Below the pieces are notes generated by a model that worked only from the letters and a program-made list of their open reading frames with translations, searched no databases and was not told the DNA's origin. The translations under genes and the position numbers were made by a program. This document shows, one piece after another, positions 1 to 64,000 of a DNA stretch of 64,000 bases (positions are counted from its first letter, which is position 1; every line of letters starts with the position of its first letter). Source of the stretch: Amycolatopsis pretoriensis (GTDB lineage Bacteria; Actinomycetota; Actinomycetes; Mycobacteriales; Pseudonocardiaceae); assembly GCF_900107925.1 (NCBI RefSeq), contig NZ_FNUJ01000011.1, positions 62,001 to 126,000 on the forward strand. Reading direction: 5' to 3'.

Positions 1-635
1 GACAGCACCAGCACCCGGTCGGACAGGTACACGCTCTCGTCGATGTCGTGCGTGACGACCAGGATCGTGCTGCCCTGCTCGCGCTGCACGCGCCGGGTGA
101 GGTCCTCGAGCTCGAACCGCGTCTGGGCGTCGACCGACGCGAACGGCTCGTCCATCAGCAGCAGCGCCGGCCGGCTGGCCAGCGCGCGGGCGATCGACAC
201 CCGCTGCTGCATGCCGCCCGACAGCTGCCACGGGAACTTGCCGCCGACGCCCGACAGCCCGACCTGCTCCAGGGCCTCCGCGGCCCGCGAACGCCGCTCG
301 GCCCGCGAGATCTGCCGCCAGCGCAACGGGAACTCGACGTTCTTCTGCACCGAAAGCCACGGGAACAACGACCGGCTGTAGTCCTGGAACACGACGGCGA
401 GGTCGTCCGGCACGCCGTTGACGCGGTCGCCGTGCAGGCTCACCGTGCCCTCGGTCGGCGGGGTCAGCCCGGCGACGCAGCGCAGCAGCGTCGACTTCCC
501 GCAGCCCGACGGGCCGACGATGCTGGCCAGCTGCCCGGCCTCGACGGTGAACGAGAGGTCGTTGACCGCGGTGTGCGCCTTCGGGCCCGAGCCGTAGCGG
601 TGGCTGAGGCCGGACACTTCGAGCATGGTTGACAT
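1..635 (-). CDS. ABC transporter ATPase, nitrate/sulfonate/taurine (SsuB/TauB) type, partial
   Basis: ATP-binding subunit of an importer for sulfonates, taurine, nitrate or a similar small organic anion. The protein starts MSTMLEVSGL and shows Walker A GPSGCGKST, signature LSGGMQQRVSIARAL and Walker B LLLMDEPF followed by the H-loop THD. The gene runs off the left edge, so the C-terminus is missing. The ATG at 635 has a second in-frame ATG at 626. It follows the permease at 655-1488 by 19 bases on the same strand, so it is the last visible gene of a binding protein-permease-permease-ATPase operon. Substrate is not readable from sequence. Confidence 0.9.
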   Translation of the reverse strand, partial: MSTMLEVSGLSHRYGSGPKAHTAVNDLSFTVEAGQLASIVGPSGCGKSTLLRCVAGLTPPTEGTVSLHGDRVNGVPDDLAVVFQDYSRSLFPWLSVQKNVEFPLRWRQISRAERRSRAAEALEQVGLSGVGGKFPWQLSGGMQQRVSIARALASRPALLLMDEPFASVDAQTRFELEDLTRRVQREQGSTILVVTHDIDESVYLSDRVLVL

Positions 636-654
636 GGGAGAGGCCTTTCCAGCG

Positions 655-1488
655 TCAGTCGCGGCCGAGGCGGGTGGGCTGCCAGGCGAGCACCCGCCGC
701 TCCGCGGCCAGGAAGATCGTGTTGAAGACGTAGCCGAGGATGCCCAGCAGCACCAGCCACGACCACATGGTCGGGAAGTCGAAGTCCTGCTGGGCGTTCA
801 GCAGCGACCGCCCGATGCCGTTGTACGCGCCGACCAGCTCGGAGACCACCATCAGCAGCAGCGAGATGGACAGGCTCACCCGCAGCCCGGCGAAGATCTT
901 CGGCGCCGCCGCGGGCAGCACCACCATCGTGATCCAGTACCGCTTGGGCGTGCGGAAGGACCGCGAGGTCTCCACCTTCACCTGGTCGACCGACCGGACG
1001 CCGTCGACCGCGTTGAGCAGCACCGGCCAGATCGCGCCGAAGATGATCGACCCGATCTGCATGCCCGAGCTCAGCCCGAACAGCACCGCGAACACCGGGA
1101 TCAGCGCGGGCGGCGGGATCGCGCGGAAGAACGCGAACAACGGCCCGACGTAGTCCATCGCGGTCTTGGAACGGCCCAGCAGCACGCCGAGGAAGACGCC
1201 GACGATCGCGGCCAGCGCCCAGCCGCCGAGCGTCCGGCCGAGGCTGGGGAACACGTTGTCGAACACCGCGTCGGTGAGGAACAGGTGCGACGCGGGCCCG
1301 GTGAACCACAGCTTCGCGGCGGCGACGGCGATTTCGGTCGGTGGCGGGAAGAACTTGCTGCCGCCGGCGCGGGCGGCGAACTCCCAGACGACCACGAGGA
1401 TCGCGAAGAGCAGCCAGTTGCGGGCGACGGTCGCGGCACCGCGGGCGGCGCGTCGGCCCACCCGCCCGGAAAGTGTCGCCGTGCTCAT
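655..1488 (-). CDS. ABC transporter permease, SsuC/TauC-like (second permease)
   Basis: Inner-membrane permease of the same importer, with about six hydrophobic segments and the EAA-type cytoplasmic loop of the BPD_transp_1 family (around residues 160-200). I chose the ATG at 1488 (MSTATLSGR) because GGAGG lies just upstream and the ATG overlaps the stop of the preceding permease as ATGA, which implies translational coupling. A longer frame reaches 1518 but its extra N-terminus MEHRRPGG is only the overlap with the upstream gene. Two different permeases in one operon suggest a heterodimeric channel. Confidence 0.9.
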   Translation of the reverse strand: MSTATLSGRVGRRAARGAATVARNWLLFAILVVVWEFAARAGGSKFFPPPTEIAVAAAKLWFTGPASHLFLTDAVFDNVFPSLGRTLGGWALAAIVGVFLGVLLGRSKTAMDYVGPLFAFFRAIPPPALIPVFAVLFGLSSGMQIGSIIFGAIWPVLLNAVDGVRSVDQVKVETSRSFRTPKRYWITMVVLPAAAPKIFAGLRVSLSISLLLMVVSELVGAYNGIGRSLLNAQQDFDFPTMWSWLVLLGILGYVFNTIFLAAERRVLAWQPTRLGRD

Positions 1489-2255
1489 GCGATCGCCTCC
1501 CGGTCGACGGTGCTCCACTTGAACAGCCGCTTGCCCAGTTGCTCGAGTCCTTCGTTGATCAGGTAGCCCAGGACCCCGGCGACCACGGTACCGGCCAGGA
1601 CCAGGTCGAACCGGATCGAGCCGGTACTGGCCACCAGGATGAAGCTGCCCAGGCCGACTTCGGAACCGGCCAGGAACTCGACGCTGACGACGGCGATCAG
1701 CGAGATGATCGCCGACAGCCGGATGCCCGTGAAGACGAACGGCGCGGTCTGCGGCAGCGCGACCGACGAGAGCATGCGGAACCGGCTGGTCCCGCAGGCG
1801 CGCGCGGTCTCCATCAGGACCGGGTCGATTTCACCCATGCCGTAGATGGTGTTGAACATGATCGGCCACAGCGATGCGTAGACCGCGAGGGTGATCTTCG
1901 CGTCGGGACCGGAGCCGATCACCAGCAGCACCAGCGGCACGAGCGCGGTGACCGGGATCGGGCGGAGGAATTCGACGATCGCGGCGGTGGCGGTGCGCAG
2001 CGCCGGGACGCTGCCCAGCAGCAGCCCGGCGGGTACGCCGACGGCGATCGCGATGGCGATGGCGATCAGCCAGGCCAGCATGGTCGCGACGATGTCGCGG
2101 AGGAAGGTGGGGTCGCCCAGCAGGTCCCCGACGGTGACCAGGACGACGCTCGGCGGCGGGGTGAACGTCTTACTGACCAGGCCGACCTGGACCACGACCT
2201 CCCAGAGCAGGAGGAAGCCGACCAGGCCGGCCAGGCCGCGAAGCAGTTTCTTCAC
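1485..2255 (-). CDS. ABC transporter permease, SsuC/TauC-like (first permease)
   Basis: Second permease subunit, about 256 residues, starting VKKLLRGLAGLVGFLLLW, a typical first membrane helix. The GTG at 2255 lies six bases after the stop of the binding-protein gene, so I prefer it to longer frames that run into that gene. Hydrophobic segments recur through the protein and the BPD_transp_1 cytoplasmic loop lies near the middle (ETARACGTSRFRML). Its stop overlaps the start of the next permease. Family assignment is firm; substrate is unknown. Confidence 0.88.
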   Translation of the reverse strand: MKKLLRGLAGLVGFLLLWEVVVQVGLVSKTFTPPPSVVLVTVGDLLGDPTFLRDIVATMLAWLIAIAIAIAVGVPAGLLLGSVPALRTATAAIVEFLRPIPVTALVPLVLLVIGSGPDAKITLAVYASLWPIMFNTIYGMGEIDPVLMETARACGTSRFRMLSSVALPQTAPFVFTGIRLSAIISLIAVVSVEFLAGSEVGLGSFILVASTGSIRFDLVLAGTVVAGVLGYLINEGLEQLGKRLFKWSTVDREAIA

Positions 2256-2260
2256 GGTTG

Positions 2261-3268
2261 TCAGCTGGCTGCCTGCGGGGCGATCATCGCCGCGGCGTCG
2301 ACCTTGGTGTTGATGACGCCCATCTGCAGCAGCAGGTCGGGCACCCGCTGCAGGCGCCGGGCGTCCAGAGTGGAGCCGTACCCGGGCAGGGTGAGCAGCT
2401 TGGCCGTGTCCTCGTCGATCTTCGCGTACTTGACCAGCAGCGGCTCCACCTTCGAGCGGTCGTTGAGCGCGTCGCTGGTGGCCTTCTTCATCGCGCGCTG
2501 GAAGGCCGCGAGGGTCTTCGGGTTCGCCTGGACCCACTTCGTCGCCGCGCCGTAGCCGGTCAGCGGGAAGTCCTGGCTGGCGCCGGTGTTGATGTCGATC
2601 ACCGGGGTGGCCCCGGCGATCTTCGCCGCCTGCGAGAGCATCGGCTCCGGCATGTAAGCCGCGTCCACCTGGCCCTGCTGCAGCGCCGCGGCCATGTTCG
2701 GCAGTGGCATCAGCACCCAGTTGACCTTGGAGAAGTCGACGCCGTGGTCCTTCATGACGGACTTCGTCAGGATGTCGGACGCGGTGTTCTTCGCCGTGAT
2801 CGCGATCCGCTTGTCCTTGAGGTCCTGGACCGTCTTCACCGTGGAGTTCGGCACCGTGACGATCGCGTTGCTCTTGGCGTTGACCGACGTGCCGTCGGCG
2901 ACCAGCTGCACGTCCGCGGCGCCGGTGCTCTTGGCGATGAAGAACGGCGTGTAGGTCGACAGCGCGATGTCCGCTTCACCGGAGATCGCCTTCGTCATCG
3001 ACGCTTGACCGCTGTTGGCGACGATCTGCTCGACCTCGAGGCCTTCGGCCTTGAAGTAACCGCCGTCCAGGGCCAGCCAGAACGGGCCCAGGTCGGTCGT
3101 CGGCATGATCGAGACCTTGATCTTCGACTTCTCCAGGCCGCCCCCGTTCGACGAGGCGCTCGAGTCGTCCGAGCCGAGCGCACTGCAGCCGGTGAGGGCT
3201 GTGGCGGCTGCGACGGTGAGGGCGAGCCCGAGCGCGGCGCGGCGAGTGCGAACCCGGCCACTGCTCAT
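2261..3268 (-). CDS. ABC transporter substrate-binding lipoprotein, NMT1/SsuA-like
   Basis: Extracytoplasmic binding protein that should deliver the substrate to the two downstream permeases. The N-terminus has basic residues, a hydrophobic stretch and lipobox LTGC, so it is probably lipid-anchored. The mature part (IKVSIMPTTDLGPFWLALD, then GYFKAEGLEVE) is typical of the SsuA/TauA/NMT1 family. Start is uncertain: ATG at 3268 gives a clean signal peptide, but a TTG at 3283 has AAGGAG six bases upstream and may be the true start. First gene of a four-gene operon. Confidence 0.88.
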   Translation of the reverse strand: MSSGRVRTRRAALGLALTVAAATALTGCSALGSDDSSASSNGGGLEKSKIKVSIMPTTDLGPFWLALDGGYFKAEGLEVEQIVANSGQASMTKAISGEADIALSTYTPFFIAKSTGAADVQLVADGTSVNAKSNAIVTVPNSTVKTVQDLKDKRIAITAKNTASDILTKSVMKDHGVDFSKVNWVLMPLPNMAAALQQGQVDAAYMPEPMLSQAAKIAGATPVIDINTGASQDFPLTGYGAATKWVQANPKTLAAFQRAMKKATSDALNDRSKVEPLLVKYAKIDEDTAKLLTLPGYGSTLDARRLQRVPDLLLQMGVINTKVDAAAMIAPQAAS

Positions 3269-3449
3269 GGCGTTTCCAAGCAAGGCCTGCTCCTTGGGTG
3301 AAAAAATTGACGGTTGGCGGACCGAATCCCGGGGAAGTACGTAACTCATTCTCGGGACGGCCCGCGGGCCACTGTAGAGGCGGTGACAGCTCGCTCACAA
3401 CGGGTGGGATCAATACCTAAGAGGGTGGCACACGTCACTCTTTTGGCCT

Positions 3450-3463
3450 CTGGTCTAGACCCA
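3450..3463. promoter_or_regulatory. DasR/GntR-like operator candidate (dre-like)
   Basis: The palindrome GGTCTAGACC sits in the context CTGGTCTAGACCCACT. The published DasR dre core is TGGTCTAGACCA; here 11 of 12 core bases match. It lies about 180 bp upstream of the ABC binding-protein gene and 520 bp upstream of the conservon. Binding by a GntR-family regulator is inference. Confidence 0.4.
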
Positions 3464-3845
3464 CTGCTCCACTCGCCGTAGCCGTTCACCCAGCGTAGGG
3501 CCTAGATCGCGAATTCCGGATGGCCAGCTGTGGGCCGGCTGAGCGAACGCTGTGCAACATCGGGCACGAAGCGTCGGGAGGGTTACATCTTCCCCGGCCG
3601 TTCGCTACCCTCTGCACCTGCGGGGAGGTATCAACCTCCGATGTAGTGAGAGAGAGTGCCTGGATGGCCGATCAAGACGGACCACTTCGGTGTACCAGGG
3701 CTCACTGTGCTTTTCCTGAGAGATTCTCCCCCGCAGAGACCACTGCCTGGCCGTGCTCAGCCGCCGTGCCGGTGGGCTGACCGACCAAACAGACCGATGC
3801 AGACCAGCGCAGGGACCCGACCGTGATGCTCGAGCTGAACCGATT

Positions 3846-3861
3846 CCGTCCGGCCGGACGG
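3846..3861. repeat. Perfect 16-bp palindrome in conservon leader
   Basis: CCGTCCGGCCGGACGG is a perfect palindrome about 120 bp before cvnA, flanked by AACC/GGTT that can lengthen the stem. It may be a leader hairpin or an operator. Confidence 0.4.
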
Positions 3862-3978
3862 GGTTCAGGAACCCGCAAAGCCGACACTGAAGACGATCTT
3901 TTCACCCGTACGGGTAGCGTCTCGCGCTGGTTCCTGCCGATCGGCCACCGAGCCGGAACGCCGGGAGCGTGCTGACGA

Positions 3979-6900
3979 GTGGCTGAGGAGAACCAGATGC
4001 GCCCTGGCGGGCGCTGGACCGAGCAGAGCTTCACGAGCACGAACGATGATGGTGGTGCGGCGGTGCCGAACGAAGACGCCGCGGGGGTGGGAGGGACCCC
4101 CGCGCAGTCGCCCGGAGATGCTCCGGGCAGGAAGGCCGGGCTGTTCTCCGGCATGCGCGACTGGCGGCTGCGCTCGAAGCTGGCCGCCATCCTCCTGATC
4201 CCGACGCTGACCGCGCTCGTGCTGGGCACGCTGCGCGTCGTCGACGACGCCCAGCAGGCGGCCGAGTTCCAGCGGACGGCCGACCAGGTCGCCTTCGCCG
4301 TCAAGGTCACCACGGTGGTCCACGAGCTGCAGAACGAGCGCTCGCTGGCCGTCGCGCGGATCTCGTCCAACAACCAGCTGCTGCAGACCGGGCTGGACGC
4401 GCAGATCGCCAAGGTCGACCGCGAGGTCACCAACCTGCGCTCGGCGGCCGCGACCCTCAACTACGACGACCAGGCGACCAAGGACCGCTACACCCGCGGT
4501 CTCCAGCGCCTCGACGCCCTGCGCCCGCTGCGGGCGGCGTTCAACACCTCGAGCGGCCTGCCCGACATCACGGTGATGACCGCCTACTCGGGCATCCTCG
4601 ACTCGCTCATCGAGCTCGGCCGCGAGGTGACCACCGCGGTCACCGACCGGGACGTGCTGCGGCTGGGTACGAGCACGCAGGCGGTCAGCGAGGCCAAGGA
4701 GTTCACCACCCGCTCCGACGCCGAGCTGCAGATCGCCGCGTTCCGCGGCAACTTCCCCGGCGACCTCCTGGACCAGACGCGCGCGTCGGCGTCCAGTGCC
4801 GACGCCTCCGTCCAGGCCTTCCTCGCGAACGCCGACGACGACCAGCGCCAGCTCTACAACGACACCTACTCCGGCCCGGAGGTCGACGACCGCCGCCGGA
4901 TCCAGACCGCCGCGTTCGCCTTCGCCCAGCTGGGTGAGGCCCCGAGCATCGACACGACGGCCCTGGGCAAGGACAGCACCGTGTCGGCGGACAAGCTGCA
5001 CGCGGTCGAGTCGAACCTGCTGGCCCAGCTCAAGACCCGCGCCGACGACCTCGCCACGGCGGCGGTCAACTCGGCCTGGGTCGGCGGTGCCATCGTGCTC
5101 GCCGCGCTGGCGGCCGCGATCGCGCTGATGCTCGTCGTCGCCCGCCTGATGCTGCGCCCGCTGCGGGTGCTGCGGAAGAGCGCGCTCGACGTGGCTTACA
5201 CCCGGCTGCCCGAAACGGTGCAGGCGATCCTCGACGACCCGGACCCGGTCGGCGCCTCGAAGAAGGCCGTCCAGCCGGTGCCCGTCACCTCCCGCGACGA
5301 GATCGGCGAGGTCGCGCGGTCGTTCGACATCGTCCACGAACAAGCCGTCAAGATGGCCGCCGAGCAGGCCCTCCTGCGCGAGAACGTCAACGGCATCTTC
5401 GTGAACCTGTCCCGGCGGTCGCAGCGGCTGGTGGAACGCCAGCTCGGCGTCATCGACCGGCTCGAGGCCGACGAGCAGGACCCGGACCACTTGGCGAGCC
5501 TGTTCGAGCTCGACCACCTCGCGACGCGGCTGCGGCGCAACGGTGAGTCCCTGCTGGTGCTCTCCGGTGCCGGCCTGGCGAAGTCCGTGCCCAAGCCGGT
5601 GCCCGCCGCCGACGTCATCGGCGCCGCGGTGTCCGAGATCGAGCAGTACGCCCGGATCGAGGTCGGCATCGTGCCCGACGTCGCGGTCCAGGGCCTCGCG
5701 ATCCACGACCTCGTGCACGTCCTCGCCGAGCTGCTCGACAACGCGACCTACTTCTCCGAACCGGAGACGAAGGTCATCGTCCGGGCCGTGGTGACCCGCC
5801 GCAAGGCGCTCGCCATCCAGGTCACCGACCACGGTGTCGGCATGACCGAGGACCGGCTGGCCGAGGTCAACGCGCGCCTGGCCGAGCCGCCGGACCTGGA
5901 CGTGTCGGTGACCCGCCGGATGGGTCTGTACGTGGTCTCGCGCCTGGCCAAGCGCCACGGCATCGAGGTCCGCCTGCGTGAGAACGAGGACATCGAGGGT
6001 GGCGTGATCGCCCGCGTCGTCGTCCCGGCGGAGCTGCTCACGCCGCTGCGCCCGGGCATGGCGCGGCAGTCCCCGCCGCCGGCGAACCGGTCCGAGACGT
6101 CGATGTCGATGCCGAGCATCCCGATCCCGGCCGCGCGCTCCGACTTCGACCAGACGCAGTCGCACACGCCGGTGCCGCCTTCGGCACCGCCGCCCCCACC
6201 GCCTCCGCCGGCTCCCGAGCCGGTGGCGAACCAGGGCGGGCTGGTGCCACTCGACCAGCCGATCAGCCTGGACGACCTGGTCAGCGGCGGCCGCGCGGCG
6301 GGCCCGTTCCTGTCGCCCGAGCTGCCGAAGCCCGAGACGCCGGCCTGGCCGACCGCCGAGGACCTCGCGCCGCTGACCCCGCGGTCGAACGGCGAAGGCG
6401 CCAGCTCCCGGGCCGGTGACACGCAGTTCGCGCCCCTGGTCCTGCCGAAGCGCGAGCCGAAGTACGTCCCCCCGGAGGAGCCGCCACCACCCCCGCCGCC
6501 CGCGGTGGAGGTCGGGTCGTCGGCCCTCGAGGACGATGTACCCACCCGGCGGCTGCCCATCTACCAGTCGGTGCTGTCACGCTGGTTCAGTGAGGGCGAC
6601 GACTCGGCTGCCGACCCGGTGCAGCCGCAGAGCGAGGGTGAAGACCCGAACCTGCCGCCGCTCACCGGCACCCCGGAGCCGGCGGCGCCCGAACCGGTCG
6701 TCGCCCGGCGCCAGGAGCCCGTCGCCGACGAGCTGCAGCCGACCGCCGCGACCCGGCACCCGCTCCTCCCCGCCGACGACGGCTGGCACAGCGCCTCCGA
6801 CGACGGCTGGCAGGCGGCGCAGTCGCTGCTGGAGTCCAAGAACGAGGAGATCACCCCGGCCGGGCTGCCCAAGCGCGTCCCGAACCAGTACCTGGTGCCG

Positions 6901-7143
6901 GGGTCGATCAACGGTCCTTCGGCCGAAGCGCCGGCGCAGAACAGCTTCGCGGACAACACCGCGGGGATGCCCGGAACGGGTGCGATCACCCGCTCGGCGT
7001 CCGCGGCGCGGAGCCGGATGGCAAGCTTCCAGCGGGGCTACACCTCGGGACGACATGCGTTGAAGGAACTCCCGGGCGAGGAACAGCTGGAAAGCAGCAG
7101 GGTTCCGGGACGTGGCAACACCACAGACAGCAGTGAGGAGTGA
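3979..7143 (+). CDS. cvnA: Conservon sensor histidine kinase with NIT domain (CvnA)
   Basis: Membrane sensor kinase of an actinobacterial conservon, which relays a signal to the roadblock/DUF742/GTPase partners encoded next. Helix 1 is near residues 66-86, followed by an extracellular nitrate/nitrite-sensing-like (NIT) region to about 360, helix 2 at 364-392, a HAMP region, then an ATPase module with N-box [17 protein letters not shown] (about 576-592) and G-box DHGVGM (about 616). The dimerisation part has [12 protein letters not shown] in place of a classic H-box, as usual for CvnA proteins. The last 360 residues are a proline-rich, disordered-looking tail. GTG start chosen at 3979, which gives MAEENQMRP. 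About 1054 residues. Confidence 0.9.
4080..4104. repeat. REP-like palindrome inside cvnA
   Basis: CGCGGGGGT and ACCCCCGCG form perfect 9-bp arms around the loop GGGAGGG. The element is translated in frame in the N-terminal cytoplasmic linker ([12 protein letters not shown]), where an insertion would be tolerated. It resembles the G/C palindromes common between genes in these genomes. Confidence 0.45.
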
Positions 7144-7145
7144 AA

Positions 7146-7625
7146 GTGACACGGGCGGGTGCAATGCAGCCGGGTGGCTCCGCGCAGCCGAACGGCCAGG
7201 CGCATGCCAAGGCGAACAATGCCGGCAGCTTCGCTTGGCTGATCACGGATTTCGTGCACCGGGTGCCCGGCGCGGCCCACGCGGTCGTGGTGTCGGCCGA
7301 CGGCCTGCTCCTGGCGGCTTCGCGTGGCCTGCCGAAGGACCGGGCGGACCAGCTGGCCGCGGTGGCGTCGGGGCTCACCAGCCTCGCGCGCGGCGCGGCC
7401 AAGGTGTTCGAAGGCGGGACGGTCGCGCAGACCGTCGTCGAGATGGCCAACGGCTTCCTCTTCCTCATGTCGGTTTCCGACGGTTCGTGCCTGGCGGTCC
7501 TCGGTTCGCCGGAGAGTGACATCGGCTTGGTCGTCTACGAGATGACCCTGCTGGTGGAGCGGGTCGGCCAGCAGCTGACTCCGGAGATGCGGGCGCAACT
7601 GCAGGGTGCGGCGATCCGCCGCTGA
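7146..7625 (+). CDS. cvnB: Roadblock/LC7 protein of the conservon (CvnB, copy 1)
   Basis: Roadblock/LC7-domain protein of about 159 residues, the usual second gene of a conservon and a likely modulator of the CvnD GTPase at the membrane. The core begins [29 protein letters not shown], and the fold runs to [18 protein letters not shown] chose the GTG at 7146 because GAGGAG (7135-7140) is spaced five bases from it; GTG 7140 and ATG 7164 are alternatives. It starts two bases after the cvnA stop. A close paralogue lies at 9387-9803. Confidence 0.88.
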
Positions 7626-7650
7626 GGACCCGGGAACCGAGGAGAGAGCC

Positions 7651-8430
7651 GTGGACGACGGGCGCTTGAGGGGCGATGGCCGGCTCGGTGACGACTTCTC
7701 CGGCGGGTGGTCCGAGCACTCGGACGACGGCCGGGAAGACTGGCAGTCGTTCCGGGACCGGGTCGACCGCGAGTGGCGGTCGCGCCGGGTGCAGGCGTCC
7801 GACAGCGACCCCGTGCGGGAGCCGCCGAACTGGCTGACCGACAGCAATGCCGGTCAGGAGCCGATCCGGCCGATCGCCGGGAGCGGTGAGTACCGCGACC
7901 GGCTGCTCGGCGGGCCCGGTGCGGAGCTGTTCGGCGGGTCGAGCGGGCCGCTGTACGACGCGCGGGACTTCGCCGCGTACAGCACCGAGCGCGACTTCTC
8001 GTCGGGCCCGGACTCCGGTGAGCTCGCCGCGGCGCTGCCGCAGCAGGCCCACCAGGAGTACGTCGACGCGCCGGCGCCGACGGAGATGGAGACGTCCGGA
8101 CTCGTCCGGCCGTACTTCCGGACCCGGGGCCGGACGAAGGCGACGCTCGACCTGGCGATCGAGGCGCTGATTTCGACCAGCGAACAAGGCCGGATGCTCG
8201 ACCGGGTCCGGGTGCCCGAGCACCGGTCGATCTGCGACCTGTGCCTCGACACCCGGTCGGTGGCCGAAGTGGCGGCGCTGCTGCGCCTGCCGCTCGGCGT
8301 GGTGCGGGTGTTGATTGGTGACGTGGCGGGCCTCGGGCTGGTGCTGGTGCACTCCAGCAGCCCGACCGTGGGCGACCGCCCGAGTATCGAGTTCATGGAA
8401 AGGGTGCTCAGTGGGCTTCGGAGAATTTGA
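7651..8430 (+). CDS. cvnC: DUF742 protein of the conservon (CvnC, copy 1)
   Basis: Third conservon component, 259 residues. The first 150 residues are charged and probably disordered; the DUF742 part begins near SGLVRPYFRTRGRT and contains the winged-helix-like segment EHRSICDLCLDTRSVAEVAALL and LRLPLGVVRVLIGDV. GTG at 7651 was chosen for the GGAGAG four bases upstream; a longer frame to 7606 overlaps cvnB. The cvnD start lies inside its 3' end. DUF742 proteins are thought to act with CvnA/B/D, but the exact biochemical role is not settled. Confidence 0.87.
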   Translation: MDDGRLRGDGRLGDDFSGGWSEHSDDGREDWQSFRDRVDREWRSRRVQASDSDPVREPPNWLTDSNAGQEPIRPIAGSGEYRDRLLGGPGAELFGGSSGPLYDARDFAAYSTERDFSSGPDSGELAAALPQQAHQEYVDAPAPTEMETSGLVRPYFRTRGRTKATLDLAIEALISTSEQGRMLDRVRVPEHRSICDLCLDTRSVAEVAALLRLPLGVVRVLIGDVAGLGLVLVHSSSPTVGDRPSIEFMERVLSGLRRI

Positions 8431-9019
8431 CTCCGACGCGAACGCGCCGCAGGTGACGGGTCCGACCTCGTCGGCCAAGATCGTGGTCGCCGGCGGGTTC
8501 GGTTCGGGGAAGACAACGCTGGTCGGGGCGATCTCCGAGATCGACCCGCTGACCACCGAGGCCATGATGACCGAGGCGAGCGTCGGACACGACGACACCT
8601 CGGCCACGCCCAACAAGACCACCACGACCGTGGCGATGGACTTCGGGCGCATCTCGCTGGACTCGGACCTGGTGCTGTACGTCTTCGGTACGCCGGGTCA
8701 GCACCGGTTCTGGTTCATGTGGGACGACCTCGCGGTCGGTGCCATCGGGGCGGTCGTGCTGGTGGACACGCGGCGGCTCGCCGACGCGTTCCCCTCGATC
8801 GACTTCTTCGAGAACCGGAAGCTGCCCTACGTCGTCGCGATCAACTGCTTCGACCGGCTCCTGCACCACCAGATCGAGGACGTGCGGCACGCGCTCACCA
8901 TCGCGCCGTCGGTCCCGATCATGGCGTGCGACGCGCGTGAGCGCGACTCCGCCAAGCAGGTGCTGATCTCCGTCGTCCAGCACGCGATCGCGCACGATAC
9001 GGCGCTGCGCGCGGGCTGA
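8411..9019 (+). CDS. cvnD: Small GTPase of the conservon (CvnD, copy 1)
   Basis: Ras-like/MglA-type small GTP-binding protein, the output switch of the conservon, about 202 residues. P-loop GGFGSGKTT lies near residues 28-36; switch II is [10 protein letters not shown]; the guanine-specificity segment is AINCFD, with the last motif ACDARE. Starts at GTG 8411, overlapping cvnC by 20 bases, which suggests coupled translation. A longer frame to 8315 is only cvnC sequence read in another frame. Confidence 0.9.
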
Positions 9020-9386
9020 GGGTATGTCGCCCCGAACCGGATGCGGCCGTTGGAGTGAACTCCACGGGCTTCACCCACTTCGGGGAGCCTTGCCGCCGTC
9101 CGGAGGACATGACGGCTGCCGCCGTCCGGTACCGGTGCCGGCTCGGCCTGCCCTCCGCCGGTCTGACCTGCGCGGACACCCGGCCGGGGTGGATCGCGGG
9201 GTGAGTTCCGCCCGCGCCGCCCGGACCGGGCCGGCGCGGAGCGCGGCCGGGCGCACACGTAGGGTGCGCAGCGGCCGGCCGGTGGTCGACTCGACACTTC
9301 CGGCGGGGCGAATACGCTTGAGCGTGGGCCGTGCCGGCCACTCCGGAGTGCGGCGCGCGGCGTCGCAGGAGCAAGGAGGGGCAGTA
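9020..9386. other. 367-bp gap between conservon blocks
   Basis: Separates the A-B-C-D block from the second B-C pair. Holds a short GGAGT/ACTCC inverted repeat near 9052-9063. An open frame continues the downstream roadblock gene upstream to 9024 but lacks family similarity; I treat the gap as leader/promoter DNA for the second B-C pair. Confidence 0.5.
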
Positions 9387-9803
9387 GTGACGGCTTCCGG
9401 CCAGGGTTCGTTCGGCTGGCTCATCACGGACTTCGTGCGCCGGGTACCCGGCGCCGCGCACGCCGTTCTGGTGTCCGCGGACGGCCTGCTGCTCGCGCCG
9501 TCGGAAGGGCTGCCGCAGGAGCGCGCCGAGCAGCTGTCCGCGGTGGCGTCCGGGCTGATCAGCCTGACTTTCGGCGCCGCGCGCTGCTTCGAAGCGGGCG
9601 GCGTCAACCAGACCGTGGTGGAGATGGAGCGCGGCTACTTGTTCCTGATGTCCGTTTCGGACGGTTCGTCGCTGGCGGTGCTGGCCGCGCCGACGTGCGA
9701 CATCGGCACGGTCGCGTACGAGATGACGTTGCTCGTCGAGCGCGTGGGCCAGCAGATCACCCCCGAGCTGCGCGCCCAGCTGCAGGGTGGCGTGCGTGGG
9801 TAG
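9387..9803 (+). CDS. Roadblock/LC7 protein (CvnB, copy 2)
   Basis: Second roadblock/LC7 protein, 138 residues, highly similar to the product of 7146-7625 ([21 protein letters not shown] versus [21 protein letters not shown], and the same C-terminal ERVGQQ and QLQGG segments). GTG at 9387 was chosen because AAGGAGG lies seven bases upstream. With the next gene it forms a second B-C pair lacking its own kinase and GTPase, so it presumably works with the upstream CvnA/CvnD or with a distant set. The similarity suggests local duplication. Confidence 0.87.
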
Positions 9804-9809
9804 GGCGAG

Positions 9810-10688
9810 ATGAGGATTTCGGGATTCGACGATCCGGACTCCAGCGGCTGGGACGCGCTGCACCGCGGCACCGAGCGCGAGGGTTTCGATTCGCCCAGCA
9901 AGTTCGACATGTCGACGCTGTCGATGATCATGCCCAAGCGCAAGCCGGCGCGACCGCAGCCGGATCCGCAGGGTTACACCGACGAAGACACCCGCGAGTG
10001 GGGTTCCTCGTCGTCTTCCGACGAGTACGACGACGGGTACGAGCCCGGCGAGCCGGAGTGGCAGGACGAAGAGCGCTACGAGCCGGAGCCCCCGCCGCTC
10101 GAGCCGGCGTGGACGCCCCCGCGCGGCGCCCGGCCGCCCGCGCCGCCCCGGCCCCCGGCCCCGCCGGCCCCCCGGCCGCCGGCGCCGAGACCCCCGGTGT
10201 CCAGAACCCCGGCGGCGCCCCCGCCGTCGTGGGCCCCGCCGATCGACCCGCGCACCGGCTGGACGCCCCCGCCGGACCCGGAGACCCGCTGGATCCCGCA
10301 GCCCGAGCCGTGGGAGGAGCCGGCCCGCGTCGCGGCGCCCGTCGCCCCCTCGGGTTCACGCGTGCGCCCGTACACGCGCACGGGCGGGCGCACGAGGTCC
10401 GACCACAACCTGGCCCTGGAGGCCCTGGTCTCGACGTCCGACGACGGCCGCCGCTACCGCGGCGTGCGGTCGGTCGAGCACCGCCGCATCTGCGACCTGT
10501 GCCTGGACACGCGCTCGGTGGCCGAGATCGCGGCGCACCTGAGGCTGCCGCTGGGCGTGGTGAAGGTGCTGGTCGGCGACATGTCCGACATCGGGCTGGT
10601 GCTGATCCACCAGACGGAGCTGATCCTCGGCGACCGCTCGTCCCGCGAGTTCATGGAGCGCGTCCTGGCCGGCCTGCGCGCGCTCTAG
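9810..10688 (+). CDS. DUF742 protein (CvnC, copy 2)
   Basis: Second DUF742 protein, 292 residues. The C-terminal 110 residues (VRPYTRTGGRTRSDHNLALEALV..., EHRRICDLCLDTRSVAEIAAHL, LRLPLGVVKVLVGDMSDIGLVLI) align with copy 1. Residues 45-190 form a proline-rich, low-complexity linker. It starts six bases after the roadblock gene and its stop overlaps the convergent helicase-associated gene by four bases. No second GTPase gene follows. Confidence 0.85.
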   Translation: MRISGFDDPDSSGWDALHRGTEREGFDSPSKFDMSTLSMIMPKRKPARPQPDPQGYTDEDTREWGSSSSSDEYDDGYEPGEPEWQDEERYEPEPPPLEPAWTPPRGARPPAPPRPPAPPAPRPPAPRPPVSRTPAAPPPSWAPPIDPRTGWTPPPDPETRWIPQPEPWEEPARVAAPVAPSGSRVRPYTRTGGRTRSDHNLALEALVSTSDDGRRYRGVRSVEHRRICDLCLDTRSVAEIAAHLRLPLGVVKVLVGDMSDIGLVLIHQTELILGDRSSREFMERVLAGLRAL

Positions 10689-12922
10689 TCCTCGACCAGC
10701 GCCGCGGATGTGATGCGGTGCAGGGAGTACCGCTCGTTGTTGTCGCCTTCGAGGATGCCGCCGCCGACGCGGATCGGCCGGATCACCCGCTGGCTCGCCG
10801 TTCCGCGTGAGTCGACGAAGCCGATCCAGACCTCACGGCGTTCCAGTGTTGCCCGCGACAGCAGCTCCAGCGTCGCCGACGTGTCCGCGCCGCCGCCCAC
10901 CGGGGCCCGCACCGCCGAGCCGCGGCGTCGAGCGGATGCCGCGTCGCCCGCTCGCAGGTTCGAGACGATCCGCGTCGCCTGGTCCGGCGTCAGCACCGCC
11001 TGCTCACCCGGGCTGCGCTTGGGTCCGCGTGCCTTGGCCGGCAGCCGGCGCCCGCCCGGGCGGATGTCGACGACCCGGCCGTCGGGACCCTCGGCCGCCG
11101 GGGCGAACCCCGCCGCGCGCAGGCCGGCCAGGACCTCGTGCAGCGGGTCCGGGCTGACCACGACCGTCGGCGCGATCAGCCGCAGGTCGTGCTCCGCCGC
11201 GACCGGGTTGGCCAGCACCTCCGCCAGCAGCGCCTCGTCGTCGCACCGCAGGAACGACGCCGCCGCGCCGCCACGCAGCCGGCCGTGGCGCCGGGCGACG
11301 TCGTCGACCAGGTAGCTCAGGGACTGCGGGACCGGCGTCGCGGACTTCTTCTTGAACAGCGCGTGCAGCTCGTCAGCCGTGCGCCCGGTGTCCAGCGCCC
11401 GCCGCACGGACGCCTCGGTGATCCGGTAGACCGTCGCGTGCCCGGCCGATTCGACGTCGGCGACGGCGTCCATCTCGGCGGCCAGCTCCGGCTCCAGCGG
11501 CCCCGGCGCGACGACCGTCAGGTCGGCCTGCAGCAGCACGTGGTCCACCGGCGCGGGCAGCGCGTCCAGGATCGCCTCGACGGCGCCCGGCCGGTCGTCG
11601 GCCAGCAGCGCGCGCGTCGCCGTCGTGAGGCCGCCGAGCCCGACGATCCCCAGGGCGGACGCCTCGGCCATCGTCCAGCGGACGGTCTCGTCCCGCAGCC
11701 GCCCGCCGCGCCGCGGGGCCCGCCAGGCCAGCACCGCGACGAGCTCGTCGACGCTCTTCACGCCGGCGCCCTCGGGCAGGTCGGCCAGCGCGGCGAGCAC
11801 CCGCCGCCGCGTGACCGGCGCCAGCGGCCGGCGCAGGTCCTCCGACAGCGGCGCGATCGGCTTGTCCTTGGCGTCGCGCCCGCCGGCCATCCCGGGCAGC
11901 CGCGGCAGCTCCAGCCACGCCTGCGCGAGCGTCATCCAGCGCTGGGCGGTCGGCGACGCGAGCCACGAGTCGGTCAGCGTCGTCGGCACCCACTCGGGCG
12001 CGGTCGACTCGCTGTCCGCGACGAGCCCGGCGCCGACGGCCAGCTCGGCGAGCAGCACCGCCTGCGTCTCGTCGATCTCGAGGTCCTTGGCGAGCTTCTT
12101 CAGCTCGCGCACGCCGAGGCCGCCCGACTTGAGCACCGGCGGCGGCGCCGCGGACCATGAGCGCAGCAGGGATTCTGTGTGGCGCAGGAACTCCATCGCC
12201 TCGCCGGCCGCTGCTTCGTCCAAAGTGGACGTCCGGTGCGGGTGCACGGGCAGTTCGGGTTCGGTGAGCGCGCCCGGCGCGAAGACGCCGCCGCGCACCG
12301 CGACCCCGAGCTCGCGCGGCAGTTCGACGGTCTGGTCGTCACGCCGCAGCAGCAGTCCGCGCGCCAGCAGTTTCTGCACCGGTGTCGCGGCCTTCTCGAG
12401 CGTCAGGTCGAGCCCGGCGTCGCGGGTGCGGCCGATCGGCGGGCCGGCGGCGAGGGCGTTCAGCACGGCGCGTTCGTCGTCGGGCAGGTCCGCGAGCCGG
12501 GCCGCGAGGTCCTCGCCGGCCAGCGACGGCGACGACGCGCCGAGCCCGGCCGGGAACGGCCCGAGCGCCTCCCGGACCGCGGGCGGCACGCGCAGCGCGT
12601 CGTCCGGGCCCCAGGCCAGCGCCCGCGCGCGCAGCCGGGCGAGCGGCGCGGCGATGTCGGCCCCGACGAGGCCGGCGACCTCGGCGACCGGCACCGGGTC
12701 GCGGTCCGCGCCGGCCAGCAGGCACGCTTCGAGCACGGCGATGGTGACCGTGTCGAGGTCTTCGCAGGCGCGCGCGACCGAGCCGGGCGTGCCGGCGCGG
12801 GTGGCCAGCACGGTGCTGTCGGAGGGCGGCGGCGTGGACAGGTCGCGCCGCGTGCGGAGCAGGTCTTCGAGTGCGGTGTCGGACTCCGCGCGCAGCCAGT
12901 CCGCCAGAGAGGTCGCGGGCAT
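10685..12922 (-). CDS. Helicase-associated protein, XPB/Ssl2-like N-terminal domain family
   Basis: A 745-residue actinobacterial protein of the family annotated 'helicase-associated domain-containing', resembling Rv0862c, which sits next to the XPB-type helicase ercc3 in mycobacteria. It has an N-terminal helical part (SLADWLRAESDTALEDLLRTRRDL), a large alanine/leucine-rich middle, an XPB-like stretch near 450-590 (HVLLQADLTVVAPGPLEPELA) and a C-terminal WYL-like beta segment (REVWIGFVDSRGTASQRVIRPIRV). No helicase motifs. Probably a partner of the helicase in DNA repair; this is inferred from context in other genomes. Confidence 0.75.
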   Translation of the reverse strand: MPATSLADWLRAESDTALEDLLRTRRDLSTPPPSDSTVLATRAGTPGSVARACEDLDTVTIAVLEACLLAGADRDPVPVAEVAGLVGADIAAPLARLRARALAWGPDDALRVPPAVREALGPFPAGLGASSPSLAGEDLAARLADLPDDERAVLNALAAGPPIGRTRDAGLDLTLEKAATPVQKLLARGLLLRRDDQTVELPRELGVAVRGGVFAPGALTEPELPVHPHRTSTLDEAAAGEAMEFLRHTESLLRSWSAAPPPVLKSGGLGVRELKKLAKDLEIDETQAVLLAELAVGAGLVADSESTAPEWVPTTLTDSWLASPTAQRWMTLAQAWLELPRLPGMAGGRDAKDKPIAPLSEDLRRPLAPVTRRRVLAALADLPEGAGVKSVDELVAVLAWRAPRRGGRLRDETVRWTMAEASALGIVGLGGLTTATRALLADDRPGAVEAILDALPAPVDHVLLQADLTVVAPGPLEPELAAEMDAVADVESAGHATVYRITEASVRRALDTGRTADELHALFKKKSATPVPQSLSYLVDDVARRHGRLRGGAAASFLRCDDEALLAEVLANPVAAEHDLRLIAPTVVVSPDPLHEVLAGLRAAGFAPAAEGPDGRVVDIRPGGRRLPAKARGPKRSPGEQAVLTPDQATRIVSNLRAGDAASARRRGSAVRAPVGGGADTSATLELLSRATLERREVWIGFVDSRGTASQRVIRPIRVGGGILEGDNNERYSLHRITSAALVED

Positions 12923-12992
12923 AGAAGGCCAGGATACCGGGCGGTTGCGACAGCTCGCTCCGGCTCAGGCAGACTGTGCCCGGAGAGCTTTT

Positions 12993-13035
12993 CGGGGGTC
13001 CGGGTGGCGGAGCCCCCGGCCGGGGCGAAGCCCCG
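12993..13035. repeat. Two adjacent REP-like G/C hairpins
   Basis: CGGGGG/CCCCCG arms at 12993-12998 and 13013-13018 are followed by CGGGGC-GAA-GCCCCG at 13021-13035. They lie in the divergent gap upstream of the small gene at 13075. The pattern looks like a dispersed intergenic palindrome rather than a gene-specific operator. Confidence 0.5.
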
Positions 13036-13074
13036 AGTGTTACAGAGGGACCGAGAACGGCTGTGGAGGACGTT

Positions 13075-13254
13075 GTGGCCAAGGGTGAGAAGAAGAACAA
13101 CGGTGTCGACCCGACCTGGCCGGGCGAAGCCGGCGAGCACCCCGTGACGGAACTCGCGTCCGACCGCCAGGGCTCGCTGTCGCCGTTCGGTGACATCACG
13201 TTCCCGCTCGACTCGGTGCCCTACGTGCACCCCGAGACCGAGATCAACCGCTGA
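13075..13254 (+). CDS. Small conserved actinobacterial protein (Rv0863-like)
   Basis: 59-residue soluble protein starting MAKGEKKNNGVDPTWPG and ending VPYVHPETEINR, with no signal peptide or known domain. GTG at 13075 has GGAGGA four bases upstream; GTG 13063 is an alternative. Position between the helicase-associated gene and the moaC/mog/moaE group matches the small gene Rv0863 of M. tuberculosis. Function unknown. Confidence 0.6.
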   Translation: MAKGEKKNNGVDPTWPGEAGEHPVTELASDRQGSLSPFGDITFPLDSVPYVHPETEINR

Positions 13255-13359
13255 TCGCATAGTTACTGGTCAGTACCGGTACGGGGCCCTGGTGAGGGCG
13301 GTCACGGGAGTAGGTTCGCTCCCGTCCCAGCCCACCTTTCCCATGCGGGGGTAAGTGCC

Positions 13360-14751
<1,392 letters not shown>

Positions 14752-14828
14752 GTCGTCCGTCCGGCGGACACCACGAGCACCGCGATCGCCCTACGCTGAG
14801 CTTTCGGCTCGCGTGGGGGGAGTTCGTG

Positions 14829-16322
14829 ATGCGGAAGAGCTTTTCGGCCGCTGTGGTGGCCATCGCGGTGTCGGTGGTGCCGGGCGTGGCTTCGGCGTCG
14901 AGCGCGCCACAGTGGGGTGCGTGCCCGGCGGACGTCACCGCGCCCGGCCTGGAGTGCACGACGCTCGAGGTCCCGCTGGACTACCGGAAACCGGACGGAC
15001 GGCAGATCGAGGTCGCCGTCTCGCGCCTGAAGAGCGCGAACCCGGCGCAGCGGCGCGGGATCCTGCTGACCAACCCGGGTGGTCCCGGCGGCCCGGGCCT
15101 GGAGCTGCCCGCGCAGCTGAAGCTGCTGGGGTGGCCGCAGAGCGTGCTGGACACCTACGACGTCATCGGGTTCGACCCGCGCGGGGTAGGCCACAGCACG
15201 CCGGTGACGTGCGACCTGGCACTGGCGCAGCAGACGAGCAACGTGCCGCCGTACGCGCTGAACCCGGCCGACGTCACGGCACGCGCCGAGTACGTGAAGG
15301 GCATCGCGCACCAGTGCGGCGCCTCGCGGACGGCGTCGATGCTGCCGTACGTGACGACGGCGAACACGGCCCGCGACATGGACCGCATCCGCGCGGCGCT
15401 GGGCGAGCCGAAGCTGTCGTACTACGGGGTTTCGTACGGTTCGTACCTCGGCGCGGTGTACACGACGCTGTTCCCGCAGCGCAGTGACCGGATCCTGCTC
15501 GACAGCAACGTCGGGCCGGGCGGCCTGGACGTCACCGGCTCGCGGATGTTCGCCCAGGGCTTCGACGACCGCTTCCCGGACTTCGCGGCGTTCGCCGTCG
15601 CGCACCCCGAGTACGCGCTGGGCGCGACTCCGGCGCAGGTGAAGGCGAAGTACTTCGACATCGCGGCGCGGCTGGACGCGCGGCCGAACTCGCAAGGCGT
15701 CGACGGCAAGCTGTTCCGGCAGATCACGTTCGGGATGTTCTACTACGACGCCACCCTGCCGTACCTGGCTTCGGCGTGGCACGCGCTCGACACCGGGCAG
15801 CCGATCACCCAGCCTCCCGGCGGTTCGATCCCGGACGTGGAGAACCTGCTTTCGAGCCAGCTGTACGTGGTGTGCGGCGATTCCGACTGGCCGGAGTCGG
15901 TGTGGACGTACCAGAAGAACGTGGCGATCGACCGGGCGCGGCACCCGATGTTCGGAGCGGCGGCGGCCAACGTCTGGGCGTGCGCGTACTGGCCGTCGGA
16001 GCCGCTGGAGCCGCCGGTGCGGATCGGTGACCGGGGCCCATCGGACGTGCTGATGGTGCAGAACCTGCGTGACCCGGCGACACCGTTGACGGGAGCACTG
16101 AGGCTGCGCAGGGCGCTCGGCGACCGCACGCGGATCGTGACGGCCGACCAGGGCGGCCACGGCACGTACCTGTTCAACGGCAACACGTGCGCGAACAACG
16201 CGGCGACGGCCTTCCTGACCACCGGGGTCCGGCCCGCGCGGGACCTGGCGTGCGCCGCGGAGCCGGCTGACCAGGCGCCGGCGGCAGTGGCGGCGGAGGT
16301 GTTGCCGGTCCGGCTGTTCTGA
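14829..16322 (+). CDS. Secreted alpha/beta hydrolase, TAP (tripeptidyl aminopeptidase)-like
   Basis: Exported serine hydrolase of 497 residues from the TAP family, which includes Streptomyces tripeptidyl aminopeptidases. The signal peptide MRKSFSAAVVAIAVSVVPG ends near ASA. Oxyanion segment NPGGPGGPG and nucleophile elbow GVSYGSYLG are clear; the C-terminal TAP domain carries DP(A)TPLTGAL and GGHGTY, with the likely catalytic Asp and His. Cysteines suggest extracellular disulfides. ATG at 14829 has GGGGGGAG just upstream. Probably releases peptides outside the cell; the substrate is not evident. Confidence 0.85.
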   Translation: MRKSFSAAVVAIAVSVVPGVASASSAPQWGACPADVTAPGLECTTLEVPLDYRKPDGRQIEVAVSRLKSANPAQRRGILLTNPGGPGGPGLELPAQLKLLGWPQSVLDTYDVIGFDPRGVGHSTPVTCDLALAQQTSNVPPYALNPADVTARAEYVKGIAHQCGASRTASMLPYVTTANTARDMDRIRAALGEPKLSYYGVSYGSYLGAVYTTLFPQRSDRILLDSNVGPGGLDVTGSRMFAQGFDDRFPDFAAFAVAHPEYALGATPAQVKAKYFDIAARLDARPNSQGVDGKLFRQITFGMFYYDATLPYLASAWHALDTGQPITQPPGGSIPDVENLLSSQLYVVCGDSDWPESVWTYQKNVAIDRARHPMFGAAAANVWACAYWPSEPLEPPVRIGDRGPSDVLMVQNLRDPATPLTGALRLRRALGDRTRIVTADQGGHGTYLFNGNTCANNAATAFLTTGVRPARDLACAAEPADQAPAAVAAEVLPVRLF

Positions 16323-16581
16323 GCCCGGCGCTCAACGGGAGCGCCGCCCGCCGCTCGGGCTACCGGCTGCCGGGCTCGCCGGCCGCTGCCTGGCCTGCTG
16401 TCGATGGCTGCCCGGCCTGCGGCCGTTGTCGCCGGGCTCGTTTCGGTGCTGCCGGCTGCGGCGCGGCGCGTCGCTCGCCGTCGGCCAGGCAGTCGCCGCC
16501 AAGCTGTCGCCGGTCCATCGGCCGCCGTCGGCCCGGCCCGGCGACCGCTGCCCCGGCGGCCCAGCCACGAGAATCACCCCC

Positions 16582-17193
16582 ATGGACACCACCGAGCTTC
16601 TCCGGCGCGCCACCGACCTGATCCCGGACGACGCCAGAAGCGACGCTGGTCTCACCGCCGCCGACGTCCGCGACTACCTCCGCGAAGACGAATGGGACGT
16701 CGCACTCAGCATTCTCGAGGACTTCGACGGCATCGAATGGCAGACCGTCGAATACTGGGACTTCCTCGCCCAGGCCGCCAAGCGGATGTTCCTCGCCCGC
16801 AGGACCGCCTGGTGCCAGTGGCGAGGATGGGAAACCCGCCACGGCATCATCCGAGCCGACCTCCAGCTGGTCGCCCCCGAAGCAGGCGGCCGTCTCCAAC
16901 CGATTCCGGGCGCAGGGGTTCTGCGGCCGATGTGGGGCTTCGGCGGGCCCGGTGAGTTGCACATCGCGAAGATCTGGGTCGAGTCCGCTCCCGAGATCGA
17001 GCCCGGCGGCCGAGGCTCCGTCCGGCTCGCCCCGCTCACGCCGCCGAACTGGCGCCACCTCACCCCCGGGGACTCGATCACCATGCACGAACGACCGCCG
17101 GTCGCCGGGACCGCGACCATCGTCGAGGTTCGGCATCCCCGGACCGCCGTTGATGACCGTGGTGCCGACACCCGCCGGCGGCTACGGAAGTAG
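16582..17193 (+). CDS. Uncharacterised protein with EF-Tu domain-3-like C-terminus
   Basis: 203-residue cytoplasmic protein of unknown function. The N-terminal 100 residues are predicted helical (MDTTELLRRATDLIPDD, YLREDEWDVALSILEDF). The C-terminus (GRGSVRLAPL..., HLTPGDSITMHERPPVAGTATIVEV) resembles the last beta barrel of EF-Tu, where similar GD and GxGxV segments occur, but there is no GTPase domain. ATG at 16582 is preferred; the frame extends upstream to 16426 through G/C-repetitive sequence that looks non-coding. It lies 9 bases before moaC and might be co-transcribed. Confidence 0.6.
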   Translation: MDTTELLRRATDLIPDDARSDAGLTAADVRDYLREDEWDVALSILEDFDGIEWQTVEYWDFLAQAAKRMFLARRTAWCQWRGWETRHGIIRADLQLVAPEAGGRLQPIPGAGVLRPMWGFGGPGELHIAKIWVESAPEIEPGGRGSVRLAPLTPPNWRHLTPGDSITMHERPPVAGTATIVEVRHPRTAVDDRGADTRRRLRK

Positions 17194-17202
17194 CCTCGCC
17201 AT

Positions 17203-17673
17203 GTGAGTGAACTCAGCCACGTCGACGAGACCGGCGCCGCCCGGATGGTCGACGTCTCCGGCAAGACCGCCTCCGCGCGCACCGCGCTCGCCGCCGGGAC
17301 CGTGCGGACCACCGCCGAGGTGCTTCGGCTGCTCGCCACCGATGGCCTCCCCAAGGGGGATGCCCTCGCCACCGCGCGCATCGCCGGGATCATGGGCGCC
17401 AAGCGCGTCCCCGAGCTGATCCCGCTCTGCCACCAGATCGCGCTGTCCGGGGTCAAGGTCGAGTTCACCCTCGGCGAGGCCGAGGTCGGCATCCGCGCGA
17501 CGGCGAAGACCACCGACGTCACCGGCGTCGAGATGGAAGCGCTGACCGCGGTCGCGGTGGCCGGGCTGACCCTGCACGACATGATCAAGGCCGTCGACCC
17601 GGCGGCGACGCTCGACGACGTCCGCCTGCTCCGCAAGGACGGCGGCAAGACCGGGACCTGGGAGCGGCCGTGA
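17203..17673 (+). CDS. moaC: Cyclic pyranopterin monophosphate synthase MoaC
   Basis: Second step of molybdenum cofactor synthesis: converts 3',8-cyclo-7,8-dihydroGTP made by MoaA to cPMP. The 156-residue protein shows the family hallmarks: MVDVSGK, AGIMGAKRVPELIPLCHQIAL, and GVEMEALTAVAVAGLTLHDMIKAV with the conserved Lys. GTG at 17203. It overlaps the mog-moaE fusion by four bases (GTGA), so the pathway genes are coupled. moaD and moaA are on the other strand 4 kb away. Confidence 0.95.
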   Translation: MSELSHVDETGAARMVDVSGKTASARTALAAGTVRTTAEVLRLLATDGLPKGDALATARIAGIMGAKRVPELIPLCHQIALSGVKVEFTLGEAEVGIRATAKTTDVTGVEMEALTAVAVAGLTLHDMIKAVDPAATLDDVRLLRKDGGKTGTWERP

Positions 17674-18590
17674 AGCGCACCGCACGCGTCATCGTGGCGT
17701 CCAACCGCGCCGCGAAGGGCGTCTACGAGGACAAAACGGGCCCGGTGATCGTCGCCTGGCTGGCCGGACGCGGCTACGACGTGCCGGCGCCGGTCGTCGT
17801 CGAGGACGGCGACCCCGTGGGCGTCGCCCTGCGGGCCGCGCTGGCCGACGACGTCGCCGTCGTGCTCACCACCGGCGGCACCGGCATCTCGCCGACCGAC
17901 CGCACCCCCGACGTCACGCGCGCGGTCCTCGACCACGAGCTGCCGGGCGTCGCGGACGCGATCCGCGCGGCGGGGCTGCCGAAGGTGCCGACGGCGGTGC
18001 TCTCGCGCGGCGTCGCGGGCGTGTCGGGGCGGACGCTGGTCGTGAACCTGCCGGGCTCCAGCGGCGGCGTGAAGGACGGGCTGGGCGTGCTGGACGGCAT
18101 CCTGGACCACGCGGTCGACCAGCTGGCCGGCGGCGACCACCCGCGTCCCGCCGTCGCGGCGGCGCCGGTGCGCGTGGCGCGGGCCCTCGTGACCGAGGAG
18201 ACGCTGTCGGTCGAGGAGCACGCGCGGCTCGTCGAGGACGACGCGGCGGGCGCGGTGGTGACGTTCGCCGGCGTGGTCCGCGACCACGACGGCGGCAAGG
18301 GCGTGCGCGACCTGACGTACGAGGGCCACCCGAGCGCGGGTGACGTGATCGCCGAGGTCGTGGCCGACCTGTCGGCCCGCTGGATCGGCGTCCGGGCGGT
18401 GGCGGTGAGCCACCGCGTCGGTCACCTGGCGATCGGCGACGTGGCGCTGGCGTGCGCGGTGGCGGCCGAGCACCGCGGCCAGGCGTTCTCGGCGTGCTCG
18501 GACCTGGTGGACGAGGTCAAGGCGCGCCTGCCGATCTGGAAGCACCAGCACTTCACCGACGGCTCGGACGAGTGGGTCAACTCGCCGTAA
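17670..18590 (+). CDS. Fused molybdopterin adenylyltransferase (Mog/MoaB) and MPT synthase large subunit (MoaE)
   Basis: A 306-residue two-domain protein. Residues 1-160 are a Mog/MoaB domain with TTGGTGISPTDRTPD and NLPGSSGGVKDGL, which would adenylate molybdopterin. Residues 170-306 are MoaE (VVTFAGVVRDHDGG, SHRVGHLAIGDVAL, PIWKHQHFTDGSDEWV), the large subunit of MPT synthase that receives sulfur from MoaD. In mycobacteria these are separate genes mog and moaE in the same order, so this looks like a gene fusion. MoaD is supplied from 21624-21884. Confidence 0.92.
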   Translation: MKRTARVIVASNRAAKGVYEDKTGPVIVAWLAGRGYDVPAPVVVEDGDPVGVALRAALADDVAVVLTTGGTGISPTDRTPDVTRAVLDHELPGVADAIRAAGLPKVPTAVLSRGVAGVSGRTLVVNLPGSSGGVKDGLGVLDGILDHAVDQLAGGDHPRPAVAAAPVRVARALVTEETLSVEEHARLVEDDAAGAVVTFAGVVRDHDGGKGVRDLTYEGHPSAGDVIAEVVADLSARWIGVRAVAVSHRVGHLAIGDVALACAVAAEHRGQAFSACSDLVDEVKARLPIWKHQHFTDGSDEWVNSP

Positions 18591-19020
18591 CCCGGAAGAC
18601 GGCGACGCGGTCGGCGGCCGCGGCGAACTCGTCCGGGTCGGCCTCGGCGACGAGGCCCAGCTTGACGAACATCGGAACCCCGTGCGGCACTTCGCGCGGG
18701 AAGGCACGCATGACCCGCGCACGGACGTCGTGGTCGCCGACCTCCTCGAGCGTCACGGCTTGTTTCCGCCGACCGTGGGCGAGTACGCCCCGGCCGGCGG
18801 CGCGGACGTTGCGCGCCCAATCGCCCTGCGGAAGGCCGGCGATGACGTACCGCCGGCCGTCGACGGTCAGCGGCGAGACGGGGGTGGGCCGCGGCGCGCC
18901 GGACTTCCGGCCCGGGACGGTCAGGACGTGGATCGTGCCGAGCCGCAGGCCGAGGCGGGTCAGCAGCCGGACGAACCGGTTGGCCGGGCGCAGCCAGCCG
19001 GGCAGGGGTCGAGGTGTCAC
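18577..19020 (-). CDS. Nitroreductase-family deazaflavin (F420)-dependent oxidoreductase
   Basis: 147-residue split beta-barrel protein of the Ddn/DUF385 family, which uses F420H2 or a related flavin to reduce quinones or nitro compounds. Shows GTIHVLTVPGRKSGAPRPTPVS, YVIAGLPQGDWARNVRAAG and REVPHGVPMFVKLG. GTG at 19020 is preferred since AAAGGA is five bases away; GTG 19023 is an alternative. Divergently transcribed from a MarR gene, with two palindromic sites in the shared 51-bp promoter, one overlapping this gene's ribosome-binding region. It overlaps the mog-moaE 3' end by 14 bases. Confidence 0.85.
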   Translation of the reverse strand: MTPRPLPGWLRPANRFVRLLTRLGLRLGTIHVLTVPGRKSGAPRPTPVSPLTVDGRRYVIAGLPQGDWARNVRAAGRGVLAHGRRKQAVTLEEVGDHDVRARVMRAFPREVPHGVPMFVKLGLVAEADPDEFAAAADRVAVFRVTAS

Positions 19021-19027
19021 CACAATC

Positions 19028-19043
19028 CTTTCGATTATCGAAG
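19028..19043. promoter_or_regulatory. MarR operator copy 1
   Basis: CTTTCGATTATCGAAG, with palindromic core TTCGA-TTA-TCGAA, lies next to the ribosome-binding site of the oxidoreductase gene. The same motif recurs 37 bp away over the marR start. The pair in a divergent promoter strongly suggests the MarR protein binds here. Confidence 0.7.
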
Positions 19044-19064
19044 TATTGGTGGTGACGGTAGACT

Positions 19065-19080
19065 CTTTCGAGTGTCGAAG
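19065..19080. promoter_or_regulatory. MarR operator copy 2
   Basis: CTTTCGAGTGTCGAAG, with core TTCGA-GTG-TCGAA, overlaps the GTG start codon of the MarR gene at 19072. Same architecture as 19028-19043; would give autorepression. Confidence 0.7.
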
Positions 19081-19527
19081 CAATCTCTGGTCACGGAGGC
19101 AACGCTGGCAGCGGCGGCCTCGGGCGCGGCGAGCGACGTGGTCGACGAAGCCGCGGCGGCGGCGTTCGGGGTGAACCGGACGGACCTGCGCATCATCGGC
19201 CTGGTCGCGGCGGCGGAGACGCTGACGGCGGGCGAGCTGGCGACGCGGGCCAGGTTGAGCCCGGCGGCGACGACAACGGCGATCCAGCGCTTGACGCACG
19301 CGGGCCACCTGACCCGCCGAACGGCCACGGAGGACCGGCGCCGGGCGGTGGTGGAGCTGACGCAGGCGGCGGCGAGGCTGCTGGAGGAGATCTACGCCCC
19401 GATCGAGCGCGCGGGGCGGGCGATCCTGGAGGACTACTCGGCCGAGCAGCTGGAGCTGGTGGTGGAGGTGCTGCGGCGGGGTGCGGAGATGCAGCTGGGA
19501 GAGGCGGAGCGGATCCGCGGGCTCTGA
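19072..19527 (+). CDS. MarR-family transcriptional regulator
   Basis: 151-residue winged-helix regulator. The helix-turn-helix and wing are LTAGELATRARLSPAATTTAIQRL and HLTRRTATEDRRRAVVELT; the terminal helices give the dimer interface. GTG at 19072 lies within a palindromic operator, so transcript and translation start are probably close together. Divergent from an F420-type oxidoreductase, the classic layout for a MarR sensor of redox-active or toxic compounds and its target enzyme. Ligand unknown. Confidence 0.88.
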   Translation: MSKQSLVTEATLAAAASGAASDVVDEAAAAAFGVNRTDLRIIGLVAAAETLTAGELATRARLSPAATTTAIQRLTHAGHLTRRTATEDRRRAVVELTQAAARLLEEIYAPIERAGRAILEDYSAEQLELVVEVLRRGAEMQLGEAERIRGL

Positions 19528-19831
19528 GGCGCTGCCGGCACGGCGACACAAACCGGGCATCCGAGGGCGAGACGGGCGCTGAGAGCCACTCAGGCGGGCG
19601 TTGAGCCGCCGGTTGGCATGGCGGAGGCTAGGTGCGGCGCTGAGGCCGCAGCACGCTCGCTTGCGCGGCGATTGGCGCGGTGGCTCGCGCAGTCGGCCGG
19701 CGATCGCCCGCTCGCGCCGGGTTGAGCCGGGTGCCGGCTCGCACTGAGGCGGGCGGCGGGGCCGCAACCCGTTCGCCGGATCAGGCGTGACCGGTCACCT
19801 CGACCGCACTCATCCGCACCCGGGAAACGCG
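19528..19831. other. Intergenic stretch without gene
   Basis: Between the MarR stop and the rpf terminator. G/C-rich with weak, degenerate repeats such as CACTCAGGCGGGC and CACTGAGGCGGGC and several CTGAG/TTGAG units. No gene or RNA recognised. Confidence 0.5.
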
Positions 19832-19872
19832 CAAGCCCTCCACCGCCCGGGGGATCGGCGGTGGAGGGCTTG
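19832..19872 (-). terminator. Terminator of rpf
   Basis: CAAGCCCTCCACCGCC and its exact complement GGCGGTGGAGGGCTTG form a perfect 16-bp stem with a 9-base loop, 47 bases after the rpf stop. Confidence 0.8.
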
Positions 19873-19918
19873 ACGGTCACGGCTCGAGGCCGGACTCACG
19901 CATCGCTGCGCGCGATCG

Positions 19919-20745
<827 letters not shown>

Positions 20746-20826
20746 ATTCCCGGTCGTGCTGGTTGGTCGGGGCCAACCGAAAAGCGACGGTACGTAACGA
20801 TGGCCGTGATCGGAAATTATTCGGGG

Positions 20827-20842
20827 CGTGACCTACGTCACA
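20827..20842. promoter_or_regulatory. Crp/GlxR-type operator upstream of rpf
   Basis: CGTGACCTACGTCACA matches NGTGANNTANNTCACN at every conserved position, the actinobacterial Crp/GlxR consensus. It lies about 275 bp before rpf and about 80 bp before the riboswitch, a reasonable promoter position. In M. tuberculosis rpfA is a known Crp (Rv3676) target. Confidence 0.65.
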
Positions 20843-20921
20843 GTAACAGCACGCAACCCGTGTCGATACGGATGTTTGCGCAGGTCAGCGGGCCGTTATC
20901 TGCCCGTTTCCTTGCCGAGAT

Positions 20922-20956
20922 AAAACACGGATCGTGAGGCTTGCATCACGTGTTTT
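20922..20956. repeat. Inverted repeat AAAACACG/CGTGTTTT
   Basis: Arms AAAACACG (20922-20929) and CGTGTTTT (20949-20956) with inner GTGA/TCAC pairs. A/T-rich arms are unusual for this genome; may be an operator or transcript hairpin. Confidence 0.45.
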
Positions 20957-20961
20957 GCGCA

Positions 20962-20978
20962 GCGAATGGACCATTCGC
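20962..20978. repeat. Perfect inverted repeat GCGAATGG-A-CCATTCGC
   Basis: Two perfect 8-base arms around one base, six bases after the previous inverted repeat. Looks like a protein-binding site in the distal rpf upstream region. Confidence 0.45.
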
Positions 20979-21076
20979 GGCGCCCGGTCGGCGATTGAAG
21001 CGCGCATCTTATGACTGCCCGCCGGACGGCGCCAGACTTGACAACTGTGCCTCATGTACCCCGTGAGTCACAACAG

Positions 21077-21094
21077 CCCCACCTGTTCGTGGGG
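21077..21094. repeat. Short hairpin CCCCAC-CTGTTC-GTGGGG followed by TTT
   Basis: Six-bp stem followed by TTT on the plus strand. Could be a weak terminator of an unannotated plus-strand transcript; no gene assigned. Confidence 0.25.
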
Positions 21095-21623
21095 TTTGAT
21101 GCCACCGCCGGAACCGTGCGGGCTCGTGCGGACGCCTGGTGGAGGCGACGCACCGCGACGGACCAGGCGAAACGTGTCACCGGAAGGCGTGGTGGCGAAG
21201 CGGGATCAGCTTCTCGCGAACAGCCGTAATTGGTGACGCGCCACGCCGGGGCCGAAAGGGGGTTCGCCGAGCGGTCGGCGGCGGGGCGCGAGCGGTCGCC
21301 TGTTTATAGGAAGGGTGAAGCTTCGGGGCGGCGCGTCGGCCGGGCGAACGCCAGCAGCTTCCGGGGCCCGGCTGCGCGGGCAGGGGCGTGGCGGTGCGGC
21401 AGGCCGGTGGCTCGGCACGGGCCCGCGGGCCGAGCGAGGCCGCCGAGGTGTCCACAGGCCGACCGTGATGTGGATGATCCGGGCCGTCACCCTCGCTTTT
21501 CGGCTTTTTCGACGGACCTGCCCGATACGCTGAAGCGGGGCTCGTCCCCCGGGATGGGTGGGGTCTGCTTTCCGGGGCGTCGGCTCAGCAGGGCTCCGCG
21601 GCCGACCAGCGTCGAAGCCGGCC

Positions 21624-21884
21624 TCAGCCGCCCGCGAAGGGCGGCAGCACGTCCAGCTCGGCGCCATCCCGCAGCGAACGCCCCGGATCCCGCACTGCGA
21701 CCCCGTCCACCAGATAACTGGCGGCGTCCAAGACCCGCGGCAACCCCACCGGGTGCAACCGCCGCAGCTCGGCGACCGCGTCGCCCACCGAAGCCCCCGC
21801 CGGCAGCTGGACCTTCTCCTCTTCTTCCCCCGCCGCGGCCCGCGCCGAGGCGAAGTACCGCACCACGATGGTCAAGGTGGTCAT
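21624..21884 (-). CDS. moaD: Molybdopterin synthase sulfur carrier subunit MoaD
   Basis: 86-residue ubiquitin-like protein whose C-terminal Gly-Gly (VLPPFAGG) is thiocarboxylated and donates sulfur to cPMP in MPT synthase. The beta-grasp start TLTIVVRYFASARAAAG and the SVGDAVAELRRLHP helix are typical. It follows moaA by one base, so the two are one operon. Its MoaE partner is the C-terminal half of the fusion at 17670-18590. Confidence 0.93.
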   Translation of the reverse strand: MTTLTIVVRYFASARAAAGEEEEKVQLPAGASVGDAVAELRRLHPVGLPRVLDAASYLVDGVAVRDPGRSLRDGAELDVLPPFAGG

Positions 21885-21885
21885 C

Positions 21886-22950
21886 TCAGCCGCCGATCGC
21901 GCTCATCGGCCGGATCGGCTGGGCGAATCCGGCGTCGTTGATCTCGTGTCCCGCGAGCTTGCCCCACATCGTCGCGCGCCAGGCGTCGGCAATCTCTTCA
22001 TCGCGCGCGCCCGCGCGCGCGAGGGCGCGCAGGTCCGTCTCGTCGTTGCTGAACAGACACGACCGCACCGCGCCGTCGGCCGTCAGGCGCGTTCGCTCGC
22101 ACGCCGCGCAGAACGGGCGGGTCACCGACGCGATCACGCCGACGTCGCCCGGTCCGCCGTCGACCAGCCAGCGTTCGGCCGGCGCGCCGCCCCGCGCCGC
22201 GGGGAACGGCGTCAGCTCGAACGAACCCCCCAGCATCGAGAGGATCTCCGCCGCGGTGATCATCTCGCCGCGGTTCCAGCCGTGCTGGGCGTCCAGCGGC
22301 ATCTGCTCGATGAACCGCAGGTGGTAGCCCTCGGCGAGGCAGAACTTCAGCAGCGGCACGGCCTCGGTCTCGTTGACGCCCCGCATGAGCACGGCGTTGA
22401 CCTTCACCGGCGACATCCCGGCGTCGCGCGCGGCCGCCATGCCGGCCAGCACGTGCGAGAGCCGGTCGCGGCGGGTGATCTCGAGGAACGTCTTCGGGTC
22501 GATGGTGTCGAGCGAGACGTTGATCCGGTTCAGCCCCGCCTCGGCGAGGCCCGCGGCGCGGCGCGCCAGGCCGATCCCGTTGGTGGTCATGGACAGCCGC
22601 GGCCGCGGCGACAACGCCGTGACCCGCCCGATGATGTCCTCGAGGCCCGGCCGCAGCAGCGGTTCGCCGCCGGTGAGCCGGATGTCGGTGACGCCGAGCC
22701 GCTCGACGGCGATCCGCATCAGGCGGACCAGTTCGTCGTCGCTCAGCACCTGCTCGCCCGGCATCCAGTCGAGGCCCTCCGCGGGCATGCAGTAGGTGCA
22801 GCGCAGGTTGCACCGATCCGTCAGGGAAACCCGCAGATCGGTGGCCACCCGGCCGAAGGTGTCTATGAGGTGCGGGTTCTCGGGCCTGGGCACGCGAGAT
22901 GACCCTCGTGTACCGGGGACGCGAGGAAACCCGAGATCCACTGCTGTCAT
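21886..22950 (-). CDS. moaA: GTP 3',8-cyclase MoaA
   Basis: Radical SAM enzyme for the first step of Moco synthesis. N-terminal cluster motif CNLRCTYCMP near residues 48-57; a second cluster motif near the C-terminus (CAACERTRLTADGAVRSCL); and the C-terminal Gly-Gly (SAIGG) needed for activity. 354 residues. ATG at 22950; the first 25 residues are variable and a later start is possible. Divergent from a MarR gene at 23045 with a 94-bp shared promoter; no Moco riboswitch was seen there. Confidence 0.94.
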   Translation of the reverse strand: MTAVDLGFPRVPGTRGSSRVPRPENPHLIDTFGRVATDLRVSLTDRCNLRCTYCMPAEGLDWMPGEQVLSDDELVRLMRIAVERLGVTDIRLTGGEPLLRPGLEDIIGRVTALSPRPRLSMTTNGIGLARRAAGLAEAGLNRINVSLDTIDPKTFLEITRRDRLSHVLAGMAAARDAGMSPVKVNAVLMRGVNETEAVPLLKFCLAEGYHLRFIEQMPLDAQHGWNRGEMITAAEILSMLGGSFELTPFPAARGGAPAERWLVDGGPGDVGVIASVTRPFCAACERTRLTADGAVRSCLFSNDETDLRALARAGARDEEIADAWRATMWGKLAGHEINDAGFAQPIRPMSAIGG

Positions 22951-23044
22951 TACGCACAGAGTAGCTCCGGAACGCGCGATCCAACCGGCCCAAGTAGGAT
23001 CCTTTGCCGAGTGAGTGGTTCAGTTGCCGAACTAACGAGGGCCT

Positions 23045-23524
23045 GTGACGGAAAAGACTTACCCGGTCACCGAAGAGGAACTCTTCCGCTTCGCGGAATT
23101 GGGCCGCGCGGGCAGCACGTTCACGGTCCTGCGCCACGCGCGGATCGCCGAACGCATGGGCTTGTCCGGCACCGACCACAAGACGTTCGACCTGGTCATC
23201 CAATCGGGCGGACCGTTGACCGCGGGGCGGATCGCCGAGCTGACCGGCCTGTCGACCGGCGCTGTGACCGGCGTCATCGACCGCCTGGAGAAGGTCGGGC
23301 TGGTCCGCCGCGTGCGCGATCCCGAAGACCGGCGCAAGGTCCTCGTCGAGGTCGTGCCAGGGGCCGCCGAGCGGTTCGCGCCCCTCTTCGAGTCGGCCTT
23401 CGACGCCCTCCGCGAGACGCTGGCGCAGTTCTCCCCGGCCGAGCGAAAAGCGATCGAGCGTTATCAGAATGTCATCCTGGAACAGCTGCGTGCCGAAGTC
23501 ATGCACAATTCGCGCCCCGCGTAG
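23045..23524 (+). CDS. MarR-family transcriptional regulator
   Basis: 159-residue regulator with HTH LTAGRIAELTGLSTGAVTGVIDRL and wing LVRRVRDPEDRRKVLVEVVP. Starts at GTG 23045. It lies between moaA (divergent) and the Mo-binding HTH-TOBE gene (34 bases downstream), so a role in molybdenum cofactor or nitrogen regulation is possible but unproven. A GTTC-N7-GAAC inverted repeat just upstream (about 23018-23032) is a candidate operator. Confidence 0.85.
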   Translation: MTEKTYPVTEEELFRFAELGRAGSTFTVLRHARIAERMGLSGTDHKTFDLVIQSGGPLTAGRIAELTGLSTGAVTGVIDRLEKVGLVRRVRDPEDRRKVLVEVVPGAAERFAPLFESAFDALRETLAQFSPAERKAIERYQNVILEQLRAEVMHNSRPA

Positions 23525-23557
23525 CTTTTCCTCAACTGCGGAGATAATGTCTGCGCC

Positions 23558-23962
23558 ATGCCGCAATTTCGGTTGTCCGAGGCCGCGCGCCTGCTCGGCG
23601 TCAGCGACGACACCGTCCGGAGGTGGGTGCGCGCGGGGCAGCTGACCGCGACCGACGACGCCGCCGGCCGCAAGGTCGTCGACGGCGCCCAGCTCGCGGG
23701 CTTCGCCCGGGCCCAGGCCTCCGGCCCCGAGGACCCCTCCACCGTCGGCCGCTCCGCCCGCAACAGGTTCGTCGGGCTGGTCACCGAGGTCATCGCCGAC
23801 AAGGTGATGGCGCAGGTGGAACTGCAGTGCGGGGCACACCGCGTGGTGTCCCTGATGAGTACGGAAGCCGTCCGCGAGCTGGGCCTGCGCCCCGGGGTGC
23901 TCGCGGTCGCGGTGGTCAAGGCGACCACTGTCGTGGTGGAAACACCGGAAGGAAGTCGATGA
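23558..23962 (+). CDS. HTH (MerR/excisionase-like) plus TOBE molybdate-binding protein
   Basis: 134-residue protein joining a short HTH (FRLSEAARLLGVSDDTVRRWVRAGQL, residues 4-29) to a molybdate-binding TOBE/MopI domain (residues 66-130: RNRFVGLVTEVIADKVMAQVELQCGAHRVVSLMS). Likely a molybdate-sensing regulator or Mo buffer in the cytoplasm. Its stop overlaps the modA start as ATGA, so it is co-translated with the importer it probably controls. Similar HTH-TOBE proteins precede mod genes in many actinobacteria. Confidence 0.85.
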   Translation: MPQFRLSEAARLLGVSDDTVRRWVRAGQLTATDDAAGRKVVDGAQLAGFARAQASGPEDPSTVGRSARNRFVGLVTEVIADKVMAQVELQCGAHRVVSLMSTEAVRELGLRPGVLAVAVVKATTVVVETPEGSR

Positions 23963-24768
23963 AGAAGCTTGCTCTTGCTGTCGCGGCCGTGGCCCTGTTC
24001 GCGGGCGCGTGCAGCAGCTCGGACGAGCCCAGCACGCAGTCCGGCGGGTCGTCGGCCAGCGCCCCCGCGCCCAAGGGCAGCGGCGACGCCGGCACCGGGA
24101 CGCTCACCGTGTTCGCCGCCGCGTCCCTCACCGAGTCGTTCACCGCGCTCGGCAAGGAGTTCGAGGCCGCGCACCCCGGCGTCACCGTGAAGTTCAGCTT
24201 CGCGGGCTCGTCCGGCCTGGTCCAGCAGCTGACCAACGGCGCGAAGGCGGACGTCTTCGCCTCGGCCGACCAGGCCAACATGGACAAAGCGGTCCAGGGT
24301 GGCGTGATCGACGGCCAGCCGACGGTCTTCGCGACCAACAAGCTCGCCATCGCCGTCGCGCCGGGCAACCCCAAGGGGATCAAGTCCTTCGCGGACCTCG
24401 ACAAGGCCGGCCTGACCGTCGTCACGTGCGCGCCGCAGGTGCCGTGCGGCTCGGCGACCAAGAAGGTGGAGACCGCCACCGGCGTCACGCTCAAGCCGAA
24501 GAGCGAAGAGCAGGACGTCAAGCAGGTGCTGAACAAGGTCGCTTCCGGTGACGCCGACGCGGGCCTGGTCTACGTCACCGACGCCACCTCGGCCGCGGGC
24601 AAGGTCGAGAAGGTCGACTTCCCCGAGGCGTCCGGCGCGATCAACAACTACCCGATCGCCGTGGTCAAGGGCGGGCAGGCCGCGCTGGCCAAGGAGTTCG
24701 ACGACTTCGTCCTCGGCAACGAGGGCAAGACCGAGCTGGGCAAGGTCGGGTTCGGTCCTGCGCAGTAA
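23959..24768 (+). CDS. modA: Molybdate-binding lipoprotein ModA
   Basis: Extracytoplasmic molybdate/tungstate-binding protein of 269 residues. Lipobox AGAC follows the signal [14 protein letters not shown]; the mature part has [31 protein letters not shown], and [10 protein letters not shown], typical of ModA oxyanion-binding loops. ATG at 23959 overlaps the preceding stop. A very strong hairpin (24775-24816) follows the stop codon and separates it from modB, likely giving excess binding protein over the permease. Confidence 0.92.
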
Positions 24769-24774
24769 GCGTTC

Positions 24775-24816
24775 CGCGAGCGGCCGGCCGGGATCCGTCC
24801 CGGCCGGCCGCTCGCG
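24775..24816 (+). terminator. 19-bp perfect hairpin between modA and modB
   Basis: CGCGAGCGGCCGGCCGGGA (24775-24793), loop TCCG, and its exact complement (24798-24816). No U tract follows, so it is more likely an mRNA-stabilising or partial-termination element than a full terminator. It argues that modB translation begins after it. Confidence 0.65.
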
Positions 24817-24826
24817 CGTCCCGTGG

Positions 24827-25594
24827 GTGCTGGCGATCCCCGCCACGCTCGCGCTGGCCCTCGTCGTCCTGCCGGTCGTCGGGCTGCTGGTGCGCTCGGA
24901 CCTGACGCGGCTGCCGTCGCTGGTCGCCACGCCGTCGTCGTGGCACGCGCTGCGGCTGTCGCTGATCACGGCCGCTTTGTCCACTTCGGCCTGCGTGGTG
25001 CTCGGTGTGCCGCTGGCCGTCGTCCTCGCGCGCGCCCGGTTCCGGGGCGTCCGGCTGCTGCGCTCGATCGTGCTGCTGCCCCTGGTGCTGCCGCCGGTCG
25101 TCGGCGGTCTCGCGCTGCTCTACCTGCTCGGCCGCAAGGGCTTCCTCGGCATGCTGATCACCACGCTGACCGGGGAGTCGGTGCCGTTCACGACGACCGC
25201 CGTGGTCATCGCGCAGACGTTCGTCGCGATGCCGTTCCTCGTGGTCAGCCTCGAAGGCGCGCTGCGCGGTTCCGGCGACCGTTACGAGCAGGTCGCCGCG
25301 ACGCTCGGCGCGCGCCCGTGGACGGTCTTCCGGCGCGTCACGCTGCCGCTGCTGCTGCCCGCGCTCGGGTCCGGTGTGGTGCTGAGCTTCGCCCGCGCGC
25401 TCGGCGAGTTCGGCGCGACGATCACCTTCGCCGGCAGCCTCGAAGACGTCACGCGCACGCTGCCGCTCGAGGTCTACACGCAGGCCGAAGTGGACATCGA
25501 CAGCGCCGTCGCGCTCTCGCTGCTGCTCATCGTCGTGGCGGTCATCGTGATCGCCGTCGCTCGGCCGCGCTCGTGGGAAGGCGGCCTCCGGTGA
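24827..25594 (+). CDS. modB: Molybdate ABC transporter permease ModB
   Basis: Inner-membrane permease, about 255 residues, starting [21 protein letters not shown]. Several membrane helices, with the EAA loop [27 protein letters not shown]. Start is uncertain: the only ordinary start codon near the 5' end is GTG 24827, just after the hairpin. The frame continues upstream ([12 protein letters not shown]...) to a CTG at 24758, which would require a non-standard start and translation through the hairpin. Overlaps modC by GTGA. Confidence 0.87.
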
Positions 25595-26658
25595 GCCTGA
25601 CCGCCCGGATCGAGGCCGTCCGCGGCTCGTTCTCGCTGGACGTCGACCTCGACGTCCCCACCGGCACGGTGCTGGCGCTGCTCGGGCCCAACGGCTCCGG
25701 GAAGTCGACCGTGCTGGGCTGCCTGTCCGGGTTGATCACGCCGACGGCGGCGGAGATCACCGTGGCCGGGCGCGCGCTGGCCGGCGTCGCGCCGCACCGG
25801 CGGGGGATCGGCCTGCTGTCCCAGGACGCGCTGCTCTTCCCGCACCTGTCCGCGGCCGACAACGTCGCTTTCTCGCCGCGTTCGACCGGCGCCGGCCGCC
25901 GTGCCGCGCGCGAGCGGGCCTTCTACTGGCTGGCCGAAGTGGACGCCGTCGCGCTCGCGGACCGGCGGCCGGGGCAGCTGTCGGGCGGCCAGGCCCAGCG
26001 CGTCGCGATCGCCCGGGCCTTGGCCGCCGAGCCGGACCTGCTGCTGCTCGACGAGCCGTTCGCCGCCCTCGACGTCGACGCCGCGCCCGCGATCCGCGGC
26101 CTGCTGCGGCGGGTGCTCAAGACGGGCCCGACGACGGTGCTCGTCACGCACGACCCGCTGGACGCGCTCGCGCTCGCCGACCACGTCGCGGTGCTGAACG
26201 GTGGCCGGATCGTCGAACGCGGCCCGACCCGTGAAGTGCTTTCCGCGCCGCGAACGGCGTTCACCGCGCGGATCGCGGGGCTCAACCTCGTCGCCGGGAC
26301 GGCGGTCGCCGACGGCCTGCGAACGGAGTCGGGCTCGATCGTGAGCGGGATCCCCGCCGCGGACGTGGTGCTGGGGGAGCCCGCGGTGGCGGTGTTCCCG
26401 CCGAACGCGGTCGCGGTCTACCCGCACGACGGCGACCACCGCGGCAGCCCGCGCAACACGACCGACGCCGTCGTGGCGGCCCTGGAACCGCACGGGCCGG
26501 TGATCCGCGTCCGGGCCGAGGGCGACGGCTGGGCGCACGGCCTGACCGCCGACCTGACGCCGGCCGCCGTGGCCGAGCTCGCGCTGGAGCCCGGCTCGGC
26601 GGTGACGCTCTCGGTGAAGGCCGCGACCGTGGCGGTGCACCCGGCCGCGGCCTCCTGA
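25591..26658 (+). CDS. modC: Molybdate ABC transporter ATPase ModC
   Basis: ATPase that drives ModB, 355 residues. Walker [10 protein letters not shown], signature [15 protein letters not shown], Walker [13 protein letters not shown] and H-loop [13 protein letters not shown]-terminal TOBE domain (about 285-350) may sense molybdate and inhibit transport. GTG at 25591 overlaps the modB stop. Last gene of the HTH-TOBE/modABC operon; the multicopper oxidase gene converges three bases later. Confidence 0.92.
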
Positions 26659-26660
26659 CC

Positions 26661-28430
26661 TCAGCCCTCGTGGTGGTGGCCGCCGCCCGGGTGGACGTGG
26701 AACTTCGCCACCTCCGGCGGGTGCACGACGAACGGCCGCATCATGCCCTCGTCCTCGTGGTCGAGGATGTGGCAGTGGAACATGAACTCGCCGGTGCCCC
26801 CGCCGAACCGGCCGGCGACGCTCACCCACTGGCCGGGGTTCACGATGATCGTGTCCTTCCAGCCCTCCTCGTACTTCTCCAGCGGGACGTCGGTGAACCC
26901 GCTGATCGGCGCCGTCGTCCGCTCCGAAGGCTGGTCGAACGTCGTGGTGAAGCTCCGCCGGAACAGCGCCTGGAACTCGGTCAGGTGGATGTGGATCGGG
27001 TGCGCGGGACCGCCGTTCGCGACGTGCAGGATGTTCCACACCGCCCACCGGTCGTGGTCGATGAAGATGCCCGTGGTGTCGTCGAAGAGCCGCCCGGTCA
27101 TCCGGAACGTCTTCAGCCCGCCCGCGGGGTCCTGGACCTGGATGACGCCCTCGCCACCCGGGTCGGCGTCGACCTGCTCGAGGTCCCACATCTCCGGGTG
27201 GCCGTCCTTGTTGAGCAGCAGCGCGACCCAGACGTGGTCGTGGTCCTCCGGCAGCGTCGTGCCGTGCTGCAGCCGCACGTAGGACGTCGACACCTTTTCG
27301 GGCAGCGTGAAGGAGTCGTGCTTCGCGCGGCCGTCCACCCGGAACTCCATGAGGTCCGGCTCGACCCCGCCGAGCCGCGGGTCGGCGTTGCGCAGCTTCA
27401 GCTTCTGCCCCTTGAAGCGGCTGAAGTCGATCAGCACGTCGAAGCGCTCGGCCGGGGCGACTGTCAGGCCGGTGCGGGGCAGCTCGGTCGGAACCGGCAG
27501 CAGGCCGCCGTCGGTGCCGATCAGGCGGACGGCGTCGTTCACCGGGTTGTTGTTCTCGTCGACCAGGTTGAGCGTGTAGAACCGCGAGTTGGCCGCGTTG
27601 AGCAGCCGGAAGCGGTACCACTTCGCGTCGACGTCCAGGTGCGGCCAGATCACGCCGTTCACCAGGTTGAACGGGCCGGAGAACGGGATCATCGGGCCGT
27701 TCGGGACGAACGGGAACTTGAACAGCAGCTGCCCGGTGAGCGCGCCGGTCGCGTCGGTGTCGAGGTTGCGGTCGGTGAGGATCAGCGGGATCTCGCGGTC
27801 GCCGTGCGGCAGGGCGAGCGCGTCCTCCTCGTCGTCGCGGATCAGGTACATCCCGGCCAGGCCGGTGTGGACGTTGAAGCGCGTGATCGCCATGGCGTGG
27901 TCGTGGTACCAGAGGGGCATCGCCGGCTGCCGGTTCTGGTACTCGGTCAGCTGCGACGTGCCCTTGAGGCCCGCGTTGTGCGCCCAGCCGTCGTTGCCCG
28001 CGTTGGTGCGCGCGCCGTGCAGGTGGACGACGGTCCACGCCGGCAGGTCGGCGACGCCCTCGACGATCGAGTAGTCCTTCTTGCCGAGCTCGCGGCCCGG
28101 GCGGCTCGTCGGCGCGTCCGTCACCGGCCCCTGAACGGCGACCAGCGGGAACTCGCCGTCGATTTCGTTCGACCACGAAATCCGCAGCTGTTTGCCGCTG
28201 CGCACTTCGATCGTCGGACCCGGGAAATGCCCCGCGTACGTCCACAGCGTGGTTTCGGGCAATTGCGAGTGCAGCCGCTGCCGCTTGGTCACCATCGGAA
28301 TGGTGATCGTTTCCCGGCCGCGGGCCCGGAAGAGCGGCGGAACCGGCAGCGGGTCCAGGAACTTGGTGAGTCCCCAGTTCGGCCCGGTGATCGGCGCGGC
28401 CGCCGCCGGGCGCTCGATGATTTCGGTCAT
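26661..28430 (-). CDS. Multicopper oxidase (CotA/phenoxazinone synthase/bilirubin oxidase type)
   Basis: Three-cupredoxin-domain copper oxidase, 589 residues, which oxidises phenols, bilirubin or metals with O2 reduced to water. All four copper-binding segments are visible: HLHG, WYHDHA, HPIHIH and HCHILDHEDEGMM. No signal peptide or Tat motif is seen, as in spore-coat CotA and phenoxazinone synthases, so it may be cytoplasmic or surface-associated after lysis. The C-terminus is His-rich (HVHPGGGHHHEG). ATG at 28430 follows GGGGGAGATCAA. Monocistronic. Confidence 0.92.
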   Translation of the reverse strand: MTEIIERPAAAAPITGPNWGLTKFLDPLPVPPLFRARGRETITIPMVTKRQRLHSQLPETTLWTYAGHFPGPTIEVRSGKQLRISWSNEIDGEFPLVAVQGPVTDAPTSRPGRELGKKDYSIVEGVADLPAWTVVHLHGARTNAGNDGWAHNAGLKGTSQLTEYQNRQPAMPLWYHDHAMAITRFNVHTGLAGMYLIRDDEEDALALPHGDREIPLILTDRNLDTDATGALTGQLLFKFPFVPNGPMIPFSGPFNLVNGVIWPHLDVDAKWYRFRLLNAANSRFYTLNLVDENNNPVNDAVRLIGTDGGLLPVPTELPRTGLTVAPAERFDVLIDFSRFKGQKLKLRNADPRLGGVEPDLMEFRVDGRAKHDSFTLPEKVSTSYVRLQHGTTLPEDHDHVWVALLLNKDGHPEMWDLEQVDADPGGEGVIQVQDPAGGLKTFRMTGRLFDDTTGIFIDHDRWAVWNILHVANGGPAHPIHIHLTEFQALFRRSFTTTFDQPSERTTAPISGFTDVPLEKYEEGWKDTIIVNPGQWVSVAGRFGGGTGEFMFHCHILDHEDEGMMRPFVVHPPEVAKFHVHPGGGHHHEG

Positions 28431-28622
28431 TTGATCTCCCCCTTCGCGTTCGGGGGCAGGAAGAATTGCGCGACGACGACGTGCGCCGACGACCTCGAAA
28501 TGTATTCCCCCGAACCCCCTCGGTGACCGGGAACGCGACTCCCCTCGCGGTACCGGCAATTCCCACTGTAGCCGTTTTCGCGCCTGCCCGCAGGTGCCTC
28601 GCGCGCGTGATAGGTTCCGCGC

Positions 28623-29417
28623 ATGAACGATCGCCGGTGGACGTATCTCTCCGACATGGACGGCGTCCTGGTCAAGGAGGAGCACCTCGTCCCCGGGGCC
28701 GACGAGTTCCTCGCCGAGCTGAAGTCGAACGGCATCGACTTCCTGGTGCTGACGAACAACTCGATCTACACCCCGCGCGACCTGCGGGCCCGGCTGGAGC
28801 GCACCGGGCTCGACATCCCGGAGGAGTCGATCTGGACCTCGGCGCTGGCGACCGCGAAGTTCCTCTCGTCGCAGCGGCCGAACGGCTCGGCGTACGTCAT
28901 CGGCGAAGCGGGCCTCACGACGGCGCTGCACGAGGTCGGCTACGTCCTGACCGAGCGCGACCCGGACTACGTCGTGCTCGGCGAGACCCGCACGTACAGC
29001 TTCAGCGCCATCACGCGCGCGATCCGGCTGATCGAGGGCGGCGCCAAGTTCATCGCGACCAACCCGGACGCGACCGGCCCGAGCGTCGAGGGCTCGATGC
29101 CGGCCACCGGGTCCGTCGCGGCGCTGATCGAGAAGGCCACCGGGCGGTCGCCGTACTACGTCGGCAAGCCGAACCCGCTGATGATGCGCTCGGCGTTGCG
29201 CCGATTGGGTGCGCATTCGGAGTCGACGCTGATGATCGGCGACCGGATGGACACCGACGTGCACTCGGGCATCGAGGCCGGGTTGCAGACGATCCTGGTG
29301 CTCACCGGCATATCCACCCGGGAGTCGGCCGAACGCTATCCGTATCGGCCCACACTGGTGATCGACTCGGTCGCTGACCTGATCGGGCGGACCGTGGACC
29401 CGTTCGGCGAAGGCTGA
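28623..29417 (+). CDS. HAD-IIA family phosphatase (NagD-like)
   Basis: 264-residue HAD hydrolase with motif I DMDGVL, motif II LTNN, motif III Lys in [11 protein letters not shown], and motif [10 protein letters not shown]. Class IIA cap between motifs II and III, as in NagD and 4-nitrophenylphosphatases. Likely dephosphorylates a small sugar phosphate or nucleotide; substrate not evident. ATG at 28623. A metallophosphoesterase gene follows after 37 bases on the same strand. Confidence 0.9.
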
Positions 29418-29454
29418 CCACCGGCCGGGTGGGCGAAGGGCTTATCGTCACCGG

Positions 29455-30255
29455 ATGAGCAACTCCACGTACGTTGTCGGCGACGTGCACGGCCACCGCG
29501 ACGAGCTGGCCGACGCACTGCGCGCCGAGGGGTTGGTGGACGACGAAGACAACTGGTCGGGGGCGGCGGACCAGCTGTGGTTCCTGGGGGACTTCGTCGA
29601 CCGCGGCCCGGACGGCGTCGGCGCGATCGACCTGGTCATGCGGCTCGAAGAGCAGGCGGCCGAGGCGGGCGGCCAGGTGCAGACGCTGCTGGGCAACCAC
29701 GAGATCCTGGCGCTGGGGATGTACCACTTCGGCGACGAGCCGGTGCCGTCCGACTTCGGCCCGCGCAGCTTCGCCCGCAGCTGGGAGATCAACGGCGGCC
29801 TCCTGTCGGACCAGGACCGGCTGACCCCCGAGCACATCGAATGGCTTTCCCGGCGTCCGCTGGCGGCCCTGGCGGCCGACCACCTGCTCCTGCACTCCGA
29901 CACGCTGGAGTACCTCGACTGGGGGTCGACGGTCCCGGAGATCAACGAGGCGGCGGCCGACATCCTCGCCGGCTCGGACATCGAGGCGTGGTGGGACGTC
30001 TGGCGCCGGATGACGACGCGGTACGCGTTCCGCGGCCCGGACGGCGAGGAGAACGCGCAGAAGCTGATGGACGCCCTCGGCGGGACCCGGATCGTGCACG
30101 GGCACAGCGTCATCGCCGACCAGCTGGGCATCCACCCGACGCAGATCGAGGGACCGTTCCTCTACGCGGGCGGCAAGGCGCTGGGCGTCGACGGCGGGTT
30201 GTTCGTCGGCGGCCCCTGCCTGGTGGTGCAGCTGCCGTACGAGCCGGAGTCGTGA
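29455..30255 (+). CDS. Metallophosphoesterase (calcineurin-like, PrpE/ApaH-type)
   Basis: 266-residue phosphoesterase with the metal-binding set GDVHGH, GDFVDRGPD, GNHE and GHS. This fold includes protein phosphatases and diadenosine tetraphosphatases. A long insert (residues 90-170) may set substrate choice. ATG at 29455. Forms a likely two-gene unit with the HAD phosphatase. Converges directly on the YccF gene (stop codons adjacent). Confidence 0.88.
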   Translation: MSNSTYVVGDVHGHRDELADALRAEGLVDDEDNWSGAADQLWFLGDFVDRGPDGVGAIDLVMRLEEQAAEAGGQVQTLLGNHEILALGMYHFGDEPVPSDFGPRSFARSWEINGGLLSDQDRLTPEHIEWLSRRPLAALAADHLLLHSDTLEYLDWGSTVPEINEAAADILAGSDIEAWWDVWRRMTTRYAFRGPDGEENAQKLMDALGGTRIVHGHSVIADQLGIHPTQIEGPFLYAGGKALGVDGGLFVGGPCLVVQLPYEPES

Positions 30256-30630
30256 TCAGGGGATCTCGACGATCTCCTTGCCGAGCGGCATGAGGGACAC
30301 CGGGATCATCTTGAAGTTCGCCACGCCCAGCGGGATGCCGATGATCGTGACGCACAGCGCGATGCCCGTGAAGATGTGCCCGATCGCCAGCCACAGCCCG
30401 GCGAAGACGAACCAGATGACGTTGCCGAGGCAGGACGCGGCACCGGCGTCCCGCCGGTCGACGACCGTGCGGCCGAACGGCCACAACGCGTAGTTCGCGA
30501 TCCGGAACGACGCCAGCCCGAACGGGATGGTGACGATCAGGATGCAGCAGATGACGCCGGCGACCAGGTAGCCCAGGGCCATCCAGAAGCCGCACAGGAC
30601 GAGCCAGATGATGTTCAGCAGCGTGCGCAT
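30256..30630 (-). CDS. YccF-domain inner-membrane protein
   Basis: 124-residue membrane protein with four hydrophobic segments arranged as two similar halves (NIIWLVLCGFWMALGYL... / NVIWFVFAGLWLAIGHI...), each followed by an IPFG/IPLG motif, the YccF repeat. Function unknown. ATG at 30630 overlaps the stop of the PhzF gene (TGATG), so the two are coupled. A comparable membrane protein (Rv0870c) lies in the matching M. tuberculosis region. Confidence 0.85.
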   Translation of the reverse strand: MRTLLNIIWLVLCGFWMALGYLVAGVICCILIVTIPFGLASFRIANYALWPFGRTVVDRRDAGAASCLGNVIWFVFAGLWLAIGHIFTGIALCVTIIGIPLGVANFKMIPVSLMPLGKEIVEIP

Positions 30631-31379
30631 CAGACGTGCAGCTCCCCACTCACGATCGTGACGGCCTGGCCGGCGAGGTGGACGCGGTCGCCGTCCTGAC
30701 GGGTCCGGACGACCCCGCCGCGCGCGGAGATCTGGTGACCGGTCAGGTCCTTGTTCTGGAGTTCTTCGGACCAGTACGGCGACAGGATGCAGTGCGCCGA
30801 GCCGGTGACGGGGTCTTCGTCGATGCCGACGCCCGGCGCGAAGAAGCGGCTGACGTAGTCGTCGCCCTTCGCGGTGACCAGCAGCCGTCCGGTCCAGGTG
30901 TCCTTGAGCTTGGCGAGGTCGGGCTCGAGGTTTTTGACCGTTTCGGCGTCTTCGAGGACGGCGAAGAGGTTCTCGACCCCGCGTCCGACGTACTCGATTT
31001 CGACGCCGGGGAGGATCTCGGAGAGGTCGTCGTCGGTCGGGGTCGGCGGGTCGGAGGGGAAGTCCAGCTCGACCCAGCCGTCTTGTGCTTTGGCGCGCAG
31101 TTCGCCGCTCTTGGTGGTGTAGACCTGCTCGCCGCCGAGAACGTGCGTGGCGGCGACGGTGGCGTGCCCGCACAGCGCGACTTCGACGGCGGGCGTGAAC
31201 CACCGGAGCGATTTGGGGCCTTCGGGTGTGGTGACGACGAAGGCGGTCTCGGCGTGCTTCATTTCGGTAGCGACGGCCTGCATCCAGGTCGGATCGGCAG
31301 GCTCGTCGAGCAGGACGACCCCGGCGGAGTTCCCGGCGAAGGCCCGGTCGGTGAAGGCGTCGACGACGAAGAAGCGCAT
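30630..31379 (-). CDS. PhzF-family isomerase/epimerase
   Basis: 249-residue protein of the PhzF/diaminopimelate-epimerase fold. Features FVVDAFTDRAFAGNSAGVVLL, KHAETAF with the family's catalytic Glu, TPAVEVALCGHATVAATHVL and GIDEDPVTGSAHCIL. PhzF in phenazine producers isomerises a dihydroxy-anthranilate; here no other phenazine gene is near, so the substrate is unknown. ATG at 31379. Coupled to the YccF gene downstream. Confidence 0.88.
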   Translation of the reverse strand: MRFFVVDAFTDRAFAGNSAGVVLLDEPADPTWMQAVATEMKHAETAFVVTTPEGPKSLRWFTPAVEVALCGHATVAATHVLGGEQVYTTKSGELRAKAQDGWVELDFPSDPPTPTDDDLSEILPGVEIEYVGRGVENLFAVLEDAETVKNLEPDLAKLKDTWTGRLLVTAKGDDYVSRFFAPGVGIDEDPVTGSAHCILSPYWSEELQNKDLTGHQISARGGVVRTRQDGDRVHLAGQAVTIVSGELHV

Positions 31380-31444
31380 GCTCCCAATGTAGCCCGGGAT
31401 GCCGGCGTGTTGATCATTTATCAGGGAGATTCAGGGGTTGTCCC

Positions 31445-32857
31445 CTACGCCTCCCCGATGGTGGGCTTGACGATCTTTTCGCCGTCGGGGCCGCGTTCGG
31501 GCTTGAGGTCGAAAACGTCCTCGTCGACGGCGAACTTGTTCTTGTGTTCTTTGTCGTCTTCTTTCTTCTTGCCGGCACCGGCTCCGGCGGCTCCGGCAGT
31601 CGCGCCTTTGCCCTTGGCGGCCGCGGCGGCGGTGGCCCCGCGTTCGAGCCGTTCGCCGGGCGCCTTCCCGCCGGTCTTGCCCGCCCCAGCAGCCTTGCCT
31701 TCACCAGCGGCCTCTTTCGGGGCACCGGTGAGGCCGCCCCCGGAGACGCGCGAGCCGGCGAACCCGCTCCCGGCGCGTCCGACGCCGGACTTGCCACGGA
31801 CGGTGTCCCCGCCGGTGCTTCCCCCCGGCGTGCCAGGGGGAATGGCGAGGCCATCGGGAGTCATGCGCGGGAAGCCGCTCGCGGCGGGGGTGGCGCGGAA
31901 GTTCGTGTTGCCACCGGTGAAGTTGGTGCCGCCGACGCCGCTGGTGGTTCCGGGTTGGACGAAGCTGGGCGGCGTCGTGCCCGGGGGTGCCACACCCGGC
32001 GGGGTGGTGCCGCCTGGGATGTAGGTACCGCTGGTTCCGCCCGGCCCGGTGCCGCCGATGGTGGGGGTGCCGGTGAAGCTGGTGCTGCTGGTGCCGTGGA
32101 AGCCGGAGACGGAGGTGGAATCGCCGTTCCCGAGCTGCGGGGGTGGGGCGTAGGTGGGTTGGGAGCTGGCGGTTTCGTGGTAGGTGCCATCGAGGTTTTG
32201 CAGCACCTGAACGGCTTGCTGGTGCGCGGCGTCGGCTTGTTGCTGCTTGGCTTGGATGCCGGCCATGGTGCTGCTCATGCCGATGAGGTTGCCGGAGTTG
32301 TACTGCTGCTTGGCCTTGTCGAGCTCGGCTTGCTGGTCGAACCCGGTGGGCTCGGGCATGTTGGTCTTGGCATAGTGGGCCGCGGCGGACTGCTGGGAGT
32401 AGTGGTTGCTGACCAGCTGCATCGCGTCGCCGGTTTGCTCGGTGTGGCTGGCGGTGTTCTGGAAGAAGCCGTTCGCCTGCTCGGCCGCGGGTCCTTGCCA
32501 CGAGCCACCGGCCGCGGTGGCGGCGTCGCGGAATTGGTTGGAGGCATCGGCGAGCCAGTTGCCGTAGACGTTCGCGACCCGGCTGCGATCGTTGATGCCC
32601 TCGATGTCGAGGTCTTTGTGCACCATGTCGTACAGCACTTCGTGCGGGCTGTTGGCGTAGTTCTCACCGGGCGCGGGCGAGTCACCGCGAAGGCTTTGCC
32701 CCTGCTGCAGGAGTTTCCCTTGCGCGACCGAGTAATCCGAGGCCGCTTGCTGGGTGGCCCGCTGGCCGTCCGAGCCGTGACCTTGGAGTTTTTGGGAAGT
32801 TTCAGCGTAGTAGTCACCCTCGGACTGGCGATGCTGCGCCCGGTGCGGCTGACTCAT
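31445..32857 (-). CDS. PPE-like ESX-associated protein with Gly/Pro/Thr-rich tail
   Basis: 470-residue protein. The N-terminal 230 residues are helical, with GNWLADASNQFRDAATAAGGSWQGPAAEQANGFF, a WXG-type turn as in PPE/ESX substrates. Residues 235-400 are low-complexity Gly/Thr/Pro; the end is charged (KKKEDDKEHKNKFAVDEDVFDL). ATG at 32857 chosen; the longer frame to 33007 crosses the DUF3558 gene. Likely a type VII secretion substrate or cell-envelope structural protein. Third gene of the cluster with WXG-like and DUF3558 genes, 14 bases after the latter. Confidence 0.7.
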   Translation of the reverse strand: MSQPHRAQHRQSEGDYYAETSQKLQGHGSDGQRATQQAASDYSVAQGKLLQQGQSLRGDSPAPGENYANSPHEVLYDMVHKDLDIEGINDRSRVANVYGNWLADASNQFRDAATAAGGSWQGPAAEQANGFFQNTASHTEQTGDAMQLVSNHYSQQSAAAHYAKTNMPEPTGFDQQAELDKAKQQYNSGNLIGMSSTMAGIQAKQQQADAAHQQAVQVLQNLDGTYHETASSQPTYAPPPQLGNGDSTSVSGFHGTSSTSFTGTPTIGGTGPGGTSGTYIPGGTTPPGVAPPGTTPPSFVQPGTTSGVGGTNFTGGNTNFRATPAASGFPRMTPDGLAIPPGTPGGSTGGDTVRGKSGVGRAGSGFAGSRVSGGGLTGAPKEAAGEGKAAGAGKTGGKAPGERLERGATAAAAAKGKGATAGAAGAGAGKKKEDDKEHKNKFAVDEDVFDLKPERGPDGEKIVKPTIGEA

Positions 32858-32871
32858 GGCAGAACTCCGTC

Positions 32872-33432
32872 TCAGTTCTTCGGCAGTAGCGGCTCGATTT
32901 TCGCGGCGACGTCTTCGACCAGCTGACAGGCCTTGGCGGTATCCGAGCCGGAAGCCAGCAGCACGAAGGCGCGAGAGTCGGGTTTCACTTCCAGCCACAC
33001 ATCGCACTGGCCGGGGGAGTTCATCGGTTCGCGCTCGATGACCGCGGGCCGCCCGTTGACGTTGCCGTCACTCGCTTGGCTGGGGTTACCGACGTTTTCC
33101 TTGTATCCCCGCCCCGAGTCCAGGGAAAGGCCGATGTCCACGCCCGGAGAATCGCCGGCCGTCGGCTTGGTGGTCCGGCAACCGGTCTTCGGATTCGCGA
33201 CCAGCGGCTCGGCTTTGGGATAGCCCTGGCCGGCGAGCGCTTGGTCGATGATCGAGCACGGACTCACGCCGGCGAAGGGGTTGTTCGGGTCAGTGCTTGT
33301 GCTGCTAGGAGCCGAAGTGGTCGATTCGTCCGCTTGCGAGCTGGGCGTGGCTTGCCCACCCACTTGACTCGTGCAGGCGGTCAAGGCGAGTACTGACACG
33401 GCGAGCGCGGCCGCAGCGCGTCGTGCGGTCAC
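32872..33432 (-). CDS. DUF3558 lipoprotein
   Basis: 186-residue lipoprotein with lipobox LTAC and a DUF3558 domain (FAGVSPCSIIDQALAGQGY, then GCRTTKPTAG, and a closing LVEDVAAKIEPLLP). Three extracytoplasmic Cys after the lipobox probably form disulfides. GTG at 33432 overlaps the upstream stop (GTGA). DUF3558 genes are common beside ESX-like genes in Pseudonocardiaceae; function is unknown. Confidence 0.85.
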   Translation of the reverse strand: MTARRAAAALAVSVLALTACTSQVGGQATPSSQADESTTSAPSSTSTDPNNPFAGVSPCSIIDQALAGQGYPKAEPLVANPKTGCRTTKPTAGDSPGVDIGLSLDSGRGYKENVGNPSQASDGNVNGRPAVIEREPMNSPGQCDVWLEVKPDSRAFVLLASGSDTAKACQLVEDVAAKIEPLLPKN

Positions 33433-33926
33433 TGCTCCTGCAGCCCCTTGCCGAGCTGGCTGAAAGTCATGCTGTGAGCATCCTCTGTCTCGCGGTAGTT
33501 CTTGCGCGCGATCACCATCGCTTCGCGCGCTTGCTGAATCCCATCGCGCATGCGGAGCAGATTGGGGATCAACGATTGTTCGTCGCCGTCGGCGACCTTC
33601 ACATTGAAAGCGGCGACGGCCTTGGCGTACTCGCTGCCGCCCATCTTGGCTTGAGCCGACAGTTCGCGAACGTCGACGATCATCCGGTTGTAGCCGTCGA
33701 GGAAGAAGTCGCAGGCCTTGATGTACGCCTGGAATCCCTCTTCGTTCACCGCGAACTGCCCACCCTCGGCCAGCGACTTCAAGTGGTGCCCACCCTCGCT
33801 GACCCGCTTCGCGGCCTCGGAGTCGGTGGGCCCGTCAAGCAGTCCCGAGAGGAAGTTGGACCCCGCGTCCCCCTCGCCGGGTGGGGGTGTGAACGATCCC
33901 GGTGCGCCGAACTGCGAACCGCTCAT
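33429..33926 (-). CDS. WXG100/ESX-like helical protein
   Basis: 165-residue helical protein starting MSGSQFGAPGSFTPPPGEG. The middle and C-terminus (GYNRMIVDVRELSAQAKMGGSEYAKAVAAF..., REAMVIARKNYRETEDAHSMTFSQL) resemble PE/WXG-type helical hairpins and end like an ESX export region. No signal peptide. ATG at 33926 has GGGAGGG upstream. Coupled to the DUF3558 gene; probably exported by a type VII system encoded elsewhere. Confidence 0.65.
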   Translation of the reverse strand: MSGSQFGAPGSFTPPPGEGDAGSNFLSGLLDGPTDSEAAKRVSEGGHHLKSLAEGGQFAVNEEGFQAYIKACDFFLDGYNRMIVDVRELSAQAKMGGSEYAKAVAAFNVKVADGDEQSLIPNLLRMRDGIQQAREAMVIARKNYRETEDAHSMTFSQLGKGLQEQ

Positions 33927-33996
33927 GACGCCCTCCCAGCCGTCGCTCACCACCCTGCGTGGTCCCTCGCACTGTACTAGTGACGAACCTCCCGCG

Positions 33997-34689
33997 TCAG
34001 TGGTTCCGGCCACGCTCCGATAGCCACGTCCGCAGGTGAGAACCGTCCGATGGGGTGAACGTCACCCGGGTCTCGCCGCCCGGTAACGGCTCGCTGAACA
34101 TCAAGAACCGGCCGCCCTCGTTGTCCACGAACGTCACCGTTCCCGCCGGCTTCAGCGCCCCGGAAGACCGCACCGACAGCTCGAACGTCCCGTACCGGTG
34201 CAGCGGCCACGACGAGAACTCCGTCGCCGCGTCGGTGTCGCGGCGGGTGCCCGGCTCGATGAACGTCAGCTCGGCCAGCGGGACCGGGCGGTACGCCGGG
34301 AGCATGCCGACCACCAGGTCGACCAGCCGGTCGGGACGGGTCTGCGCGAACAGGACCTCCTCGCCCGCCAGCTCCGAGAACACCCCCAGCCCGTGGCCGA
34401 TCGCCGCGCGGTAGAACACCTGGCGGCCCTCCTCCGCCGCGCGGACGACGACCAGCACGTCCGGCTCCGTCCACGCCCGCAGCGTCTGCTCCACCTCGAT
34501 GTCCAGCTTGTCCGGACCCGCGAGACCCCGCGCCCGCATGGACTCCCAGGAAGCGGCCGCGATGCGCTCGTTCTCCACCAGCGTGCGGCCCGGGCTGCGG
34601 ATCTCGAACGGGTGCCAGTTCGCCGGAAGACCGGTACGCCGGACCGCCGTGTCGACCTCAGCCAGGCCCAGTGAGAATTCCTCCGGCAC
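33997..34689 (-). CDS. EspG-family ESX chaperone
   Basis: 230-residue cytosolic protein of the EspG family, which binds PE/PPE-type substrates and brings them to the type VII machinery. Features SLGLAEVDTAVRRTGL, a central sheet (DVLVVVRAAEEGRQVFYRAAIG) and C-terminal GRFLMFSEPLPGGETRVTFTPSDG. GTG at 34689. Lies 33 bases after the last gene of the Ycf46 operon and 70 bases before the WXG-like gene, linking the two blocks on one strand. The ESX core (EccB-E) is not in this window. Confidence 0.8.
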   Translation of the reverse strand: MPEEFSLGLAEVDTAVRRTGLPANWHPFEIRSPGRTLVENERIAAASWESMRARGLAGPDKLDIEVEQTLRAWTEPDVLVVVRAAEEGRQVFYRAAIGHGLGVFSELAGEEVLFAQTRPDRLVDLVVGMLPAYRPVPLAELTFIEPGTRRDTDAATEFSSWPLHRYGTFELSVRSSGALKPAGTVTFVDNEGGRFLMFSEPLPGGETRVTFTPSDGSHLRTWLSERGRNH

Positions 34690-34722
34690 GTCCCCGAGCG
34701 TAGCGGAACGGCCACCCCGCGC

Positions 34723-35925
34723 TCAGATGTCGAGCTGCCGCACGCCCGTCTCGCGGAACGTCACCCGGCCGGCCGTCGCCTGTTTGCGCAAGCGGACGAT
34801 TTCGTGTGGCTGTAACCCGATCGCGACGCCGAACGCCTCCACGTCCGGGAACCCGCCCTGCCGCTGACGCAGCTCCAGCGCCTTCGTCACCTGCTCCGGC
34901 GACAGCACCCGCGCCAGCTCCGGTCCGGAAGCCGAGTTGACGTCCAAAAGCACAGCAGCGGGCGCCGGCAAAGGTGGCGGAGCCAGCGGAACCAAGTCCG
35001 CCGGCACGTACGCCTCGATCGTGTCGTTCTGTCGCAGGTCCCGAAACGCCAACCCGACCGTGAACGTCCGCGTCCCGCCGTTCGTCCGCACCGCGACCCC
35101 GTCCCGGGCCAGCGAGAGGATCCGCAGGTCCGACCCCACGACCGTGCTCCGCTCGTTGAACGTCGTCCCGTTCGGCCGCAGCACCCGCGCCCGCGTGCCG
35201 ACGGTGAACAGCGACCCGCGCCCCTCCGGCACCTCGACCGCCGCCACCACCGTGCCGTTGCCCAGGTCGTTCAGCCCGTGCACGACGGCGACGCCCTCGC
35301 GCCGCTCCAAGTGGTCGTGCGACGGCTCCTCGAAGGCGGTCAGCCCGTCACCCGCCATCGGCGCCACATCGCACTGGAAGCCCAGCAGCACCGTGCCCTG
35401 CTGTCCGGCCGGCAGCTCCTCGAGAACGCCGGCGGGTCCGAACAGCCCGAGCACCCGCATCGGCTGGCCTCCGCGCGACAGCGAAACCAACGAACCGAAC
35501 CGCAGGACACCGTCCCGGACGACCACCTGGGCGTGGAACCCGGTCACCTGGTCGTAGCCCGGCGCGACGACCTGGGAAACCGACTCCCGACGGCTCAAGT
35601 CCGGGCCCACCACGTCGTCGGTGTACAGCTCCAGCGCATCGCCCTTGACGAGGTCGTGCCGCCCGACCGCGACGAAGACGTCCTTGAGGAACCCCGCGTC
35701 GGTCACCGGCTCGACGTCGCTGGAGAAGAACTTCTTCCGCACCATGATCCCGAGGCGCAGGTTGTCGGCCAGGATCCGGTCGCCCCGCAGCAGCCGCGCG
35801 CGGGCGCCGCGGACCGCGCGCCCGATGCTCACCTGCCCGCCGGGCAGCTCCCCGAGGCCGGGGAGGGCGACCGAGTCGTTGAGCGCCTTGCCGAACTCGA
35901 TCAGCCCGACCCTGACCTCGGTCAC
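34723..35925 (-). CDS. Unknown protein: three IF2-type beta barrels plus C-terminal helix-hairpin-helix
   Basis: 400 residues, no recognised family name. I see three similar segments at about 36-102, 125-200 and 226-310. Each has a basic strand like the IF2 C-terminal barrel (VRGARARLLRGDRI, VGTRARVLRPNG) and closes with GDALELY, GDGLTAF or NDTIEAY, matching the IF2 pattern GDVIEAF. No GTPase domain is present. Residues 325-382 are a ComEA-like helix-hairpin-helix (LLDVNSASGPELARVL, LRQRQGGFPDVEAF), normally a nucleic-acid-binding module. GTG at 35925 overlaps the preceding stop. Last gene of the operon; probably an RNA, DNA or ribosome-associated factor (inference). Confidence 0.7.
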   Translation of the reverse strand: MTEVRVGLIEFGKALNDSVALPGLGELPGGQVSIGRAVRGARARLLRGDRILADNLRLGIMVRKKFFSSDVEPVTDAGFLKDVFVAVGRHDLVKGDALELYTDDVVGPDLSRRESVSQVVAPGYDQVTGFHAQVVVRDGVLRFGSLVSLSRGGQPMRVLGLFGPAGVLEELPAGQQGTVLLGFQCDVAPMAGDGLTAFEEPSHDHLERREGVAVVHGLNDLGNGTVVAAVEVPEGRGSLFTVGTRARVLRPNGTTFNERSTVVGSDLRILSLARDGVAVRTNGGTRTFTVGLAFRDLRQNDTIEAYVPADLVPLAPPPLPAPAAVLLDVNSASGPELARVLSPEQVTKALELRQRQGGFPDVEAFGVAIGLQPHEIVRLRKQATAGRVTFRETGVRQLDI

Positions 35926-36359
35926 GACGTGGCGGCCAGGGTGACGCTGATCGACTGGTCGGCGTTGACGCGCTCGGACTCGATGACCATCCCGGACCGC
36001 GCCGCGCGCTCCTTCAGCCGCGCGAGCACCGAACGCTGCACCTCCGCCGCGTACGCCTCGTCGACCGACAGCACCAGCCGCTGCGCCTCGGCTTCGGCCA
36101 GGCCGGGGCCGTCGACGTGCGCCAGCTGAACGCCCTCGGGGCCGTAGACGAACGTGATCCGGCGCCCCTCCCACGCGGCGACGACGGAGTTGCCGTCGTC
36201 GGTCACCTGCGCCCGCAACCCGGTGAGAGCGCGGGAAAGGAGGTCGCGGTGGCGCATCCGGGTCCGGACGGTGACCACACCGGCCTGCAGGTGCGCCGCG
36301 ATCGTCGCGGCGTTGAGCTGGGCCAGCGCCTCGCTGCGCAGCTTGAGCGTGACACTCAT
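35922..36359 (-). CDS. Ycf35/DUF1257-like protein
   Basis: 145-residue protein. The C-terminal half (AYAAEVQRSVLARLKERAARSG, then MVIESERVNADQSISVTL) and the middle VVAAWEGRRITFVYGPEGV resemble DUF1257, the family of plastid/cyanobacterial Ycf35; the N-terminus is divergent. Assignment is strengthened by the adjacent DUF2997 and Ycf46-type genes. ATG at 36359 overlaps the radical SAM stop, and its own stop overlaps the next start. Function unknown. Confidence 0.65.
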   Translation of the reverse strand: MSVTLKLRSEALAQLNAATIAAHLQAGVVTVRTRMRHRDLLSRALTGLRAQVTDDGNSVVAAWEGRRITFVYGPEGVQLAHVDGPGLAEAEAQRLVLSVDEAYAAEVQRSVLARLKERAARSGMVIESERVNADQSISVTLAATS

Positions 36360-36931
36360 CGGTGATCCCTTTCGAGCAGCGCTTCGAGCACTTCGGTGGT
36401 GGCGAACCCGTTCAGCTCGATCGCGCCGTCCGGGGCGATCGTCAGTTCGAGGCGGTTCGGGGTCGTGAAGATCGACTCGTCGTAGCGGTCGGTGAGGAAG
36501 TGGAACCGCTGGTTCTCCGAACCGACCCACGGCCGCGACGGCTCCGGCCGATCGGCCAGGAAAGGCCCGTCCACCAGCAGATCCGTCGACTCCAGGAGCT
36601 TCGACGGCGGCAGGTCCTCCCGGACGTGCCCGGTGAACGTCATCACCGAAAGACCCGCCGACCGCACCGCGGAGGCGAAGAGTCCCAGCGGCCCCGGCTG
36701 GTCGAACGGCTCGCCGCCGAGCAGCGTGACGCCTTCGATCCCGGAGATCGCCAGCACCCGGGAAACCAGGTCCTGCCAAGGCGTGAGGGTGCCGCCGCGG
36801 GTCGTCCACGTCTGCGGGTTGAAGCAGCCGGGGCAGCGCACCGAGCAGCCCTGCGTCCACACCGCGCACCGCAGGCCGGGGCCTTCGGCCGCGGTGACGT
36901 CGACGATCCGGTGGAGGTTCAGGAGTTCCAT
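36356..36931 (-). CDS. Radical SAM 4Fe-4S protein, NrdG/pyruvate-formate-lyase-activase type
   Basis: 191-residue minimal radical SAM enzyme with the CxxxCxxC motif at Cys29, Cys33, Cys36 (WTQGCSVRCPGCFNP) and the SAM-contact motif GGEPFDQPG. Short size, and NPQTW after the cluster, place it with NrdG-like glycyl radical activases. No glycyl radical enzyme is in the window, so the target is probably an operon product or a distant protein. ATG at 36931 (MELLNLHRIVDV) lies 13 bases inside the DUF2997 gene. A longer frame to 37057 is out-of-frame shadow. Confidence 0.85.
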   Translation of the reverse strand: MELLNLHRIVDVTAAEGPGLRCAVWTQGCSVRCPGCFNPQTWTTRGGTLTPWQDLVSRVLAISGIEGVTLLGGEPFDQPGPLGLFASAVRSAGLSVMTFTGHVREDLPPSKLLESTDLLVDGPFLADRPEPSRPWVGSENQRFHFLTDRYDESIFTTPNRLELTIAPDGAIELNGFATTEVLEALLERDHR

Positions 36932-37134
36932 TGCGACTGCTGCTGCGACGCCGTGTTCCCGGCTTCGGAAGACGTCCGCCGGTAGTCCTCGGTGAACTCC
37001 GACGTCACGGTCTCCGCGCCGAGCAGGTCCTCCAGCAGCGGGATGTAGTCGAGGCACTTGGACCCGGTCACGCCGTGCGTTTCGGCGCTGATCGAGCCGT
37101 CCTTGCCGATGGTGACGGTCACGCGGTGCGTCAT
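36919..37134 (-). CDS. DUF2997 small protein
   Basis: 71-residue protein: MTHRVTVTIGKDGSISAETH, then GVTGSKCLDYIPLLEDLLG. This matches the DUF2997 pattern of a beta hairpin, a G-x-G-x-x-C segment and a helix. A single conserved Cys is present. In other bacteria DUF2997 is found next to DUF1257. ATG at 37134 overlaps the AAA+ gene stop (ATGA). The serine/glutamine-rich last 17 residues look unstructured. Function unknown; the conserved Cys could carry a modification or metal. Confidence 0.75.
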   Translation of the reverse strand: MTHRVTVTIGKDGSISAETHGVTGSKCLDYIPLLEDLLGAETVTSEFTEDYRRTSSEAGNTASQQQSQWNS

Positions 37135-38756
37135 ACGTCGATCGTCCTTCCCCTCGGGGATTCCGGCTGCGGCGGCGGTGGTGCGACGGGCGCCTCGACG
37201 TCGTCGGAAGTGTCCGTCGCCGCGACGGCCCGGGTCTGCGCCCAGTTCCGGATGGCCAGGATTTCGTCGGCCTGGGTGACCGACAGCGGCACGGTCGACT
37301 TCACCGCGCGCACGAGGTCGTCGCGGCGCAGCGGCCGTTTCTCGGCGAACGCGTCGACCAGGGCGGCCAGCACGGCCTGCTCGATCTCGGCGCCGCTGTA
37401 GCCCGCGCTGACGTCGGCGAGCTCGGCGAACAGCGCGTCTTCGAGACGCAGCTCGCTCGCCACGAAGGTGTCGGTGACGCGCCGGCGCAAGTGGATCCGC
37501 CAGATCGCGGCGCGCTCGGGGCCCGAGGGCAGGTCGACGAAGAAGATCTCGTCGAACCGGCCCTTGCGCAGGAACTCCGGCGGCAGTGAATCGACCTGGT
37601 TCGCGGTGGCCATCACGAACACCGGCGCCGACTTCTCCTGCATCCACGACAGGAACGTGCCGAACACGCGCCGCGCGGTGCCGCCGTCGCCACCGCCGCC
37701 CGCGCCGGCGAGGCCCTTCTCGATCTCGTCGACCCACAGCACGCACGGCGCGATGCCCTCCGCGGTGCGGATGACCGTGCGGATGTTCTTCTCGCTGGAG
37801 CCGACCAGCCCGGCGAAGACGCGGCCCAGGTCCAGGCGCAGCAGCGGCAGCCGCCACATGTTCGCGACGCACACCGCGGACAGGCTCTTGCCGCAGCCGG
37901 GCACGCCGGTGAGCAGCAGGCCCTTCGGCGCGGCGAGGTTGTACGCCGACGCGGCCGGGGTCCAGGTGCCGGTGCGCTTGGTGAGCCACCGCTTGAGCCG
38001 GTCGAGGCCACCGACGGCGTCGAAGCTCGTTTCCGCCGGCACGATGTCGAGCATCCCGGACCGCCGGACGGCCTGGCGCTTCTCGGCGAGGATCAGCTCG
38101 AGGTCGCTGGGGTCGAGCCCGCCACCCTCGACGAGCGCCCGGGCGAACGCGTTCTCGGCCTCGGGCAGCGTGAGACCCCTCGCGGCGGCGACGATCATGT
38201 CCCGGTCGTCGCGGTCGATGCTGATCCGGACGTTCTGCCGGTGCGCGGCGACCATGCCGTCCAGCAGTTCGCCGATCTGGCGCTGGTCGGGCAGCGGGAA
38301 GTCGACGACGGTCGCGTCGTGTTCCAGCTCCGGCGGCACGGGCAGCGACGGCGACACGAGGATGAGGCTGAGCGGCACCGGCCGGTTCTTGAACGCGGCG
38401 GCGAGCTCGCGCAGCCGGCGCACGACGTCGGGATCGGGGCGGTGCCCGCCTTCGGAGACCAGCGACGGGTGCAGGTCGGCGAACACGAACACGGCCGGTT
38501 CGCCCCAGCCGTAGATCCGTTCGAGCGCGGCGGCCGCGCTGCGGGTCTCGCTGATCGGCGGGCCACCCGCGGGGGCCAGCCCGGTGGTCGACGACCAGAC
38601 GTACACGCGCCGCGGCGTGCGGAGCCGCTGCTGGTCTTCGGCGACCGCGCGGATCTCCCGCAGCACCCGCTGCTCTTCGTGCGTCTCGACGACCAGCAGC
38701 GGGTAGCGCGCCTGCAGCAGCTGGGTCAGCTCGTCGCGAAACCCCTGGCCGGCCAT
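37131..38756 (-). CDS. Ycf46-type AAA+ ATPase
   Basis: 541-residue AAA+ protein of the Ycf46 family. The N-terminal half (1-230) is a degenerate ATPase-like domain with ARYPLLVVETHEEQRVLREI and VFVFADLHP. The C-terminal AAA+ module has Walker A GVPGCGKS (284-291), Walker B VLWVDEIEKG (339-348), sensor-1 ATANQVD and Arg-finger region LRKGRFDEIFFVDLP. The usual order in Ycf46 proteins is the same. First gene of the five-gene operon, ATG at 38756. Likely remodels or assembles the partner proteins; Ycf46 has been linked to carbon uptake in cyanobacteria, which does not explain its presence here. Confidence 0.88.
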   Translation of the reverse strand: MAGQGFRDELTQLLQARYPLLVVETHEEQRVLREIRAVAEDQQRLRTPRRVYVWSSTTGLAPAGGPPISETRSAAAALERIYGWGEPAVFVFADLHPSLVSEGGHRPDPDVVRRLRELAAAFKNRPVPLSLILVSPSLPVPPELEHDATVVDFPLPDQRQIGELLDGMVAAHRQNVRISIDRDDRDMIVAAARGLTLPEAENAFARALVEGGGLDPSDLELILAEKRQAVRRSGMLDIVPAETSFDAVGGLDRLKRWLTKRTGTWTPAASAYNLAAPKGLLLTGVPGCGKSLSAVCVANMWRLPLLRLDLGRVFAGLVGSSEKNIRTVIRTAEGIAPCVLWVDEIEKGLAGAGGGGDGGTARRVFGTFLSWMQEKSAPVFVMATANQVDSLPPEFLRKGRFDEIFFVDLPSGPERAAIWRIHLRRRVTDTFVASELRLEDALFAELADVSAGYSGAEIEQAVLAALVDAFAEKRPLRRDDLVRAVKSTVPLSVTQADEILAIRNWAQTRAVAATDTSDDVEAPVAPPPPQPESPRGRTIDV

Positions 38757-38833
38757 CGATCGCCCCCTCGAAGTCCGTCCGGACCTTACCAGCGCCGCGA
38801 TCGCGGAACGGCTCCGCGCGCTCGTAGGTTGTC

Positions 38834-38856
38834 CTCTACCTAGGGGCTAGGTAGAG
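38834..38856. promoter_or_regulatory. PadR operator overlapping a leaderless promoter
   Basis: CTCTACCTA-GGGGC-TAGGTAGAG is a perfect 9-bp inverted repeat. A -10-like TAGAGT (38853-38858) lies six bases before the padR ATG, the spacing of a leaderless transcript. It is also within the divergent promoter of the Ycf46 operon (start 38756). Confidence 0.65.
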
Positions 38857-38863
38857 TACGATC

Positions 38864-39205
38864 ATGACTCGATCCCGGGAGCCCAGGATGACGCTGCCGA
38901 CGCAGCTCGTCCTGCGGGTGCTGATGGCCGATCCGGCGAGGGAGCTGTACGGGTTGCAGATCTGCGGCGAAGCGGGGCTGCCCAGCGGCACGATCCACCC
39001 GATCCTGGCCCGGCTCGAGCGGGTCGGCTGGCTGTCCAGCCGCTGGGAGACGGTCGACACGCGCGAAGAGGGCCGGCCCCGGCGCCGGTACTACCGCATC
39101 GACCCGGCCGCGATGGGGCTCGTGCACGCGGCCCTGCTGCGGGCCGAGGCGTCCGCGCAGGGGCTGGGCCGCCTGCGGCCGCACCTGGCCGACGGTGCCT
39201 CATGA
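38864..39205 (+). CDS. PadR-family transcriptional regulator
   Basis: 113-residue winged-helix PadR protein: LPTQLVLRVLMADPARELYGLQICGEAGLPSGTIHPILARLERVG, wing REEGRPRRRYYRID. Probably leaderless at ATG 38864. An almost certain self-operator lies just upstream and could also control the divergent Ycf46 operon. Its stop overlaps the next gene start (ATGA). Ligand unknown. Confidence 0.87.
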   Translation: MTRSREPRMTLPTQLVLRVLMADPARELYGLQICGEAGLPSGTIHPILARLERVGWLSSRWETVDTREEGRPRRRYYRIDPAAMGLVHAALLRAEASAQGLGRLRPHLADGAS

Positions 39206-39936
39206 GCAGTGCCGACCACCTCCGGGTCGTCGCCCGCGCGCTCGCGCAGGACCGCGATCTGGTCGGAGAGCTGGACTCGATCTTCAGCCGGGCCCAGGCG
39301 CTCAACATCGACTTCCGCGGAACCGCCCGCCTCCGGCTGCGGCAGCGGGTCCACCAGCTCGTGGGCAACCTCGATCGCGAGCGGGCGCTGCTGGACGGCG
39401 TCGACGTCCACGCCGTCGGCCCGCGAGCCGGTGAGCTCGCGGCCGGCGTCGAACGGAGCCTCGGCCGCGCTCAGGAGCTCGCCGTGTCCTTCGGGCGGAC
39501 GCTGGAACTGGGCGGCCTCCTCGACCTCGACCAACGGCCCGCTTCGGCCGTTCTCGTGGCCGTGGCGCACGCCCTCGACGACTCCGTGGCCGCGGTCGCG
39601 GCGCTGACGGGCGTCTGCGCGCAATCGCCCGAGCCCGCGGCGTCGGCGCGTCGCGCGCCCCTGTGGGTGTCGCAGCGCGTGGCCGGTTTCGCCGTCCGGC
39701 TCCTGCCCTGGGAGGAACGCCAGCGCTACCTCGACGAGTACGTCAGCGAACTCGACGAGCTGGCGCAGACCGAGAACCTGTCCCGGCGGGCCCAGCTCTG
39801 GCACGCGCTGCGGCTGCTGGCGCGCACCCCGGCGTTGAGGTTCGCGTTGCGCGCCACCGAACCCCAGGCGCCGCGGGCGAGGAGCACGGCCATGTCCCGC
39901 CTGGCCGGGCTGATCACCCCGTGGTCCGATGTGTGA
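39202..39936 (+). CDS. Uncharacterised helical protein coupled to PadR
   Basis: 244-residue Ala/Leu/Arg-rich protein with no family I recognise. The first 150 residues look helical (HLRVVARALAQDRDLVGELDSIF, VHQLVGNLDRERALLDG). The C-terminus has RLLPWEERQRYLDEYVSELDEL. No signal peptide and no clear membrane segment. ATG overlaps the PadR stop, and its 3' end overlaps the cyclase-like gene by 8 bases. PadR-coupled genes are often the regulated effectors. Function unknown. Confidence 0.65.
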   Translation: MSSADHLRVVARALAQDRDLVGELDSIFSRAQALNIDFRGTARLRLRQRVHQLVGNLDRERALLDGVDVHAVGPRAGELAAGVERSLGRAQELAVSFGRTLELGGLLDLDQRPASAVLVAVAHALDDSVAAVAALTGVCAQSPEPAASARRAPLWVSQRVAGFAVRLLPWEERQRYLDEYVSELDELAQTENLSRRAQLWHALRLLARTPALRFALRATEPQAPRARSTAMSRLAGLITPWSDV

Positions 39937-40573
39937 CGACGGCCGGGGCCGGAGGACGCACGCGCGGGCCGCGGTCCACCGGACCGTGCTCGTCGTCGAC
40001 GTCGAGGAGTACGGGCAGGCGTGGCGGACGACGCCGCACCGGCTCGCGCTGCGGGAGGGCTTGGACCGGGCCCTGCGCCGGGCGTTCGACGACACCGGCG
40101 TCGCGCTGGCCGACTGCCGGGTGGAGGACTGCGGAGACGGCGCGTTCATCCTCGTTCCCGCCCAGATCCCGAAGGGCCCGCTGGTCGAGTCGCTGCCCTA
40201 CGCGTTGGCCGATGCGTTGCGGCAGCACAACAAGAGCCACCCGGCCGAGGAGCGCATCCGGCTGCGGATGGCGCTGCACGCCGGGGAAGTCGCCTTCGAC
40301 GACCGGGGCGTCACCGCGCCGGCGATCAACAAGGCCTTCCGGCTGCTCGAGGCGCAACCGGTCAAAAGGGAGCTGCGCACGTCGCCCGGCGTGCTCGTCG
40401 TGGTCACCTCCGAATGGTTCTTCGACGAGGTGGTGCGGCACAGCTGCGCGATCGACCCCGCCACGTTCCGGCCCGTGGCGGTCGAGGTGAAGGAAACGGT
40501 GACGACCGGCTGGGTCTGCCGTCCCGATCACCCGTACCCCGCTGAGCTGGCTGCGAGCGGGTTCGCTTCCTAG
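39929..40573 (+). CDS. Class III nucleotide cyclase-like protein
   Basis: 214-residue single-domain protein resembling class III adenylate/guanylate cyclases. Metal-binding Asp positions are present in VVDVEEYG and CGDGAFI; the RMALHAGEV strand and the transition-state segment [13 protein letters not shown] keep Asn and Arg. The usual substrate-selecting Lys is replaced (EDCGDG), so the substrate may not be ATP, or the enzyme may be inactive. No sensory domain is attached. ATG 39929. Part of a PadR/unknown/cyclase trio. Confidence 0.7.
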
Positions 40574-40611
40574 ACTCGGGTCGCCCGACGAAGACGTCAC
40601 TGGGAGGCACC

Positions 40612-42270
40612 ATGCCTGACGCGCCCGCCCTGCCGAGCTACGCCTCGGGAATCTCCGAGGTCCCGCTGCTCGGGGACACCATCGGGGACAACTTCGACCG
40701 GACGGTGGCCGCCTTCGGGGACCGGGACGCCCTCGTCGACCGGACCGCCGGCCGCCGGTGGACGTACCGGGAGCTCGCCGCCGAGGTGAACGCCCTCGCC
40801 CTCGGGCTGGTGGCGCAGGGGATCGGCAAGGGCGACCGGGTCGGGATCTGGTCGCCGAACCGGGCCGAGTGGACGTTCCTGCAGTACGCGACGGCCAAGA
40901 TCGGCGCGATCCTGGTCAACATCAACCCCGCCTACCGGTCGCACGAACTGGAGTACGTGCTCAACCAGGCCGGCATCCGGCTGCTGGTCGCCTCCGACAA
41001 GTTCAAGACGTCCGACTACCCGGCGATGGTCGACGAGGTGCGCGAGAAGTGCGCCGCGCTCGAACACGTCGTCATCCTGGGCGGCGACAGCTGGCAGGCG
41101 CTGATGGACGCGGGCTGGCAGGGCGACCCGGGGCAGTTGACGCACCTGCAGGCCGGGCTGTCGGCCGACGACCCGATCAACATCCAGTACACCTCCGGGA
41201 CCACCGGCTTCCCCAAGGGCGCCACGCTGTCCCACCACAACATCCTGAACAACGGCTACTTCGTCGGCGAGCTCTGCAACTACACCGAACAGGACAAGGT
41301 CTGCATCCCGGTGCCCTTCTACCACTGCTTCGGCATGGTGATGGGCAACCTCGCGTGCACCAGCCACGGCTCGTGCATGGTGATCCCGGCACCCGCGTTC
41401 GATCCGAAAGCGACGCTGGAAGCGGTGTCGGCCGAGCAGTGCACGTCGCTCTACGGCGTGCCGACGATGTTCATCGCCGAGCTGAACCACCCGGACTTCG
41501 CGAGCTTCGACCTGTCGTCGCTGCGCACCGGCATCATGGCGGGCTCGCCGTGCCCGGTCGAGGTGATGAAGCAGGTCATCGACCGGATGGGCATGGGCGA
41601 GGTGTCGATCTGCTACGGCATGACCGAGACGTCTCCGGTGTCGACGCAAACCCGCGCGGACGACTCGATCGAGCGCCGCGTGTCGACGGTCGGGCGCGTC
41701 GGGCCGCACCTGGAGGTCAAGGTCGTCGACCCGGAGACGGGTCTGACGGTGCCGCGCGGCGAGCCGGGCGAGCTGTGCACGCGCGGGTATTCGGTGATGC
41801 TCGGGTACTGGGAGCAGCCGGACAAGACGGCGGAAGCGATCGATAAGGCGCGCTGGATGCACACGGGCGACCTGGCGATCATGGACGGCGACGGCTACCT
41901 CAACATCACCGGCCGCATCAAGGACATGGTCATCCGCGGCGGGGAAAACCTGTACCCGCGCGAGATCGAGGAATTCCTCTACACGCACCCGGACATCCTG
42001 GACGCGCAGGTCATCGGCGTCCCGGACGAGAAGTACGGCGAAGAGCTGATGGCGTGGGTCCGCATGCGCGAAGGCGCGGAGCCGTTGACGGCGGAGAAGG
42101 TGCGCGAGTTCTGCGAAGGCAAGCTGGCGCGCTACAAGGTTCCGCGGTACGTGCACGTCGTCGAGGAGTTCCCGATGACGGTGACGGGCAAGGTCCGCAA
42201 GGTCGAGATGCGCGAGAAGTCGATCAGCTTGCTGGGCTTGGAAAAGGCGGCGGCGGCCAAGCACGCCTAA
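40612..42270 (+). CDS. Fatty-acyl-CoA synthetase (AMP-binding, FadD-type)
   Basis: 552-residue ANL-superfamily enzyme that activates a carboxylic acid with ATP and CoA. Motifs: [18 protein letters not shown] (A3), [10 protein letters not shown] (A5), [22 protein letters not shown] (A7-A8), and the catalytic Lys in VTGKVRK (A10). Closest to the actinobacterial FadD35/AMP-dependent synthetase group acting on medium to long chains. ATG at 40612 after GGGAGG. Stand-alone. Confidence 0.92.
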
Positions 42271-42356
42271 ACCGGCCGGGGCGGCCGTGCGTTGACCCTT
42301 CGCGGCGGAGGGGGCGCTTCCACCCGGAAGCGACGGAAGCCGCCGGAGGGGGAGTC

Positions 42357-43496
42357 ATGCTGTCCTGCCTGAAGAAGCCGCTCACCGTGGGGACGCTGCT
42401 CGTGGCGGCCGCGGTCGGCCTGCCGGGGGTGGCGGCCGCGGCCGCCGTCGCGCCGGTCGACCTGGGCACCCTGCCGGGTGACCGGTTCAGCTCCGTGGCC
42501 GCGATCAACGCCGGCGGCACCATGGTCGGCGAGTCGTACCCGCAGGACGCGCGCCTGCGGTACCACCCGGTGAAGTGGGACCGGCAGGGCCGGATCAGCG
42601 CCCTGCCGACGCTGGGCGGCGAGCTGGGCAGCGCGGTCGCCGTGAACGACGCCGGGGTCGCCGTGGGCTGGGCCGACGACGCGAACGGCGACCAGCACGC
42701 GGTCCGCTGGGCCCCGGACGGCTCGGTCACCGCGCTGCCGTGGGCGGGGTCGTCCGACGCGGTCGTCATCAGCCGGACCGGCGTGGTCGCCGGCGGCGGA
42801 AGCGACTCGCAGGGGACGTACGTCTCGGTCCGCTGGGCTCCGGACGGCTCGGTCACCCGGCTCGCGTCGCTGCCCGGCGGCGGGCAGGCCATCGTCACCG
42901 GGATCACCGGGGACGGGGCGCTGATCAGCGGCAACGCCGTGGACGCCGCCGGCAACCAGCACGCGGTCCGCTGGACCGCCACCGGCGCGATCACCGACCT
43001 CTCGCCGGGCAACCAGGGCAACCCCGGCGCCACGGCGGTCGCGATCAACGACTTCGGGGTGATCGCCGGGACCGTCACCGAGGCCGGCTGGCCGGCCCCG
43101 GTGGCCTGGACGCGGGACGGCCGGCAGGTGCGGCTCGGCTGGCCGGCGTCACCGGCCTCCGCGACGCCGCGGGCGATCAACCGCGCCGGGGTGGTCGTCG
43201 GCAGCGGGTACGTCGACTTCGCCCAGTACCGGGCCCTGCGCTGGACCGCCGGCGGCGTGACCGTGCTGGAGAGCGAGCGGCGTTCGGAAGCGGTGGCGCT
43301 CAATGCGTCGGGCACGGTTGTCGGCAACGTCGAATCGGTGGCGGCCCGCTGGGACGCCGACGGCACGGAGACGAACCTCGGCGCCCTGCCCGGCGGTGAG
43401 CACAGCTGGGCGACCGGGATCGCCCCCGACGGGACGATCATCGGGTATTCCGACCTGGACTACGGCTGGCACGCGGTCTACTGGCCGGCCGGCTGA
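42357..43496 (+). CDS. Secreted HAF-repeat beta-propeller-like protein
   Basis: 379-residue exported protein. Signal peptide KKPLTVGTLLVAAAVGLPGVAAA, then about seven repeats of the extracellular HAF type, each with 'AINxxGxxVG' and 'xAVRWxxDGxVTxL' (for example VAVNDAGVAVGWADD, HAVRWAPDGSVTAL). Probably a beta propeller; ligand unknown. ATG at 42357 after GGAGGGGGA. A perfect terminator hairpin follows its stop at 43501. Confidence 0.85.
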   Translation: MLSCLKKPLTVGTLLVAAAVGLPGVAAAAAVAPVDLGTLPGDRFSSVAAINAGGTMVGESYPQDARLRYHPVKWDRQGRISALPTLGGELGSAVAVNDAGVAVGWADDANGDQHAVRWAPDGSVTALPWAGSSDAVVISRTGVVAGGGSDSQGTYVSVRWAPDGSVTRLASLPGGGQAIVTGITGDGALISGNAVDAAGNQHAVRWTATGAITDLSPGNQGNPGATAVAINDFGVIAGTVTEAGWPAPVAWTRDGRQVRLGWPASPASATPRAINRAGVVVGSGYVDFAQYRALRWTAGGVTVLESERRSEAVALNASGTVVGNVESVAARWDADGTETNLGALPGGEHSWATGIAPDGTIIGYSDLDYGWHAVYWPAG

Positions 43497-43500
43497 AATC

Positions 43501-43532
43501 CACGAGGGGCACCTGGGCAGGTGCCCCTCGTG
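43501..43532. terminator. Bidirectional terminator
   Basis: CACGAGGGGCACCT, loop GGGC, AGGTGCCCCTCGTG: perfect 14-bp stem between the convergent HAF-repeat gene and the R2-like oxidase gene. Confidence 0.8.
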
Positions 43533-43539
43533 GCACGGC

Positions 43540-44508
43540 TCAGGAAACCGACGCGGCCGCTTCCGCGATCGCCTTCGCGTCTTCCTCGCCGAAGGTTTCT
43601 TCAAGTTGCTCCGGCGAATAGTCCAGATCGATCTGCCCCACCGGCATCCCGCGCGCCGACTCGATCGCGCCCAGGCGGCGCTGGGCGCGGTCCGCCGCGT
43701 ACTGGATGATCTCTTCCGGATCGTTGTCGAACGGGACCTCCTCGAACTGGTCCTGCACCCACTGGATCATGTTCAGCGCGTGCGGCAGCAGCTCACCCAT
43801 CCGCTGCTGTACCGCGTCCCACAGCGCGTCGTCCGCGGCGACGTGGCGGCGGCACGTGAACGTCCCCCACGCCATGTGGCGGCGCTCGTCGTCGCCGATG
43901 CGGCGGACCAGTTCCTGCATGCCCGGCAGGATGTCGTTCTGCGTGCAGATCAGCTGCCAGGAGTAGTACCCCGTCAGCGCGAGGCTGCCCTCGATCACGT
44001 GGTTGTACGTCACGCTCGCGCGGATCTGGTTGAGGGGACTCGGATCGTCCTCCAGCGCCCGCAGCGACTGCGGTAGTTCTTCGTAGAAGAGCTTGCGGTA
44101 GTGCGGGTTTTCGGCGACATACGGGTGGAGGTCCGCCGTCAGCCCGACCGCGTCCATCCAGCGCCGGAACACTTCCGTGTGCTTGGCCTCCTCGAAGCAG
44201 AACTGCGTCAGGTACATCTCGTCGCCGAAGCGGCCGGTCGCCGACATCGCCCGCATGAACGGCTGGATGTCCTCCGTGACGGCCTCTTCGCCGGCGATGA
44301 ACTGCGCGACCAGGTACGTCGTCGAACGCTTCTGCTCGTCGTTCAGCGTGTCCCAGCCGGCGCGCTCGCGGCTGAAGTCGATGTCGGCCGGGTTCCAGAA
44401 CTTCTTGTTGCCCTTGACGAACAGGCGCAGCGGGAACGAATCCCAGTTCAGCCCGCCCTTGCGCAGGGAGGAGAAGCCGGTCCGCAGTTCGGAGAGCGTG
44501 TCGGTCAT
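43540..44508 (-). CDS. R2-like ligand-binding oxidase (R2lox, Mn/Fe)
   Basis: 322-residue ferritin-like protein. With a constant offset of six from the M. tuberculosis R2lox (Rv0233), every known residue is present: ligands Glu74, Glu107, His110, Glu173, Glu208, His211, and the Val77-Tyr168 pair that forms the ether cross-link. Such enzymes hold a Mn/Fe centre and a fatty-acid-like ligand; the physiological substrate is not known. ATG at 44508 overlaps the TetR stop, so regulator and oxidase are coupled. Confidence 0.93.
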
Positions 44509-45104
44509 CGTTTCACTCCATTGTGGACGAATTGGCGGATGACGGGTTCGAGCACGGTGGTGACGGAGTCGGCGGCCTCCGTCGCCGAGTGCGTCGGGAG
44601 CACCAGGTGTGACAGGGAAAGCCGCACGACGGTCTCCGCGAGCAGGGCGGCGGCTTCGGCCGAGAGCCCCGGTTCGAATTCGCGGTACTGCTCGGCGGCG
44701 AGGTCCGCGGCCGCGGTGAGGATCGGCTCGCCCCGGCTCGTGAGCAGCGGCAGCAGGTCCTCACCCGCTTCGGTGCCGAGCGCCGCCGCGACCAGGCGGT
44801 TCTCCCGCGCGTGCTCGATCGTGTAGACGACGGCGTGGTGGATGCCCGCGAGCAGCCCGTCCGCCGTTTCGAACCGCTGCCGGATCCCGTCGAGGAACTC
44901 CGCCGCGGTCCGCAGCGCCACCGCCTGGGTCAGCGCCGCCTTGTTGCCGAACTCGTTGTAGACGGTTTGCCTGCTCACGCCCGCTTTCGCCGCGACGTCG
45001 GCCATCCGCAGGCCCGCGTGCCCGCGGTCCGGCAGCAGGTCGGCCGCGGCGTCGAGGAGCGCTTCCCGCAGGGACGCCTTCGTCCGGTCAGTGAAGCTGG
45101 TCAC
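44505..45104 (-). CDS. TetR-family regulator of R2lox
   Basis: 199-residue TetR protein: HTH near residues 31-53 ([24 protein letters not shown]), helical ligand-binding domain after. GTG at 45104. It is first in a two-gene operon with R2lox, so it probably controls its own operon. An inverted repeat CTTGACA-N13-TGTCAAG (45113-45139) in the promoter is a likely operator. Confidence 0.88.
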
Positions 45105-45112
45105 ATCCTCAC

Positions 45113-45139
45113 CTTGACACAGATGGGCGTGCTGTCAAG
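45113..45139. promoter_or_regulatory. Operator candidate CTTGACA-N13-TGTCAAG
   Basis: Perfect 7-bp arms starting 9 bases upstream of the TetR start in the 86-bp divergent gap to the HAD gene. One arm also reads TTGACA on the minus strand. Confidence 0.5.
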
Positions 45140-45190
45140 ACGGTGTACATGATCAGCTGACGTGTAAAACTGTCGGACCCTGCGGCTACC

Positions 45191-45817
45191 GTGTCGGTTG
45201 TGGGCATAACGGTGGGGTTCGACCTCGACATGACACTGATCGACGCGCGGCCGGGCATGGCCGCGGCGATGAACGCGCTCGGCGCCGAATCCGGCCTGCC
45301 GCTGGACGGCGAGGCGTTCGCGGCCAACCTCGGCCCGCCGCTCGACGACATCCTGCGCGGCTTCGAAGCGCCGGAGGAGCGCATCCCCGGCCTCGTCGAC
45401 CGGTTCCGCGCGATCTACCCCGAAGTGGTCGTGCCGAGCACGGTCGCGCTGCCGGGCGCGGTCGAGTCGCTGCGCGCGGTCCGGGAGGCCGGCGGGCGCA
45501 CGCTCGTCGTCACCGGCAAGTACGGGCCCAACGCGCAGCTGCACGTCGACGCGCTCGGGTTGGACGTCGACGAGGTCGTCGGCGAGCTGTGGTCGACGCG
45601 CAAGGCCGAGGCGCTCGTGGCACACGACGCGCGCGTGTATGTCGGAGATCACGCGGGCGACATCCGGGGCGCTTTGGCGGCCGGCGCGATCGCCGTCGGC
45701 GTCACGACCGGGCCGTGCGACCGCGCGCTCCTGCTGAGCGAAGGAGCGGAGGTGGTGTTCGAGTCGCTGACGGAGTTCCCGGAGTGGTTCGAGAAGACCT
45801 TTGCGGCCGTGCCTTAG
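45191..45817 (+). CDS. HAD-superfamily phosphatase
   Basis: 208-residue HAD hydrolase, phosphoglycolate-phosphatase-like. Motif I is DLDMTLID (Asp-x-Asp present), motif II LVVTGK, motif III Lys in TRKAEAL, motif [10 protein letters not shown]. The alpha-helical cap lies between motifs I and II. GTG at 45191; GTG 45200 is possible. Substrate unknown. Its stop overlaps the convergent small membrane protein gene. Confidence 0.85.
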
Positions 45818-46050
45818 TTCTTGGCGCGTGCCTCGCGGACCAGCGCGATCAGGCCCAGGAGCAGGCCCAGCGGGGTGACGACACCGGCACCGACGGACAG
45901 CCAGATCGGCAGGTTCTCGAGGCCGGCGGCGAACAGGATGAACACGGTGAGCACGGCCAGCATGCCGATGCCGAACAGCCCGATGCCGATGCGCATCAGG
46001 AACGGTTTGCCGGTGGCGGCCACGGCGGCCTCCTTCGTCGCCTTACTCAT
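45814..46050 (-). CDS. Small two-helix membrane protein
   Basis: 78 residues: short basic N-terminus ([20 protein letters not shown]), two hydrophobic segments (about 21-43 and 48-70) and a basic C-terminus (VREARAKN). No family recognised. ATG at 46050. Confidence 0.7.
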
Positions 46051-46182
46051 GACGGAGAGGGTATCCGCCGGTATCGACTTCTCCCCAGGGCATGTGGCGA
46101 GATACCCTTTACCCAGCGCGCCCTGGGTACGCCCCCGGGCGCGTTCGTCATGAGCGGGACAGCAGAAGGATTGGTGAGGGAA

Positions 46183-46569
46183 GTGCCGACCGGCAAGGTC
46201 AAGTGGTACGACGCGGAGAAGGGGTTCGGGTTCGTCACGCAGGACGGTGGCGCCGACGTCTACATCCGCAAGGCCGCGCTGCCGCAGGGCGTCGAGGGGC
46301 TCAAAGCCGGGCAGCGGCTCGAGTTCGGCGTCGCCGACGGCCGTCGCGGTCCGCAGGCGCTCTCCGTCCGGCTGCTCGACCCGCCGCCGTCCGTCGCCGA
46401 GGCGCGCCGCCGCCCCGCGGAAGAGCTGCACGGCCTGATCGAGGACATGATCAAGCTCCTCGAGCTGAAGGTGCAGCCGGACCTGCGGCGCAATCGCTAC
46501 CCGGACCGCAAGCACACCAAGCAGATCGCCGAGATCATGCGCGCGGTCGCCCGGGACATCGATCCTTAA
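46183..46569 (+). CDS. cspB: Cold-shock-domain protein (CspB/Rv0871-like) with C-terminal extension
   Basis: 128 residues. The N-terminal cold-shock domain ([17 protein letters not shown] with RNP-1 [16 protein letters not shown] in place of the usual VFVHxS) binds single-stranded nucleic acid. The C-terminal 55 residues are helical and charged ([32 protein letters not shown]). GTG at 46183 matches the conserved [10 protein letters not shown] start. Same place and form as Rv0871 of M. tuberculosis. Confidence 0.88.
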
Positions 46570-46579
46570 AGAGCGATCC

Positions 46580-47056
46580 CTACGCCTCCAGCCGGAGACC
46601 CCACACGTCGCTGGGCAGCAGGCCCGACTCGCCGGTGCCCGCGTTGAGCACGGCCGTGTACTTCTGCACGTCCACCGCGGAAATGCGGTCGGCGGGCGTC
46701 GGCGGCGTGACGGTGTAGGCGTAGCGGTCCAGTGACGTGAACGGGATCGGGTCGCTCTGCTTGTACTCGCCCTGCGGGGTGACGTACTCGTAGACGATCT
46801 GCCACGGCGCTTCGGCGACCTCGCCGGGCACGGAGATCTGCACGGGCTTGCCCGGGCGGACCTTCAGCGTGCGCGTGTCGCCCTTGGCGCTGCACGGCTG
46901 CGCGAGCTGCTGGGAGTAGTCGCACGTGAGCACCGGCGTGGTGTTGATCGTGTGGCCGTCGGCGTAGAACGTGACCTCGGCCGGGCCGGGTGCCGAACAG
47001 CCGGCCACCGCGAACCCACCGGCCGCAAGCAGGGCCACCACCCGGGAACGTCGCAT
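46580..47056 (-). CDS. DUF2771 lipoprotein (Rv0875c-like)
   Basis: 158-residue exported lipoprotein with lipobox VAGC after MRRSRVVALLAAGGFA. The mature part has EVTFYADGHTINTTPVLTCDY, with a further Cys in QPCSAKGD (probable disulfide), and the conserved VQISVPGEVAEAPWQIVYEY. DUF2771, function unknown. Eleven bases after the MFS gene on the same strand, as in M. tuberculosis. Confidence 0.8.
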   Translation of the reverse strand: MRRSRVVALLAAGGFAVAGCSAPGPAEVTFYADGHTINTTPVLTCDYSQQLAQPCSAKGDTRTLKVRPGKPVQISVPGEVAEAPWQIVYEYVTPQGEYKQSDPIPFTSLDRYAYTVTPPTPADRISAVDVQKYTAVLNAGTGESGLLPSDVWGLRLEA

Positions 47057-47067
47057 GGGTTCAGACC

Positions 47068-48951
47068 CTACCGGCGGGGCGCCGGGTCCCTGGGCAGGCC
47101 CTGGGCCGGGAAGCTGCCGGTCGGCTCGGGGCGCAGCGGCCGGTCGCCGCCGAGGCCCGGCACGAGCGAACCGCCGCGGCGCACCAGGTACGTCTGCGTG
47201 AGGCCGACCGCGAGCACGACCGTGATGACCAGGAAGCCGATCCAGTACGTCGGCGGCAGCAGCAGGCCCGCGCCACCGCCGAGGCACCAGGCCAGCTGCA
47301 GCACGGTTTCCGAGCGGCCGAACGCCGACGCGCGCGACTCCTCGGGCAGGTCCTCCTGGATGACGGCGTCGAGGCTGATCTTCGCCAGCGCGCTGGCCGT
47401 CGCGCCGACCAGGCCGACGATCGCGGCCGTGGCCAGGCCGGGCAGGATCGTCGCGACCAGCGCGGCGAGCACGCAGCCCGCCACGCACCCGACGATCACC
47501 TGGTCCGGGCTGCCGAAGTGCAGCCGCGAGCCCAGCGCGTTGCCGAGGAAGCCGCCGGCGCCCGCCGCGGCGCCGATCACGCCGAGCAGCAGCAGCTGCA
47601 TGAACGGCGTCTGGCCGGTGCCTTCGGTCTGGGCCTTGACCGCGAACGCGGCGAACATCATGAGGAAGCCGGTGAGCACGCGCACCGAGCCGTTGCCCCA
47701 CAGCGCGACGACGATGTGGCGCCCCATCGGCTGGCGGCGTTTCTTCTCGGTCGGGTGCGCCGAAAGCGACGTCGGGACCTCGCCCTCGGTCGCCTCCACC
47801 CAGGCCGGGATCCGCATCGACTGCACGGCGGCGGCGACGCAGATCAGCGCCGTGAACCACAGCGCGCCGGCCGAGCCGGTGATCGCGTTGACGCCGCTGG
47901 CCAGCGCGCCGAAGACACCCGCGGCGACCAGGCCGAACGTCGTCAGCCGGGCGTTGGTCTTGGAGAGCGTGATCTCCGACGGCAGCACCCGGGGCGTCAC
48001 CGCGGCCTTGAGCACGGTGAACGACTTGGACAGCACCATCATCCCGAGCGCGGCGGGGTAGAGCAGCCAGTCGTCGAAGTGCAGCGCCATGACGACGGCC
48101 ATCAGCCCCTGGCCGATCGACGACGCGCACATCGCCAGCCGCCGCCCGCGTTGCACGCGGTCGAGCGCGGGCCCGATCACCGGCGCGACCAGCGCGAACG
48201 GCGCGATCGTGATGAGCAGGTAGAGCGCGACCTTGCCCTTGCTCTCGCCGCTGGTCGCGGCGAAGAAGAGGGTGTTGGCCAGCGCGATCGCCATCGCCGC
48301 GTCGCTGGCGTAGTTCAGCATCACGGCGTAGGTCAGCGAGGTGAGGCCGGACTTTTCGGCGCCGTCGGCCTTCGTCGCGCGCTGGAAGGCGCCGACGGCC
48401 TGGCCGGTCAGCTGCCGGCTGCGCATCGCCGCGACCCGCGTGACGGTGATCTTCTTCGGCAGCTTCGGCGTGCCACCCGGCGTCCGCGGTTCTTCCCGCG
48501 GCGGCAGGGGCTCCGGCTCTGGCGGCCGCGGCTCGCCGTTGTACCCGCCGGTGTCGTAGTGCTCGTACTCACCGCTGCCGGGCCGGCGCTCACCCTGGTA
48601 GAAGCCGGGCGGCTCGCGGTGGATCCGGTCGGTGCGGTTCGGGTCGTGCGGCGGGTACGGCCGCGCGCCACGCGGTGGCTGTGGTGGCGGGGGCCGGTGC
48701 CCGGTGGGCGCGGCGGCGGTCGGGGCCTCGTTCGCGTCGTAGTAGCCGCCACGCTGAACGGGTCGTTCGACGCGGGTGGGCGGCGGCGCGCTGCGGTGTT
48801 CGACGCGGGTGTGCTCCGCCCGCGGCGGCGCGACCGCTTCCCGCCACGGCTTGGCCTGCCCGGCGCCCGGTTCCGGCGTCCAGCGTCGCTTCGACTTCCG
48901 GCCGCGCGGCTGCGAGCCGGAGCCGTCGGAGCGGGAGCCGAAGAGTGCCAC
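47068..48951 (-). CDS. MFS transporter with long cytoplasmic N-terminus (Rv0876c-like)
   Basis: 627 residues. Residues 1-170 are hydrophilic, Pro/Arg-rich and probably disordered. Residues 185-600 contain about 12 membrane helices with the MFS loop DRVQRGRRLAM. The conserved region around TVTRVAAMRSRQLTGQAVGAF just before the first helix is characteristic of this actinobacterial subgroup. ATG at 48951. Probably an exporter; substrate unknown. Operon with the DUF2771 gene. Confidence 0.85.
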   Translation of the reverse strand: MALFGSRSDGSGSQPRGRKSKRRWTPEPGAGQAKPWREAVAPPRAEHTRVEHRSAPPPTRVERPVQRGGYYDANEAPTAAAPTGHRPPPPQPPRGARPYPPHDPNRTDRIHREPPGFYQGERRPGSGEYEHYDTGGYNGEPRPPEPEPLPPREEPRTPGGTPKLPKKITVTRVAAMRSRQLTGQAVGAFQRATKADGAEKSGLTSLTYAVMLNYASDAAMAIALANTLFFAATSGESKGKVALYLLITIAPFALVAPVIGPALDRVQRGRRLAMCASSIGQGLMAVVMALHFDDWLLYPAALGMMVLSKSFTVLKAAVTPRVLPSEITLSKTNARLTTFGLVAAGVFGALASGVNAITGSAGALWFTALICVAAAVQSMRIPAWVEATEGEVPTSLSAHPTEKKRRQPMGRHIVVALWGNGSVRVLTGFLMMFAAFAVKAQTEGTGQTPFMQLLLLGVIGAAAGAGGFLGNALGSRLHFGSPDQVIVGCVAGCVLAALVATILPGLATAAIVGLVGATASALAKISLDAVIQEDLPEESRASAFGRSETVLQLAWCLGGGAGLLLPPTYWIGFLVITVVLAVGLTQTYLVRRGGSLVPGLGGDRPLRPEPTGSFPAQGLPRDPAPRR

Positions 48952-49000
48952 GTCTCAATCCTGCCTTACCGGGGGCCGGTTCCGCCTGCTCATCCGTGCT

Positions 49001-49780
49001 TTACGCGTTCTTCGGGACGAACCTCACCCGGAACGTGACCGGCCACTGCTTCCCCGTGAGCAAATATTCATCGGTGCCCGGGACGGCCGCTATGCCGTTG
49101 AGCACGGCTTCGGAGTCGGTCGTGTTCACCTGGGAGCGCAGCCGGCCTGCGTCGATCGTCGCGGTGACGTGCCCGGTGGCGGCGTCGATCCGCAGGACGG
49201 TGTCGGTGTGCCAAACGTTTGCGTAGACGTCGCCGCCGACGCATTCGAGCTCGTTGAGCTGGTCGCGCCCGACGTCGACGCTTCCGGTGACGGCGAAGGT
49301 CGCCGGGTCGCGGAAGGTCAGCTTGGACGAGCCGTTGCTCATCACGAGCCGGCCGTCGGCTTGGTGGCAGAGGCCCCAGCCTTCGCCGTCATACTTGACG
49401 CGGCGCAGCTCGGCGAGGGTCTTCGAGTCGCGTTCGATGGCGACGCCGTCCTGCCAGGTGAGCTGCCACAGCTTCGGCCCGAGGACGGTGACGCCTTCGC
49501 CGAAGAGAGGCGCGGGGAGGATGGCCGTCGTGGCGGGCGGGCCGCCGGCGGGGCCGGCGGTGAGCGTCGACTGCCCGGCGAGGCCGGTGCTTTCGTAGAG
49601 GAGGTCGCCGGCGAACTCGAGGCCTTCGGTGAAGGCGGCGGGGTCGTGCGGCAGGGTCGAGACGACCTGGACGGTGAGCTGTTCGGGGGCGGTTTCCCGG
49701 CCGGGTTCCTGGCCGGGGGCGGCGGCACAGCCGCTGAGCGCGGCGGCTGCCAGCAGGGTGGTGACGATCGGCGTGCGCAC
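49001..49780 (-). CDS. Glutaminyl-peptide cyclotransferase (secreted, beta-propeller)
   Basis: 259-residue lipoprotein (lipobox LSGC) of the plant/bacterial-type glutaminyl cyclase family, which converts N-terminal Gln to pyroglutamate. Key parts: PHDPAAFTEGLEFAGD, LYESTGLAGQSTL, YDGEGWGLC, LVMSNGSSKLTFRDP and LNELECVGGDVYANVWHTD. GTG at 49780 gives a clean signal peptide; the frame extends upstream to 49948 over the DUF3027 start. Divergent from the DUF3027 gene. Confidence 0.88.
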   Translation of the reverse strand: MRTPIVTTLLAAAALSGCAAAPGQEPGRETAPEQLTVQVVSTLPHDPAAFTEGLEFAGDLLYESTGLAGQSTLTAGPAGGPPATTAILPAPLFGEGVTVLGPKLWQLTWQDGVAIERDSKTLAELRRVKYDGEGWGLCHQADGRLVMSNGSSKLTFRDPATFAVTGSVDVGRDQLNELECVGGDVYANVWHTDTVLRIDAATGHVTATIDAGRLRSQVNTTDSEAVLNGIAAVPGTDEYLLTGKQWPVTFRVRFVPKNA

Positions 49781-49831
49781 GATGAACAGCCTGGCACGGG
49801 CGCCGGGGAGGCGTGCGGCACAATTGGCCGC

Positions 49832-51886
49832 ATGACGCTGCTGCTGACCCTCGACGACGGTTCCGTGCAGCGCAAGCTCGCCGATGCGGTGGAGTTCGCG
49901 CGCGCGGCGGTGCTCGAAGAAACGCCCGAGGAGCAGATCGGCACCCACGTGGGTGTCTCACGCGAGGACGCGGTCACGGCGAGTCACCTGTTCGAGGCCC
50001 AGGTCCCGGGCTACCGCGGCTGGCGCTGGTGCGTGACGGTCGCCCTGGCGGGCGACGACGAGCCGGTGACGGTCAGCGAGGTCGTCCTGGTGCCGGGCCC
50101 GTCGGCGCTGATCGCCCCGGCGTGGGTGCCGTGGGAGCGCCGGGTTCGAGCGGGCGACCTGGGCGTCGGCGACATCTTCCCGACGGACGAGAACGACCCC
50201 CGCCTGGCCCCGGCGTACGTGCAGTCGGACGACCCGGCGGTGGAGGAGGCAGCACTCGACGCGGGCTTGGGACGCGTCCACGTGCTGTCCCGTTTCGGCC
50301 GCACGGACGCGGCGGCCCGCTGGCACGGAGGCGAGTTCGGGCCTCGTTCGGACATGGCCCGCAGCGCCCCGGACGTGTGCGGGACGTGCGGGTTCTTCGT
50401 GCCGCTGGCGGGTTCGCTGCGCGGGGTGTTCGGGGTGTGCAGCAACGACATCGCCCCGGCGGACGGCCACGTGGTGGACGTGGAGTACGGCTGCGGAGCG
50501 CACTCGGAGGTAGAGGTCGAGGTGACGTCATCGGTCCCGGTGGCGGAGCTGGTGTACGACGATTCGTTGCTGGACTTCACACCGGCGCCATCGCTGGTGG
50601 AGTCACCGGCGGCCGAGCCGGAGACGGCGATCGCGGAGGCGGATGTATCGCCGGCGGAGGTGGAGCCGGAGCTCGCCACGGAGGCGGCGGAGTCGGACGC
50701 GGTCGACGAGCCGGCTGCTGTGGTCGCGGAGCCGGCGGCGACTGACGTGGTCGCGGAGCCGGCCGAGGCGACCGCCCAGCCCGAATCGGCCGAGGTGGAA
50801 GCGCCGGCTGCAGCCGAGGCCGAGAGCACCGGGACGGCGCAGCTCGAGACGGCTGCTTCCGCGGAAGCGGCCGGTTCCGCGCAGGTCGAGGCGGCAACTC
50901 CCGTGGCCGAATCCGTGACAGCCGAGCCGGCCGAGGTGGCTGCCGAGCCGCAGGCAGCGGTGGTGGAGCGCGAGGTTGAGCCCACGGCTGCGGCCGACGA
51001 GGTTGCCGAGCCGAAGGCTGCGGCGGTCGAGCCCACGGCCGCGCCCGATGCTGAGCCGGAAGCAGCCGAGGTTGCTTCGCCAGTGGAGGCCGAGGTGGTT
51101 GCTTCTGCGGGTGCGGCGGATTCCGCGCCGGTGGAGGCGGCAGCTCCTGGCTCCGAGCCGGTCGCGGAGCCGACCGATGCTGTTATCGAGCCGCAGGCAG
51201 CGGTGGCGCAGCCCGAGGTCGAGCCCACGGCTGCGGCCGACGAGGTTGCCGAGCCGCAGGCAGCGGTGGCGGAGTCCGAGGTCGAGCGCATTGCCACGGC
51301 CGATGTCGAGCCGGTCGATGCGGTTGCCGAGCCGCAGGCGGAGGTGGCCGCGCCCAATGCTGAGCCGGAAGCGGCCGAGGTTGCTTCGCCGGCGGAGTCG
51401 GCGCAGGCCGATGCAGTCGCCGAGCCGGAAGCGGCCGAGGCGGCTGTTGTCGAGGCTGATGTTCCCGAACCTGCCGAGGCGGAGCCGACCCAGGCCGAGG
51501 TGACCGATGCGGTTGTAGAGCCCACTGCGGATGAGTCGGCGCAGGGTCATGTTGCGGTGAGCGAGCCGGCTGAGGCTCAGGCGACCGATGCGGTTGAGGA
51601 GCCGTCGGTGCAGGGCGATGTCGCTGTGGCCGAGGCTGAGCCGGCGCCGACCGGTGCAGGCGACCAGCCGGAAGCGGCCGAGGTTGCTGAGCCCGCGCAG
51701 GCCGATGCGGTCGTCGAGGCTGACGTTCCCGAGGCTGAGCCGACCCAGGCTGAGGTGACCGATGCGGTTGCCGAGCCGGAGGCTGCCCCGGGAACCGGTG
51801 AATCGGCTCTGGCGCCGGCCGATGAGGCTCAGGCTCGGATCGATACCCCCGGTGGTGAAGCCGCCCGTGAGCAGCGGGACCTCTGA
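49832..51886 (+). CDS. DUF3027 protein with acidic repeat-rich C-terminal extension (Rv0877-like core)
   Basis: 684 residues. The first 250 match DUF3027: VSREDAVTASHLFEAQVPGYRGWRWCVTVA, VPWERRVRAGDLGVGD, and a Cys-rich segment (CGTCGFF, GVCSND, GCGAHSE) that may bind zinc. The remaining 430 residues are Ala/Glu/Pro/Val repeats rich in acidic residues, with recurring pieces VEPTAAADEVAEP, PEAAEVASP and EPTQAEVTDAV. The mycobacterial relative is only about 262 residues, so the tail is an expansion. ATG at 49832. Overlaps the next gene by 32 bases. Confidence 0.82.
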   Translation: MTLLLTLDDGSVQRKLADAVEFARAAVLEETPEEQIGTHVGVSREDAVTASHLFEAQVPGYRGWRWCVTVALAGDDEPVTVSEVVLVPGPSALIAPAWVPWERRVRAGDLGVGDIFPTDENDPRLAPAYVQSDDPAVEEAALDAGLGRVHVLSRFGRTDAAARWHGGEFGPRSDMARSAPDVCGTCGFFVPLAGSLRGVFGVCSNDIAPADGHVVDVEYGCGAHSEVEVEVTSSVPVAELVYDDSLLDFTPAPSLVESPAAEPETAIAEADVSPAEVEPELATEAAESDAVDEPAAVVAEPAATDVVAEPAEATAQPESAEVEAPAAAEAESTGTAQLETAASAEAAGSAQVEAATPVAESVTAEPAEVAAEPQAAVVEREVEPTAAADEVAEPKAAAVEPTAAPDAEPEAAEVASPVEAEVVASAGAADSAPVEAAAPGSEPVAEPTDAVIEPQAAVAQPEVEPTAAADEVAEPQAAVAESEVERIATADVEPVDAVAEPQAEVAAPNAEPEAAEVASPAESAQADAVAEPEAAEAAVVEADVPEPAEAEPTQAEVTDAVVEPTADESAQGHVAVSEPAEAQATDAVEEPSVQGDVAVAEAEPAPTGAGDQPEAAEVAEPAQADAVVEADVPEAEPTQAEVTDAVAEPEAAPGTGESALAPADEAQARIDTPGGEAAREQRDL
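50978..51256 (+). repeat. Direct DNA repeats in the DUF3027 tail
   Basis: A 36-base unit beginning GAGCCCACGGCTGCGG is identical at 50978-51013 and 51221-51256, offset 243 bases (81 codons). Further imperfect copies occur through about 51780, showing in-frame repeat expansion. Confidence 0.7.
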
Positions 51887-54686
51887 GGCCCACGGGACCG
51901 ACCCCTACGGCACCGCGCAGCTCCGTGACTCCACCCTGCGCGCCTGGCGGGACTCGCCCACGCGGCTGATCGAGGACACCAATGTCGAGCGCGATCTGCG
52001 CGTTGGCGCCTATCGGGATCGGCTCTTCGTCGAGCTTGCCCAGAACGCCGCCGATGCCGCCATGGCTCAGGGGACGCCCGGGAAGATTCGGGTGTCCCTT
52101 GTGGACCGGGAGCTTCGCTTCGCCAACACCGGTGCGCCCCTCGACGCGAGGGGTGTTGCCTCACTTGCCTCGCTGCGGGCCTCCGGTAAGACCGGTGACA
52201 CCGTTGGACGATTCGGCGTCGGCTTTGCCGCTGTTCGTACCGTCTCCGATGCCCCCAGCGTCGTCTCGACCAGTGGTGGTGTCCTCTTCTCCGCTGAGAA
52301 GACCCGTGAGGTCGCGGGCATCCAAGGGGATGTTCCCGTTCTCAGGCTTCCCTGGCCTGTAGCGGCTGATGTTCCGGACGGCTTTGACACCGAAGTTCGG
52401 CTCCCGCTCAGGGAAGATGTCGACGGACGGGCTCTTCTCGATCAGCTTGCCGAAGACATCGGCGACCTTCTCCTCGCTCTGCCCTGGCTCGCTGAAGCCA
52501 ATGTGGACGGTCGCGTTTGGACTCGTCAAAGTCAGGACGATGTCGTCGAGATTCGGGGACCGCAAAAGGAAACCCGGTGGCTGACTCATCGCGGTGACGT
52601 CGTCTGGGCCATCCCGGTCGACGAACACGGTCTCCCGCAACCCCTCGAAGAAGACGTTCTGCACGCCCCCACCCCGACCGACGACGGGCTCTCGCTGCCC
52701 GCGCGACTTCTCGCGACTGTGCCAGTCGAACCCTCGCGGCGCCGCGCACTGCCGGGGGCTGAACTGAGCACAGCGCTCAAGAGTGCCGCCGCCGAGTACG
52801 TGCAATTGGTGCGGCTGCTGCCCGCCGAACAGCGGTTCGCGCTGGTTCCTCGACCCAGGTTCCCGAAGTCCACTGTGGACGCGCAGTTGCGCGACGAAGT
52901 GATCGCCAATCTCAGCGCCGAACCGTGGCTGTCCACTCAGGATGGTCGCGACGTCGCCGGGAGGCAGGCGAAAGTCCTCGACGTCGAGGTCGACGGACTG
53001 CCCGAGCTGATCGCCGACGTCGTTCCGGGGCTGCTCAAGGGCGCCGCGCCCGCCAGTGTGCTGAAAGCCGTTTCCGTTCAGGTTGTCAGCATTGAAGAAG
53101 TGTTGGAAACGCTTACCGGCACCTCCCGGGAACCGAGCTGGTGGCACGACGTCTACGCGGCGCTCGCCCGGGCCGTCGAGTCGCACGCACTCGCGAGTGA
53201 ACGGCTGGATGGGCTTCCCGTCCCGCTCTCCGACGGCCGGACGTTGCCGGGAGCGCGCGGGTGCCTGCTCGTCGAGGGCTCGGCCGAGCTGCTCGAACTG
53301 CTGTCCGATGTGGACATTCCGGGACTGCGGCTCGTGCACCCCGCCGCGTCACACCCGCTGCTGGAACGGTTGGGCGCCAAGCAAGCCGACGCCCGCGAGC
53401 TGCTCAACGCCGACCAGCTGCGCGATGCCGTCGAGCGCAGTGTCGAAGACGTCCGGTCCGGTTTGGACGGTACGACGCTCGCCGGTGCCGTCCTCCGGTT
53501 GATCGCCGACTGCGGGGACGACGCGCCAAGCTGGGTCGGTGCCCTCGCCCTGCCCGCCACCGATACCTGGCGACGCGCCGATGAGCTGGTGCTTCCGAAT
53601 TCGCCGCTGCTGGACGTCTTCGACGAAGAAGTCTTCGAAGAAGATGGCGCCCTCGACGTTCTCGACGAGGACTTCGCCGAAGACTGGCCCGCCGACACGC
53701 TCAAAGCCGCCGGTGTGCTCGACTCGTTCGCGGTCGTCGTCGACGACGAGCCGCACGAACCCGATCACGACCTGCCCGACGAGGAAGCCTGGTGGGACTC
53801 GCTGCCCGAGCCGCCGTCGACGCTCGTCGCGATCCGGGACCTCGATCTCGTCGGCGATGACGCCTGGCCCGCCGCTCTCCGGCTGCTCGCCGCGCGGCCG
53901 GAAACGCTGCACGCCCTGCGTGCGCCCCGGGGGCACGCGGCGTGGTGGATCGCGCAGTACGCGGTCCTCGGCGACGCCGCACCCGCCGAATGGCGGATGC
54001 CCGGTGCCGACCTGGCCGGGCTCTACGACGAGGTCCCGGATCTCGGTCTGGGTGAAGATCTTCTGACGACGGCCGGTGTCCGGACCGATCTGCGACTGTC
54101 CACTGTGGACGAGGCGGAAGACGTCCTCGAGCGCCTTGCCGACCCCGAACGGACCATTTCACCGGGACTGGTGACCCGCGCTTACGACGCCGTCGTCGAG
54201 TCCGGGTTCGAACCCCGGCCGCCGCAAGCGGTGCGGGCTGCCGATGGGTCCGTTGTGGACGGTGCACTCGTGCTCGACGTGCCGTGGGTGGCCGGGGCGC
54301 TGGAGCCCGGTCGGTACGTCGTCGCGCCCGAGGAGCCGGAGCGGCTGGCCGACCTGCTCGACCTGCCGCTCGCGAGCACCGAAGACGCCACGGTGACCAG
54401 CGAGGGCGAGTACGCGCCCTGGGCCGACCTGCCCGCGCTCAAGCTCGTCGCCGATCAGCTCGGCCTGCGGCTGCCCGACGGCGGTGTCCTGGTGCACGAT
54501 CCGCTCACCGTGCGGATCCAGGACGCCGAGCACGACGTCCAGTGGTGGTCCGACGGCCGGCTGCACGCGGCCGACACCTCCGAGGGCCTCGCGCGCGCGT
54601 TCGCCTGGGCGGCCGGCCGCTGGCCCGACCGGCACCTCATCACGGCGCTGCTCGACGACCCCTCGCCGCGGACACTGCTGGCGTAA
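51855..54686 (+). CDS. Large sacsin-like HATPase protein
   Basis: About 943 residues. The N-terminus is a GHKL/HSP90-like ATPase: VELAQNAADAAMAQGTPG (N-box), RFANTGAPLDARGVASLASLRASGK and GRFGVGFAAV (G-boxes), as in sacsin-type proteins and MoxR-independent actinobacterial ATPases. The remaining 750 residues are acidic, with no recognised domain. Start uncertain: GTG 51855 or GTG 51867; neither has a strong ribosome-binding site, which fits translational coupling to the DUF3027 gene it overlaps. Possibly a chaperone; function unknown. Confidence 0.78.
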   Translation: MKPPVSSGTSEAHGTDPYGTAQLRDSTLRAWRDSPTRLIEDTNVERDLRVGAYRDRLFVELAQNAADAAMAQGTPGKIRVSLVDRELRFANTGAPLDARGVASLASLRASGKTGDTVGRFGVGFAAVRTVSDAPSVVSTSGGVLFSAEKTREVAGIQGDVPVLRLPWPVAADVPDGFDTEVRLPLREDVDGRALLDQLAEDIGDLLLALPWLAEANVDGRVWTRQSQDDVVEIRGPQKETRWLTHRGDVVWAIPVDEHGLPQPLEEDVLHAPTPTDDGLSLPARLLATVPVEPSRRRALPGAELSTALKSAAAEYVQLVRLLPAEQRFALVPRPRFPKSTVDAQLRDEVIANLSAEPWLSTQDGRDVAGRQAKVLDVEVDGLPELIADVVPGLLKGAAPASVLKAVSVQVVSIEEVLETLTGTSREPSWWHDVYAALARAVESHALASERLDGLPVPLSDGRTLPGARGCLLVEGSAELLELLSDVDIPGLRLVHPAASHPLLERLGAKQADARELLNADQLRDAVERSVEDVRSGLDGTTLAGAVLRLIADCGDDAPSWVGALALPATDTWRRADELVLPNSPLLDVFDEEVFEEDGALDVLDEDFAEDWPADTLKAAGVLDSFAVVVDDEPHEPDHDLPDEEAWWDSLPEPPSTLVAIRDLDLVGDDAWPAALRLLAARPETLHALRAPRGHAAWWIAQYAVLGDAAPAEWRMPGADLAGLYDEVPDLGLGEDLLTTAGVRTDLRLSTVDEAEDVLERLADPERTISPGLVTRAYDAVVESGFEPRPPQAVRAADGSVVDGALVLDVPWVAGALEPGRYVVAPEEPERLADLLDLPLASTEDATVTSEGEYAPWADLPALKLVADQLGLRLPDGGVLVHDPLTVRIQDAEHDVQWWSDGRLHAADTSEGLARAFAWAAGRWPDRHLITALLDDPSPRTLLA

Positions 54687-54689
54687 GCG

Positions 54690-54956
54690 TCAGAGCCGCT
54701 GGGCCGACTTCGACCCCCGGCGGGCGGCGGCACGCTGCCAGCCGATGATCGCCAGGCCGACGAACCCGAGCACGAACCCGGACAGCGCCGTCTGCACCCA
54801 CAGCCCCGAAGTCGTGAAGAAGAGCACCACCAGCGCGACAGCCCAGATCGAGGTGCCTACGATCACCACCGGCGTCAGGTCGGTCAGCTTCTTGGGCAGC
54901 TCCGGCGTGTGCCGCAACGAGCCCGTAACCTCCGGTGGATTGATCGGTTCACTCAC
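54690..54956 (-). CDS. DUF2530 small membrane protein (Rv0879c-like)
   Basis: 88 residues: VSEPINPPEV, then LPKKLTDLTPVVIVGTSIWAVALVVLF, and a second helix TALSGFVLGFVGLAIIGW ending in a basic RAAARRGSK tail. DUF2530, function unknown. GTG at 54956. Lies in the position of Rv0879c. Divergent from the NCS2 permease. Confidence 0.75.
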   Translation of the reverse strand: MSEPINPPEVTGSLRHTPELPKKLTDLTPVVIVGTSIWAVALVVLFFTTSGLWVQTALSGFVLGFVGLAIIGWQRAAARRGSKSAQRL

Positions 54957-54999
54957 GAGGTGCAGGGTACTCCGCAGCAGCGACAGAATGGGCAGGCCA

Positions 55000-56469
55000 A
55001 TGGCGGAGCAGGAGACGACCCGCGCCGGGACGTCCACACTGGACCGGTTCTTCAAGATCACCGAACGGGGCTCGACCGTGCCGCGCGAACTGCGCGGCGG
55101 CCTGGTCACCTTCGTCACGATGGCCTACATCGTGGTGCTGAACCCGCTGATCATCGGCAGTTTCTCGGCCGACGACGTAGGCGCGCACAAGGACCTCCTC
55201 GGCGGCATCCTGCCGGTGTCGAACGTCGCCGCGGTCACCGCGCTCGTCGCCGGCGTCATGACCATCCTGATGGGCCTGGTCGCGAACTACCCGTTCGCCA
55301 TCGCGACCGGCCTGGGCATCAACAGCCTGGTCGCGGTCACCATCGCCCCGCAGATGACCTGGCCCGAGGCGATGGGCCTGGTCGTCATCGAGGGCGTGAT
55401 CATCGTCCTGCTCGTGCTCACCGGGTTCCGCACCGCGGTGTTCCGGGCCGTGCCGCCCGCGCTCAAGTCCGCGATCGCCGTCGGCATCGGCGTGTTCATC
55501 TGCCTGATCGGCCTGGTCGACGCCGGGTTCGTGCGGCGGCTGCCGGACGACGCGCACACGACCGTCCCGGTGGGCCTGGGCATCAACGGCTCGATCGCGT
55601 CCTGGCCGACCGCCGTGTTCGTCGTCGGCCTGCTGATCACCGGCGTCCTCGTCGTGCGCAAGGTCAAGGGCGCGATCCTGATCGGCGTGCTGTCTTCGAC
55701 GGTGCTCGCGATCGTCGTGGAGGCGATCGTCAAGGCCGGGCCGTCGCAGGGCACGAACCCGAAGGGCTGGAACCTCGGCTACCCGGCGCTGCCGGACCAG
55801 GTCGTCGGCCTGCCGAACCTCTCCCTGGTCGGCGACGTCTCGTTCGGCGCCTGGACGCGGCTGCCGATCATCACCGTCGTCCTGCTGGTGTTCACGCTGG
55901 TGCTCGCCGACTTCTTCGACGCGATGGGCACGATGACCGGCCTCGCCAAGGAGGCCGACCTGCTGCCCAAGGACGGCCAGCTGCCCAACGTCGGCAAGGC
56001 GCTGTTCGTCGAGGGCCTCGCGGGCGCGGCCGGCGGTTTCGGCTCGGCCAGCTCGAACACGGTGTTCGTCGAGTCGGCGTCGGGCATCGCCGAGGGCGCG
56101 CGGACGGGCCTGGCGAACGTCGTCACCGGTCTGCTGTTCATCGCCGCGATGTTCCTGACGCCGCTCTACCAGGTCGTGCCGGTCGAGGCGGCCGCGCCGG
56201 CGCTGGTCGTGGTCGGCGCGATGCTGATGGCGCAAGTGCGCGACATCGACTTCACCGACTACTCGATCGCGCTGCCGGCGTTCCTGACCATCGTCGTCAT
56301 GCCGTTCACGTACTCGATCGCCAACGGCATCGGCGCCGGCTTCGTCAGCTACGCCGTCATCCGCGCGGCGACCGGCAAGGCGCGCCAGGTCCACCCGCTG
56401 ATGTGGGTGATCGCGCTGGCGTTCGTGGCGTACTTCGCGGTCGGGCCGCTGCAGGCGGCGTTCAAGTGA
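55000..56469 (+). CDS. NCS2-family purine permease (adenine/guanine/hypoxanthine)
   Basis: 489-residue membrane protein of the AzgA-like branch of NCS2. Features FFKITERGSTVPRELRGGLVTFVTMAYI, NYPFAIATGLGINSLVAV, ADFFDAMGTMTGLAKEADLL, and GFGSASSNTVFVESASGIAEGARTGLA, which line the substrate site. About 12-14 helices. ATG 55000; ATG 54988 is an alternative. Imports purine bases by proton symport. Confidence 0.92.
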   Translation: MAEQETTRAGTSTLDRFFKITERGSTVPRELRGGLVTFVTMAYIVVLNPLIIGSFSADDVGAHKDLLGGILPVSNVAAVTALVAGVMTILMGLVANYPFAIATGLGINSLVAVTIAPQMTWPEAMGLVVIEGVIIVLLVLTGFRTAVFRAVPPALKSAIAVGIGVFICLIGLVDAGFVRRLPDDAHTTVPVGLGINGSIASWPTAVFVVGLLITGVLVVRKVKGAILIGVLSSTVLAIVVEAIVKAGPSQGTNPKGWNLGYPALPDQVVGLPNLSLVGDVSFGAWTRLPIITVVLLVFTLVLADFFDAMGTMTGLAKEADLLPKDGQLPNVGKALFVEGLAGAAGGFGSASSNTVFVESASGIAEGARTGLANVVTGLLFIAAMFLTPLYQVVPVEAAAPALVVVGAMLMAQVRDIDFTDYSIALPAFLTIVVMPFTYSIANGIGAGFVSYAVIRAATGKARQVHPLMWVIALAFVAYFAVGPLQAAFK

Positions 56470-57045
56470 TCAGCCCGCGCCGCTGACCTCGAGAGCATCG
56501 GCCAGGACGTTCAGGTGGCCGAGGAACTCCGGCTGGGGAGCCTCGTAGCGGATGGTGATCAGCACGTCGCCGACACCGACGCCGACGAGGTTCACCTGCC
56601 GGAGCACGCCGTCGCGGACGTAGGAGTAGTCCCATTCGGCGGCTTCGTCGTAGGCGACATCGGCGTGCTTCGCGACGGTGCCGCCGTACGGGCTCGCCTT
56701 CGCGATGGCCTGCAGGCCGCCGAGCGCATCCTCCTGCGTGATCGGCACGCGGTCGGTCTCCAGGACCAGCTCGCCGCTGCGGTAGGTCGCGCGGTCCTTG
56801 TCGTGCGTGACGGCCCAGCCGGTCGGGACCGGGATCTCGAAGTCGAAGCCGCCGCTCTCGCTGCCGGGCTCGGCGGGGAAGTCGTAGATCTCCTTGGTCG
56901 CCTGGTACGGCAGCGTCGTGGTCGTCGGCGTGGGCGGCGGCGGTGGTGCGGCCGCCGGTGCCTCTTCGCCGCCCCAGATCAGCGCCGCCACGATCGCCAG
57001 GACCGCCGCGCCCACCACGGCCGAGCCCGCCAGCTTCTTGTTCAT
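56470..57045 (-). CDS. Membrane-anchored or secreted protein of unknown function
   Basis: 191 residues. N-terminal anchor KKLAGSAVVGAAVLAIVAALIWGG, a Pro/Thr linker, then a folded domain (FDFEIPVPTGWAVTHDKDRATYRSGELVLETDRVP, EWDYSYVRDGVLRQVNLVGVG, HLNVLADALEV) resembling lipoprotein LpqN-like extracellular domains in layout. No lipobox Cys. ATG at 57045. Converges on the NCS2 gene. Confidence 0.7.
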   Translation of the reverse strand: MNKKLAGSAVVGAAVLAIVAALIWGGEEAPAAAPPPPPTPTTTTLPYQATKEIYDFPAEPGSESGGFDFEIPVPTGWAVTHDKDRATYRSGELVLETDRVPITQEDALGGLQAIAKASPYGGTVAKHADVAYDEAAEWDYSYVRDGVLRQVNLVGVGVGDVLITIRYEAPQPEFLGHLNVLADALEVSGAG

Positions 57046-57133
57046 CCGACCCCCAGGTCTCGTCCTGAGGAGGACGCACGGGGTTCGCGGGGGTTGCGGT
57101 GGAGATCACCCGTTCGCCCGAAGTTTCGTAAGG

Positions 57134-57139
57134 TATGCT
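57134..57139 (+). promoter_or_regulatory. Leaderless -10 element of marR
   Basis: TATGCT lies exactly six bases before the ATG at 57146, the spacing that puts the transcription start at the start codon. Confidence 0.5.
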
Positions 57140-57145
57140 AACTAT

Positions 57146-57577
57146 ATGTCCGGCGACACGCACGAACGCTCCTTGGCGAGCCGTCTGCGTCTCGCGGTGG
57201 TCCGGCTCAACCGCCGGCTGCGGGCACAGCGCGTCGGGGACGACCTCACGCTGACTCAGGTCGCCGCGCTGTCCACCTTGCACAAGTGCGGTGCGCTGAC
57301 CCCGGGTCAGCTCGCCGCGAAGGAAGGCGTCCAGCCGCCCTCGATGACGAGGGTGATCGCCGCGCTCGAAGAGATGAAGTTCGTCGAGCGGCGCCCGCAC
57401 CCGACCGATGGTCGGCAGGCCATCGTCGAGCTGTCCGAAAGCGGGCTGGCCTACGTGCAGAAGGCCATCTCCGTGCGGGAGGCGTGGCTGGACCGGCAGT
57501 TGGCGGAACTCGGCGACGAAGAGCGCGAAGTGCTCTCGAAAGCCGCCGAAATCATAGACAGGATGGCGGGGAACTAA
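57146..57577 (+). CDS. MarR-family regulator (Rv0880-like)
   Basis: 143-residue MarR protein: LTPGQLAAKEGVQPPSMTRVIAALEEM (HTH) and ERRPHPTDGRQAIVELSESG (wing). ATG at 57146 probably starts a leaderless mRNA. The MFS exporter begins five bases after its stop, so it likely regulates efflux. Same neighbourhood as Rv0880 in M. tuberculosis. Confidence 0.88.
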   Translation: MSGDTHERSLASRLRLAVVRLNRRLRAQRVGDDLTLTQVAALSTLHKCGALTPGQLAAKEGVQPPSMTRVIAALEEMKFVERRPHPTDGRQAIVELSESGLAYVQKAISVREAWLDRQLAELGDEEREVLSKAAEIIDRMAGN

Positions 57578-57582
57578 CCACG

Positions 57583-58947
57583 GTGACGGCCACGGGTAGC
57601 GAAACGAAGCGTTCGATCGAGACCACTGCTACCCGGGACACGGCACCACCGCCGTCCGCTTCGCCACCATCCCCTTCGAAGCGCGGCAGCATGTTCGCCT
57701 CGCTGCGCGTCCGCAACTACCGGCTGTTCTTCACCGGCCAGGTCATCTCGAACATCGGCACCTGGATGCAGCGCATCGCCCAGGACTGGCTGGTGTTCAC
57801 CCTCAGCGGCAACAACCCGATCGCCCTCGGCATCGCCGTCGCGCTGCAGTTCGCGCCGACGCTGTTCCTCTCGCTGTGGGCCGGCGTCCTCGCCGACCGC
57901 GTCGACAAGCGGCGGCTGCTCACCTGGATCCAGGCGGCGGCGTGTTCGCAGGCCGTGGTGCTCGGCGTCCTCGACATCACCGGGCTCGTGGCGCTGTGGC
58001 AGGTCTACGTCCTATGCTTCACGCTCGGCATCACGGCGTCGCTCGAAGTGCCGACGCGGCAGTCGTTCGTCGCCGAAATGGTCGGCCGGGACCAGATCGC
58101 GAACGCGGTCGCGCTGAACTCGTCGATCTTCAACATGGCGCGGATCGTCGGCCCGGCGATCGCCGGGTTCGCGATCACGTGGATCGGCACCGGCTGGCTG
58201 TTCATCGCGAACGCGCTCAGCACGGTCGCGGTGATCACCGGGCTCATCCTGATGAACCCGGACAAGCTCTTCCGCGTCGCGGCGGTGCCGCGCGAGAAGG
58301 GCCAGCTCGCCGAAGGCCTCCGCTACGTCCGGCGGCGCTCGGACCTGATGACGGTCATGGTGCTGGTCCTGTTCGTCAGCACGTTCGGCATCACCTACTT
58401 CAGCTCCCTCCCGATCGTGGCGGCGAACGTCTTCCACACCGCGGCCGACGGCTACGGCTTGCTGTCGACGCTGGTCGCGGTCGGCACGTTCACGGGCGCG
58501 ATCATGTCGGCCCGCCGCGGCACGAAGGGCCGGCCGCGGGTGCGGCTGATGCTCGTGTCCGCGTTCTTCCTGGGCGTGTTCGAGCTGATCACGGCGTTCA
58601 TGCCGACGTACCTGACGTTCGGCCTCGGCCTGATCCCGCTCGGCTTCGCCACGATGACGTTCCTCAACACGGCGAACGCGCTGGTGCAGACGTCGGTCAG
58701 CCCGGAGATGCGCGGCCGCGTGATGGGGCTGTACGTGCTGGTGCTCATCGGTGGCAACCCGATCGGCGGGCCGATGGTGGGGTGGATGGCTCAGGCGTTC
58801 GGCGGGCGGTCTCCGTTCTACATCGGTGGGGCGGTTTCGGCTTTGGCCGCGGTTGTCTGTGCGGTGGTGTTGATCCGTCGGGGTGGGGTTTCCTGGCCGG
58901 TTCAGCGGGGGTTCGGGCTGCGGATTCTGAAGCGGGCCAAGGTCTAG
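57583..58947 (+). CDS. MFS exporter (EntS/TetA-type DHA3)
   Basis: 454 residues, 12 predicted helices. Begins with a 35-residue Ser/Thr/Pro leader, then SLRVRNYRLFFTGQVISNIGTWMQRIAQDWLVF, typical of DHA3 drug/siderophore exporters, with loop motif ADRVDKRRLL and EVPTRQSFVAEMVGRDQIANAVALNS. GTG at 57583. Co-transcribed with the upstream MarR gene. An iron box lies 500 bp downstream, but nothing links the exporter to iron directly. Confidence 0.88.
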   Translation: MTATGSETKRSIETTATRDTAPPPSASPPSPSKRGSMFASLRVRNYRLFFTGQVISNIGTWMQRIAQDWLVFTLSGNNPIALGIAVALQFAPTLFLSLWAGVLADRVDKRRLLTWIQAAACSQAVVLGVLDITGLVALWQVYVLCFTLGITASLEVPTRQSFVAEMVGRDQIANAVALNSSIFNMARIVGPAIAGFAITWIGTGWLFIANALSTVAVITGLILMNPDKLFRVAAVPREKGQLAEGLRYVRRRSDLMTVMVLVLFVSTFGITYFSSLPIVAANVFHTAADGYGLLSTLVAVGTFTGAIMSARRGTKGRPRVRLMLVSAFFLGVFELITAFMPTYLTFGLGLIPLGFATMTFLNTANALVQTSVSPEMRGRVMGLYVLVLIGGNPIGGPMVGWMAQAFGGRSPFYIGGAVSALAAVVCAVVLIRRGGVSWPVQRGFGLRILKRAKV

Positions 58948-59341
58948 CGGCCCAGTAGCGGTGGCACCACCTTCCCGGCCAGCTCACGGATCCCCGGCAA
59001 AGTGCGGTCCAGGTCGAACAGCCAGACGGTGAGGGTCTGCGAGGAACCGTCGACGAGCTGGACTTCGACGACCCCGCCCGGCTCGCTGACGTCCGCCGGC
59101 CGGCCGGCGGAGCTGTCGCCGAAAACGGAGTCGTGAACGGCAGCGCCGCGGCCATCTCCCCGGTCGGCATCGGGACCGGGCGGAGCACCTCGCCGTCCGC
59201 GGACGGCCACGGCGACGGCAGTGCCCTCGGTGGATTTGGTGAGTCGCGGGACGACCACCAGGCCAGCCCGGCCGCCAGCACGAGGACCGCCGTCAACGAG
59301 ACGGCGATCAGCACGGTGCGGTCCTTCCGCATCCCCCTCAT
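58944..59341 (-). pseudogene. Frameshifted exported/membrane protein
   Basis: The N-terminal half reads MRGMRKDRTVLIAVSLTAVL with one membrane helix and a Pro-rich linker, to about ALPFTTPF. The C-terminal half (DVSEPGGVVEVQLVDGSSQT, then LTVWLFDLDRTLPGIRELAGKVVPPLL) is in a different frame, shifted near 59105-59140. Both halves look like real protein, so the gene is broken by a one-base shift or the sequence has an error there. Family unknown; likely a small membrane-anchored extracellular domain. Confidence 0.6.
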
Positions 59342-59374
59342 GTTCACGGCGTAACCGTATCGGCACGCACCGAC

Positions 59375-59450
59375 AAAAAATGGGCCTCCAGGACCCCGGT
59401 GTCACTCGAACGAGTGAGATCCGAGTCTCCCTGAATGACCCCTTGCCGAG
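59375..59450 (-). ncRNA. Candidate iron-regulated small RNA
   Basis: Downstream (minus strand) of the iron box at 59457-59475 there is a perfect hairpin TCACTCG-TT-CGAGTGA (59402-59417), then a short G/C stem (59382-59396) followed by six T's (59380-59375). A U6 tract after a stem is rare in this genome and looks like an intrinsic terminator. No protein is encoded. Could be a MrsI-like iron-starvation RNA. The terminator stem is only about 5 bp, and the direction of transcription from the symmetric iron box is uncertain. Confidence 0.32.
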
Positions 59451-59456
59451 AAAGAT

Positions 59457-59475
59457 GAGGTTAGGCTAACCTCAT
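59457..59475. promoter_or_regulatory. IdeR/DtxR-type iron box
   Basis: TGAGGTTAGGCTAACCTCA is a perfect palindrome around a central G and matches the TTAGGTTAGSCTAACCTAA consensus at all but the outer bases. On the plus strand it overlaps a -10-like TAACCT with TTGCCG 18 bases upstream. No obvious iron gene starts next to it on either strand; see the small RNA candidate. Confidence 0.8.
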
Positions 59476-59523
59476 ACATGTCCGCTTCGTGGTGGGAGCG
59501 GCAGTCAGTTCGGGAACGGACGG

Positions 59524-59555
59524 AGCCCCGGCCCTGGGAACCCCAGGCCGGGGCT
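59524..59555. terminator. Terminator of the acetyltransferase gene
   Basis: AGCCCCGGCC (59524-59533) and GGCCGGGGCT (59546-59555) form a 10-bp stem ten bases after the nat stop; it may also stop plus-strand transcripts from the iron box. Confidence 0.65.
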
Positions 59556-59564
59556 TCGTTCACT

Positions 59565-60371
59565 TCACGGCAGTGTCGGGCTGAGTTCGCCTCTCGTCAA
59601 GGGACTCTCACCCGGTGGCGTGGGCAGCCGGCTCAGCGCGATGCCGAAGTAGACCCGGTAGGCCAGCCGGATCGCCGCTTCGGACTCCAGGACCACCTCG
59701 TGCCGGACGCCGTCGACCGTCTCGATCAGCCGGTCGCCCGAGAGCGTCACGCGGCCCTGGGACGTCGGGCGCGAACACGTCAGCGACTTCGTGAAGTGCG
59801 ACGACGGGGAAGTCGCCTGCCACCACGCCATCGGGACGAAGTCCGACAGCGGTCGTGGACGACGTTCCAGGCGGTACTGCGGCTTGCCGTCCAGCAGCAC
59901 GTCGACGTCGCCGTGGGGCGCGTCCAGCAGGAGGAACTCGCCGTCCGGATCGGACTGCGCGTCCACACCGGACAGGCGCAGCGGGTGACGGGAGAAACGG
60001 CCGAAGCCGACGTCGACCAGCCAGTCTTCCTCGTCCAGGGACACGACGATCGCCGCGTGGTCCAGGGGCGGGCCGAGCGTGCCGTCCGGGCGGAACACCT
60101 GGGCCGCGTGCAGCGCCGCGTCGTACCCCAAGGAGCGCAGCAGTGCCGCGAAGAGGCCGTTGAGCTCGTAGCAGAACCCACCCCGGCGGCGGCGCACGAT
60201 CTTGCCGAACAACGCGTCTTCGGTCAGCTCGACCGGCTCGCCCAGGTGGATGCTCAGGTTCTCGAACGGCACCGCGGCCAGGTGCCGTTCCTGCAGGTGG
60301 CGCAGCGTCGCGAGGTCGGGCGCCGCCGGCCACGCGACGCCGAGGCGGTCCAGATACGCGTCGACGTCCAT
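59565..60371 (-). CDS. nat: Arylamine N-acetyltransferase
   Basis: 268-residue NAT enzyme that transfers acetyl groups from CoA to arylamines and hydrazines. The Cys-His-Asp triad is at Cys67 (RRGGFCYELNG), His105 (LDHAAIVV) and Asp120 (LVDVGFGR). Start FENLSIHLGEPVEL is typical. ATG at 60371; the frame extends to 60398. Monocistronic with its own terminator. In other actinobacteria NAT-like proteins also close macrolactams, but no such cluster is here. Confidence 0.9.
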   Translation of the reverse strand: MDVDAYLDRLGVAWPAAPDLATLRHLQERHLAAVPFENLSIHLGEPVELTEDALFGKIVRRRRGGFCYELNGLFAALLRSLGYDAALHAAQVFRPDGTLGPPLDHAAIVVSLDEEDWLVDVGFGRFSRHPLRLSGVDAQSDPDGEFLLLDAPHGDVDVLLDGKPQYRLERRPRPLSDFVPMAWWQATSPSSHFTKSLTCSRPTSQGRVTLSGDRLIETVDGVRHEVVLESEAAIRLAYRVYFGIALSRLPTPPGESPLTRGELSPTLP

Positions 60372-60431
60372 GGGACAACTCAAACACCTCGACCGCACTC
60401 GAGGTCAAGCGAATTCACTCAACGACGAAAA

Positions 60432-60461
60432 ACGGGGCCCTCCCGCGAAGGAGGACCCCGT
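60432..60461 (-). terminator. Terminator of sodA
   Basis: ACGGGGTCCTCC-TTCGCG-GGAGGGCCCCGT on the minus strand, with one mismatch, followed by TTTTT: a good intrinsic terminator 13 bases after the sodA stop. Confidence 0.8.
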
Positions 60462-60474
60462 CAGCGCGAAGAAC

Positions 60475-61098
60475 TCAGCCGAGCAGCAGGCCGTTGCCGC
60501 CCGCGACGGCGTTGTCGAACCGCTTGGAGATCTCGGCCCAGTTGAAGATGTTCCACAGGGCCTTGACGTAGTCCGGCTTCACGTTCTTGTAGTCCAGGTA
60601 GAACGCGTGCTCCCAGACGTCGACCAGCAGGATCGGCACGGTCGGCAGGATCAGGTTGTTGTGGTGGTCGCGCAGCTGCTGGGTGATCAGCGTCTTGCCG
60701 ATCGGGTCCCAGGAGAGCGCGCCCCAGCCGTTGCCCTGGATCGTGGTCGAGACGGCGGTGAACTGCGCCTTGAACTTGTCGAAGGAGCCGAACGCCTCGT
60801 CGATCGCCGCGGCCAGCTCGCCGGTCGGCTTGTCGCCACCTTCCGGCGACAGGATCTTCCACCACACGACGTGGTTGGCGTGGCCGGCCAGGTTGAAGGC
60901 CAGCGTGGTCTCCAGGCCGACGATCGAGCCGAAGTCGTTCGCTTCGCGAGCGGCTTCGAGCTTGTCCAGCGTGTCGTTCGCGCCCTTGACGTAGGTCGCG
61001 TGGTGCTTGCTGTGGTGCAGCTCGTTGATCTCGCCGGAGATGTGCGGCGCGAGGGCGCTGTAGTCGTAGTCGAGATCGGGGAGCTCGTAGCGGGCCAT
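60475..61098 (-). CDS. sodA: Superoxide dismutase, Fe/Mn type
   Basis: 207 residues. Metal ligands are His28 (ELHHSKHH), His76 ([10 protein letters not shown]) and the Asp/His of [11 protein letters not shown]; also the conserved [11 protein letters not shown]. No signal peptide. Whether it uses Fe or Mn cannot be told by eye. ATG at 61098 follows AAGGAGGGCC. Intrinsic terminator at 60432. Confidence 0.93.
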
Positions 61099-61287
61099 TG
61101 GCCCTCCTTCTGTCTTCGACACAAGTTTCCGGTATCGAACCTAGTAGCACACGCCTCTCCGCGGCGAGCGGGGGCACGTGGCCGTCACCATCCGGGACGG
61201 CGGCTCTGCAAGTGGCGTACCCGAGGGTCCGGCACCCGAAACCGAGCCTGCTACCTGGACCTAACTAGAGGTCAACGAGCTGTGAGA

Positions 61288-61947
61288 TCAGGCACGGAAG
61301 TCTTCGAGGCGCGAAGCCAGCTCCTCGAAGACGGCGACGTTGCACTCGAACGCCACCAGCGTCTCGTCGATCACCCGTGCGCGCTCGGCCTCGTCCCAGG
61401 GCGCGTTGTCCAGCTTCGCGCGGTAGGCGTCCCGGAAACGCGGGGCGCTGCCGATCCCCTCGAAGTGGTAGAAGAGCGTGCCCGCTTCGGCGACGTCGTA
61501 CTGGCGCTCCAGCAGCCGCCGGATGGCCTGGCCGCCGGCGATGTCGCCGAGGTAGCGCGTGTAGTGGTGGGCGACGTACCCGCCGGCCCACGACGACGCC
61601 TCCTCGACCCGTGCGACGTATGCCTGGGTGGAAGCGAGCGGTGAGATCGTCGAGCGCCAGTCCGGGCCGACCAGGTGGGCCAGGTCGCGCTCCAGGTTCG
61701 GCAACCGCCGCAGCTCGTCGAAGACGAACTCGCCGCCGACCGCGTCGCCCGCCATGCGGTCGCTCGCCGCCTCGATGGCGCCGTAGACGAAGTAGTACTG
61801 GATCGCCAGCTGGGTGTAGCCCTCCTGCGTCAGCTCGCCGCCGAGCAGGGCCCGCATGTACGTCGAGTAGTTCGCCTTCTCGTGCACCTCGAGCGTCGAC
61901 GCGCGCAGGGTCGCCGAGAACGGGCGAGCGTCCGTGGTCACCGTCAT
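61288..61947 (-). CDS. hmuO: Heme oxygenase
   Basis: 219-residue biliverdin-producing heme oxygenase that frees iron from heme. Proximal His in EVHEKANYSTYMRALLGGELTQEGY; distal helix RYLGDIAGGQAIRRLL with the conserved Gly residues. ATG at 61947 follows GGGAGG. An IdeR-type iron box (62007-62025) in its promoter predicts derepression by iron starvation, and a second palindrome (61971-61987) near the probable transcription start suggests control by the upstream TetR. Confidence 0.92.
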   Translation of the reverse strand: MTVTTDARPFSATLRASTLEVHEKANYSTYMRALLGGELTQEGYTQLAIQYYFVYGAIEAASDRMAGDAVGGEFVFDELRRLPNLERDLAHLVGPDWRSTISPLASTQAYVARVEEASSWAGGYVAHHYTRYLGDIAGGQAIRRLLERQYDVAEAGTLFYHFEGIGSAPRFRDAYRAKLDNAPWDEAERARVIDETLVAFECNVAVFEELASRLEDFRA

Positions 61948-61970
61948 GGGGGCAGCCTCCCGGCGATCGA

Positions 61971-61987
61971 TCTGACACGCTGTCAGA
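61971..61987. promoter_or_regulatory. Palindrome TCTGACA-CGC-TGTCAGA before hmuO
   Basis: Perfect 7-bp arms, about 25 bases before the hmuO start and just after a -10-like TACGAT on the minus strand. TetR-type operator size. Confidence 0.6.
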
Positions 61988-62006
61988 AAGATCGTAGGGC
62001 ATATTT

Positions 62007-62025
62007 CCGGGTTAGGCTACCCTAA
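62007..62025. promoter_or_regulatory. IdeR/DtxR iron box for hmuO
   Basis: On the minus strand TTAGGGTAGCCTAACCCGG; right half CTACCCTAA and core GGTTAG fit the consensus with few mismatches. It overlaps the TAG stop codon of the upstream TetR gene, so hmuO has its own iron-sensitive promoter inside the operon. Confidence 0.7.
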
Positions 62026-62618
62026 ATCGTCGCGCCGACCGCCCGCAGCACGAACCGGACCGCGGCTTCGATCACCTCTTCCAGCTGCTCGGAGGGCCCG
62101 TCGACGAGCGTCCGGTTGCCCAGCGCCGCGGTGATCATCGGGATCAGGACGTCCGGGTCCTCGGCGGGCCAGCGCCCGAGGTCGACGCCGCCGGCCAGGA
62201 TCGCGCGCAGCCGGTCGGTGATCGGGTCGGCGTGCGCGCTGATCCGGCGGTAGGCCGCGGGGGCCAGCGCCGACGCGAGCGCCGTGCCCGGCGGCATGTG
62301 GTACTCGGCCAGCACGCGCAGCTGCAGCCGGACGAACGTCGCGAGCTGGCCGACCGGATCGGCTTGGGCTTCGACGGCTTCGGTCAGCCGCGTGACGTAC
62401 CGGGCGGCCTCGTCCTCGACGAAGGCGACCAGCAGGCTTTCCTTGTCGGGGAAGTGGTTGTAGAGCGCGGTCCGGCCCACTCCGGCCGCCGACGCGACGC
62501 CGGCGAGCGTGATCGCGTCGAAGCCGCGTTCGTACAGCTGGGCGCGCAGGACTTCGAAGACCCGCGTGCGGACTTCGCGCCGGTGCGCCTCCAGCGACTC
62601 ACCGAGAATCTTCGGCAT
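62022..62618 (-). CDS. TetR-family regulator upstream of hmuO
   Basis: 198-residue TetR: HTH at about 35-58 (AITLAGVASAAGVGRTALYNHFPDKESLL), then a helical ligand-binding domain with QLRVLAEYHMPPGTALASALAP. ATG at 62618, with a 28-bp perfect palindrome 18 bases upstream. Same strand and 74 bases before hmuO. May sense a heme- or redox-related ligand; unproven. Confidence 0.87.
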   Translation of the reverse strand: MPKILGESLEAHRREVRTRVFEVLRAQLYERGFDAITLAGVASAAGVGRTALYNHFPDKESLLVAFVEDEAARYVTRLTEAVEAQADPVGQLATFVRLQLRVLAEYHMPPGTALASALAPAAYRRISAHADPITDRLRAILAGGVDLGRWPAEDPDVLIPMITAALGNRTLVDGPSEQLEEVIEAAVRFVLRAVGATI

Positions 62619-62635
62619 CGACCCAGGCTAGCGGG

Positions 62636-62663
62636 AGCGTAGCTTTCACGTGAAAGCTACGCT
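62636..62663. promoter_or_regulatory. 28-bp perfect palindrome (TetR operator)
   Basis: AGCGTAGCTTTCAC followed immediately by its reverse complement: 14-bp arms with no spacer. It lies between the gshA stop (62668) and the TetR start (62618), where an autoregulator would bind; it could also act as a hairpin ending the gshA transcript, though no U tract follows. Confidence 0.75.
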
Positions 62664-62667
62664 GTTG

Positions 62668-64000
62668 TCAGTCCGACAACTGCCAGGTGTGCACCGGCTC
62701 GCCGGACTCCGACAGCTCCAGATAGCGGCCCAGCATGCGGGTCAGCGCCTCTTCCCGGTCGAGCCCGCGTTCCTGCGCGCGCAGGACGTAGTCGCGCTGC
62801 CAGGTCGCCCCCGTCCGCCGCGCGAGGCACCGCCGCTCGATGATGCCCAGGTAGCGCTCGCGGGCTTCGTCGGAGACGTCGGAGCGGCGCAGGCCCTCGT
62901 GGGCGAGCGGGAGCAGCACGCGCAGCGCCAGCTCGTCCGGCGGGATCCAGCCGATGCCCGGCCAGTACAGCTGCGCCTCGAACCCGCGGCGGGCCCCGGC
63001 GTAGAGGTTTTCCTCCGCCGCCTGGAAGGACATCTGGCTCCACACCGGGCGTTCCGCCTCGGCGAGCGCGCGCTGGGCGCCGTAGAAGAACGCCGCGTTC
63101 GCGACCGTGTCGACCACCGTCGGCCCGGCGGGCAGCACGCGGTTTTCCACGCGCAGGTGCGGCAGGCCGTCCACGACGTCGTACACCGGACGGTTCCAGC
63201 GCCAGATCGTCCCGTTGTGCATGCGCAGCTCGGTCAGCTTCGGCGCCTGTCCCGCGTCGAGCGCCTCGATCGGGTCTTCGGCGTCGGTTTCCGGGAGCAG
63301 GCCGGGGAAGTAGCGGACGTTCTCCTCGAACAGGTCGAAGATCGACGTGATCCAGCGCTCGCCGAACCACACGCGGGGGCGCACGCCCTGGTTCTTCAGC
63401 TCCTCGGGCCGGGTGTCGGTCGCCTGCAGGAACAGCGGGATCCGCGTCTCGTGCCAGAGTGCTTTCCCCAGCAGGAACGGCGAGTTCGTCGCGAGCGCGA
63501 TCTGCGGCCCCGCCAGGCACTGCGCCGCGTTCCAGTGCGCCGCGAACTCCTCGGGCGCGACCTGCAGGTGCAGCTGCACGCTGGTGCACGCGGCCTCCGG
63601 CAGGATCGACTCCGCGTAGCTGCGCAGGCGTTCGGGCTGCTGGCCCGGCAGGGCCGCGCCTTCCATCGCCAGCACCGTGCGTTCGCCGCGCGCGGCGAAG
63701 ATCTGGTCGTTCAGCGTGGAGTACCGGGCCTTGTTGGTGAGCCACTTCTGGTCGAAGTGCTCGTGCTTCAACGTCGGCAGGACGCCGATCATGGCCAGCT
63801 GCGACCCGGTGTCGCGGGCCTTCGACGCCGCCGTCGCGAGGTACGCGCGCAGGTCGTCTTCGAGCTGGAGCGCGGAATCCCCGGCCAGCGGCCGCGGCGG
63901 CACGTTCAGCTCGATGTTGTGCTGGCCCAGTTCGGTGGTGAACGACGGGTCGTCCAGCGCTTCCAGCACGGCGGTGTTCGTCATCGACGGGCGCAGCTCG
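62668..64000 (-). CDS. gshA: Glutamate-cysteine ligase family protein, 5' end missing
   Basis: Carboxylate-amine ligase of the YbdK/EgtA-related glutamate-cysteine ligase family. Visible: ELRPSMTNTAVLEALDDPSF, LGQHNIELNVPPR, TSVQLHLQV, LATNSPFLLGKALWHETRIPLF and HNGTIWRWNRPVYD. The ATG at 63984 is internal because the coding frame runs through it to the window edge (ELRPS before it) and related proteins have about 60 more N-terminal residues. At least 443 residues are present. Makes gamma-glutamyl thiols or peptides; in actinobacteria such enzymes often serve ergothioneine or unknown pathways, so glutathione is not implied. Confidence 0.85.
   Translation of the reverse strand, partial: ELRPSMTNTAVLEALDDPSFTTELGQHNIELNVPPRPLAGDSALQLEDDLRAYLATAASKARDTGSQLAMIGVLPTLKHEHFDQKWLTNKARYSTLNDQIFAARGERTVLAMEGAALPGQQPERLRSYAESILPEAACTSVQLHLQVAPEEFAAHWNAAQCLAGPQIALATNSPFLLGKALWHETRIPLFLQATDTRPEELKNQGVRPRVWFGERWITSIFDLFEENVRYFPGLLPETDAEDPIEALDAGQAPKLTELRMHNGTIWRWNRPVYDVVDGLPHLRVENRVLPAGPTVVDTVANAAFFYGAQRALAEAERPVWSQMSFQAAEENLYAGARRGFEAQLYWPGIGWIPPDELALRVLLPLAHEGLRRSDVSDEARERYLGIIERRCLARRTGATWQRDYVLRAQERGLDREEALTRMLGRYLELSESGEPVHTWQLSD

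Follow-up and report, generated by a model that had tools for sequence, protein, structure and literature searches.

The C-terminal tail of the ring ATPase p97 docks cofactors, and docking of the HbYX type is known for proteasomal ATPases, where a short C-terminal motif is carried by the ring ATPase and by other factors. The role of Ycf46, Ycf35 and DUF2997 in plastids, cyanobacteria and phages is poorly known. The slr0373-0374-0376 genes of Synechocystis are stress-induced according to one report (PMC7496141), which also states, citing Jiang 2015, that inactivation of slr0374 lowers EcaB activity, and DUF2997, Ycf35 and fed7 are listed as a cyanobacterial cluster in another (PMC4284462). Ycf46/slr0374, part of this CO2-utilisation and stress operon, is by name of the same AAA+ type as the ATPase described below. 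In the literature searched, outside which most subscription papers lie, DUF2997 or DUF1257 is named in 3 papers and Ycf46 in 32, no paper with both Ycf46 and a radical SAM enzyme was found, and the statement of the original prediction that the present five-gene set has no described function still holds there.

The window, a stretch of 64,000 nucleotides from Amycolatopsis pretoriensis, contains five open reading frames which were all read as open on the minus strand, in the order Ycf46-type AAA+, DUF2997, NrdG-like radical SAM, DUF1257-like and IF2-barrel/HhH from 5' to 3' (Table 1). The operon was confirmed with exactly the coordinates predicted for it, as were its four overlapping junctions (ATGA at 37131-37134, 13 bases at 36919-36931, ATGA at 36356-36359 and GTGA at 35922-35925). 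These overlaps had been taken to imply fixed stoichiometry; they suggest co-translation instead, and the gene order also differs in actinobacterial plasmids (AAA, DUF1257-like, DUF2997, HhH, radical SAM). Our main finding, which had not been predicted, is that genes 1 and 5 share a C-terminal motif, R-x-hydrophobic-[DE]-hydrophobic.

Table 1. Features of the five-gene operon in the window
Feature	Position	Strand	Description
Gene 1	37131..38756	-	541 aa, Ycf46-type AAA+ ATPase
Gene 2	36919..37134	-	71 aa, DUF2997 with G..G..C
Gene 3	36356..36931	-	191 aa, NrdG-like radical SAM, CxxxCxxC and GGEP
Gene 4 (P0004)	35922..36359	-	145 aa, divergent DUF1257 (Ycf35)-like
Gene 5	34723..35925	-	400 aa, GTG start, IF2-type segments, HhH and tail
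Gene 5 segment 1 (residues 1-112)	35590..35925	-	IF-2 C-terminal-domain-like, hhalign probability 93.5, E 2.2e-7
Gene 5 segment 3 (residues 206-312)	34990..35310	-	IF-2-like, hhalign probability 90.9, E 1.1e-6
Gene 5 HhH domain (residues 324-382)	34780..34956	-	ComEA type; HHH_3 and ComEA 8dss
Gene 1 tail	37134..37148	-	R-T-I-D-V-COOH; sequence and motif statistics
Gene 5 tail	34726..34740	-	R-Q-L-D-I-COOH; same motif as gene 1 tail

The neighbourhood is not limited to the A. pretoriensis genome; it is conserved across phyla, and related clusters were seen in several phyla and on plasmids. Taken as a whole, the earlier interpretation is partly supported: it holds for a conserved set of genes centred on the AAA+ protein and including an NrdG-like radical SAM enzyme. 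Gene 5 is present in 31 of 80 congeneric genomes and DUF2997 in two of 246 genomes of the phylum, its own included. Beyond what chance would give, the order of genes 2 to 5 was identical in all 30 loci retrieved from the genus (that of the window among them), where flanks of 1500 bases leave gene 1 mostly outside the count. A link to ESX was considered and rejected: within these short flanks EspG was undetected in 5/30 loci and, since these are the five most divergent, its adjacency is taken as synteny. At one locus (L218) gene 5 itself runs on.

Gene 1 was observed to match PF00004 (AAA) at 1.6e-27 in Pfam and phrog_8638 at 3.1e-143 over residues 4-518, and is 34-52% identical over 79-95% of its length to eight relatives, one of them cyanobacterial. 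It matches Ycf46-type AAA+ proteins over its full length; no Ycf46 profile came up in the libraries used, and the name is one we take to apply by kinship. A degenerate N-terminal AAA domain is followed by an active-type C-terminal AAA domain, a linker and the tail, and a single Walker A (GVPGCGKS) was read, in the second domain only. The AF2 model (pLDDT 92.8, pTM 0.88) shows a predicted D1-D2 architecture like that of p97 in which the first ring is degenerate. In Foldseek the model matched p97 over the whole chain (best E 2.1e-24, 549 columns with gaps; TM-score by query length 0.42-0.63 among the 50 matches listed), and the sequence profile resembles p97/Cdc48 in two stretches. Unlike p97, gene 1 has no N-domain, its first domain lacks Walker A and its tail is different. 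The tail is of low confidence (block pLDDT 59, 50 and 45 across the final 21 residues), being disordered in the AF2 monomer with no docking site visible.

Gene 5 had been described as a 'triple IF2 barrel'. Segments 1 and 3 do match the IF-2 C-terminal domain but segment 2 does not (hhalign probability 1.6). An additional HhH domain, absent from that description, matched HHH_3 at 1.8e-4 (22 bits, under the cut-off of 27), while the gene 5 profile matched ComEA chain 8dss at 3.5e-5. ComEA also has an HhH domain, and many of the HhH partners at other loci read by eye as a membrane segment, a linker and HhH. Gene 5 differs from ComEA in having IF2-type segments instead of the membrane segment, and a tail of this kind is not known in ComEA. 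Gene 5 ends in G[VI]RQLDI in 28/28 aligned sequences and the linker between segment 3 and HhH varies in length; no gene 5 matches were found in phages.

Tail frequencies were determined in the best 80 of at least 553 relatives together with the best 80 of at least 333, and therefore lean towards relatives of the window form; locus L223 was fetched and left out of examination. The motif was found at the C-terminus of 73/169 AAA+ proteins and of 44/50 HhH proteins, the latter count being mildly circular as the HhH profiles were derived from tail-bearing proteins. It was found in none of the 82 DUF2997, 60 radical SAM and 89 DUF1257-like proteins and in 11 of the 5574 remaining ORFs that reach 100 aa. 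ORFs were called with a simple six-frame method, and this background includes spurious ones on both strands. As an alternative background, the pattern occurs in internal pentamers at a frequency of 0.0003-0.0006. With similar rows removed, the counts were 72/152 (AAA+) and 44/50 (HhH), and shuffling the last 20 residues 1000 times gave maxima of 3 and 2 respectively. Of the scored loci, 61 have a companion gene and 21 have none; the AAA+ tail was present in 51 of the former and one of the latter, counted over genome loci, the window and five plasmid loci with up to two residues allowed after the motif, and excluding AAA+ ORFs below 430 aa and loci with less than 2500 bases on both sides. On a tree with five supported independent contrasts the tail tracks the companions in two to three and opposes them in none, which is not significant.

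The tail was also observed on unrelated neighbours elsewhere, namely Mrr-type, rhomboid-like, WGR and DUF6744 proteins and a phage family. Matching tails on non-HhH neighbours were few, 14/1144 on the same strand against 4/771 on the opposite strand. A phage partner family was assembled starting from the L184 protein, which itself matches phrog_11021; the motif lies in the last 75 residues of 23/29 non-redundant members (shuffles: mean 1.4, maximum 6) and internal copies occur. Companion matches in tail-bearing phage records were few (DUF2997 4/29, DUF1257 1/23, radical SAM 0/19), which is weak evidence because such records are often fragments. In five cyanobacterial loci the AAA+ tail reads [KQ]R[ML]EF with a DUF1257-like gene downstream; no second tagged ORF was found in the stretch examined and, in contrast to the operon, a radical SAM or HhH gene was undetected within about 8 kb. 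The cyanobacterial and phage loci contradict the tail as a purely radical SAM-linked feature. A beta-clamp motif was also considered and rejected.

We infer that the tail serves as a common docking tag for a p97-like remodeller and the proteins that partner it, and we likewise infer its receptor and the radical SAM substrate. We would give about an even chance to the operon encoding a small AAA+ remodelling machine of the Cdc48/p97 kind that has partners dedicated to it and is organised in this way. A ring, assumed to be hexameric, would offer its tails and the partners theirs, and a single type of binding site would receive both. The AAA+ protein itself is the likeliest place for this site, being the sole component common to the tail-bearing loci examined. 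The DUF1257-like and DUF2997 proteins may serve as adaptors. Gene 5 would be a partner or a client whose front differs between lineages (IF2-type segments in this operon; membrane-like, GYF or others in other loci), with HhH, linker and tail as the back end common to all. The radical SAM enzyme, whose gene often comes immediately after that for HhH, would act on the HhH partner by modification or radical activation, and the AAA+ ring may expose the target or reset the complex by ATP-driven threading. The shared tail suggests a possible way for a p97-like machine to find its partners.

Genes 2 and 4 recur as small companions of the AAA+ gene. Their predicted placement stood for gene 2, which matches PF11211 (DUF2997) at 8.5e-16 with 58 bits over a cut-off of 24.1, but gene 4 gave no direct Pfam hit to PF06868 (DUF1257), either at 0.01 or at E up to 1. 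Its kinship is indirect: of 64 members chosen from the iterated gene 4 set, 38 match PF06868 (E up to 0.01), and hhalign against the DUF1257 set gave a probability of 63.8 (E 6.7e-5). Solved structures matched the DUF1257-like and DUF2997 profiles at best with E 0.1 or worse. The cysteine of gene 2, kept in 22/22 chosen homologues aligned, had been suggested as the residue that the radical SAM enzyme modifies. This suggestion is weakened, and a dedicated target is rejected, by the persistence of exact G..G..C in 21/28 DUF2997 hits at loci without detected radical SAM, against 48/54 with it; the exact motif is missing from 13 of the 82 hits, three of which have no cysteine there.

Gene 3 belongs to the radical SAM superfamily, matching PF13353 (Fer4_12) at 1.9e-29, above the cut-off, and PF04055 (Radical_SAM) at 1.4e-7 (32.3 bits against a cut-off of 29.5), with the three CxxxCxxC cysteines and GGEP invariant in 24/24 aligned. 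It resembles NrdG and pyruvate formate-lyase activases in these motifs, and its alignment has a GSxNQ motif that is also found in NrdG. The best NCBIfam model is NrdG TIGR02491 (8.4e-27), although its 94 bits lie below the equivalog cut-off of 126.1. Unlike NrdG, its genomic partner is an HhH protein: the HhH gene lies directly 5' of the radical SAM gene in 26/59 and radical SAM is present in 36/38 HhH loci. The genome has no match to NrdD (PF13597; control search positive in 6/14 genomes) or to the glycyl-radical domain (PF01228; positive in 3/14), and therefore gene 3 looks like an orphan activase. An NrdG-like enzyme with no glycyl-radical enzyme found in the genome points to an undescribed radical SAM substrate.

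The same pairing of genes and the missing glycyl-radical target would also suit a tail that is itself the recognition sequence or substrate, with the enzyme modifying the C-terminal residues of the AAA+ and HhH proteins as peptide-modifying radical SAM enzymes do. We consider this distinctly unlikely, as the AAA+ tail occurs in cyanobacterial loci without detected radical SAM and in phage records that gave no radical SAM match (0/19), and the internal copies in the phage family speak against strictly terminal chemistry. A degron or client tag read in the AAA+ pore is unlikely as well; HhH, nuclease-like and phage proteins would then be clients for unfolding and the AAA+ tail a pseudo-substrate for self-control. 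The tail on unrelated proteins is consistent with this, as are the AAA+ proteins without nearby companion genes, which are mostly tail-less (20/21), but no recurring protease was seen in the set and the partners, being conserved and encoded together with the ATPase, resemble stable components rather than waste.

Docking of the ring to the 20S proteasome or another protease through an HbYX-like motif, with partners sharing the pocket, is most improbable. Bacillota and Bacteroidota, in which the tail is found as it is in phages, mostly lack a 20S proteasome, and many tail carriers probably have none. The motif is a different one without the HbYX tyrosine, gene 1 ending in T-I-D-V rather than hydrophobic-Tyr-X, even though the ring has a p97-like fold match and Cpa, a Cdc48-like protein of actinobacteria, is reported to interact with the proteasome (PMC6017811). 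An anti-phage or inter-element conflict system would fit the patchy spread given above, the plasmids and phages, and the Mrr-type tagged neighbour. It appears very unlikely given that PADLOC gave no system-specific match for the five proteins, its hits being confined to IetA (the AAA part alone) and, weakly, to TRIP13 and viperin, and that phages themselves carry the AAA+ protein and the tail.

Within the docking reading, a shared ATPase/partner tail would be a cheap and direct handle on the targets of the machine, and candidate partners could be recognised from sequence alone. A wider version, which is possible but doubtful, is that p97-like machines across phyla share a lineage-specific C-terminal password with changing cargo, and that this cargo receives a modification or a radical from an orphan radical SAM enzyme of the NrdG type. 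The cargo would include barrel, membrane, nuclease-like, ParB-like, injection-system or phage proteins; it would be recruited simply by gaining the tail, and the password would drift jointly in ring and cargo. In canonical HhH loci the match to the own AAA+ tail was 12.8 compared with 11.2 for others, which is not significant (permutation p 0.066). For 62 loci with a non-canonical AAA+ tail, the best neighbour C-terminus scored 12.27 with the own tail against 10.45 permuted, reached by 0/5000 permutations; canonical or core-ending tails, loci with fewer than two neighbours, L046 and repeated last six residues were excluded. Control windows inside the same neighbours also exceeded permutation (excess 0.3-0.8; p 0.026, 0.028, 0.036 and 0.25), so composition explains part of the signal, and several of the highest-scoring pairs consist simply of acidic or basic stretches. 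At locus L064, the rhomboid homologue was observed to end in the non-canonical RFADLD though the AAA+ tail there is canonical.

The Ycf46-type AAA+ protein encoded by gene 1 and the HhH protein encoded by gene 5 share a C-terminal tail, which is R-T-I-D-V in the former and R-Q-L-D-I in the latter. When scored as R-x-[LIVMF]-[DE]-[LIVMFY]-end in the loci fetched, which represent the best of longer lists of relatives, the tail was found in 73/169 AAA+ and 44/50 HhH proteins and in 11/5574 of the remaining ORFs (100 aa or longer). The pattern was absent from all 82 DUF2997, 60 radical SAM (rSAM) and 89 DUF1257-like proteins of these loci. Once similar rows were removed and the first residue was allowed to be K or Q as well, the tail was retained in 72/152 AAA+ and 44/50 HhH proteins, and shuffling the final 20 residues 1000 times gave at most three and two matches, respectively. 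Among the six HhH proteins that do not match, three have DW or EW as their final residues, one carries an extra Q, one is a residue short and one is without a tail. The gene 5 tail, G[VI]RQLDI, was observed to be invariant in an alignment of 28 sequences, and the linker ahead of the HhH domain varies in length. As a further example, all seven tandem HhH-labelled genes upstream of the rSAM and AAA+ genes in a rumen bacterium (L048) are tagged.

At several loci where the AAA+ tail deviates from this pattern, a neighbouring protein was found to have a C-terminus similar to the deviating tail. By eye, KTRKVLV was paired with SNRKIKI (L021), RPRRQVLG with PRRRNILI (L224) and GFRNLEL with GFRGLEF (L072), the second of the last pair being encoded on the opposite strand. 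Five further records were checked, and these gave a canonical pair in L222 (GGRRIDF with GGRTLDL), the clear non-canonical pair in L224, possible pairs in L220 and L221 and no pair in L219. Across 62 non-canonical loci, a set which includes some near-canonical AAA+ tails and in which some of the highest-scoring pairs consist of plain stretches of charged residues, the best neighbour score was 12.27 against the AAA+ tail of the same locus versus 10.45 against permuted tails, a value reached in 0/5000 permutations. Scores of at least 15 occurred in 15 of these loci versus 8.3 expected (p 0.010). Since control windows inside the same neighbour proteins (10.1-10.8 versus 9.8-10.0 permuted, p 0.026-0.25) and ORFs on the opposite strand (9.13 versus 8.65, p 0.18) gave a smaller excess, composition accounts for part of this likeness, though not all of it. 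In canonical HhH loci the difference between own and foreign tails was not significant (p 0.066).

The AAA+ tail was observed in 51 of the 61 loci with a companion gene versus 1 of the 21 without, for a total of 82 scored loci. The single exception, L039, lies at a contig end and has an HhH gene on the opposite strand. The link is therefore clear by counts, but it is not established independently of descent because the tree offers five supported independent contrasts, of which two to three favour the link and none oppose it, and significance is unreachable with this number. Regarding what binds the tag, companions were mostly not found in tail-bearing phage records, with DUF2997 in 4/29, DUF1257 in 1/23 and rSAM in 0/19 (AAA+ tagged in 27/29, 23/23 and 19/19, respectively); many of these records are fragments while that of Catdawg is a complete genome. 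The AAA+ protein would for this reason be the likeliest common receptor, although a host protein or the phage partner may serve instead. The AF2 model of gene 1 is confident (pLDDT 92.8, pTM 0.88); over its last 21 residues the block means do not exceed 59. In Foldseek the whole protein aligns to p97/Cdc48, with query-length TM-scores of 0.42-0.63 among the matches listed, and sequence profiles concur. Given this likeness, gene 1 would be a ring-shaped ATP-driven remodeller. No Walker A was found in its N-terminal domain on reading the sequence.

The tail also occurs on neighbours from unrelated families, such as a protein with an Mrr-type nuclease domain (L051). Rhomboid-like proteins adjoining the rSAM gene have the strict pattern in L068 and a near pattern in L081, and the canonical tail is absent from a third homologue in L064. 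A single viral contig of 341 kb (L120) has tagged WGR and DUF6744 proteins beside the AAA+ gene, and two phage pairs (L127, L142) come close to the pattern. In many phage contigs the AAA+ gene is followed by a family built from the L184 protein, both scanned members of which match phrog_11021. The motif lies within the last 75 residues in 23/29 non-redundant members (shuffled mean 1.4, max 6) and elsewhere, across a stretch three times as long, in 7/29; therefore, the very end is not required. In another phage group the AAA+ protein ends in RRRIMS or RRRIMN in L112 and L116 and does not in L125, and upstream genes of the group, in L112 including a ParB-like one, have basic ends of similar type.

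No match to NrdD or to a glycyl-radical domain was found in this genome, whereas the same searches were positive in 6/14 and 3/14 control genomes, respectively. The rSAM gene is present in 36/38 HhH-bearing loci and an HhH gene lies directly 5' of it in 26/59 rSAM occurrences. The tailed HhH partner is the best candidate for the rSAM substrate. The Planctomycetes and Verrucomicrobia loci L064 and L068 contain an rSAM of another kind, longer and with additional cysteines, close to the AAA+ gene.

The five ORFs and four overlaps of the original prediction are exact in the sequence of the window. Gene 1 is an AAA+ protein by Pfam and resembles phrog_8638 across residues 4-518, gene 2 scores above the Pfam cut-off for DUF2997, and gene 3 is a small NrdG-like radical SAM protein with a score under the NrdG equivalog cut-off. 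Gene 4, assigned to DUF1257 (Ycf35), has no Pfam match, and its possible kinship to that family comes by an indirect route. For gene 5, predicted as a 'triple IF2 barrel', segments 1 and 3 resemble the IF-2 C-terminal domain; it also contains a ComEA-type HhH domain, which in this protein itself falls under the Pfam cut-off.

In the literature searched, three papers name DUF2997 or DUF1257 and 32 name Ycf46, while no paper was found on Ycf46 together with radical SAM or on DUF6744. The passages searched of PMC10954446 and PMC7824862 do not mention this gene set, and no mention of the tail was found in those of PMC4284462, PMC7496141, PMC5940233, PMC10954446 and PMC7824862. In the same passages, a cyanobacterial cluster of DUF2997, Ycf35 and fed7 is listed (PMC4284462), slr0373-0374-0376 is reported to be induced by stress and slr0374 inactivation to affect EcaB (PMC7496141), and the presence of ycf35 and ycf46 in red algal plastids is reported by habitat (PMC5940233).

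The nearest relatives of gene 1 among the genome_contigs matches listed are from Amycolatopsis species (93-95% identity), and the genome that contains the window is 10.3 Mb. Gene 5 is present in 31/80 congeneric genomes (E <=1e-20) and the order of genes 2-5 is the same in 30/30 congeneric loci fetched. DUF2997 is scarce in the phylum sample (2/246 genomes, this one included). Plasmids of Rhodococcus and Paenarthrobacter have the order AAA+, DUF1257-like, DUF2997, HhH, rSAM, and record titles place related clusters in Bacillota, Bacteroidota, Planctomycetota, Verrucomicrobiota, Gastranaerophilales, cyanobacteria and further groups. In three spirochaete loci (L020, L080, L101) the AAA+ and rSAM genes have neighbours typical of contractile injection systems or phage tails, namely tail tube gp19, CIS_tube and baseplate V. 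Small homologous proteins ending in RFSNLEL or RFGKLEMD were noticed in L080 and L101.

Coordinates of the tagged partners and of the genes flanking the operon
Sequence	Positions	Strand	Feature
Window	33997-34689	-	EspG-family gene immediately following the operon (PF14011, 6.5e-29)
Window	38864-39205	+	ORF diverging from gene 1 on its upstream side, resembling a PadR-type regulator by eye
L048	2299-7341		tandem HhH-labelled genes
L066	2473-4173		Tannerellaceae partner, seven HHH_3 stretches in one protein, tail GRVLDI

The EspG gene adjoins gene 5 in 25/30 congeneric loci, and the PadR-like ORF is a possible regulator of the operon. In one congeneric locus (L218), gene 5 was matched as two pieces inside one longer open frame, as if there were an insertion ahead of the HhH part.
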